From contig CALFWV010000103.1 in assembly GCA_937927825.1 (NCBI GenBank), forward strand, positions 1 to 36,743: 36,743 bases of DNA, given 5' to 3'. The DNA is from an uncultured Caulobacterales bacterium. GTDB lineage: Bacteria > Pseudomonadota > Alphaproteobacteria > Caulobacterales > Maricaulaceae. The notes beneath the pieces were generated by a model. It had not been told where the DNA came from. It was given only the letters and a program-made list of their open reading frames with translations, and searched no databases. Positions 1 through 36,743 of this stretch are shown in pieces. Position numbers and translations under genes: made by a program. How positions within the stretch are numbered: the stretch's first letter is position 1; each line of letters begins with the position of its first letter.

Positions 1-977
1 AGTTTACGCACATCTTTTACGAAACGCGATTCCGGACGAATTGCGCCAACGGGTTCTCCACAATTAAGAGCCTCGCGCGTGCTGTCCGGATCAAGGCACA
101 TTGTCGCAATAATAGGCTGGCCAACAGCCGTTTCTGCGTCATTTAACCGGAGAGTATTTTTAAATGAACGCCTTTCGAACTTCGATAGGATGACGTGTGT
201 ATTTATGCTGCCATGAGGTGAATTTGAGAATCTCGTTAGGCGCTCCCGGGCGGAATGTAGAGAGGGAATCGTAAGCTCACAAGTAAGACCCAGGACGTCA
301 ACAGCCCGCATGACGGATTGTGTCCAGGGTTGCTCGTATCTGGGTAAATCAATGATGACCGTGTCGTAAAGCTCCGCCGCGGCATCCAGCATGGCCATCA
401 CCGTTTCCGGGTTGACCCGTGCGTTTGCGCCAATCGTGTTCGGGGCGGCTAGCAGAGAGACGCCGCACTCATGGGTGGAAACCAAGGCTTGTGTGAATGC
501 TTTGTCGATTTGGTCGGCAGGGCCGCAAAGGTCATCCAAAGAGAGACTGGGTAAAAGATCGAGATGGTGCGCACAGGCGCCTGACTCAAAGTCCAAATCA
601 ATCAAACAGACGGTCGGGTCTGACGGCCGGCGCCGAGTAAAATTATTTGGTTCCGCAGTAATCGCAAATTCATGCGCAAGTTGCGTGGCAATCGATGTGG
701 TGCCGACGCCCCCAGTCGCTCCGACCAACGCAAAAATCTGTGGGTGTTTTTGCGAGGTCGGAGTGTCAGCGGGAGCTGTCTTTTTAAAACTAAAGGCTTC
801 ATTTTCTGTAGGCATGGGCTCAAATTGAGGGATTACAAGCGTTTCGTCAATTTCACTGGAAGAGTCGAAATCATTGCGTTCACCGGTTTCAGCCGTATCT
901 TGAATCAAAGCGTAATCAACCTTTGACTCACCGCGATTGTCGCCACGGCGTCGTCCCCATTTCGTGCGTTTACCCAT
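1..977 (-). CDS. cpaE: CpaE/TadZ-like pilus assembly ATPase, partial (C-terminus beyond left edge)
   Basis: Reverse translation from ATG at 977 gives MGKRTKWGRRRGDNRGESKVDYALIQD... with deviant Walker A 'ALVGATGGVGTTSIATQLAHE' and 'VCLIDLDFESG'. Open to the window edge; overlaps the preceding TadE-like stop by 8 nt. Absent from the supplied track because it is truncated. Confidence 0.88.
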   Translation of the reverse strand, partial: MGKRTKWGRRRGDNRGESKVDYALIQDTAETGERNDFDSSSEIDETLVIPQFEPMPTENEAFSFKKTAPADTPTSQKHPQIFALVGATGGVGTTSIATQLAHEFAITAEPNNFTRRRPSDPTVCLIDLDFESGACAHHLDLLPSLSLDDLCGPADQIDKAFTQALVSTHECGVSLLAAPNTIGANARVNPETVMAMLDAAAELYDTVIIDLPRYEQPWTQSVMRAVDVLGLTCELTIPSLHSARERLTRFSNSPHGSINTHVILSKFERRSFKNTLRLNDAETAVGQPIIATMCLDPDSTREALNCGEPVGAIRPESRFVKDVRK

Positions 978-1587
978 TTTTTAAGTCCTCTCCCATGAGT
1001 GTGGCTTCGACTGGCGGAAGGTGAACTAAATCACCGAGTCCAACCAGATCGAGAAATACAAAGTTCAGCGGCACGTCTCGTAAAGTGACACTGACAAAGG
1101 GGGCCGCATCGCCGTGGAAACCGGATGTGCCAAGACCCGAACTAAAATATGAAACCTCAACTTGGGCGCGTTTCGTCTCTTTGAAAACGTCGCACATGCC
1201 GCGCCGCGCACGCGATGTCGCGCTACATATACCGTCCCCGTCAGGGCCAAAAATGATGCGTCTCATGGCCGTTGAATCGAAACTGCCATCAGAACATTGC
1301 CGGGTCTCATCGCTGCAGGTCACTTGAAAGTCGGGAAAAGCTTCACCAATAGAGACGGAGCCAGATAATCCTGTCATCGTATTTATTGACCGAGCAACCG
1401 GATCAGATGTTGCGGCAATTCTTGCGCCGGTCCGCACGGCTTGTTGCGCGCCGTTATATTGATAAAATCCGTACCCGGTTTCTATCGCCCCACCCGTTAA
1501 AATGATGAGTCCCATAATCATCAGGGATGTCTCAACGGTAACGGCACCATCATTTCGGCGTCTAAACTTTTTTAGTATTTGTTTCAT
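970..1587 (-). CDS. TadE-like minor pilin/pilus assembly protein
   Basis: N-terminus 'RRRNDGAVTVETSLMIMGLIILTGGAIETGYGFYQYNGAQQAVRTGARIAA', typical TadE N-terminal hydrophobic segment; in Tad operon. Confidence 0.85.
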   Translation of the reverse strand: MKQILKKFRRRNDGAVTVETSLMIMGLIILTGGAIETGYGFYQYNGAQQAVRTGARIAATSDPVARSINTMTGLSGSVSIGEAFPDFQVTCSDETRQCSDGSFDSTAMRRIIFGPDGDGICSATSRARRGMCDVFKETKRAQVEVSYFSSGLGTSGFHGDAAPFVSVTLRDVPLNFVFLDLVGLGDLVHLPPVEATLMGEDLKNG

Positions 1588-2045
1588 CGCGCTCTGACCA
1601 ATCGTTCTTCATGATCCGTGCGGATGGTTATGCGCCCGCCTGATGCGAGTTTAACAAAGCCTAAGCCGTGGTACGGAGAGGCAGAGGCAAATTCAGCGAT
1701 TTGCACGACGGCTCCATCCCGATATTGGCCGTTGTTAGGAATATTTCGAATGGTAAGTGAAATATCCGCGCCCGACCATCCTTTCACCCTTGGCTCTCCG
1801 GAGCCATCCGGGCGGCCGGATATTGCGACATTTTTAGCTTGGGCCGTCAACAGGGTTGGAGATTGCGCTCGGGCAAGATAGCTGGCTCCCGCGACAAGGC
1901 CTTGTTCCATTTTATGAGTCTGTAAAAGCATCATGGATAAATCGATGATTCCATAACCAATCACGGCAATTAGCGGAAATAAAATTGCGCCCTCGACAGC
2001 GACCGCGCCGTCCGTATTTTGCAGATATGTAGAGCGAAGGAACAT
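1584..2045 (-). CDS. TadE-like minor pilin/pilus assembly protein
   Basis: 'DGAVAVEGAILFPLIAVIGYGIIDLSMMLLQTHKMEQGLVAGASYLARA'; 4-nt overlap with next gene. Confidence 0.85.
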   Translation of the reverse strand: MFLRSTYLQNTDGAVAVEGAILFPLIAVIGYGIIDLSMMLLQTHKMEQGLVAGASYLARAQSPTLLTAQAKNVAISGRPDGSGEPRVKGWSGADISLTIRNIPNNGQYRDGAVVQIAEFASASPYHGLGFVKLASGGRITIRTDHEERLVRAR

Positions 2046-3565
2046 TATCGGCGCACAGCCACAAGATCATTGGCTTCCCCGTCTTGGCCTTTCACAACCG
2101 GTCCGATTATTTCACCGAAAATGATGTTCTGTTGTCCTGGGCCAACGGGCTCGGTCAAAAACACCTTCACAAAAGTCTCAACGGGTAAAGCGTCGTTGCG
2201 TCTGAACATTCCGTTTGAAGATTCAGCTTCTATTTCTATACAATTGAGAACGGCAGCGGTGATGATACGGCGGTCTTGAACAGTCGTGGCAGGACCTGAC
2301 TTATGGCATTGCGGCATCCCTTCTTCTGCTGAGATTACGTCATTGCCATAGGTTTCAGCACCGGGAACCAGATTATTGTCAATTTCCCATCGATATAGGG
2401 CATAGCGAGAGGGTGGTTCTGCGGGCGAAAACTCTCCATTGTACCCGCGTCTATACGTAACGCCTTCAATGGTGACACGCGTAGTCCCAGGGTGGTTGAA
2501 AGCCATATATTGCGAGAAATTCCAATTGCCGTCTCCGATTTTCCCGGATGAACAGGTATCGCTAGCGTGACACGCATCTCGAGGTAATCCCAGTGCAAGA
2601 GACGACGGGGCTTCAGAACATGTTGTATTGGCTTTTTTCGCTGCCCAGCCTTTGGTGACATTGGCCGCCGGGGCATAACGAGGATCATTTTTTTTCTGTT
2701 TGAAAGACCCGGAATAAATATCAAACCGCGTATTCACGCCCTGCCGCATTGACGCAATGTTCCCTGTTCTGATGACGACGCCCTCTGATTGGGAAAGGCA
2801 CGCCGGTGAGATGTCAATTGCAATAGCATCGACCAACGTCGACGCACCTGAATTGCCCCCAAAGGGATCCAGCCAGCCAAAACTTCCCTGCCCATAAGGA
2901 TCGCTTACATTATTCGGCGTCTTGAATTTAATTTGTTTGCGTTGGAATTCTTTGGTCTCCATCGCTTCGTAAATCGAGGTTGTCTGCCCTTCTTGAGGAT
3001 TGCAAATAAAGACCGGGGCGGTCCCGCACACGACTTGGTCCATCCCGGCGACGGCTTTTGCGGTGAGTGTTGTGTCTGTCAGTTTCTTAATGAGGGATGA
3101 CGGGAAAATAGTGGAGACCTCTCTGGGTTTGAGAGACACCTCAACAAAGCGGGCTTCATCAGCTGAGTTTGTTCGATTTTCGACCGGTATGTCCGCATAA
3201 TCTTCGGCGGGAATGTCATTGTAGTAGGTGATTTTATCTATCTCGATATTTGCGCCCCCGCGTGCAAATTTTTGATCATATGAGAGCAAGTTCAAGATAG
3301 CACCCGACGAGCGCGCAATGGCGTCCCTGCGTTGATCCAATTCTGCGGCACCAGCTCGAGAGAGGGAATCTGCTGCGGCTTGTAACTCTGCATCGACATT
3401 GTAAATTCGAGCCGCATCGACAGATAATGTGGCCCCCGCCAAAATGACCGGCAAGGAAAGCGTAGTCCAAACCGCGACTGATCCCGAAATACCTCGGTCG
3501 CTGTGCGATAGATAAGCTCTTATCAAAGGACCAGAAAAGGGGAATTGCAATTGGGGGAGGGGCAC
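2045..3565 (-). CDS. TadG-like pilus assembly protein
   Basis: 'DRGISGSVAVWTTLSLPVILAGATLSVDAARIYNVDAELQAAADSLSRAGAAEL' (TadG/Tad N-terminal motif). Start reassigned from 3781 to GTG at 3565, preceded by AAGGAAAG; the longer ORF would overlap the upstream lipoprotein gene. Confidence 0.8.
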   Translation of the reverse strand: MPLPQLQFPFSGPLIRAYLSHSDRGISGSVAVWTTLSLPVILAGATLSVDAARIYNVDAELQAAADSLSRAGAAELDQRRDAIARSSGAILNLLSYDQKFARGGANIEIDKITYYNDIPAEDYADIPVENRTNSADEARFVEVSLKPREVSTIFPSSLIKKLTDTTLTAKAVAGMDQVVCGTAPVFICNPQEGQTTSIYEAMETKEFQRKQIKFKTPNNVSDPYGQGSFGWLDPFGGNSGASTLVDAIAIDISPACLSQSEGVVIRTGNIASMRQGVNTRFDIYSGSFKQKKNDPRYAPAANVTKGWAAKKANTTCSEAPSSLALGLPRDACHASDTCSSGKIGDGNWNFSQYMAFNHPGTTRVTIEGVTYRRGYNGEFSPAEPPSRYALYRWEIDNNLVPGAETYGNDVISAEEGMPQCHKSGPATTVQDRRIITAAVLNCIEIEAESSNGMFRRNDALPVETFVKVFLTEPVGPGQQNIIFGEIIGPVVKGQDGEANDLVAVRR

Positions 3566-3614
3566 GTGTCTTTCCTTGTAATGAAGGTTAGAGGGGGAAG
3601 TTTTAGGGTTAGAA

Positions 3615-3890
3615 TTAGTCAGTAGTTTCAACGGCGATTGGTTCTTTGACGGTTCCGTTTTCATAGGCTTCGCGCGCTGCCTTTTGCCGGGCTTGGTTGG
3701 GCGGTATAAAGGTGTTGGCCTTGTCTGCAGCCGTTGGCGCGATGCGCTGCGCGGCAATATTTTGGGCAACTGCATCCCCAAGGCCTGATGAGTGTGCGTC
3801 TAGAGCGGGCTGCGCCGTGGCGCACCCTGTTACGGCAAAGCCGACAAAGGTCAGGCCAATGAGAGATTGTTGGACATTATTCCATTGCAT
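3615..3890 (-). CDS. short Tad-associated lipoprotein (CpaD position)
   Basis: 'LIGLTFVGFAVTGCATAQ' lipobox; 14-nt overlap with cpaC; located between cpaC and tadG. Confidence 0.7.
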   Translation of the reverse strand: MQWNNVQQSLIGLTFVGFAVTGCATAQPALDAHSSGLGDAVAQNIAAQRIAPTAADKANTFIPPNQARQKAAREAYENGTVKEPIAVETTD

Positions 3891-5217
3891 GGCCGAAACC
3901 TCCGTCGAGTTTACCGCCTAGAAACGCTTGTGCGTCTGAGGGTAAATAAGTGTTGTCTAATGGCGTCGCCAATTGGCTTCTGTCCGCGACCGGACGCGCT
4001 AAATGGGGCGTCACAATGATAACAAGTTCCGTCTCAGATTTCTGATAACGCGTTGAAGAAAACAACGAACCGATGATGGGGAGTTTTCCCAGCCAAGGCA
4101 CATTCTCGCGCGAGTTGGTGCTTTCATTTTGAAGAAGACCGGCGATAGCAAAGCTTTGGGCGTTGCGTAGCTCTACCGTTGTATTGGCTCGGCGCACGCG
4201 CAATCCCGGAACCCGGACGCCGCCAATCTCAACGGTGTTTTGCGCATCCAATTGGGACACTTCGGGGGCGACTTTCAAATTAATGATGCCGTCGTCCAAG
4301 ACTGTTGGTGTGAAAGCTAGGCTTACGCCAAATTTCCGATATTCAATTGTAACTTCTCCAAGGCCGGCAGAAACAGGTATTGGAAACTCTCCGCCCGCCA
4401 GAAAGCTTGCGGTTTCGCCCGACATGGAGACCAAATTGGGTTCTGCGAGTGTCCGAATGACGCCTTTTTGTTCCAGCGCATCAATTCTGACATCCAAAGA
4501 GGCTGCACCGATACCGCCGCCCAATATGGCGCTGGCAGTCGCATTGACGAAACCGGTTGTACCTCCGACCGCAAAGTCTCCCGGTCCGGCGGGGAGAATA
4601 TCCCCAGCTGCCGTCAACAACCCGCCGCGTTGTGAGAGTAAGTTAATACCAAGTTCTTTGATGGAATCCCGGCTCGCTTCAACAAATCGAACCTCAAGCA
4701 TCACTTGATGACTGTCCCGGATGGCCAGCCCGGACGTGACCCGTGACGGTGCATAGGCTTCCGCAATGGATACAGCGCGGTCTGCTACTGCAGCGCTTGA
4801 TACATCCCCTGAAAGATAGATGCCGCCTGCAAGGGGGCGAACTTCAACAGCCTCCTTCGGAAAAGTTTCAAAAAGCGTCTTTTTTAAACTCGCGACGTCA
4901 AATCCAACGGTAACGTCCACAATATCGACCAACTGATTGTCGGCGTCATAGAGCATGACATTTGTTTTACCGCCGGCTTTCCCCAAAACTTGAAAGGAAC
5001 GATCAGACAGAACGACAACGTCAGCAATATCCACATTTGCGACCCTGATTTGTGAGAACGACGTATCAGTTCGCATGACAAGCGTATCGTCTTTGATAAC
5101 GGAGGTTGCAGAACGTTCACTGGTTTTTGTATCGACCCAGGACTTGGCTGAAGCGGTGGTGGACATGATTAGAGAGCACGCAAGGGCGGCACATAAAGGC
5201 TTTAGGGGGTGTCGCAT
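3877..5217 (-). CDS. cpaC: CpaC/RcpA secretin of Tad pilus
   Basis: Signal peptide, BON-like N-terminal region, secretin core '...LAEPNLVSMSGETASFLAGGEFPIPV...VPWLGKLPIIGSLFSSTRYQKSETELVIIVTPHLARPV'. Confidence 0.93.
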   Translation of the reverse strand: MRHPLKPLCAALACSLIMSTTASAKSWVDTKTSERSATSVIKDDTLVMRTDTSFSQIRVANVDIADVVVLSDRSFQVLGKAGGKTNVMLYDADNQLVDIVDVTVGFDVASLKKTLFETFPKEAVEVRPLAGGIYLSGDVSSAAVADRAVSIAEAYAPSRVTSGLAIRDSHQVMLEVRFVEASRDSIKELGINLLSQRGGLLTAAGDILPAGPGDFAVGGTTGFVNATASAILGGGIGAASLDVRIDALEQKGVIRTLAEPNLVSMSGETASFLAGGEFPIPVSAGLGEVTIEYRKFGVSLAFTPTVLDDGIINLKVAPEVSQLDAQNTVEIGGVRVPGLRVRRANTTVELRNAQSFAIAGLLQNESTNSRENVPWLGKLPIIGSLFSSTRYQKSETELVIIVTPHLARPVADRSQLATPLDNTYLPSDAQAFLGGKLDGGFGHAME

Positions 5218-5218
5218 C

Positions 5219-6181
5219 TTATCCTCCTGCCAATTCAGAGTCGGGGGTGTTGGCGCCCGTTTCTTTGCGGACAGAGACGGATTGACTTGTATCGCCGCGT
5301 ATCACTGTGATTTGAGCGACCGCCGGGCTTGATTTTTTAGGTGTCACGCGGACCGGGCGGCGCGGTTTCTTTGCCGAGCTGTCCGAGTTTGCGCGCAAAT
5401 CGAGTTGCCGCGTATCCAGTGACCTTGTTGTCGAGGGAAGGGCTTCCCCGACCGCGCGCAAAACTAAAGATATAATGCCGCCTTCTTGCGCGATAGCGAG
5501 AGCCTGCGCGTCCATGTGGCTGACTTCCAGTGTCACCGTGCGGGCAACTTCCGGGTTATCTTGCCGTCGGTTTTGAGATTGGTCTATCCCGAGAACGCGA
5601 ACAGATTGGAGTATGATGTCCGAGCGATACAAGGGAATATCTCTTTCTGGATTGGGCTCTGATACATATTGGATGTCGACGAGGTCTCCGGGAACGATGA
5701 AGCCCGCAACGCCGGTGACATCATCTACCCTCACAGACACAGCCCGGTACCCGGGCCGTATTCTGGCAGAGAGGGATCCACGGCCATTTAGGCCTGAAAC
5801 GCGGTGAGGGAGGATAATTTCATTCATCTGAATGTCCGCCAGCATCACGAATGCCCTTGTGTCGAACGGGTCGTAATCAGCTGGAAAGATTTCAGAAAAA
5901 TCATTCAACGCCTCCAGAGGAACCGCGTCTTGAGGCATATCGACAATGCGCAGCGCATCCGGAGTTAATTCGTCGCCGAATAAGAGGTTAGTATTGGCCA
6001 CGACGACGGGCACGGTCGAAACCTTGGTGGCTTTTGGAAAAGCAAGTTGAGATGTCGGTTGAGCTGGCGTTTGCCGAAACTCATTCTCCACCGCGCCCTG
6101 AATCCATCCTCGGGCCAGAATGATAGCCATAACGCCAAAAACGGCGCTGGCCCCAAGAGTTACAAGTGTGTTTGTTCGCAT
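5219..6181 (-). CDS. cpaB: CpaB/RcpC pilus assembly protein
   Basis: N-terminal TM, SAF-like region 'VVVANTNLLFGDELTPDALRIVDMPQDAVP', 'RIRPGYRAVSVRVDDVTGVAGFIVPGDLVDI'. Confidence 0.92.
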   Translation of the reverse strand: MRTNTLVTLGASAVFGVMAIILARGWIQGAVENEFRQTPAQPTSQLAFPKATKVSTVPVVVANTNLLFGDELTPDALRIVDMPQDAVPLEALNDFSEIFPADYDPFDTRAFVMLADIQMNEIILPHRVSGLNGRGSLSARIRPGYRAVSVRVDDVTGVAGFIVPGDLVDIQYVSEPNPERDIPLYRSDIILQSVRVLGIDQSQNRRQDNPEVARTVTLEVSHMDAQALAIAQEGGIISLVLRAVGEALPSTTRSLDTRQLDLRANSDSSAKKPRRPVRVTPKKSSPAVAQITVIRGDTSQSVSVRKETGANTPDSELAGG

Positions 6182-6372
6182 ATCCCGGTGCTTGCTCCAG
6201 CCAAACCTAGTTCAAGGCAGATTTGCGGACCCACGTCCTTTGCCTCTGACCTGTCTATAAAGGATGCGTTAGTAAGGTTTCGTTCAGGAATGGAGTGAAG
6301 ACATTGCTAATATACTGTGTGAAGAAATAATGAATGAATAGGTTCTGAACATCAGGAGTGGAGGCGGTCAAT

Positions 6373-6387
6373 TTAAGCCTCCGTTAA
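6373..6387. promoter_or_regulatory. CtrA-like full site TTAA-N7-TTAA
   Basis: ttaa-gcctccg-ttaa in the divergent intergenic region between cpaB (start 6181) and the 6440 gene; matches the Caulobacter CtrA consensus spacing. Confidence 0.55.
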
Positions 6388-6439
6388 GCCTATAAGCGTA
6401 GTTCTCGCAGGCATATTCATCACCACCAAGGAGTGACCC

Positions 6440-6922
6440 ATGTTCATTCGCCGTTTTACAATTTCGTCTTTGTCAGCTGCGCTTTTGGCGTCTGGAGTTT
6501 CAGCGAGCGCCCTAACGGCGACTCAAAAAGTTGAAAAAGAAATTATTGTTCAGCAAGCAGACGGAACAAAAGTAACGGAGCTTGTTAGTGCTGCAGAAGT
6601 GACACCAGGACAAAAAATTGTATATACGGTGGCCTATACAAATGATTCAAATGAGGCTGCCACGGATATTGTTTTGGCAATGCCCGTGCCTTCTGATGTG
6701 CGGTTCTTGGAAGGAACGGCAGATCGCGACGGCGCAATCGTTCGATATTCGGTAGATGGCGGAACCACATTTGTTGAGCGCGACTCACTCGTTTTGCCAG
6801 CTGTTGGCGGCGGAACGCGCGCGGCGAGTTCGGATGACATCACGCATATTCAATGGCGCATTGCAGGTCCGGTCCCGGTTGGGGCGAAGGATGAGATTTT
6901 ATTTAAAGCTCGTTTAAAATAA
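6440..6922 (+). CDS. secreted DUF11-like domain protein
   Basis: Signal peptide then 'VTPGQKIVYTVAYTNDSNEAATDIVLAMPVPSDVRFLEGTADRDGAIVRYSVDGG'; RBS-like aaggagtgaccc before the ATG. Confidence 0.75.
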   Translation: MFIRRFTISSLSAALLASGVSASALTATQKVEKEIIVQQADGTKVTELVSAAEVTPGQKIVYTVAYTNDSNEAATDIVLAMPVPSDVRFLEGTADRDGAIVRYSVDGGTTFVERDSLVLPAVGGGTRAASSDDITHIQWRIAGPVPVGAKDEILFKARLK

Positions 6923-6945
6923 CTCTCTTTCCTTTCAAAGCCTTG

Positions 6946-6974
6946 AGCCGCAGTGGCAACACTGCGGCTTTTTT
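6946..6974 (+). terminator. Rho-independent terminator
   Basis: AGCCGCAGTG-GCAA-CACTGCGGCT (perfect 10-bp stem) followed by TTTTT, 24 nt after the 6440 gene stop. Confidence 0.9.
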
Positions 6975-7182
6975 GAAGTTTCTGAGAAAACAATTTATTT
7001 TTACTGATAAAGTCCAAATTTCAGAACGGTTAAACTCCATACCTATTTAAAAAATATAGATAATTTTAGGTTATACAGAAATAGATTTGTATTTTATTTA
7101 GACATTATTAACCAAGCTACTTGGCATGCATTTAACCATCCTATCGTAATTAACTTTGGTCAACTAACCAATGGGATAAAAA

Positions 7183-8388
7183 ATGACCAATAGAAAACTA
7201 GTGAAAGGGCTGATGGGAGCTACAGTTCTTACCGCGCTTTCAGCGGGAAATGCCTTCGCGCAAGTAGACAATGAGTTTACGGCTGCGGGCCTCCCTATTT
7301 CAAACACGTTCACTTTAAACTATGAAGTGAACAACACGCCGCAAACTGAAATTAACAACACAGCGACACCAACTGTATTCAACGTTGATCGTCTTGTTAA
7401 CGTTACAGTCAGCAGCCCTGCCAACACTATGGTTATCGCCGATCAAGATGATGCGCTTTTGCCATTCGTTCTTGTCAATAATGGTAACGATACTCATGCC
7501 TATCTACTCGGTTTTGAGCAAGCTGGCAGTGATCAATTTGATACAACTGCTGCGACAACCGCACCGGACATCATCTTTTACGTGGATAGTGATGACACAA
7601 ACGCAGATGGTGTATTAAGTGATGCCGAGCGTGCTGCTGCTACGCCGCAGAGTTATAACACGACACCGGGTTCAGTAAATATACCGGTTTTGCTTGCTGA
7701 TGATCGTGCGTTTGTATTTGTTCGTCAAAATATTCCTGCGGGCCTTACGGATGCGGACCAGTCCGGGATCCTGCTTTATGCTGATACACAAACCATCACT
7801 GGCGGGTCGGGCACTACGTTGACTTATACAGAGACACTTGGTGACACTGATGGAAACGATGCTAACGCACTAACGGTCGAGAATGTTTTGGCTGATGAAG
7901 ACGGCCCTGCAACAACGAATGACGGCGCAACAGATGGTGCGCATTCAGCGCAAGGTTTCTATATTGTTGAAAACCCGAATGTGACCGCAACCAAAGAAGT
8001 CTTTGGTGTTTCCGCCGCAACAGCCGGAACATGTGATGCGATTGCAGCCGTCGGCAGCTATAATAAACCTATAGAGAATACTGAATACTTCACACCAAAT
8101 AGCTGCGTGGAATATGTCATTCAGGTAGAAAACTCTGGTTCCACAGATGCAACAAATATCGATCTGACCGATATCCTACCTGATAATCTGACAATTCGAC
8201 AAGCTGCAGTTCGCGGTGATCTTGAGCTATCCGCAACAGCACCTGTCGGAAATCTGGCGCAACCAGGCGCGGGAACACCTTGTGACAGCGGCGCATGTAC
8301 AGTTGCTTTGACAAATGCCGAGTTGGCTTCGGGCACGCCCGGTACGCCAACTGTCGGTTATCTCGTTATCCGAGCCACAATCGATTAG
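7183..8388 (+). CDS. secreted DUF11-like surface protein with EF-hand-like acidic loop
   Basis: Signal peptide; C-terminal 'CVEYVIQVENSGSTDATNIDLTDILPDNLTIRQAAV' DUF11-like; 'VDSDDTNADGVLSDAE'. Confidence 0.72.
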   Translation: MTNRKLVKGLMGATVLTALSAGNAFAQVDNEFTAAGLPISNTFTLNYEVNNTPQTEINNTATPTVFNVDRLVNVTVSSPANTMVIADQDDALLPFVLVNNGNDTHAYLLGFEQAGSDQFDTTAATTAPDIIFYVDSDDTNADGVLSDAERAAATPQSYNTTPGSVNIPVLLADDRAFVFVRQNIPAGLTDADQSGILLYADTQTITGGSGTTLTYTETLGDTDGNDANALTVENVLADEDGPATTNDGATDGAHSAQGFYIVENPNVTATKEVFGVSAATAGTCDAIAAVGSYNKPIENTEYFTPNSCVEYVIQVENSGSTDATNIDLTDILPDNLTIRQAAVRGDLELSATAPVGNLAQPGAGTPCDSGACTVALTNAELASGTPGTPTVGYLVIRATID

Positions 8389-8413
8389 GTCGTCTGCTCC
8401 GGTTCTTTGACAC

Positions 8414-8446
8414 GGGTCGTCATTCTGATTTTTGGGATGACGGCCC
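8414..8446. other. strong intergenic hairpin
   Basis: GGGTCGTCATTC / GGATGACGGCCC: 12-bp stem including 2 G-T wobbles, 9-nt loop, no poly-T tail. Confidence 0.5.
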
Positions 8447-8546
8447 TGTCTAAACGACATGGGTATGTGCCTGTCGTCTTTTCGGCCGGGTTTCCAGACC
8501 TGCCCAAAATCAACTTGAAAAGTCTATATGATTGCCCCCGTAATTT

Positions 8547-11500
8547 GTGACACGTTCTTCTAAACATATCCCCGGCCTTATGGTCCTCGCTGCTACAGCT
8601 TGGGTTGGAACGTCTTCAATTGCTCACGGGCAAGATGATTTATCCGTCCGCAACTTCGGTACGGAAGTCGTGAATGTCGCGACAATGTCATATACTGTCG
8701 GCTCCGACCGACGCACAATCGGCACGGGCGCCGCTGTTTTTGTTATCCGTCCTGGGGCTAGTGACGCTGTCATCGAATTTTTCCGCCATGCGCCCACAGC
8801 GAATAATCCTATTTTCCGCGATATTAACGGGACGGACTATTCCCCCTCCGGTGAACTCGCCGGACCTTTCAATTCTATCGGTGCGCCAGTGACGACAGGT
8901 GGCAATCGCATTGATTTGTCCGAGGCCATTCCACTTATACCTGCGACGACCTATCTTGCCGGAGAACTGATGTTCGTACGCGTTACGGATACAAGCCAAA
9001 ATTTGAACAGTGATGAGATAGAGACCGTCGTTATCACAATTGAGGCCAGCAATGGTGATGTGATTACCCTACGACTTTATGAAACCGGTCCCGATACGGG
9101 CGAGTTTTTTGCTTATCTCCCCTCTACGTCCGGGACAGGCGTTAAAGGCGATAATGTTATTAGCAGTGGCGGGAACACGCAGCTGACAGCAACTTATATG
9201 GACACATTCGACAGTACTGATGTCACTGTCGATACGGCCGTGCTTAACCCGCTAAACACGGTCTTCTCTTCCGCCGATGGCACTCGGCTTGACGACGCCA
9301 TTGTGACATTAATCAATGTCGAAACAGGAACGCGCGCAACGGTTTTTGGTGTCGATGGATTTTCCACCTTTCCTGCAAATGTCGTTTCCGGGGACGATGC
9401 AGTTGATAGCGCCGGTATGGTCTATGAAAGCAATGTCGGCGAATTCAGTTTTCCCGTTGTCCAGCCGGGAACTTACCGCGTCGAAGTTGAGCCGCCCGAA
9501 GGGTTTTCTTTTTCTTCCATAGTGCCAGAGAATGATTTGTATGATATTGGCGCGGAGGCTGGATTTGTCATCACGTCGGCTTCCATGGGTGATGTGTTTA
9601 CTGTGACGGAACAAGGGCCGCTGCGGTTCGATATTCCGCTCGACCCCGAGAGCAATCTCGTCTTAACAAAAACAGCCGACCGGGAGACCGCTGACGTCGG
9701 TGACTACATTAACTACACTGTTACGGTGCAAAATACGGGTGATACTGCAGCGTCCGTAGACTTGTACGACACGCTTCCAATCGGTTTTCGCTATGTCCCT
9801 GGTACGACACGGATTGCGTCTCTTTCTTCCGATGATCCTGACGTCTCTGATGATGCGACGCTTTTAACATTTGATTTGAATGCGCTCGGCGCCGGCGAGA
9901 CGATTGCCCTTAATTATGCTTTGCTCGTCGGACCCGGTGCGCATTTTGGGGATGCCGTTAACGAGGCGGTTGTTCGCGATCCGCTCATGCAGCCTATTTC
10001 GAATGTTGCGCGCGCAGGCGTCCGTCTACGCGAGGACCTGTTGCGGTCGACCAGTACAATTATCGGCCGCGTTACGGAGCAAAGCTGCGATGGGGACGCC
10101 GATTGGGCTCGCCCGATTAATCGCGGGGTAGGCGTTGACGGGGTTCGCCTCTATATGGAAACGGGTGCCTATGTAGTGTCTGATCCTGACGGGTTATTTC
10201 ATTTTGAAGGCGTGAGTGAAGGAACTCACATTGTGCAGGTCGATGAGGAGACTCTTCCAAAGGGTTTTGAGTTGATGACATGCGAAGAGAACACGCGCTA
10301 TGCTGGCGCGAATAACTCGAAATTTATTGACGTCCAAGGCGGCGGGATTTGGCGCGCAAATTTTTATTTGAAGCAAACCGGTGAAACCGAAAAATCTGTA
10401 AAAGAGGATAGTTTCAAAGACACAACAGAGCATTTAGAGTTCGACAGCCTTTGGCTTAACGAACAAAATCCAACGGCCGAATGGGCCTATCCGTCTCCCG
10501 AGCGGACGCCTTCCATTCCCTCTACTCATGTTGGTATTAAACATGGGAGCGGGCAATCGGTATCCATTCGATTGAATGATCGTGATATTGCCGGCTATTA
10601 TTTCCAAGGCGCTGATACGAGTGCGAGCGGCGAGGTCAAAATTTCACGCTGGCGCGGTCTACCGCTCCAAGATGGACGTAATGTATTCTTGGCTCAGGTG
10701 CATAATTCAGATGGAACTCTGGCCGAAACCATCCGGCAAGATATTTGGTACGTTAAGAATATTGCTCGGGCCATTCCGGTCCCGGACCAATCCGTGCTCG
10801 TTGCGGATGGCCGAACATCGCCCGAAATCGCTATTCGCTTGGAAGATCAATCCGGTCGCCCGGTCCATGCGGGCCGTATTGCCCGGGTGAATTTGGAAGA
10901 GCCTTATCGTCTTTTGGATGCCGCAGGTGACAATCGTTTGCGCGAGCAGACAGAGACATTAATTGCGCCGCTTTCAAACCGCCGCGAGTTTACAGTTGGC
11001 CGTGACGGCATCATGCGGGTTCCATTGGAGCCTACGCTGAAAACCGGTAAAGTCACTGTGAAGGTCACTTTGGATACGGGTCGGGAAATTCCGATCTATA
11101 TGTATCTTGAACCTGAAAAGCGCGACTGGATTCTGGTGGGCTTGGCTGAGGGCAGCGCGGCTTTGCAAGATGTAAAAGGGAATATGAACGCCTATGCGGG
11201 CGATGCGGACGATATTGTAACGGATGGCCGCGTGGCCTTTTTTGCCAAAGGTATGGTCAAAGGCAATTGGCTCATGACGCTCGCCGTAGATACAGATAAA
11301 CGCCGCGGAAACCGCGACACGGGCTTTGAGGGTGAAATTGATCCTAACGCCTATTACTCACTCTATGGCGATCGAACCTATCAGGAATTCGAAGGGGTCT
11401 CGCGCTATCCACTTTTCATTAAATTGGAAAAGCGGCAGGCTTATGCGTTATTTGGAGATTTTGATACGAATGTCACCGAAGGCCGTTTGACAAGTTATAA

Positions 11501-14285
11501 TCGAAAGCTGACGGGTCTGAAGGCAGAATATATTGGTGACAAACTTCAGGTCCTCGGGTTTGCTGCAGAAACAAATCAAGGCTTCGTGAAAGATGAAATT
11601 GCTGCGGAAGGTCTGTCCGGACCCTATTTTTTATCCAATGACCGCGTTCTGGCCCAATCAGAAGAAATCACTGTCGAAACGAGAGATCGTGTCCGTCCGG
11701 ATATTATTTTGGAAACAAAAACACTTGTACGCTATCTCGATTACACATTGGATTATTTCACTGGTGAAATTCTTTTCCGCCTACCCGTTGATGCAACAGA
11801 TGCGAATTTCAACCCCAATGTTATCGTCGTCGATTATGAAACGTCCGAAGATGCCGAACGAAATGTAACGGCGGGCGGCCGTGTGCAGACTCAGATTTTG
11901 AATGATAAAGTTCAAATCGGATCAACATTTACACATGAAAATGGCAGTGCGTTGGCGGCAGGCGCAAAGTCCAACCAAATTGGTGTGGATGTGATTGCCC
12001 AACTTACCGACTCGACAGAGATGCGCGCGGAGTATGCTGTAACAGACCAATCCGGCGACGTTGCAGGGACGGCCGATGCGAAATTATTGGAGATTGTTCA
12101 TACATCTGAATCAGTTCTGGCAGAAGCTTATTTCCGCGAGGAAGAGGCCGGGTTTGGTCTGGGTCAGCGGGCGTCGAACACGAACGGGGTGCGTCGCTAT
12201 GGTGCCCGCGGCACAGTCAAGCTTCAGGAAAACAATGATTCAGAGACAGGGCGCCGGTCTACGCGTCAGATGGAAGTCGAAGCTTACCGTGAAGAAAACC
12301 TCTCAACAGGCGACGCGCGAACAAGCGGTGAAATTTTAGCGACGCAAGATGGAAACAAATTGGACGCCTCGGCGGGCTTGCGCATTACCGAAGATGATTT
12401 GGTGAATGCTGATAACCGCACGTCTCTTTTGGCGGTTGCGCGCGCCTCCTATGACATCAGTAAGCATGGCTTGACAATCCAAGCGTCTGCAGAGACCCCG
12501 ATTAGCGGGCAAGACGGCGTTTCTGCCCAACCGCAGCGTTTGATGCTCGGTGTTGACAAGCGGGTCGGAAATGTTGCGACAATTAATATGCGGCATGAGA
12601 TTTTAAATGGCGGTGGCCAGCAATCTGCGAACACGACATTGGGTTTGTCGGCCACGCCATGGTCCGGGGGGTCGGCAACGGTAGCTGCCGATAATTTATC
12701 GAATGAGAGCGGACGCCGCCTTGGCGCGACATTTGGATTGGACCAATCGGTTCGGTTGACTGACAAAATTTCAGGTCAAGTGGGTGTCAGAGCGCGCCGT
12801 ATGTTGAGACAAGAAGCTGAGTTTGTTGAAGTCGCGCCTGACGCTGTTACCTCGCCGTTTGAGACGAATGAGGATTTTCAATCCATCTACGTCGGCTCCG
12901 CCTATCGCAATCAGAAAATGAGCGCCTCCGCGCGGGTGGAAGTTCGCGATACGCGTGATGACCAGACATGGGTGCTTTCAAGCTCTGTTGCGCGTGATTT
13001 GTCAGACACACTATCTTTGGCGGCAACCGCGCGCGGGCGTATTTCTGATGCAACAGGAGCGCTCGGAACAGATAAACATTACGAAGCGCGTGTGGGGGCG
13101 TCTTGGCGTCCGCGCAATGAAGACACAGTCTTCTTTAACCGCTTTGATATCGTCAACTCCCAACCGCTCAATGACATCAACACGACAAAGCTCGTGAATA
13201 ATGCGGCCATGAATACGATGGTTACGGACCGTTGGCAGCTCTCGACGAATGTCGGGACCAAATATGTCAAAACGCAGGTCAGCGATAATTCGCTGTCCAA
13301 TTGGACTCACCTCGTGGGTGCGGAAACTCGATTTGACGTGACCGAAAGAATTGATTTGGGGCTACGCGGCGCGGTCATGTCGAATAAGGAGACTGGCACA
13401 GCTTATTCTTGGGGGCCAAGCCTTGGTGTGTCGCCCGTTGACAATGTTTGGATAAGTGCCGGCTATAATGTTCAAGGTTTTAAGGATAGAGACTTTGAAG
13501 CTGCTGAATATGCACGCAAAGGTGCATATCTGCAGCTTCGAGTGAAGTTTGACCAAAACACAGCTGATGGATTGCTGCGCCGCATTAGCCCGTCAGTCAC
13601 CGCAGTTGGCCCTGTCGAGAGTCGCCAAGTTTTAAGCGCGCCAAAAGTCATTCAAGCGCCGAGAGTGGCTGCCATTGCGCCTTTGAAACAGGTCGCGCAG
13701 GCTCAACCTCCCGTCACATTTGTTGAGCCGCCCGCGACGATTATCGAAGCCGCAAAAGCCGTGTCGCCGCAGGTTCTCTCCACTATTGCAGTCAAACCTG
13801 CTGAGGATGTAAAATCGGATATTGCCGAGCCCGGACCTGTATTTGCACCAAAAAATTTAAACCAATGTGGTAGCTCACCCATCGCTATTTTCAATGTGCC
13901 TGTAGACGCAGAACCAAAACAGCTGTCCCATTTGGGTACTTTGCCCCAATTTGGAAACAGTCAAGGTCTTTCGCCCGCTGAATTTTATGAGAAGCTGAAT
14001 GCGCGATATTTGGACAACATGACAGACAAAGCCTATTTGGATCACTTGTTCGTTTCTATGGGATACAGCGAGGGTTGGGCGGAGGCGCGGCCAGATATGT
14101 TTACCGAAGAAATTCTTCCCATTGGCACACGTGGATTAATGGGATTTGGACAACCACATCATTATAGTTTTTCTATTCTTCCCGTTGCGGAAAAAGATCG
14201 TGAAGCGTTCCGTATTCAAAGCAGAAACGGCACTGTTGTGCATTTCATGAAAACATGCGGAAATTATATGTATGCGTGTGAATAG
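8547..14285 (+). CDS. giant DUF11/SdrB-like protein with probable outer-membrane beta-barrel and C-terminal accessory domain
   Basis: GTG start with signal peptide; DUF11 'LVLTKTADRETADVGDYINYTVTVQNTGDTAASVDLYDTLPIGFRYVPGTTRI'; SdrB/CarboxypepD-like 'GVDGVRLYMETGAYVVSDPDGLFHFEGVSEGTHIVQVDEETLPKGFE'; Big-1-like 'VLVADGRTSPEIAIRLEDQSGRPV'; long alternating amphipathic beta-rich region; Pro-rich linker. Confidence 0.8.
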   Translation: MTRSSKHIPGLMVLAATAWVGTSSIAHGQDDLSVRNFGTEVVNVATMSYTVGSDRRTIGTGAAVFVIRPGASDAVIEFFRHAPTANNPIFRDINGTDYSPSGELAGPFNSIGAPVTTGGNRIDLSEAIPLIPATTYLAGELMFVRVTDTSQNLNSDEIETVVITIEASNGDVITLRLYETGPDTGEFFAYLPSTSGTGVKGDNVISSGGNTQLTATYMDTFDSTDVTVDTAVLNPLNTVFSSADGTRLDDAIVTLINVETGTRATVFGVDGFSTFPANVVSGDDAVDSAGMVYESNVGEFSFPVVQPGTYRVEVEPPEGFSFSSIVPENDLYDIGAEAGFVITSASMGDVFTVTEQGPLRFDIPLDPESNLVLTKTADRETADVGDYINYTVTVQNTGDTAASVDLYDTLPIGFRYVPGTTRIASLSSDDPDVSDDATLLTFDLNALGAGETIALNYALLVGPGAHFGDAVNEAVVRDPLMQPISNVARAGVRLREDLLRSTSTIIGRVTEQSCDGDADWARPINRGVGVDGVRLYMETGAYVVSDPDGLFHFEGVSEGTHIVQVDEETLPKGFELMTCEENTRYAGANNSKFIDVQGGGIWRANFYLKQTGETEKSVKEDSFKDTTEHLEFDSLWLNEQNPTAEWAYPSPERTPSIPSTHVGIKHGSGQSVSIRLNDRDIAGYYFQGADTSASGEVKISRWRGLPLQDGRNVFLAQVHNSDGTLAETIRQDIWYVKNIARAIPVPDQSVLVADGRTSPEIAIRLEDQSGRPVHAGRIARVNLEEPYRLLDAAGDNRLREQTETLIAPLSNRREFTVGRDGIMRVPLEPTLKTGKVTVKVTLDTGREIPIYMYLEPEKRDWILVGLAEGSAALQDVKGNMNAYAGDADDIVTDGRVAFFAKGMVKGNWLMTLAVDTDKRRGNRDTGFEGEIDPNAYYSLYGDRTYQEFEGVSRYPLFIKLEKRQAYALFGDFDTNVTEGRLTSYNRKLTGLKAEYIGDKLQVLGFAAETNQGFVKDEIAAEGLSGPYFLSNDRVLAQSEEITVETRDRVRPDIILETKTLVRYLDYTLDYFTGEILFRLPVDATDANFNPNVIVVDYETSEDAERNVTAGGRVQTQILNDKVQIGSTFTHENGSALAAGAKSNQIGVDVIAQLTDSTEMRAEYAVTDQSGDVAGTADAKLLEIVHTSESVLAEAYFREEEAGFGLGQRASNTNGVRRYGARGTVKLQENNDSETGRRSTRQMEVEAYREENLSTGDARTSGEILATQDGNKLDASAGLRITEDDLVNADNRTSLLAVARASYDISKHGLTIQASAETPISGQDGVSAQPQRLMLGVDKRVGNVATINMRHEILNGGGQQSANTTLGLSATPWSGGSATVAADNLSNESGRRLGATFGLDQSVRLTDKISGQVGVRARRMLRQEAEFVEVAPDAVTSPFETNEDFQSIYVGSAYRNQKMSASARVEVRDTRDDQTWVLSSSVARDLSDTLSLAATARGRISDATGALGTDKHYEARVGASWRPRNEDTVFFNRFDIVNSQPLNDINTTKLVNNAAMNTMVTDRWQLSTNVGTKYVKTQVSDNSLSNWTHLVGAETRFDVTERIDLGLRGAVMSNKETGTAYSWGPSLGVSPVDNVWISAGYNVQGFKDRDFEAAEYARKGAYLQLRVKFDQNTADGLLRRISPSVTAVGPVESRQVLSAPKVIQAPRVAAIAPLKQVAQAQPPVTFVEPPATIIEAAKAVSPQVLSTIAVKPAEDVKSDIAEPGPVFAPKNLNQCGSSPIAIFNVPVDAEPKQLSHLGTLPQFGNSQGLSPAEFYEKLNARYLDNMTDKAYLDHLFVSMGYSEGWAEARPDMFTEEILPIGTRGLMGFGQPHHYSFSILPVAEKDREAFRIQSRNGTVVHFMKTCGNYMYACE

Positions 14286-14295
14286 GAGTGGCCGC

Positions 14296-15120
14296 TCAGT
14301 CGTCCAAGGCGCGCCCTAGATAGGTGTAAATTTCGGGCAATAATCCGGCATCTCCAACTGCAACAACACGTCCGCCATCAGCGGCGCTTCCGCCTTCCCA
14401 ATTTGTGAGCTTGCCGCCTGCAGCTTCTACAATCGGAATGAGGGCGCGGACATCGCAAGGTTTCATGCCGGCCTCGACAATGATGTCCATCCGGCCTTCA
14501 GCTAAAAGCCCATAGCCCAACGCATCGAGACCTAAGCGCATGAACTTGGTCCCGGCACCAATAATTTTGAAAGCGGCCAATTCACCGGGACGAAACATAC
14601 CGAAGGGCGCTGTGCACCCCAAAATCCCGTCGCGAATTTCCGGACACTGTCTGGTGCTGAGATTATTTTTAGGGTGGGCCGGGCGCTCGACCCAACTGCG
14701 CCGCTCTTCATTGTCTGTTCTTCCCATATATTTTGTGTCGAGAGCGGGGAGATCAATCATCCCTAAAACAGGTCTGGAGTCATGGGAGACAGCGATTAAT
14801 GTACTCCAAACGGGAACTCCCGCCACGAAGGCTCGGGTTCCATCAATCGGATCTAAGGTCCAAGAAAATGCATTTGTTCCGATATAATCAGGGCGTTCTT
14901 CCCCCTCTATTGAATCATCGGGGAAAGTTTTTCGGATGAACGCCCGCAGCGCATCTTCTGCGTCTATGTCTGCTTGGGTCACCGGATCATAGGCGGCCCC
15001 TTCCGCTTTATTTTCGATACCTTTTGGGTCTGCGAATAGTGGGAGGGTAATGTCGCGCGCGATACGCGACAGATTAGAGAATTGATCAAGGCGGGCTTGG
15101 ATATCAGAAGCAAGGGTCAT
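14296..15120 (-). CDS. inositol monophosphatase family; histidinol-phosphatase-like
   Basis: 'DSIEGEERP', 'WTLDPIDGTRAFVAGVPVWSTLIAV', 'ALGYGLLAEGRMDIIVEAGMKPCDVRALIPIVEAAGG'. Confidence 0.88.
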   Translation of the reverse strand: MTLASDIQARLDQFSNLSRIARDITLPLFADPKGIENKAEGAAYDPVTQADIDAEDALRAFIRKTFPDDSIEGEERPDYIGTNAFSWTLDPIDGTRAFVAGVPVWSTLIAVSHDSRPVLGMIDLPALDTKYMGRTDNEERRSWVERPAHPKNNLSTRQCPEIRDGILGCTAPFGMFRPGELAAFKIIGAGTKFMRLGLDALGYGLLAEGRMDIIVEAGMKPCDVRALIPIVEAAGGKLTNWEGGSAADGGRVVAVGDAGLLPEIYTYLGRALDD

Positions 15121-15169
15121 GCGCCCGCAGCTATCAGCCTATGCGGGAGCTGTCTATTGACCAATCTGC

Positions 15170-15574
15170 CTATGGGGCCACGAGGCGCAATTTCGGCTTG
15201 TTGGCTTGCTCAAGTGACTTCGCCAAATCCAATAAATGTTTTCGCGGCGCGTCATCCATTGCGTAATATGCCCGCACCAGATCCATCGTTTCTTTACGGG
15301 ACAGCACGTCAGGAGCAATTGTATCCGTGTCCGGATTTTCGGACAGCGGGTCAAATGAACCCAAACCTTCATAGAAATATTGAATTGGCACAGAAAGGGC
15401 TTCGGAGAGCTCAAAAAGACGCGCCGCCGACACTCGGTTTGCGCCGCACTCATATTTCTGGATTTGCTGGAATCGTATCCCGACTTCCTCTGCAAGTGTT
15501 TGTTGAGTCAAACCCAAGAGACGTCGGCGGCGGCGCAGACGTTTGCCAACATGAAGGTCTATGTCACTGGTCAT
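15170..15574 (-). CDS. XRE-family HTH transcriptional regulator
   Basis: 'HVGKRLRRRRRLLGLTQQTLAEEVGIRFQQIQKYECGANRVSAARLFELSEALSVPIQYFYEGL'. Confidence 0.9.
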   Translation of the reverse strand: MTSDIDLHVGKRLRRRRRLLGLTQQTLAEEVGIRFQQIQKYECGANRVSAARLFELSEALSVPIQYFYEGLGSFDPLSENPDTDTIAPDVLSRKETMDLVRAYYAMDDAPRKHLLDLAKSLEQANKPKLRLVAP

Positions 15575-15677
15575 AAGGAAATTCCCGAAGCTTGGTGCAT
15601 TATTCGCTTATGAGGAGAGCAAGTCGCGTGCCAATTTTCGCCTCGCGGGGGAAAATGTCAAAGGAAGCGCTTGAATT

Positions 15678-16568
15678 TTATTGAGCGGCCAAATCTTGTG
15701 GTAAGGCCGAGGCCACAATGGCCTGGGTGATGTCAGCAATATTGTCAGCCAACGGTTGGAACCCCGGTTTTGGATTTAAGGTGACAGGATTCACATAGAG
15801 ATCTCGATTCACCTCAATTTGAATGGCCTCAACACCTTCATTTGGTTTTCCGTAATGGGTTGTCGTATATCCGCCCGCATAGGGGTAATTTATCCCGACA
15901 CTATACCCTGCTTGTGTAAAAAGCTGCCGAAACAACGCGAGGGTATCGGCATGACAAGATGTTCCGAAACGGTCGCCCAAAATGATGTCCGGACGCCTTG
16001 ACCCCATGGGTGCAAATCCCGGCATAGAATGACAGTCCACAAGAAGGGCTCGACCAAATCGGTCGAGGGATGTGTCGAGCAAGTGTTTTAAGGCAGCATG
16101 ATAGGGGTGATAAAGTCGAGTTAATCGCAAGCGGACATCCTCTAAGGTCGGCGCGCGCGTGTAAATTGGTAAGCTTTCAGACAAATAGGTTGGGACAACC
16201 CCGAGGCCGGCTGCAGCACGGGGCGTTGGATGTTGATAGTTCGGGTCTGTTATTAAACCCTCCCACTCGCTTGGTAATTCACTTTCAGCGCGATTTACGT
16301 CAACAATCACCCTCGGAAACAAGGCTCGAAGGAAGGGGGCTCCAGCGGTCACCGAGCTTTGAAACAGTTGGTCGATAAAAATATCTTCATTTCGGCGCAG
16401 CTGGTGAGCGGATAACGACGAACGCGCTAAAAGAGGTTTTGGATATATTGACCCTGAATGCGGCGATGCAAAGACAACACCAGCCCGCCACTTTGCAGGC
16501 GTCGAAACCTCATGACCCGCTCCGTAAGCCGCCAAGTTCTCCGGCTTGAATTTGTTCCTAAATCTCAT
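15678..16568 (-). CDS. N-formylglutamate amidohydrolase family protein
   Basis: 'VFASPHSGSIYP', 'RVIVDVNRAESELP', 'LLVDCHSMPG', 'DIILGDRFGTSC', 'YAGGYTTTHYGKPNEGVEAIQIEVNRDLY'. Confidence 0.9.
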   Translation of the reverse strand: MRFRNKFKPENLAAYGAGHEVSTPAKWRAGVVFASPHSGSIYPKPLLARSSLSAHQLRRNEDIFIDQLFQSSVTAGAPFLRALFPRVIVDVNRAESELPSEWEGLITDPNYQHPTPRAAAGLGVVPTYLSESLPIYTRAPTLEDVRLRLTRLYHPYHAALKHLLDTSLDRFGRALLVDCHSMPGFAPMGSRRPDIILGDRFGTSCHADTLALFRQLFTQAGYSVGINYPYAGGYTTTHYGKPNEGVEAIQIEVNRDLYVNPVTLNPKPGFQPLADNIADITQAIVASALPQDLAAQ

Positions 16569-16709
16569 TCTTCATAGACTATAGACGGCAAAATCGGGCA
16601 CGTCCTTAGACATTTTTAAGTTTGCAGGAGTACGGGAGTGCATGTTGGCCGGTTCATTGCATTGTGAGGCGCCAATACCCAAAATGAAACATGACCCGGA
16701 CAGAGACCC

Positions 16710-17069
16710 ATGGCGACAATTTTATATGCAGAAGATGATGATGGAATGCGTCGATTCTTTGAAAAAGCTCTCGAAAAAGCCGGTCATCATGTGATTGCCT
16801 GTGCGGATGGAGAGCGGGCATTGCGCGCTTTAAAATTTGCGGACGGCGCTTTTGATATGTTGCTGACCGACATTATGATGCCTGGAATTGACGGAATAGA
16901 GCTGGCAAAACAGGCTGAAACACTGTCTCCGGGTATCAAAATCATGTTCATTACAGGGTTCGCTGCCGTCGCCATGAGTGATCAAGATGTCAGTAGTCAA
17001 ACGGTTTTATCTAAGCCTGTCCATCTGCGTCAGCTCGTAGATGAAGTCGATCGGCTGATTGCGGCCTAG
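16710..17069 (+). CDS. cpdR: single-domain response regulator, CpdR-like
   Basis: 119-aa stand-alone receiver: 'ILYAEDDDGMRRFFEKALEKAGHHVIACADGERAL...LLTDIMMPGIDGIELAKQAETLSPGIKIMFITGFAAVAM...VLSKPVHLRQLVDEVDRLI'. Confidence 0.85.
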   Translation: MATILYAEDDDGMRRFFEKALEKAGHHVIACADGERALRALKFADGAFDMLLTDIMMPGIDGIELAKQAETLSPGIKIMFITGFAAVAMSDQDVSSQTVLSKPVHLRQLVDEVDRLIAA

Positions 17070-17183
17070 TCACGCTGCGATTGTGCCCGGATTAGGGCTT
17101 GCCACTCCGAAGCGCCTTGCGTATAGCGCCGTTTCCCGAACACAGACGAGGCCTATCGTCTGTTTCATCGTTCAGGTCTGGAC

Positions 17184-17258
17184 GGGCGATTAGCTCAGCG
17201 GGAGAGCACTACATTGACATTGTAGGGGTCACTGGTTCAATCCCAGTATCGCCCACCA
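17184..17258 (+). tRNA. tRNA-Val (anticodon GAC)
   Basis: Cloverleaf: acceptor GGGCGAT/ATCGCCC, anticodon arm CTACA-TTGACAT-TGTAG, T-arm CTGGTTCAATCCCAG, encoded CCA. Confidence 0.95.
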
Positions 17259-17373
17259 GACCGACGGATTTCAAGCCAAACACGCTTTTCATGATTGTTT
17301 GTTCATGCCATGGAGCGTTGGGCCTTTCGCATGTGGGTGCGAGATTTTACTAGACATCGGATGTAGGGATACG

Positions 17374-18264
17374 ATGACCGGACTCTCCCGTCAGTTTAAA
17401 CATTCTATAAAGAAATTGCTCGCGCCAGATTCTTTGGACGAAATTTTTATGATGTCCAAATCCAGTCCGGTTTCTCACGAGGGGAATATTGCATTCTCAG
17501 CGTTCCAAAACCGTGTTTTTGAAGATATTTTTCCAGACTTTACCTATGAATTTTGTACAACAAGTCAGACGAAACTGTCGGAAAAGGGTGAAATTCTAGA
17601 TATCGTGACGGTATTGTGGAATTTGCCCGATGAGTGCCTATCCAGTTACATGCAAAATGCTCATTTGGACTCATTGTCGCCGTTAGTTTACGCTAATCCG
17701 GGTCGGGCGCTTAACTATACGCATATCATTCGGGCGGAGCGCCTTGAGGAATATCCCTTCTTCGTCAATCACTGCCTAAAGTTTGGAATACATCAAGCGA
17801 TGTCGGTGGGGTTCCTAAACCCCGGCCATGAGAGCACATTTTTATCTTTTGATTATCTGGGCGACGAAAATAACTTAAGTTGGGTTCCATTCGATCACGT
17901 AAAAATTGAATTAGCCTCCTTCCCTTTCGCTTTGGCATGGCTATACCGAGCGGGAGTATTTGATGAACGGCGATTAAAAAAAATGTTCTTACTGCTCTCC
18001 GGGTTGACCGAAAGCCGGTTATTGAACCTGCGGAAATATATAAATTCGCCCATGCAAAGCTTTGATCAACAAGCGGCGGACTTGGGCATTACCGCCAGTA
18101 CGTTGAAAGAAGATTTGGGTACTATTCGCGATAAAACAATTATAAAATTAGGCCTTAAGACGGACCCCAACCGCAACACCCCCACGCGCTTGCTTGATCA
18201 GCACTATAGTTTTTTAAGCCTGTTGGGCGATCACACTGCCGAGTTGGAGGGTTTACCGTCTTGA
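17374..18264 (+). CDS. divergent LuxR-like regulator (autoinducer-domain-like N-terminus, HTH C-terminus)
   Basis: Start reassigned to ATG 17374 (gaTGTAGGGATACG upstream). C-terminal 'LSGLTESRLLNLRKYINSPMQSFDQQAADLGITASTLKEDLGTIRDKTIIKLGLKT' has a LuxR-HTH layout; N-terminal ~170 aa resembles LuxR sensor domains. Confidence 0.55.
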   Translation: MTGLSRQFKHSIKKLLAPDSLDEIFMMSKSSPVSHEGNIAFSAFQNRVFEDIFPDFTYEFCTTSQTKLSEKGEILDIVTVLWNLPDECLSSYMQNAHLDSLSPLVYANPGRALNYTHIIRAERLEEYPFFVNHCLKFGIHQAMSVGFLNPGHESTFLSFDYLGDENNLSWVPFDHVKIELASFPFALAWLYRAGVFDERRLKKMFLLLSGLTESRLLNLRKYINSPMQSFDQQAADLGITASTLKEDLGTIRDKTIIKLGLKTDPNRNTPTRLLDQHYSFLSLLGDHTAELEGLPS

Positions 18265-19931
18265 CCGTTAGCCGCTGACGTAATCCATTCCGATACCATC
18301 GATTTGGCGAGATAGTCACATCTCATTTCCGCAGGTAGACTATCAAAATTTCCAACAACGCCCGTGCATCGGTCAGCGCCACATAAACAGCGTTCCAAGA
18401 CCCAGTTTGAATTTTCTGAACATCTGTAATCCCATGTTAATTGTTCGTCTCGCGCAATATCTCGTATTGTAAATATTTCTGTTTTATTTCGAATGCCGCA
18501 ATTGGGATCGCAAGAATGGCATAGTCGATGCGCCAAGCCCTTATATCCGAAGACATATTCCTTCGGCCCGACTTGAATAGCGTGGTCCCGCATTATTTCG
18601 GGCAACCCAAGAGCTGTGTCTGAGTGATAGGTCTCCCCGCTGAAAATGGCGATGCGGGTGCCGGCTGGAATATTTTTTGTTGCAAAAACGGCGAGTCCTG
18701 ATTTTCCGTTTGGTGTGACGACGACCGCAGTCTCATCAGTTGGTTGAGAGATATAATATTGTGTCCGATATTGCCGTTTTTCTCGTGCGGCTGTTCTTAA
18801 CGCGTAATTCCAGTGTTTCTTATCGCCCGTGATTAGAAATAGGGCTTGGGACATCTGAGCGCAAAATACTATCGGGTGATCATTTTTCAAAATCCCAAAC
18901 ACGAGGCGGTCATTCAAGGCTGTATTTAACGTATGCGCAGTCCCATGTGGTGGAATTTCAGAGGCGAGAGGTAAGGCGGCATGGGCCGGACTGATTTTCT
19001 GGGCCATGGACTTCATCATTTTATAAAAAACGTCCCCACCTTGAATGTCCGGATTTAAGACTTGAGCGGAAATTGTCATGAGCGGGTCTGTTGGGTTTAA
19101 TCCGAAGTGATATGCTATTTTGTCGAAAAATCGCTTTGGGTCATCGTGGAGGCGCTCATCTTCATAGGCGCTAAAAAGAAGGGGATTGGACCATTCTTCA
19201 CTCTGGAATAGCCTTTCGACGGTTCCCATTCGCGAATGCAATAAGCCTTTTAATTGCCCACTCGCGCTGTGTCTGACAAGTGTTACATATCCGGGATCTG
19301 TAAGCCTGTCTTGTATAAGGGTTCTGCATTTCCCTTTATCCGTCCAAAGATGAAATCCGGTCGGAAGAAGAACCGATTCTAGGTCTTCCGGAGGAGGGGC
19401 CTTCATGGCGCGTTGGAAGGCGGCCTCGCGCAAAGTCTCTTGGCATATTCTGCGTTTTTCGGGATCAGACAGGGCAACACTCACCGTGTAGGCGTCGAAG
19501 TCCAAACTATGAGGCAAGGACTGAAGCGGGTCGCTTTCATGAAAAGCAAAATGAAAATAGGGAGCCCTACAGAAACTACGTCTAAAATAGTCGGCTATTT
19601 CAAGCACCACCTCGGTCGGCAGAGTCTCTGCATCATAGGTGCAACTGCTGATAGGATTTTTATCCCCGAGATTGTCACTTAGAACTTCAACTTCAGGGCA
19701 TGTCTCCATGTCTACGCCAATAATATCGCTTCCCGCGGCGTGGGCTGTCTTTAGTTTGTCTATTGTTTGCGATGAATAGCGCATGCCTGGGATGATTTCA
19801 GGAATCCCCGGAGGATATTGCCGGATAGTTGAAGCCGCAACCCTGCCCGTCGCCGCGCGCAATGCGACGCGCTCTGTTGGAGCCACAAAGGCATCCCATG
19901 CGCGGATAATGTCATGCGTATCATTGGTCAT
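18231..19931 (-). CDS. SET-domain protein with Orn/Lys/Arg-decarboxylase C-terminal-like N-terminus
   Basis: N-terminus 'RAWDAFVAPTERVALRAATGRVAASTIRQYPPGIPEIIPG' matches the OKR decarboxylase C-domain pattern (APTERV..E.AvGRvsa..i.pYPPGIPii.PGe). C-terminus 'GKSGLAVFATKNIPAGTRIAIFSGE...LCHSCDPNCGIRN...IARDEQLTWDYRC...CLCGADRCTGVVG' = SET plus post-SET CxCx4C. Confidence 0.82.
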   Translation of the reverse strand: MTNDTHDIIRAWDAFVAPTERVALRAATGRVAASTIRQYPPGIPEIIPGMRYSSQTIDKLKTAHAAGSDIIGVDMETCPEVEVLSDNLGDKNPISSCTYDAETLPTEVVLEIADYFRRSFCRAPYFHFAFHESDPLQSLPHSLDFDAYTVSVALSDPEKRRICQETLREAAFQRAMKAPPPEDLESVLLPTGFHLWTDKGKCRTLIQDRLTDPGYVTLVRHSASGQLKGLLHSRMGTVERLFQSEEWSNPLLFSAYEDERLHDDPKRFFDKIAYHFGLNPTDPLMTISAQVLNPDIQGGDVFYKMMKSMAQKISPAHAALPLASEIPPHGTAHTLNTALNDRLVFGILKNDHPIVFCAQMSQALFLITGDKKHWNYALRTAAREKRQYRTQYYISQPTDETAVVVTPNGKSGLAVFATKNIPAGTRIAIFSGETYHSDTALGLPEIMRDHAIQVGPKEYVFGYKGLAHRLCHSCDPNCGIRNKTEIFTIRDIARDEQLTWDYRCSENSNWVLERCLCGADRCTGVVGNFDSLPAEMRCDYLAKSMVSEWITSAANGQDGKPSNSAV

Positions 19932-21171
19932 AATTATGGCTCAAATTTTGGGTGAGGGAGATATTTAAAGCCGCCTTTAAGCGAAATAGGATTTCATCAA
20001 TTTGCGTAAGAAATTCGGGTGACCCGCAGAGAAGAAGCAAAGTGCTGGCTGTCGATTTTTCCACATCGACGGCAAACTCGCTCGACAGCACTGCGGCCCA
20101 GCGCCTTGCGTCGAGATTTTCAATGTCATGGGTACTAATAAGGATGTGGGTGGGGTCATGTGTCTCTGCGCCAACGTCAGTAGGCTTAACAATTCGAAGC
20201 GCAGGATGTACGTCTTGAATGCGTTCGGATAATTTTTTGGCAGCCTTTTCAGCGTGCTCGAAAAACCTATCCCAAGCGCCAGTGGTGATTTGTTCAAGAC
20301 GATATTCGGCAATCATAATGTCAACAAACGACACACTTGAGGACCTAAAGCCAAGATCTAAAGCTTCATCCCAGAGCCGCGCAATCGCTTCATTTTCGGT
20401 CAGAATACACCCCAAGCTGGACGGCGTAAGACCGCGTTTATGCGGACTCGTAATCCAGACGTCGCAAATAGAGGACAATGCGGGTTTTTCATTTTTTGGG
20501 CTGCGAAATCTCAAAGCGTCCCAGGCCCCGTCAACAACCACTGAAATCCCATTTGATTTCGCATAGTTATAAATCTTTATATCTTCTGACGGGGACCGAA
20601 ACCCATCATAGGAGGGAAGAACAAGAACTAGAGCTGCAAATCGGTGTGGGCCATGTAGTTCTACAAGGTCTTTGACTTTTTCTAACGTCAGGGGCCGAAC
20701 GGTTTCGTATTCCGGCTGGTGTTCCCGAACCAAACGGACGGCGGTCCAACGCCCAAATATAAGGCCGCCAATTGTACTTTGATGGCAGACATCATCAAAT
20801 AATATCAAATCTCGCTCCGGGCACAGTTTTGGAAATACGGCAATCAATAAAGTCAGTAATGCGCCCGAGGATCCGCCAAATGAAAGGCTCGCAAACCGCC
20901 CCCCGTAAAGCTCGGTCAACAAAATATTGACACGGTTCACGGGTCCCAGGTCTGAAGAAGACGGTAAAGAGAACCCTCGGTGTGAAATTGAATGTTCGGC
21001 AAACTCCCAAAGCGTACTGTAAATATTTGAGAAAATTTTCGATAGATGATCAGTATGGCGAGGCCTAAATAGGCTGAGAATGAATAGCTTTCCTAAGGGG
21101 TTTAAAACCAACGCAACGAAAGACAAAATATCTCGACGGCGGACGGACAGCGGGTCAGGGGATGTTGTCAT
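19921..21171 (-). CDS. Orn/Lys/Arg decarboxylase-like PLP-dependent (fold type I) protein, major domain only
   Basis: 'LILFDDVCHQSTIGGLIFG' (His130), 'LVLVLPSYDGFRSPSEDI', 'ISVVVDGAWDALRF' (Asp214), 'DVWITSPHKRGLTPSSLGCIL' (Lys245 in S-x-H-K). 11-nt overlap with the downstream SET gene. Confidence 0.78.
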   Translation of the reverse strand: MTTSPDPLSVRRRDILSFVALVLNPLGKLFILSLFRPRHTDHLSKIFSNIYSTLWEFAEHSISHRGFSLPSSSDLGPVNRVNILLTELYGGRFASLSFGGSSGALLTLLIAVFPKLCPERDLILFDDVCHQSTIGGLIFGRWTAVRLVREHQPEYETVRPLTLEKVKDLVELHGPHRFAALVLVLPSYDGFRSPSEDIKIYNYAKSNGISVVVDGAWDALRFRSPKNEKPALSSICDVWITSPHKRGLTPSSLGCILTENEAIARLWDEALDLGFRSSSVSFVDIMIAEYRLEQITTGAWDRFFEHAEKAAKKLSERIQDVHPALRIVKPTDVGAETHDPTHILISTHDIENLDARRWAAVLSSEFAVDVEKSTASTLLLLCGSPEFLTQIDEILFRLKAALNISLTQNLSHNYDQ

Positions 21172-21430
21172 TTTTTTCGGGATGAAATTTTGATCGGCGT
21201 GCAGAATGAAAAACGCTTCCCCTGGAAAAGGGATTTAAAAATCGACCCGCGAAGGGATTGGGTCCGGGTCTGGGTCTGCAATAGATTTGGCATGCGGTCT
21301 TCCTTGTTGGAGTCCAGCTTCTAAATTTCTGCTCGGTGATGCCATGAACCGGTCCGAAACTCATTCAAACGTTCTGTCGTTAAGTCATTGAAAATATGAT
21401 TTAATAAATCGAGACTTGCCGTATGTTATC

Positions 21431-24025
21431 TTAATCGGGCGCCGTCATTTTTATGTCGTCTATCCCAATTTCAGGAATAGAGTTTCGAATGTTCTCGGGA
21501 GGGATGTTGGCAAGAGCTCCATCCATGCCCAAAAATGTGCAGTGCCGAAACTTTGCGTCTAAAAGAAGTTCTGCTCCGTAGCTTTCTGCGAAGGCACACT
21601 GTGAAAAAATGCACCGATCAAAAATGACGTTTTCAAAATGAGAGGAGAAAAACTCTACATCTGCAAAATGACATTGAGAAAAGAATGTCCCTTTCATCTC
21701 ACAACCGGAAAAACTACTGGCTTGAAATCGGGAGCCTTGGAAAAGGCAGTGCAATACATTCGTATCTAACACCCGCCAATGGTGAAAAATAGATTGAGGA
21801 AATACGGTTTGAAAGAAATGCGACCCGGTGACTTTCACATGACTCCACTGGGTCATGGCAAAACGTGAATTTTCAGTTGTTAGACTTTCAACATGTCCCG
21901 GTGTGAAATTTAACTGGCTCATATCCGCGGATTTTAGGTGAAGTGCAGAAAGGCTTTGGGTTAGAAACCGAACGTCTTGTGCCTCGGCAGCATCAATGAA
22001 CGATGATTTGAAATTCAGCCCTTTAGGTTGCTGTGTGAGTTTAAAGTCCGAGCTATTAAATAGCGACGTAACTCCAGACATAGGGAAGGCCGCCCCAGTA
22101 CGTTTAAGTCGTTCCAGGTTAAAACATGACCAGACAAAAAATAACAGTGCAGTGGCGTTTTGCATTTGGGAGAACAGGCTTAACCCACGTGTCTCGAGAT
22201 CCGCAGGATGGATGTGTTCGCGAATTATAGTCAGCGCTACGTCCCATGCCGAATTCGAAGCTTCATCGAATCGAAGAGCCGCTTCTTTTTGACAAAAATC
22301 AGCTAAACTTGGTCCGTGATGTCCCTCGGATGAAAGTTTAATCCAGTCCTTTAACGCAATTTCAAATTCAACTGACGTCCCGAAGGAAGCGATAAGCAGG
22401 CTGAACTTATCTAGAATATAAGTGCTGATCAAATATTCGGAAAAGCCTTCATGGACAAACTGAACTCGTCCTGTATCAATATTTGCGGCACCTTGTGACA
22501 GAGCGCTGTGTTGCCCCGACATGAGAAAAATTGGAGATGTTTGGCCCGGCGCCTCGAGGAATTTCAAAGCCGTGAAGGCCCCCTTTATTTCGGGGTCGTC
22601 AACATCTTCATATATCCGCCGGAGCGAAACGGTCTGCCCGGCTTTGTTGTGCCACACCGTCACAGCAATGTACTGGAAAACCCTGAGCAAGAGCTTCTCA
22701 TCTAAGACGTGCCGGAGGTTTAAAGTTTGATGCTCTAAAATTGTTTTGAATATTTGGTTCCTGTTGGAGGTGTTGGTCAGAGCGTTAATCCGCTCATGGG
22801 GCAAGGCAAGGGATGAATCGTTCTGGTTTGCTTTAAGACCCGACTGGCACATCAGAAAAGTGAGCAGTGGGACCCGTCCAAACTGAAAGAACTCATCATA
22901 TTCTACACTCAAAAAATCCGGAAGGCTTTGGTCTTCCATGTAGCCATTTGCATCGAGATATTTGTCCCACCAGGTCCCGCGTAAATCCGCTCCGTGGCCG
23001 GTTTCCGAAGCGGTTTCATTGCGCAAGCTCCCATCCAGGCCGCACATAATAAAACGCCGGGCGTTATCCAAAGAAATTTGATTTGCGTAAAATGAAACAT
23101 GGGACTCTTGACCCAGAGCCATAATTTGAAGTGTTTTATTGTGAGCAGCACACGCCGCTTGCTCCATCTTCAATGTTTTGATGAGCTGACTTATTGGATT
23201 TTGAGAGGCTTGAGACCCATGATATATTTGGTCTATCCCATCCAATATAAGGGAAGCTTTTTTAAAAGATGATAATCTGAAGTGTTTCAGAAAAGATGAG
23301 GCCGAAAAAGAATCGCCAATGGGTTGACTGGGATTCAGCATGTCGATGTCGATGTCTGAGAGTCGGTCTCCGCGCAAGTAAATCGGAAATACGTCTCCGC
23401 TGCAAAATGTTTGAGCTAAGTGCAATGCGGCCATAGACTTACCGGCGCCCGGACCCCCGCTTATGAAAATCCAATCATTTTGTGTCGCGGTTAAATCGGC
23501 GTCTGGCGGAAGAGCAATGATATCTTCAATGTCTTGCGGCGTTGCCTCGGCGGTGTCTGCGGCTCCCAACTGAATAGGGACATAAATATCGGACGATGAA
23601 TAATTTTGATTTGGGAACTTTCCAAAATATAGCTCTTGTATCCAATTGCGATGCTGCGCGCAGATAAGGTTGGAAAGCTCTGAGGACTCTTTTTGCGTAT
23701 TGTCCTGAGTACGGCCTGCAGAATGCAGAGCCCAAACAGTTTCAAAGGCCGTTACCCAGCTTTTTGCAAGATCGGGGGCGGTCACCGTTTCAATCATTCT
23801 TAAAAAAGCACTGGAGTAGCGAGTAGGAATAACGTCCCTGTTTTTCCATTTGTTTATTGTAACGGTGCTAACGAGCTTGCCTCGGGTAAAGTCCTGAAAT
23901 GCGTCGCTAAAACTATCTTCCGTCCAATGCCCAACTTGAAAATAAAACCTGAAAAGTTCTGAGGGGCTAAATTTTGTAAAATCTTCCGGTGGCGGGATCT
24001 TGATAGGTTTACGCAAAATTCGCAC
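21431..24025 (-). CDS. STAND/NACHT NTPase with HTH-like N-terminus and pentapeptide-like C-terminus
   Basis: Walker A 'IFISGGPGAGKSMAALHLAQ', NACHT-type Walker B 'ASLILDGIDQIYH', winged-helix-type 'QFVHEGFSEYLISTYIL', C-terminal 'CLFQGSRFQASSFSGCEMKGTFFSQCHFADVEFFSSHFENVIFDRCIFSQCAF'. Likely start is TTG at 24016 (spaced from AAAAGG) rather than GTG 24025. Confidence 0.8.
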   Translation of the reverse strand: MRILRKPIKIPPPEDFTKFSPSELFRFYFQVGHWTEDSFSDAFQDFTRGKLVSTVTINKWKNRDVIPTRYSSAFLRMIETVTAPDLAKSWVTAFETVWALHSAGRTQDNTQKESSELSNLICAQHRNWIQELYFGKFPNQNYSSSDIYVPIQLGAADTAEATPQDIEDIIALPPDADLTATQNDWIFISGGPGAGKSMAALHLAQTFCSGDVFPIYLRGDRLSDIDIDMLNPSQPIGDSFSASSFLKHFRLSSFKKASLILDGIDQIYHGSQASQNPISQLIKTLKMEQAACAAHNKTLQIMALGQESHVSFYANQISLDNARRFIMCGLDGSLRNETASETGHGADLRGTWWDKYLDANGYMEDQSLPDFLSVEYDEFFQFGRVPLLTFLMCQSGLKANQNDSSLALPHERINALTNTSNRNQIFKTILEHQTLNLRHVLDEKLLLRVFQYIAVTVWHNKAGQTVSLRRIYEDVDDPEIKGAFTALKFLEAPGQTSPIFLMSGQHSALSQGAANIDTGRVQFVHEGFSEYLISTYILDKFSLLIASFGTSVEFEIALKDWIKLSSEGHHGPSLADFCQKEAALRFDEASNSAWDVALTIIREHIHPADLETRGLSLFSQMQNATALLFFVWSCFNLERLKRTGAAFPMSGVTSLFNSSDFKLTQQPKGLNFKSSFIDAAEAQDVRFLTQSLSALHLKSADMSQLNFTPGHVESLTTENSRFAMTQWSHVKVTGSHFFQTVFPQSIFHHWRVLDTNVLHCLFQGSRFQASSFSGCEMKGTFFSQCHFADVEFFSSHFENVIFDRCIFSQCAFAESYGAELLLDAKFRHCTFLGMDGALANIPPENIRNSIPEIGIDDIKMTAPD

Positions 24026-24246
24026 CTTTTAATTGTAATTGTAATTACGCAACGAAACCGCAAATCGCCCGACAATCGTAGGGTGTGGCAACTGGGCTAA
24101 TCTCATAGAGCAGAGAAGTACTCCTAGCGGAGGATGAAGTGATGATTCAAGATGTCTTGGAGTTTGAAGGGCTTTCTAGTTTTTCTGCCTGAACATCCAA
24201 ACAATCGGCACTTCGGCAATACTTAATCCCTTCCAATTTTGTTGGA

Positions 24247-24585
24247 ATGGGAGGGTTTGTAATTCTTCGCGTAACATTGTTTGGAATCCGTAATTCCCAC
24301 TTACGAAACGGTACCATCTTGTTTCGGCGGATTGTTGAACCTAAACCGCGCCTTCTGATAAAGCGAGGCAGGCCAAATTTGCGTGTTGAGACGAGTGCAG
24401 CTGCAGGTCCTGATGTGGCGAAATTTGTTCTTAATCTCGAAACAGGTTTTGACGTCTCATCGGGGCCTGCGCCCTATTTACAGCTGACATTCTATGAAAA
24501 TCTCTCTGTTGAAAGACGGTTGGATGGCTTGTTGCTTGGGCTTGCATCACTTATGGCAATAGCGTGTCATTTTTTCGCGTTATAA
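24247..24585 (+). CDS. hypothetical protein (uncertain ORF)
   Basis: 112-aa ORF upstream of and overlapping the 24564 gene by 22 nt; no recognised motif. Confidence 0.3.
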   Translation: MGGFVILRVTLFGIRNSHLRNGTILFRRIVEPKPRLLIKRGRPNLRVETSAAAGPDVAKFVLNLETGFDVSSGPAPYLQLTFYENLSVERRLDGLLLGLASLMAIACHFFAL

Positions 24586-26408
24586 AATCCACGGTTTTAT
24601 CCGTAGGCCTCCTCGGCGTGAACCTGCCGATAGCGGAGGCGCGAGACCTTTCTCCGCGAGAGAGGTCCGTCTGTTCGTCATTACGCGCGTGCATCGATAT
24701 AACCTCCCGGCATGACGCGTCCGAATTTGACTATGATGTGTTAGAGGCCGAATTTCGGCGATTCGGTTTCGGCGGGAAACAAGCGCTCTTTACCTTGCTG
24801 GACAGTGATAAAGGCCAGTCGGACATAGCGAGACTGATTTCGCGATTGGGGCCTTTGACGACACAAGATCGGCAGCGCATTCAGTCGCAGTGGTCGACGG
24901 AAAAAGCAAAAACCTATTTACCTTTGCTCTTGGACGGGCACCCTATGTCAAGAGACTTACTCTTGAAAACTTTGGGCTATTCAGATGCGGACGTTAGAGA
25001 ACAGGCTCGAAGAGCTCTTGTTCGCCTGCCTGAATACGTGCAGCGAGCGCCTATATCGACCCAGTTGCAGAAGCCTTTATTGGCCGCCCTGGTCCAGGAT
25101 CCAAATCCTGTGGCAGCGACATATTTAGCTCGAATAAGCCCGGCTGGCCACGAGCCCCAATTCGCAAAATTACTCAGTAGCGGCGACACCGAAATTGTTA
25201 CCGCAGCCTATAGCGCGCTATACAGATATAGTCCTGCAAAAGCGTTTAATACACTTTTGGGCGAGATGGCGCGTTTCGAAACACCAGCCCAATCGCGGGC
25301 TGTGGGAATGATGTTGGCAAGACGAAATGCGTCGCGGCCCGACGGGTTTTATCTGAAATTCGCGCGAGATATGTCGGGCGACCCCAAACTCTCCATACCT
25401 GCTCGGGCAAGTGGCCTGCACGGGTATTTGACGATTGCTGATGGTGCGTTCCCGGAGCTGACGCCCCCGCGATCTGAAGCTTTTTCGTTTTTGGTTAAAA
25501 GTGAGCCTTTTTTGACGCAAAATTATTATCTGCCCTATATCAAGGCCGCGGATTCGGACGCGGGCCTTGACTTGATTTGGAATATTGCTCGCGCTGAAAA
25601 ATGGACAAACCGGGATAGGATTGCCGCGTTCTTTACGGATCACCGTTTAAACCAGATAATCACGACAAATCTACTCCAAGCGAGTGACATCCGATCTTTT
25701 ACAGAAGGGCTCCGCCGCGCGGAACCAGAGCACACTCGATTTATAAGGGCGCAAATTGATCACCCGGTTTCTGCCATTGCAGCGGCGGCGCGTCAGAAAT
25801 TGAAACTTTCAGCCCCGCAAGCTCGGACGGGCAACTGCTTGATCGGCGCATTTGATTTAGAGGATATCCGTGCCCAAATGCCGTTTTTTGACGAAGGTTG
25901 GACAGTTGCGCAAAATAGCGCCCGGGTGAGTTTGCCTCGCTCAACTCTGACAACGGCGCACCCAAGTTCATCTGGCTGGTTGGCCGGGTATGATTTGTCG
26001 CGACAGGGGCGCAGGGGCACGTATTCAGGCGGAGCGCTTTTACACCATGATAATAAATCGGGCGCTTTCAAACCTATTGGGAAATTTCAAGGGCCGGTGG
26101 CCATTCTTCCCTCTCAACCGCTGCGGCTAGGTCAAACAACTAATCAATTTTGGGTCATTGATGCATCGAGAGGCGGGGAGCTCAATCTCTCGGCGTACAA
26201 AGTGGATATTGGCGGCGTCATGCCGCGTATCTCGCATATGGGGGCACTACCGGTCACGGCGACCTCCTTTGCGGTTGCACCTAATGGTGATTTACTCATC
26301 GCTTTTGATGGCAAAAAACAAATGCCAATCAGATTATCGAAGACGGGCGGGATGTCTTTTGCGTGTTCACCGAACCGAGCCTCGAATACGCCGCGCGCAC
26401 CACAATAA
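24564..26408 (+). CDS. exported HEAT-like repeat protein
   Basis: Signal peptide 'VIKSTVLSVGLLGVNLPIAEA'; helical repeats 'DADVREQARRALVRLPEYV...QKPLLAALVQDPNPVAATYLARI...'; C-terminal beta-rich region. GTG start; stop overlaps the mrp ATG (TAATG). Confidence 0.6.
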   Translation: MSFFRVIKSTVLSVGLLGVNLPIAEARDLSPRERSVCSSLRACIDITSRHDASEFDYDVLEAEFRRFGFGGKQALFTLLDSDKGQSDIARLISRLGPLTTQDRQRIQSQWSTEKAKTYLPLLLDGHPMSRDLLLKTLGYSDADVREQARRALVRLPEYVQRAPISTQLQKPLLAALVQDPNPVAATYLARISPAGHEPQFAKLLSSGDTEIVTAAYSALYRYSPAKAFNTLLGEMARFETPAQSRAVGMMLARRNASRPDGFYLKFARDMSGDPKLSIPARASGLHGYLTIADGAFPELTPPRSEAFSFLVKSEPFLTQNYYLPYIKAADSDAGLDLIWNIARAEKWTNRDRIAAFFTDHRLNQIITTNLLQASDIRSFTEGLRRAEPEHTRFIRAQIDHPVSAIAAAARQKLKLSAPQARTGNCLIGAFDLEDIRAQMPFFDEGWTVAQNSARVSLPRSTLTTAHPSSSGWLAGYDLSRQGRRGTYSGGALLHHDNKSGAFKPIGKFQGPVAILPSQPLRLGQTTNQFWVIDASRGGELNLSAYKVDIGGVMPRISHMGALPVTATSFAVAPNGDLLIAFDGKKQMPIRLSKTGGMSFACSPNRASNTPRAPQ

Positions 26409-27505
26409 TGAGCTATAGTGAAGATCGCGCCCTAAAGGCCCTCTCTGCCATCAAAGACCCTCTGAAGGACGGAGACATTATTTCAGCCGGACGCCTGGCC
26501 TCTCTGGAGTTTGTTGAGGGGACTGTGCAGGCCGTTTTGCAAATTCCGCCTCCCCAAGCGGATGCTTTTTTCCCAGTCAGAACTTCCGCCCAAGCCGTTC
26601 TGGAGGCACTGGAGGGTGTTGCCAAAGCACAGGTGATTTTATCGGCGCATAAACCGGGGCCGCAATTAGGCGGTCGTCCGCGCGGGAATCCACACCAAGC
26701 TCGCCGTCCGGAGGGCGTGCAAGGCGACGGTGACGTCAAGCGTATCCTTGCGATATCATCTGCGAAGGGGGGCGTTGGTAAATCGACTATAGCCGCAAAC
26801 CTTGCCGTGGCCCTAGAAAAGTCCGGTCTCAGAGTTGGATTGCTGGACGCAGATATTCACGGCCCCAGCCTCCCGATGATGTTTGGCACGATGGGGCGGC
26901 AAGCCCGCGCTATTCCAGTGGGCGCGCGGAAAATTATTGTTCCGATTGAGGCGCACGGCGTTCAAACGATGTCGATTGCCTATTTGACACCAGATGACAG
27001 TCCCGTTGTCTGGCGTGGACCGCTTGTGCAGGGCGCAATTGCGCGTATGCTCTGGGACGTAGATTGGGGCGAGTTAGATGTTTTAATAATTGATATGCCG
27101 CCCGGCACGGGGGACGCGCAACTTGGCCTCGCGCAAGATATTAAACCTGGCGGAGCGATTATTGTATCGACCCCGCAAGATCTCGCGCTTTTAGATGCCC
27201 GAAAGGGTGTCGCTATGTTTGAAAAGGTTGATATCCCTGTGTTGGGATTGATTGAAAACATGGCCGTCTTTACATGCCCTGATTGTGGATCTTCTCATCA
27301 TATATTCGGGACCGGCGGTGCAAAACGCGATGCGGAAAAATTGGACATAGCCTATTTGGGCGCGGCCCCTTTGGAGATGTCCATCCGTCAAAGCGGAGAT
27401 GAAGGCGTACCGATTTCTGTCACGAATACGGCGATGTCGATTGTTTTTTCAGACTTGGCAAAACATGTCTGGCAAAAAGCGTTAGAAACAAATCAGCGCG
27501 AATAA
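26408..27505 (+). CDS. Mrp/ApbC (NBP35-type) Fe-S carrier P-loop ATPase
   Basis: 'AISSAKGGVGKSTIAANLAVALEKSGLRVGLLDADIHGPSLPMMFG', 'LIIDMPPGTGDAQL', 'CPDCGSSHHIFG' CxxC. Start reassigned from 26363 to ATG 26408. Confidence 0.93.
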   Translation: MSYSEDRALKALSAIKDPLKDGDIISAGRLASLEFVEGTVQAVLQIPPPQADAFFPVRTSAQAVLEALEGVAKAQVILSAHKPGPQLGGRPRGNPHQARRPEGVQGDGDVKRILAISSAKGGVGKSTIAANLAVALEKSGLRVGLLDADIHGPSLPMMFGTMGRQARAIPVGARKIIVPIEAHGVQTMSIAYLTPDDSPVVWRGPLVQGAIARMLWDVDWGELDVLIIDMPPGTGDAQLGLAQDIKPGGAIIVSTPQDLALLDARKGVAMFEKVDIPVLGLIENMAVFTCPDCGSSHHIFGTGGAKRDAEKLDIAYLGAAPLEMSIRQSGDEGVPISVTNTAMSIVFSDLAKHVWQKALETNQRE

Positions 27506-28191
27506 CGTCTGCGCCGGGCGCGCCCGCGCTTTGGCCGCGTGAATATATCTAAGCCTCCATATCTGAGCTGGCCCAGAATTTCGGCGGGCTCCGGCATGTT
27601 TTTTGTTAAACCTTTTACTCGCCATTTCAGTTTTTCAAACTCCATGACATTCTCTATTCTGGCGTCCAAAAAGGCGCGCGCTGCCGCCTTATCTTCTGAT
27701 TGGTCTGAGAGCCAAACCGGAAGGGTTGTCCCAATCACGGAAGATAAAATCGCTCGTTTAGAATAGAAATTTGCATCCGTAGATGTATCGCCAATAGCAC
27801 GCCAAATTGTATCTGCCGCATTCCAAATTTGGCGCACGCCCTTGGATGCCAAGTCAGGTAAGACTAACCGGGATGAAGCCCGCCGCGCGGCCTCTTCGTG
27901 ACGTCCAATGGCCTCTAATCGGAATAGCACGCCCTGTGTTACCCGCTCACGAATTTTTAGTGCATCCAAATCAATCCGGCTTAAATGCTCCGCGGTCTGC
28001 GTATTGAGTGTGTCTGACCAATAATCCAGAAGATCTGCAATTCCGTTTTCAAAATATAAATCTCCCGACCCCTCAGGATAGCCTGCATCTCGAACGGCTC
28101 GCTTTAAAGTCAAATTTGTCCAGCCCTCGAAAGGTGCGATTTTCAAAGCAGCTTTTAAAATAGCGTCGCGGATGTGGTTGGGTTGGCTCAT
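27493..28191 (-). CDS. COQ9 family protein
   Basis: 'ILKAALKIAPFEGWTNLTLKRAVRDAGYPEGSGDLYFENGIADLLDYWSD', 'RQIWNAADTIWRAIGDTSTDANFYSKRAILSSVIGTTLPVWLSD'. Confidence 0.88.
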   Translation of the reverse strand: MSQPNHIRDAILKAALKIAPFEGWTNLTLKRAVRDAGYPEGSGDLYFENGIADLLDYWSDTLNTQTAEHLSRIDLDALKIRERVTQGVLFRLEAIGRHEEAARRASSRLVLPDLASKGVRQIWNAADTIWRAIGDTSTDANFYSKRAILSSVIGTTLPVWLSDQSEDKAAARAFLDARIENVMEFEKLKWRVKGLTKNMPEPAEILGQLRYGGLDIFTRPKRGRARRRRYSR

Positions 28192-28227
28192 GTCCGGTTA
28201 TATGGGGACTGACATCAGAAAAGTCAC

Positions 28228-29709
28228 CTAGGCCTTACGCCGCAGAACGACACGTTTGAACCAAGCGATAACAATTTCCGCGCCTGCACCCGACAGGACG
28301 CCAAAACGGAAAATCCGTCCGGCCATCGCAATTGTGCCGATGCAAAGCACCGTAAGGAACGCTGTGGACAGCAAAAGCTCCCAAATCGGCGGATCAGACG
28401 GTAAGCGCACGATGGACGCGAAAGGTGCAGAAAACGGGATGAAGGTCGCTATTCGGAGCAGGGGGCTATCAGGGGCCGACAAGCCTAATGGAATAACGGC
28501 GGCGCAGGCCATCAAGATAAAGAGGATGGGCGTTGTCAGGGTTTGCGCGTCCTGCATTGAGGAGGACAAAGAGCCGAGAGCAATGAAAAATGCCCCGTAT
28601 AATACATACCCCAGGATCAGATATATAATCAGGAAGACAATCATTTTCGCATCAAAGGCGGAGATGAGACCCTTAACGATGGCCTGGTCAGACCCGAAGG
28701 CAACATAGCCGACGACGCCGACGATACCGACGATGATATAAGGCGCCATCATTGACAGTGTGAGGGCGGCAACACCTAATAGTTTTCCTAAGATGATTTC
28801 AGAGAACCGTGTTGTCGCCAGCATCATTTCCAGCAATTTATTGAGCTTTTCTTCCAGCATAGATGTTAGCAACATATAGGCTCCGGAGAAAACGGTGAGC
28901 CATAACATGAAGGCTAAAACCGTTGCGACAACAAAGGGAATTGTATCGCTGGAGTTGACGCCTTGGTCATCTGCGACCGTTTTTAAAGGATTATACAACG
29001 TTGTTTCAGGTGCGAGAGCTTCTAATCTATCCAGCTCTGAGCCAGTCAATCCCTTTGGGTTTAAATAACTTTCACGCGCCAAATGTTGAAGGTAATCATC
29101 TGCAAGGTTCGCCGCATCGACCTTATTAATGTTAGTCGTCCAATATTGGGCGTCGGGTTTAGATGGGTCTCTTCCGGGTTTGAAAATAATCGCGCCGCCC
29201 AGCGCGGCCTCCTCTCCATCAACATTAATCAGCGACTGCCCTTTAAGATACGGGAGCAAATCTTTGAGTGAATTTGCCGGCGCATCGATGAACTTAAACT
29301 CTGCCACGGGTGGTTCATAATTCGGTGACACGTCCGGAATATTTTCTTTTATGTATGACTGCGCGGCTATTGTCCCATCGGCCCTTAAAACGCGCTGGAA
29401 CTCTGCGCGTTTCATTTTGTCTTGAATAAAAAAGGCTTTTGCGGACATCGCCGATCGCGCGGAGTCCTCTAACATCTCTTCATACATGCGGGCTAACCCG
29501 TCTTGATGTTGACCTGTTTCATCCAAGACCGTGACATATTGGGTAGGGCTGAGATCGATATCAGCTGTTGCCATGATGAAACCGAATGCGCCAAAGATGA
29601 AGGGCAGGAGGAATGAAATCCAAAATCCCCAGGTTTTCACATATCCAAGATAGTCGCGACGCGCGATGAGGAAGGTCCGGCGGAGGTTTATTTTGGGTAA
29701 CAGGCTCAT
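28228..29709 (-). CDS. ABC-2 type (NatB-like) permease
   Basis: N-terminal TM, large soluble loop, then multiple TMs with 'LLTSMLEEKLNKLLEMMLATTRFSEIILGKLLGVAALTL'. Confidence 0.88.
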   Translation of the reverse strand: MSLLPKINLRRTFLIARRDYLGYVKTWGFWISFLLPFIFGAFGFIMATADIDLSPTQYVTVLDETGQHQDGLARMYEEMLEDSARSAMSAKAFFIQDKMKRAEFQRVLRADGTIAAQSYIKENIPDVSPNYEPPVAEFKFIDAPANSLKDLLPYLKGQSLINVDGEEAALGGAIIFKPGRDPSKPDAQYWTTNINKVDAANLADDYLQHLARESYLNPKGLTGSELDRLEALAPETTLYNPLKTVADDQGVNSSDTIPFVVATVLAFMLWLTVFSGAYMLLTSMLEEKLNKLLEMMLATTRFSEIILGKLLGVAALTLSMMAPYIIVGIVGVVGYVAFGSDQAIVKGLISAFDAKMIVFLIIYLILGYVLYGAFFIALGSLSSSMQDAQTLTTPILFILMACAAVIPLGLSAPDSPLLRIATFIPFSAPFASIVRLPSDPPIWELLLSTAFLTVLCIGTIAMAGRIFRFGVLSGAGAEIVIAWFKRVVLRRKA

Positions 29710-30653
29710 GTTGAATGTCCCTCCGGTGTATTCATGCCTTGCCGCACATCATCTCCAACCAAGGTCACAAAGGCCTCATGCAATGTGGGGCGGATGGGTT
29801 CATATTTTGACAGACGCAATCCTTGCGTCACAGAGCGTTCCAAGATGTCATGCGCTTGCGCACCGGGTTTCAGGGTCAGTGATAATTCCCCATCAGGGTG
29901 TGTGTCTACACTCGCAGCGAAGGGCTCAACCAGCTCGGCTAAACCGTCCATCTCGGACGCTACGTTTACGCGGCGGGGGGCTTCCGCCAGCGCAGCTTCG
30001 GTTGTTCCGTCAAAGACCTTTCGGCCAGATGCCATCAAGATGATGCGATCACATAAACGTTCGGCATGTTCCATCACATGGGTCGAGAAAATAATGGTTC
30101 GGTCGCGCGACGCAATCTCCCGCACAATGCCTTCCAACACGTGTTGGTTGACGGGGTCTAGCCCCGAAAATGGCTCGTCCAGAATGTGGAATTCGGGGTC
30201 ATGGGCAATCGCCGCCAGCAATTGAACTTTTTGTGCCATGCCTTTGGACATGTCTTTGTTCTTTTTCCGCTTGGCGTCCCCCAACCCGTAGCGGTCAAGC
30301 AGTTCATCGGCGAGGGCGAAGGCTGGCTTCTTCTGAATGCCGTTCAAGCGGGCCATATGGGCAATGGCCTCGCGCGCAGTTTGTTTTTTATATAGGCCGC
30401 GTTCTTCGGGTAAGAACCCAATCCGGCCAAAGGCATTTTCGCCGGGGGATTCGCCGAATAAATTCACTGTACCGCTGTCCGGTTTAATCAAGCCCAAGGC
30501 CATGCGTAACGTCGTGGTTTTACCCGCCCCGTTCGGACCTAGAAATCCCACAATTTGTCCCGGTTCAACAGTGAATGAAACATCGCTGACGGCGGGTTTT
30601 CCGCCAAAAAGTTTGGAGACGGATTGAAGCGAGAGAGGTGCGGTCATGTCCAA
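29706..30653 (-). CDS. ABC transporter ATP-binding protein (NatA-like)
   Basis: Walker A 'GFLGPNGAGKTTTLRM', Walker B 'FHILDEPFSGLDPVNQ', C-terminal DUF4162-like region; 4-nt overlap with permease. Confidence 0.92.
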   Translation of the reverse strand: MDMTAPLSLQSVSKLFGGKPAVSDVSFTVEPGQIVGFLGPNGAGKTTTLRMALGLIKPDSGTVNLFGESPGENAFGRIGFLPEERGLYKKQTAREAIAHMARLNGIQKKPAFALADELLDRYGLGDAKRKKNKDMSKGMAQKVQLLAAIAHDPEFHILDEPFSGLDPVNQHVLEGIVREIASRDRTIIFSTHVMEHAERLCDRIILMASGRKVFDGTTEAALAEAPRRVNVASEMDGLAELVEPFAASVDTHPDGELSLTLKPGAQAHDILERSVTQGLRLSKYEPIRPTLHEAFVTLVGDDVRQGMNTPEGHST

Positions 30654-30703
30654 GGTCTATGATAGGATTTAGGTCAGCGATAGGTTAAATTTTGGCGCTC
30701 TTT

Positions 30704-31480
30704 TCACATTTGTTCCAGCACGGTTAACACGGCCTCACGACCCCCGTTGAGCCACGTATTGTGATGTTCCGCGCCGGGCAGGATATGCGCAGATTTGGGA
30801 CCCGAATATCCATCGTATAATTTTTCTCCTTGCGCGAGCGGAATGACCCTATCCGCCGTTCCGTGAACCCAAAGAAGAGGGGTGTCCAAACCGTCCAAGG
30901 CTTTGTCGGACCGCCATCGGTCCTTCAATAATATGGCCGTTGGCAGGATTGGCATTTGCCGCTGCGCCATGTCTAAGACGGAGTTGAAGGGCGCGTCGAG
31001 AATTAACAGTTCGGGTTGATGCTCGGCTGCGAGTTGCGCTGCGACACCCGCGCCAAGTGATGTCCCGTAGAATACAAAGTTATCGACGCCCAGTATCCCC
31101 CTCAGGTGATTATATTGTTCAATGGCGGCGGCGACCAAATTATCCTGCGTCGGTGTGCCGTCTGTTCCCGGATATCCCGGATATCCCACGGACCAAACGC
31201 CGTAACCCGCTGCCTGCAAATCCCGAAAGATGAGCATATTGCTGTCAATGGACGAGGCATTGCCATGGAAGACCATCACGGTGGGGCGGTCGGTTTGGGC
31301 CGGACTGTACCAACCCAACCCACCGTACGACGTTCGGACCTCTGTCATTTCGGCGGGCGGTGGATTGTAAAAATTCGGCGGAAAGTAAATTAATTTTCGC
31401 TGCGCAAAAAAAGCAATCGCGGCCAATCCGACATACAGCAAAAGCGCCGTAACAATTATGCGGTGAATCCAAATCATCAT
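30704..31480 (-). CDS. membrane-anchored alpha/beta hydrolase
   Basis: 'VMVFHGNASSIDSNM', 'FVFYGTSLGAGVAAQLA' (GxSxG), 'LLWVHGTADRVIPLAQGEKLY', 'GAEHHNTW'. Start trimmed from 31549 to an internal Met pair before the TM. Confidence 0.85.
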   Translation of the reverse strand: MMIWIHRIIVTALLLYVGLAAIAFFAQRKLIYFPPNFYNPPPAEMTEVRTSYGGLGWYSPAQTDRPTVMVFHGNASSIDSNMLIFRDLQAAGYGVWSVGYPGYPGTDGTPTQDNLVAAAIEQYNHLRGILGVDNFVFYGTSLGAGVAAQLAAEHQPELLILDAPFNSVLDMAQRQMPILPTAILLKDRWRSDKALDGLDTPLLWVHGTADRVIPLAQGEKLYDGYSGPKSAHILPGAEHHNTWLNGGREAVLTVLEQM

Positions 31481-31542
31481 TGAATGGCTGTGCCTCAAAA
31501 GGGGGTGCTTGACCAGAGGGCGAAAAGCGGCAGAGTCGCGCC

Positions 31543-32817
31543 ATGACATATTTTAAAACACTCCTTCTCTCTACACTTATCGCGGGCCTTGGCGCTTGCA
31601 GTGCCGGGTCGGACGGAAAGCCAATTTCCCAAGCGCCCGAATTTAACACGGCCGCCATGGATGAGTTGCTGTCCAGCGCGGTGGAGAACGGCGAGGTTAT
31701 CGGCGTTCAGGCGTTGGTCTTTGACGAAGGCCAAACGGTTTACCGCAATAGCTTCGGCTTGGCAGATCGCGAACGGAATACGCCCGTTAAATCTGACACG
31801 GTTTACCGCGTCTATTCCATGACCAAGCCGTTGACCTCGGCGCTCATCATGGACCTGATGGAGGACGGAAAGCTCAAACTCTCCGACCCCGCATCTAAAT
31901 TCATTCCCCAGCTCGCGCAGATGAAAGTCGTCAGCCTGGGCGCGGACGGCCAGCCGAAATATGAAGATCAAGCCCGCGCCATGACTATTGAGGATTTGCT
32001 CTTGCACCGCTCCGGCATGGCTTACGGTATCTTTGGCGGGAACCCGATTGAGGACGCTTGGGCCGGTGCCGGGATGTTTGACCCGCAAACATCCATGGCT
32101 GAGAATATGGACAAATTGCCGATGTTGCCGCTTTTGGGGCAACCGGGCGAACAATGGTTTTACTCCTATTCCATCGATATTTTGGGCCGCATTGCAGAAG
32201 TCGTCACAGGCCAAACATTGGGCGAAGCTATGACGGAGCGCTTCTTTGACCCGCTGGGTATGACCGAGACGAGCTTCACCGTTCCGGCTGAGCGCAAGGC
32301 GCGCTTTGCGTCTAATTATATGTTGCAGCCCGACGGTAGTTTTATTCTGGCCGAAGATGGGCAAAGCTCGCCTTTTACGATGCCCGGGAAGTTCCAATCC
32401 GGCGGCGGCGGACTGACCTCGACAACGGATGACTGGCTCAAATTTGCGCGTCTCCTTTTGAATGAGGGCGAATATGAGGGCACCCGAATTCTGGACGCCG
32501 AGACTGTGCGCTTGATGATGACAGACCATCTCGGCGATACGCCCAGCTTGCTGCCGTGGATTGGCGGCGAGACAGGCGCGGGATTTGGCTATGGCGGCTC
32601 TATTCAAATGACAAGCACACCGGAATTAGAAAACACAAAAGGCCGCTATCCGGGACAATTCGGATGGGGCGGCGCGGCGCGGACAAATTTCTGGGTTGAT
32701 CCTGAAAACGGCTCGATTGGCATTATCATGCTGCAAATGTTTAGTCCCGAAGATCCGCAAATCCATGATGATTTCCAAGCGATGGTTCTGGCGCAAACCC
32801 GCGATGATAAAATGTAA
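31543..32817 (+). CDS. serine hydrolase, beta-lactamase class C/EstB-like lipoprotein
   Basis: Lipobox 'LIAGLGACSAG'; 'VYRVYSMTKPLTSALIMDLMEDGKLKLSDPASKFIPQ' (SxxK), 'YSYSIDILGRIAEVVTGQTLGEAM' (YxS). Confidence 0.9.
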   Translation: MTYFKTLLLSTLIAGLGACSAGSDGKPISQAPEFNTAAMDELLSSAVENGEVIGVQALVFDEGQTVYRNSFGLADRERNTPVKSDTVYRVYSMTKPLTSALIMDLMEDGKLKLSDPASKFIPQLAQMKVVSLGADGQPKYEDQARAMTIEDLLLHRSGMAYGIFGGNPIEDAWAGAGMFDPQTSMAENMDKLPMLPLLGQPGEQWFYSYSIDILGRIAEVVTGQTLGEAMTERFFDPLGMTETSFTVPAERKARFASNYMLQPDGSFILAEDGQSSPFTMPGKFQSGGGGLTSTTDDWLKFARLLLNEGEYEGTRILDAETVRLMMTDHLGDTPSLLPWIGGETGAGFGYGGSIQMTSTPELENTKGRYPGQFGWGGAARTNFWVDPENGSIGIIMLQMFSPEDPQIHDDFQAMVLAQTRDDKM

Positions 32818-32836
32818 GCTGATATTTTTCCAAGCG

Positions 32837-33007
32837 TTACCGGTCGCAGTCCATCCGTTGAAACTTTGATTCCAACTCGGGATCTGCCGCAGTCTGTGTC
32901 TTGGGCAAAGTTAGGACTGCCCGCGTGATGGCCATCCGCGATGGAAGACCAGGATAGTAAGTTTGTTTTACGCGAAGGTCATCACGCGGCAGCGGTTGTT
33001 GATACAC
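32837..33007 (-). CDS. possible small ORF (56 aa), may be a remnant
   Basis: Manual reading: (GTG)VYQQPLPRDDLRVKQTYYPGLPSRMAITRAVLTLPKTQTAADPELESKFQRMDCDR*. No good Shine-Dalgarno. Confidence 0.25.
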   Translation of the reverse strand: MYQQPLPRDDLRVKQTYYPGLPSRMAITRAVLTLPKTQTAADPELESKFQRMDCDR

Positions 33008-33082
33008 CGGGCGGGGGTCCCGTAGTTATGCCTTCCGGTCAGACTCGCCAAAACAGGTCAAACTCTGGTGAGGAGTTTTCCT

Positions 33083-33208
33083 ATGTCTGAACACGGTGGG
33101 TCCTACCACCTTGCACAAACCCCATCTTCCGACGGTTTCAACGGCCCCGAGTTTAAGACAAAACGGTCGCCTCTCGATGTAAAAGCTCCGGCACACTCCG
33201 GCGGCTAA
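33083..33208 (+). CDS. possible small protein (41 aa)
   Basis: Manual reading: MSEHGGSYHLAQTPSSDGFNGPEFKTKRSPLDVKAPAHSGG*, with GTGAGGAG 7 nt upstream of the ATG. Below the ORF-track length cutoff. Confidence 0.35.
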   Translation: MSEHGGSYHLAQTPSSDGFNGPEFKTKRSPLDVKAPAHSGG

Positions 33209-33681
33209 ATGCCGGACGCTCAAGCCCACCGTCTCTTGAACCAGTCAGAAAGCGCTAACCTGTCCTAAGTCCAAAAGAACGAGTTAAATATCCGGGTATT
33301 TTGGGAAAGTGCGGACGGAGTTTTTGAGAAAAGTTTTAAGCGGTTGAAAGAATACCTGAATCTATCGCCGCCGGACCTGATGAAACGAGGATAAATCCCC
33401 GGCGGAGCGGCACGAGTGGTTTGCTTTGGGCGAATTTAGGCCACTTGCGACCTTTCAAATTTCAATCCGCTGCAACGCGCAGATGAAGCTTCACGCCTAT
33501 GGGCGACGCAAAAACCCAATTGATTAAGCCGTGTGCTCTGGGTCAGGGAGAGGGTTTACTGCTTTTCAGGCCGCGATAAAAGCCGAACAAAATGGACTGT
33601 CCGCTAAGGGTATTGTACGGTGACCCCATGAGCCGCGCGGAACACGCGCGAGGTCTCCGCCAGCGTAGAAAGATAAACGAC

Positions 33682-34101
33682 ATGATTGTCATTCACCATA
33701 ATCCCAATTGCGGTACGTCTCGTAATGTCTTGGGACTTATTCAAGCCGCCGGATATGATCCTGTTGTTGTGGACTATTTGAATGAAGGTTGGGGACGGTC
33801 TCAGCTTCTCGCCCTGCTCGCCGCCGCGGATTTAAAACCCAGTGAAGCGCTTCGTAAAACCAAATCACCTGCGGAGGCGTTAGGTTTACTCAAGCCGGAT
33901 GTCTCCGAGGATCAGATATTAGACTGCATGCTGGAGCATCCCGTTCTCGTAAACCGTCCGATTGTTTGTACATCAAAAGGTGTCAAGCTTTGCCGCCCTA
34001 GCGAGGCGGTTTTAAGTCTATTGGACAATAAACCCAAAGGACCATTTCACAAAGAAGACGGTGAGCTTTTAATTGATGCGCAAGGGCGACTGTGTGTTTA
34101 A
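33682..34101 (+). CDS. arsC: glutaredoxin-type arsenate reductase (ArsC family)
   Basis: 'IVIHHNPNCGTSRNVLGLIQAAG', 'ILDCMLEHPVLVNRPIVCTSKGVKLCRPSEAV'. Start reassigned from 33592 to ATG 33682. Confidence 0.9.
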   Translation: MIVIHHNPNCGTSRNVLGLIQAAGYDPVVVDYLNEGWGRSQLLALLAAADLKPSEALRKTKSPAEALGLLKPDVSEDQILDCMLEHPVLVNRPIVCTSKGVKLCRPSEAVLSLLDNKPKGPFHKEDGELLIDAQGRLCV

Positions 34102-34286
34102 GGCATTCCGAGCGGAGGCGTGATATAGCCGACTGAGTTGAGTCATCAAACTGCATTTTAAAAATGCGGGCTTAGGGAAATAAGTTATCTCAATCAAAGA
34201 CCTGATGAGCAGATTTTCAAAAACTCTTATCGGATATGACCGTCAGTTTTCGGCGATGCACCGGTAATCATAATCGTTTTCGGGGC

Positions 34287-35102
34287 TCAGCAATCGCAAA
34301 ATTCTTCTGTGATATAGGTTTTGGTCTTTGCGGAGCAATGAGACGAAAACATGTGCGTGCGTGGTCCTTGTTCAACGACTTTGCCATCACAGATAAACAC
34401 GACATGATCCGAGATACGTTTTGCCTGGCCAATATTATGGGTGACCATTACAACTGAGATTTTGTTACCCAAAGACATCACGAGGTCTTCGATTGCACGT
34501 GAGGATACAGGGTCAATCGAAGCCGTGGGTTCATCCAGTAAAAGGACATCGGGTTTCAAAACCAAGGCGCGTGCCAAGCACAGGCGTTGCTGCTGTCCCA
34601 GTGATAAGGCATCGGCCCGTGTTTCAAGCCTATGGGACACTTCATCCCACAGGGATGCTGACTTTAATCCTTGTTCAACACTATCCCTTGCCTGCATCTC
34701 TGAAAGCTTACGGCCGCGCAAACCCATAAGCATATTGTCATAAATCGAGCAGGGAAAAACACAGGGTTGCTGGAAAACCATGCCGACCCGCCGCCGTAAC
34801 TCCGTGACATCCGGATAACCCGATATAAAATCCCGCCCCAAGACTTTAATGGTTCCGGAGAAAGAGGCGTTTTCGGTATCCTCATTTATTCGGTTTAGCC
34901 ACCGGAGAATTGTAGATTTCCCGGTACCGGACGGTCCGATTAAACATGTCACGCCCTTATTGGGAAGTTTTAGATTCACGTCAGATATAATGCAATTTTT
35001 ACCGTAATAAGCCGAAAAATCATCGAGACGAATGGAATGCGCCTCCACGTCAGGATTGGAGGATTGATTATCGCTTACCAATGATAATTTTGCAGGGCTC
35101 AT
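34287..35102 (-). CDS. pstB: phosphate ABC transporter ATP-binding protein PstB
   Basis: 'CLIGPSGTGKSTILRWLNRINE', 'LSLGQQQRLCLARALVLKPDVLLLDEPTASIDPVSSRAIEDL'; adjacent to two Pst permeases. Confidence 0.9.
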   Translation of the reverse strand: MSPAKLSLVSDNQSSNPDVEAHSIRLDDFSAYYGKNCIISDVNLKLPNKGVTCLIGPSGTGKSTILRWLNRINEDTENASFSGTIKVLGRDFISGYPDVTELRRRVGMVFQQPCVFPCSIYDNMLMGLRGRKLSEMQARDSVEQGLKSASLWDEVSHRLETRADALSLGQQQRLCLARALVLKPDVLLLDEPTASIDPVSSRAIEDLVMSLGNKISVVMVTHNIGQAKRISDHVVFICDGKVVEQGPRTHMFSSHCSAKTKTYITEEFCDC

Positions 35103-35965
35103 TATTTTGGACTCCGACGACTAAAGCGACTTCGGGCCAGAAGAGCTAAAAGGCCAAAGCTGCCCACCAAGAGCACAAGAATTAAACTCGCGCCCCACGC
35201 ATTTTGTAGCGCTTGAGGGTCTGTTGATTGTTGCGCGAGCTCTAAAATATGTGTCGGCAGGGTCGAAACAGGCTCCACCAGACTTTTGGGGACAGAAACT
35301 CCGGAAAATGCGGTCGCGATAAACATGATGGGCGCTGTCTCGCCGATTGCGCGGGCTAATCCAATTAACGAACCCGTGACAATACCATGAAAACTCTGTG
35401 GCAATGTCACGCGCCGCATGATTTCTGTTTTGGTCAACCCTAAAGCAGCGGCATTTTCATGATAGATTTTCGGGATCGCCACCATCGCTTGATAGGTCGA
35501 CAAGGTCGTGGTGGGAAGCATCATAATGGCGAGTATCATTGAGCCGACAAACCAAGAAATACCCGTATTCAGAACATTTACAAAAAATATAAGTCCAAAG
35601 ATGCCGTAGGTAATCGAAGGAATTGCATTGAGGGCATAGAGGCTTTGTTCAAGAAAATATCCGATACCTGTTCGCGTGTTTAAGGCATATTGAAACAATG
35701 ATGTCCCGATGGCTAACGGAATGACCAATGCCGCGGCGACAAACACCATTAATAGGCTGCCCATAATTTGGTAAAAAATTCCACCCGATTTTCCGAAATC
35801 TTTAGACGGCGTAAAAATAAAATCTAAACTAATCGCGCCAATGCCTTTGACGAAGATTGACCCCAATAAGAAAATTAATGTGCCGGCGCATATCAATAAA
35901 GACACACGCAACATCATAGCAAAGCACTTTTCTTTAGTTTGCCGTATGCGCGCCGACTCAATCAT
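35102..35965 (-). CDS. pstA: phosphate ABC transporter permease PstA
   Basis: 'GGIFYQIMGSLLMVFVAAALVIPLAIGTSLF', 'IPKIYHENAAALGLTKTEIMRRVTLPQSFHGIVTGSLIGLARAIGETAPIMFIA'. Confidence 0.9.
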   Translation of the reverse strand: MIESARIRQTKEKCFAMMLRVSLLICAGTLIFLLGSIFVKGIGAISLDFIFTPSKDFGKSGGIFYQIMGSLLMVFVAAALVIPLAIGTSLFQYALNTRTGIGYFLEQSLYALNAIPSITYGIFGLIFFVNVLNTGISWFVGSMILAIMMLPTTTLSTYQAMVAIPKIYHENAAALGLTKTEIMRRVTLPQSFHGIVTGSLIGLARAIGETAPIMFIATAFSGVSVPKSLVEPVSTLPTHILELAQQSTDPQALQNAWGASLILVLLVGSFGLLALLARSRFSRRSPK

Positions 35966-36743
35966 GGATCTGTTTTATTCTGAACAAATTTCGAGACATA
36001 ATTGTTAGAACAACCGTTATGGAAACGAGGAGGAGGCTCATAAAAACCAAGGCGCTGAAGTGTACCGAGCCAAAGGCACTTTCGGCAACTTCCCGGCCAA
36101 GTTTGGACGTGATTGTTTGCCCGGATGACAAAGGGTTAAATAAAGGAGAGGGCAATCGGTCCAATGAGCCGATGACCAACATCACGGCCATTGTTTCGCC
36201 CAGCGCACGGCCCAATGCCAAAAGACCCGCGCCCGCGATGCCTGTTTTAGCTTGAGGAAGAATAACCCGAAAGAAAACTTCATGCCGATAAAGGCCGAGA
36301 GATTTTGCATTTTCCCTAAATTTTATTGGGATCGAAGAAATCGCATCTTCTGATAAGGTTAAAAACGTGGGCAAGATCATTATCCCAAGCAAAATGCCGG
36401 CCGTCAAAATAACCCTGCCGGATTGCAAATCAAATAAATCTGCGACCCAAATATTCAAATAAGCCACACCAATTAAACCATAAACGATAGAGGGAATACC
36501 CACCAGCATTTCGAGAAAGGACTTGATAAGGCGTCTTGATTTAGAAGAACGGGTTTCGGCAATATATACCGCCGCCATTAAACCAAGCGGGAAAGCGACT
36601 ATGACGGCAATAATCATAACAAAGACAGATCCGAACAACATCGGCAAAACGCCGAATTGTCCTTTATCCGGTCTCCAATGTGTTCCCAGAAGGTTGCTAT
36701 TTTCCGCGAATAAAACCGGGGCGCTTTGTACCAAAAGGGTCCC
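35958..36743 (-). CDS. pstC: phosphate ABC transporter permease PstC, partial (N-terminus beyond right edge)
   Basis: 'FGVLPMLFGSVFVMIIAVIVAFPLGLMAAVYIAE', 'FRENAKSLGLYRHEVFFRVILPQAKTGIAGAGLLALGRALGETMAVMLVIG'. Frame stays open to base 36743. Confidence 0.9.
   Translation of the reverse strand, partial: GTLLVQSAPVLFAENSNLLGTHWRPDKGQFGVLPMLFGSVFVMIIAVIVAFPLGLMAAVYIAETRSSKSRRLIKSFLEMLVGIPSIVYGLIGVAYLNIWVADLFDLQSGRVILTAGILLGIMILPTFLTLSEDAISSIPIKFRENAKSLGLYRHEVFFRVILPQAKTGIAGAGLLALGRALGETMAVMLVIGSLDRLPSPLFNPLSSGQTITSKLGREVAESAFGSVHFSALVFMSLLLVSITVVLTIMSRNLFRIKQIHD

Follow-up and report, generated by a model that had tools for sequence, protein, structure and literature searches.

The window analysed here is a stretch of 36,743 nucleotides from an uncultured Caulobacterales bacterium (contig CALFWV010000103.1), in which a cassette of four genes lies between a tRNA-Val gene and a gene for an exported HEAT-repeat protein. 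When the open reading frames of the window were read, all four genes proved intact at the positions given by an earlier, sequence-only reading, and the tRNA and the 259-bp gap between the NACHT and PLP genes were confirmed:

17184..17258, + strand: tRNA-Val(gac), which borders the cassette and is listed as context, outside it
17374..18264, + strand: luxR-like gene, 296 aa, with a divergent autoinducer-binding-like domain and a C-terminal HTH
18231..19931, - strand: SET-fusion gene, encoding a 566-aa trimodular protein
19921..21171, - strand: PLP gene, 416 aa, predicted Orn/Lys/Arg decarboxylase major domain
21172..21430, no strand: PLP/NACHT intergenic gap, 259 bp, upstream of the PLP-SET genes
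21431..24025, - strand: NACHT gene, encoding an 864-aa STAND-type protein
24067..24084, no strand: 18-bp palindromic operator-like site, read on the - strand as ACCCTACGATTGTCGGGC; consensus ACCCGACGATCGTCGGGT
24564..26408, + strand: exported HEAT-repeat protein gene, divergent, the constant right-hand neighbour of the cassette

The PLP gene runs 11 bp into the SET-fusion gene, to which the luxR-like gene is convergent. Upstream of the PLP-SET genes, the 259-bp gap contains two blocks conserved in all holders of the cassette (8/8) and is probably a separate promoter. The impression that the cassette is richer in AT than its surroundings was borne out by a GC content of 46.5%, against 51.4% in the 5 kb to the left and 51.6% in the 5 kb to the right (flanks ~51.5%).

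The PLP protein matches the Orn/Lys/Arg decarboxylase major domain PF01276 at 1.1e-5 and 24.8 bits, just under the curated cut-off of 27 bits, and its Lys245 (SPHK), Asp214 (DGAWD) and His130 are invariant across eight homologues. The SET domain of the adjoining protein had been recognised and called a fusion, but its partner had been overlooked: residues about 10-90 form an Orn/Lys/Arg decarboxylase C-terminal domain (PF03711, 1.6e-7, above cut-off) with an intact YPPGIP motif, followed by a probable GNAT-fold domain. PF03711 sits on this neighbouring polypeptide rather than on the same chain as the major domain; joined, the PLP protein and residues 1-90 of the SET fusion can be aligned over their whole length with unsplit decarboxylases from a sister genus and from a plasmid of Mesorhizobium, with the PLP Lys/Asp/His and YPPG motifs retained. 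Judged by this alignment and the Pfam matches, the two read as one decarboxylase divided into two polypeptides at the domain junction. The PLP and SET genes previously taken for a set of modifying enzymes are real, but are better read as a single split decarboxylase-GNAT-SET enzyme than as separate ones. With the Orn/Lys/Arg decarboxylase family (PF01276 + PF03711; LdcI, ornithine decarboxylase, biodegradative arginine decarboxylase) the cassette proteins share co-linear major and C-terminal domains and the PLP Lys/Asp/His and YPPGIP motifs; they differ in their division into two polypeptides, in the GNAT and SET domains fused behind the C-terminal domain and in a major domain that scores under the Pfam cut-off, and any family substrate is putative. 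Other alphaproteobacterial proteins matching through the decarboxylase C-terminal domain were ORFs of ~480-530 aa matched at their C-terminal end, and were set aside as ordinary unsplit decarboxylases. The unsplit Mesorhizobium homologue has as neighbours genes for an ATP-grasp protein, a lysine 2,3-aminomutase, a condensation-domain-like protein and a MATE exporter, a setting that suggests natural-product-like chemistry. In another genus, g277, a decarboxylase-like domain without YPPG is joined to GNAT, and no PLP gene is adjacent.

The SET domain (about 400-530, with post-SET cysteines) matches PF00856 at 4.3e-10. It has the HSCxPN core, catalytic Tyr and post-SET Cys of a SET methyltransferase, with H472-S-C, P476-N477, Y502, C515, C517 and C522 invariant in the homologue alignment. 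In a single-sequence comparison with the PDB, the closest solved SET chain is BurB (PDB 9l4t/9l4v, 3e-8), an enzyme that S-methylates free methionine (PMC12542666, PMC7496086). Both loci pair a SET with a PLP decarboxylase gene (PMC7496086), but identity is low (about 27% in the Foldseek alignment), the BurB partner BurI comes from another decarboxylase family, and the described DMSP steps include neither GNAT nor NACHT. A BurB-type sulfonium pathway, in which the SET domain would yield S-methylmethionine, the decarboxylase DMSP-amine and later steps DMSP or a relative, would accommodate the proximity to BurB, the decarboxylase-SET pairing, the abundance of Litorimonas on macroalgae (PMC12662954) and the aldehyde dehydrogenase gene that adjoins GNAT-SET in g277. 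It is nevertheless very improbable: BurI/SMMDC, the S-methylmethionine decarboxylases known so far, are most similar to diaminopimelate decarboxylase (PMC11464771), which is of a different decarboxylase family, no BurB-specific residues are retained outside the positions general to SET domains, and GNAT has no place in a DMSP route. The DMSP pathway was dropped as the main reading because of that difference in family and because the BurB-like H..Q motif is unspecific, occurring also in other small bacterial SETs. The neighbourhoods of ten SET matches in the class revealed no recurrent decarboxylase partner, though several of the picked ORFs were wrong-frame.

For the middle domain of the SET fusion (about 95-330), which has no Pfam match, low-confidence structure models (mean pLDDT 52 and 59) suggest a GNAT fold. 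Most of their matches are GNATs, at E about 0.006-0.2 and probability up to 0.98, with bacterial-toxin, agmatine and polyamine N-acetyltransferases at the head of a list that also includes LasI; G298-G299, a candidate for the pyrophosphate-loop glycines of a GNAT, is invariant. Some GNATs acetylate proteins, and SET sequence alone is no guide to whether a substrate is a small molecule or a protein. Both domains, SET and GNAT, could be protein-modifying, through lysine methylation and acetylation, with the decarboxylase part a scaffold or a supplier of polyamines. The intact SET with its post-SET cysteines would suit such a role, as would the g277 SET, which scores best with histone methyltransferases. 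We consider it quite unlikely, given that the closest solved SET is the small-molecule enzyme BurB, that the GNAT matches include many small-amine acetyltransferases and that the decarboxylase active-site residues are conserved.

The luxR-like gene is the best conserved of the cassette (63-85% identity). The name it was given is plausible but remote: Autoind_bind is matched in two of nine homologues, at best E 0.024, and a co-linear profile match to SdiA/TraR relatives spans 164 columns at E 0.0016 with a probability of only 16%. Measured against the six conserved AHL-pocket residues (PMC10134790), all members have three replaced (W57 lost, D70 to Ser, W85 to Tyr) and keep Y61 and P71, a pattern that does not correspond to an AHL-type LuxR. 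The nearest parallel may be the LuxR solos that sense non-AHL ligands (OryR/PipR class), with which the protein shares a probable autoinducer-binding-like plus HTH layout, altered AHL-pocket residues and a dyad-symmetric site upstream of putative target genes (PMC10134790). It differs from them in being very remote in sequence, longer (296 aa) and linked to a candidate synthase gene instead of standing alone.

The description of the remaining protein as an NACHT NTPase with pentapeptide repeats holds. A conserved N-terminal HTH-like domain (15-82) precedes an NACHT/AAA NTPase with a clear Walker A (residues 190-197) and C-terminal pentapeptide repeats (4e-9); the window protein alone matches NACHT at 1.7e-3, under the Pfam cut-off, and all seven homologues scanned match AAA_22/NACHT/nSTAND3. 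The order of N-terminal domain, NACHT/AAA core and C-terminal repeat sensor is that of bacterial NACHT defence proteins and of STAND regulators (e.g. MalT), from which it differs by its HTH-like N-terminus, its pentapeptide repeats, its vertical inheritance and the lack of a defence-family match above a weak level. It is the fastest-diverging cassette protein (34-46% identity), with a variable C-terminus and an N-terminus that is by far the best conserved part (68% versus 36-44%). That N-terminus is HTH-like by eye, with one weak carph-isopro match (0.014); a profile comparison with the XRE protein of the neighbouring gene gave no match.

The 18-bp palindrome lies 42 bp upstream of the NACHT start in the window and, across all eight holders, about 41-60 bp ahead of the gene; no conserved copy precedes luxR or PLP. 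Copies, searched for by pattern only, also lie upstream of envelope-protein genes in some holders, and are absent from the orthologous genes of non-holders; Litorimonas cladophorae has three perfect copies (chance about 1e-4). The g277 locus has no copy reaching threshold. The palindrome is operator-like and could be read by either the LuxR-like protein or the HTH-like domain of the NACHT protein. The second option raises the prospect, unlikely in our view, of two units side by side: 1) a LuxR-regulated biosynthetic pair; 2) an independent HTH-NACHT-pentapeptide STAND transcription regulator reading its own palindrome. The conserved blocks of the 259-bp gap, the well-conserved NACHT N-terminus and the position of the palindrome upstream of NACHT only would be expected of such an arrangement, but the NACHT, PLP and LuxR genes are never found apart within the genus, and the comparison with XRE proteins was empty.

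The link across the 259-bp gap, previously considered unproven, is upheld by distribution. Of 18 genus genomes, eight have the NACHT, PLP and LuxR genes, always all three together, with the SET fusion between NACHT/PLP and LuxR in every one and the four genes standing in the same order beside the same HEAT gene; none of the other genomes searched has the complete set. The two outcomes that had been named as counting against the earlier proposal, presence throughout the family and a lack of linkage elsewhere, were not observed. The eight holders belong to a single clade (90/92 support) of alga-associated ocean bacteria and include a named type strain, Litorimonas cladophorae KCTC 23968; the cassette is clade-specific and vertically inherited at a fixed site. 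Presence and absence at the tRNA-Val in relatives, which the earlier reading had proposed to compare, gave neither a sign of insertion (beyond the cassette there is no repeat of 10 bp or more of the 3' end of the tRNA) nor a clean empty site, since the tRNA of the non-holder G396 has the opposite orientation to the genes around it.

Many NACHT STAND proteins serve in defence, and the cassette had been proposed as a conflict or defence system. In such a reading the NACHT-pentapeptide protein would sense an invader and act as the gate either of the decarboxylase-GNAT-SET enzyme or of an effector at its own N-terminus. In its NTPase region there is a weak match to the anti-phage family DS8 (1e-6 for the window protein; four of seven members), the pentapeptide repeats weakly match HalA, and rapid divergence behind a conserved N-terminus would be in keeping with such a role. 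Against NCBIfam DS8, however, the window protein scores 26.8 bits where the cut-off is 790, and PADLOC gave no match below 0.02 for the four window proteins and weak matches only for homologues. As reported before, the window ORFs that were read include no integrase, transposase or defence marker. No relatives were found on viral or phage contigs, and plasmids gave only distant partial matches. The same defence library does recognise a genuine integrase-Lamassu island, which lies next to the cassette in the holder G394. With no described defence family matched, and a single clade and fixed HEAT neighbour in place of a mobile, patchy distribution in a defence island, we regard this proposal as rather unlikely. 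Its gating component fares no better, as LuxR, GNAT and SET persist in g277 without NACHT, which therefore is not an obligate gate of the enzymes. The cassette probably serves in signalling or makes a metabolite, and is less likely to be a phage-defence island.

The reading we tentatively favour is a LuxR-linked module making an acylated or methylated amine that controls the NACHT and envelope genes. In this scheme an Orn/Lys/Arg-type decarboxylase, rebuilt from the PLP protein and the first domain of the SET fusion, would convert an amino acid to an amine. The tethered GNAT-fold domain would acylate this amine, and the SET domain would add a methyl group to it. The convergent LuxR-type protein may bind the product in a pocket unlike that of AHL receptors, and a cassette DNA-binding protein, most likely LuxR, would bind the palindrome and control the NACHT gene and the genes for exported envelope proteins. 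Gene linkage, vertical inheritance, the split-decarboxylase architecture, the conserved catalytic motifs and the palindrome of holders are shown here; substrate, product, ligand, palindrome reader and NACHT role we infer. Speaking for the scheme are the alignment with unsplit decarboxylases, the surroundings of the Mesorhizobium homologue, the GNAT and BurB matches, the recurrence of LuxR, GNAT and SET in g277, the strong conservation and altered pocket of LuxR, and the distribution of the palindrome. Weighing against it are the remote LuxR assignment, the low-confidence models, the ambiguity of the SET sequence as to substrate, the lack in g277 of YPPG, of an adjacent PLP gene and of a palindrome copy above threshold, and the alternative reader in the NACHT protein. 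A more specific form, in which the split enzyme makes a new acylated or methylated amine signal and a LuxR-type receptor reads it and switches on an NACHT STAND protein and envelope proteins, giving alga-associated bacteria a LuxI-free cell-signalling circuit, is a distinctly lesser prospect.

Neither the genomes searched nor the papers found yielded another gene set of the same composition. What appears to be new is a fold-I decarboxylase split at a domain boundary and fused to acyltransferase and SET methyltransferase domains, beside a LuxR-type regulator and an NACHT protein with a conserved operator-like site in its promoter. Should the product prove to be a signal, the cassette would offer a LuxI-free quorum-sensing chemistry and couple the sensing of small molecules directly to a STAND protein; should the product be a metabolite, the cassette would add another bacterial SET enzyme possibly acting on small molecules. 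As the cassette is present in the type strain Litorimonas cladophorae KCTC 23968, it is directly testable.

The window (contig C103) derives from a draft genome of 2.55 Mb, in a group whose named genomes comprise Litorimonas cladophorae KCTC 23968 and Hellea/Caulobacterales MAGs (family Robiginitomaculaceae). The four open reading frames of the cassette picked out by the sequence-only reading are intact and correctly placed, and the region is, as was noticed there, more AT-rich than its surroundings (46.5% GC vs ~51.5% in 5-kb flanks):

tRNA-Val(gac), ending 115 bp ahead of the LuxR-like start
17374-18264, plus strand, LuxR-like gene
18231-19931, minus strand, SET fusion
19921-21171, minus strand, PLP enzyme
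21431-24025, minus strand, NACHT gene

NACHT and PLP genes occur in an identical set of genomes, eight of the 18 in the genus (hereafter holders), and the LuxR-like gene in the same eight plus one genome of another genus. A search of 386 further genomes from the class sample did not find the PLP gene, and the GNAT domain of the SET fusion occurs in 4/299 genomes sampled from the order: three holders and G404, from a sister genus. The proposed grouping of SET and PLP genes with the NACHT gene held up, as all eight holders keep the order HEAT gene, NACHT, PLP, SET fusion, with a convergent LuxR gene. Presence in 8/18 genomes is not universal, but the neighbours are the same and vertical inheritance fits, which is not mobile-like. 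On the left, tRNA-Val, cpdR and N-formylglutamate amidohydrolase are constant in holders except G394, where an island lies between, and in the amidohydrolase tree holders form one clade (90/92) with non-holder G396 as sister. Such a history fits a single acquisition followed by vertical inheritance, with loss a possible source of absence elsewhere. In G396 the tRNA-Val (L116 6795-6869) has the opposite orientation, with respect to cpdR and the HEAT gene, to that in holders. Identity to the window proteins falls from LuxR (63-85%) through SET fusion and PLP (51-66%) to NACHT (34-46%). The exported HEAT-repeat protein beside NACHT (24564-26408) is also fast-diverging (43-56% among holders, lower in non-holders).

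The PLP protein resembles the major domain of Orn/Lys/Arg decarboxylases (PF01276, 1.1e-5, slightly under cut-off), and SET-protein residues 18-70 the C-terminal domain of that family (PF03711, 1.6e-7). An in silico fusion of the PLP protein to residues 1-90 of the SET protein aligns end to end with unsplit ~520-aa decarboxylases of G404 and a Mesorhizobium plasmid, retaining the PLP lysine (SPHK), Asp (DGAW), His and YPPG motif; on these sequence grounds the two genes are therefore read as one decarboxylase, divided at a domain boundary. The plasmid relative (Mesorhizobium sp. AR10, L051 7599-9191) has condensation-domain-like, ATP-grasp, lysine 2,3-aminomutase and MATE genes around it, probably a natural-product cluster.

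Two AlphaFold models of the SET protein have low mean confidence (52, 59), yet a clear beta-alpha pattern. In Foldseek searches with these low-confidence models, the N-terminus of the full-length model matches lysine/ornithine decarboxylases (probability 0.96-0.99), and the isolated middle domain, a stretch between the decarboxylase C-terminal domain and SET that matches no Pfam family, retrieves mostly GNATs, headed by bacterial-toxin, agmatine and polyamine acetyltransferases and including the AHL synthase LasI. The SET domain (4e-10) shows a standard core together with the post-SET cysteines; taken in isolation, its best match among solved structures is BurB, which methylates free methionine (PMC12542666, PMC7496086). 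The two share a motif, but small bacterial SETs generally carry it, so the substrate is not readable from it.

The LuxR-like protein gives a remote match to SdiA/TraR relatives, in a co-linear alignment spanning 164 columns (E 0.0016, probability 16%). PMC10134790 lists six AHL-pocket residues: no member keeps W57, all have Ser in place of D70 and Tyr in place of W85, and Y61 and P71 are retained. The window NACHT protein has a GGPGAGKS Walker A and C-terminal pentapeptide repeats, and NACHT/AAA similarity is seen in 7/7 homologues scanned. Residues 15-82, HTH-like by eye, are its best conserved part (mean identity 68% vs 36-44% elsewhere). Walker B is DGIDQ in the window protein, DGLDE in most homologues and DGIEG in the L053 copy; holders may thus differ among themselves in ATP hydrolysis. 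The G402 NACHT ORF (L054 6494-8845) is shorter, at 783 aa; the stretch missing from it corresponds to about residues 430-520 in the window protein.

Aligned NACHT upstream regions contain an 18-bp palindrome in all eight holders, perfect in three (ACCCGACGATCGTCGGGT). With a weight matrix, each holder locus yields a single site >=20 bits, about 41-60 bp upstream of the NACHT start, against maxima of 17.0 in 366 kb of other loci and 16.6 in 20 Markov shuffles of the window. Because the matrix was trained on these sites, its scores there are not independent evidence; the copies elsewhere in the genome and the comparison of orthologues are independent. The L. cladophorae genome has three perfect copies (about 1e-4 expected by chance), listed with the genes at such sites:

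copy 1, upstream of the NACHT gene
copy 2, upstream of a DUF4329 lipoprotein-like gene adjoining lepA
copy 3, upstream of a small exported-protein gene near carB
L151 8064-8630 and L155 7332-7904, palindrome-bearing DUF4329 lipoprotein-like genes by lepA in holders
L152 7439-8511, L153 2162-3922 and L156 7001-7366, genes for small exported proteins that follow palindrome sites (in two genomes, close to carB)

The palindrome precedes the DUF4329 orthologue in G397 and, near carB, other exported-protein genes in G388; it is absent at DUF4329 relatives of non-holders G390 and G403 and at small-protein relatives in G400 and G396. The site therefore accompanies the cassette, suggesting that the cassette itself encodes the reader, either the LuxR-like protein or the N-terminus of the NACHT protein. 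Because LuxR boxes are dyad-symmetric (PMC10134790), analogy favours, without proving, the former. The exported proteins behind these sites possibly form an envelope regulon.

The sequence-only reading had proposed a conflict or defence role, which now appears unlikely: no defence model fits the proteins well and no relatives were found on viral contigs or phages, although a conflict role would also be consistent with how fast the NACHT C-terminus diverges, and so retains some credit. By contrast, the PADLOC library used on the cassette recognises at once the Lamassu genes lmuA, lmuB and lmuC in G394, on a tyrosine-integrase island (L057 1-7000) between luxR and the amidohydrolase gene, and the cassette beside it stays in place. 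The flanking site in this one holder does accept mobile defence islands.

The G404 locus combines a convergent LuxR (about 48%) with a GNAT protein bearing a decarboxylase-like N-terminus that has lost YPPG, a separate SET gene (47%) and an adjoining aldehyde dehydrogenase; the unsplit decarboxylase of this genome lies about 127 kb away. Since no NACHT gene occurs in the 20 kb read around this trio, LuxR-GNAT-SET is an association able to exist without one, and the tethered decarboxylase and NACHT gene belong with the Litorimonas/Hellea clade. For the cassette, the data show the gene linkage, the mode of inheritance, the domain composition, the conservation of active sites and the operator; substrates, step order, ligand, operator reader and NACHT output are inferred. 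In that clade, we tentatively regard the cassette as a small-molecule module, a mechanism that as a whole we put somewhat below an even chance: the split decarboxylase would make an amine, which the GNAT domain would acylate and the SET domain methylate; the LuxR-like protein would respond to the product, and the palindrome regulon, NACHT and envelope proteins, would follow.
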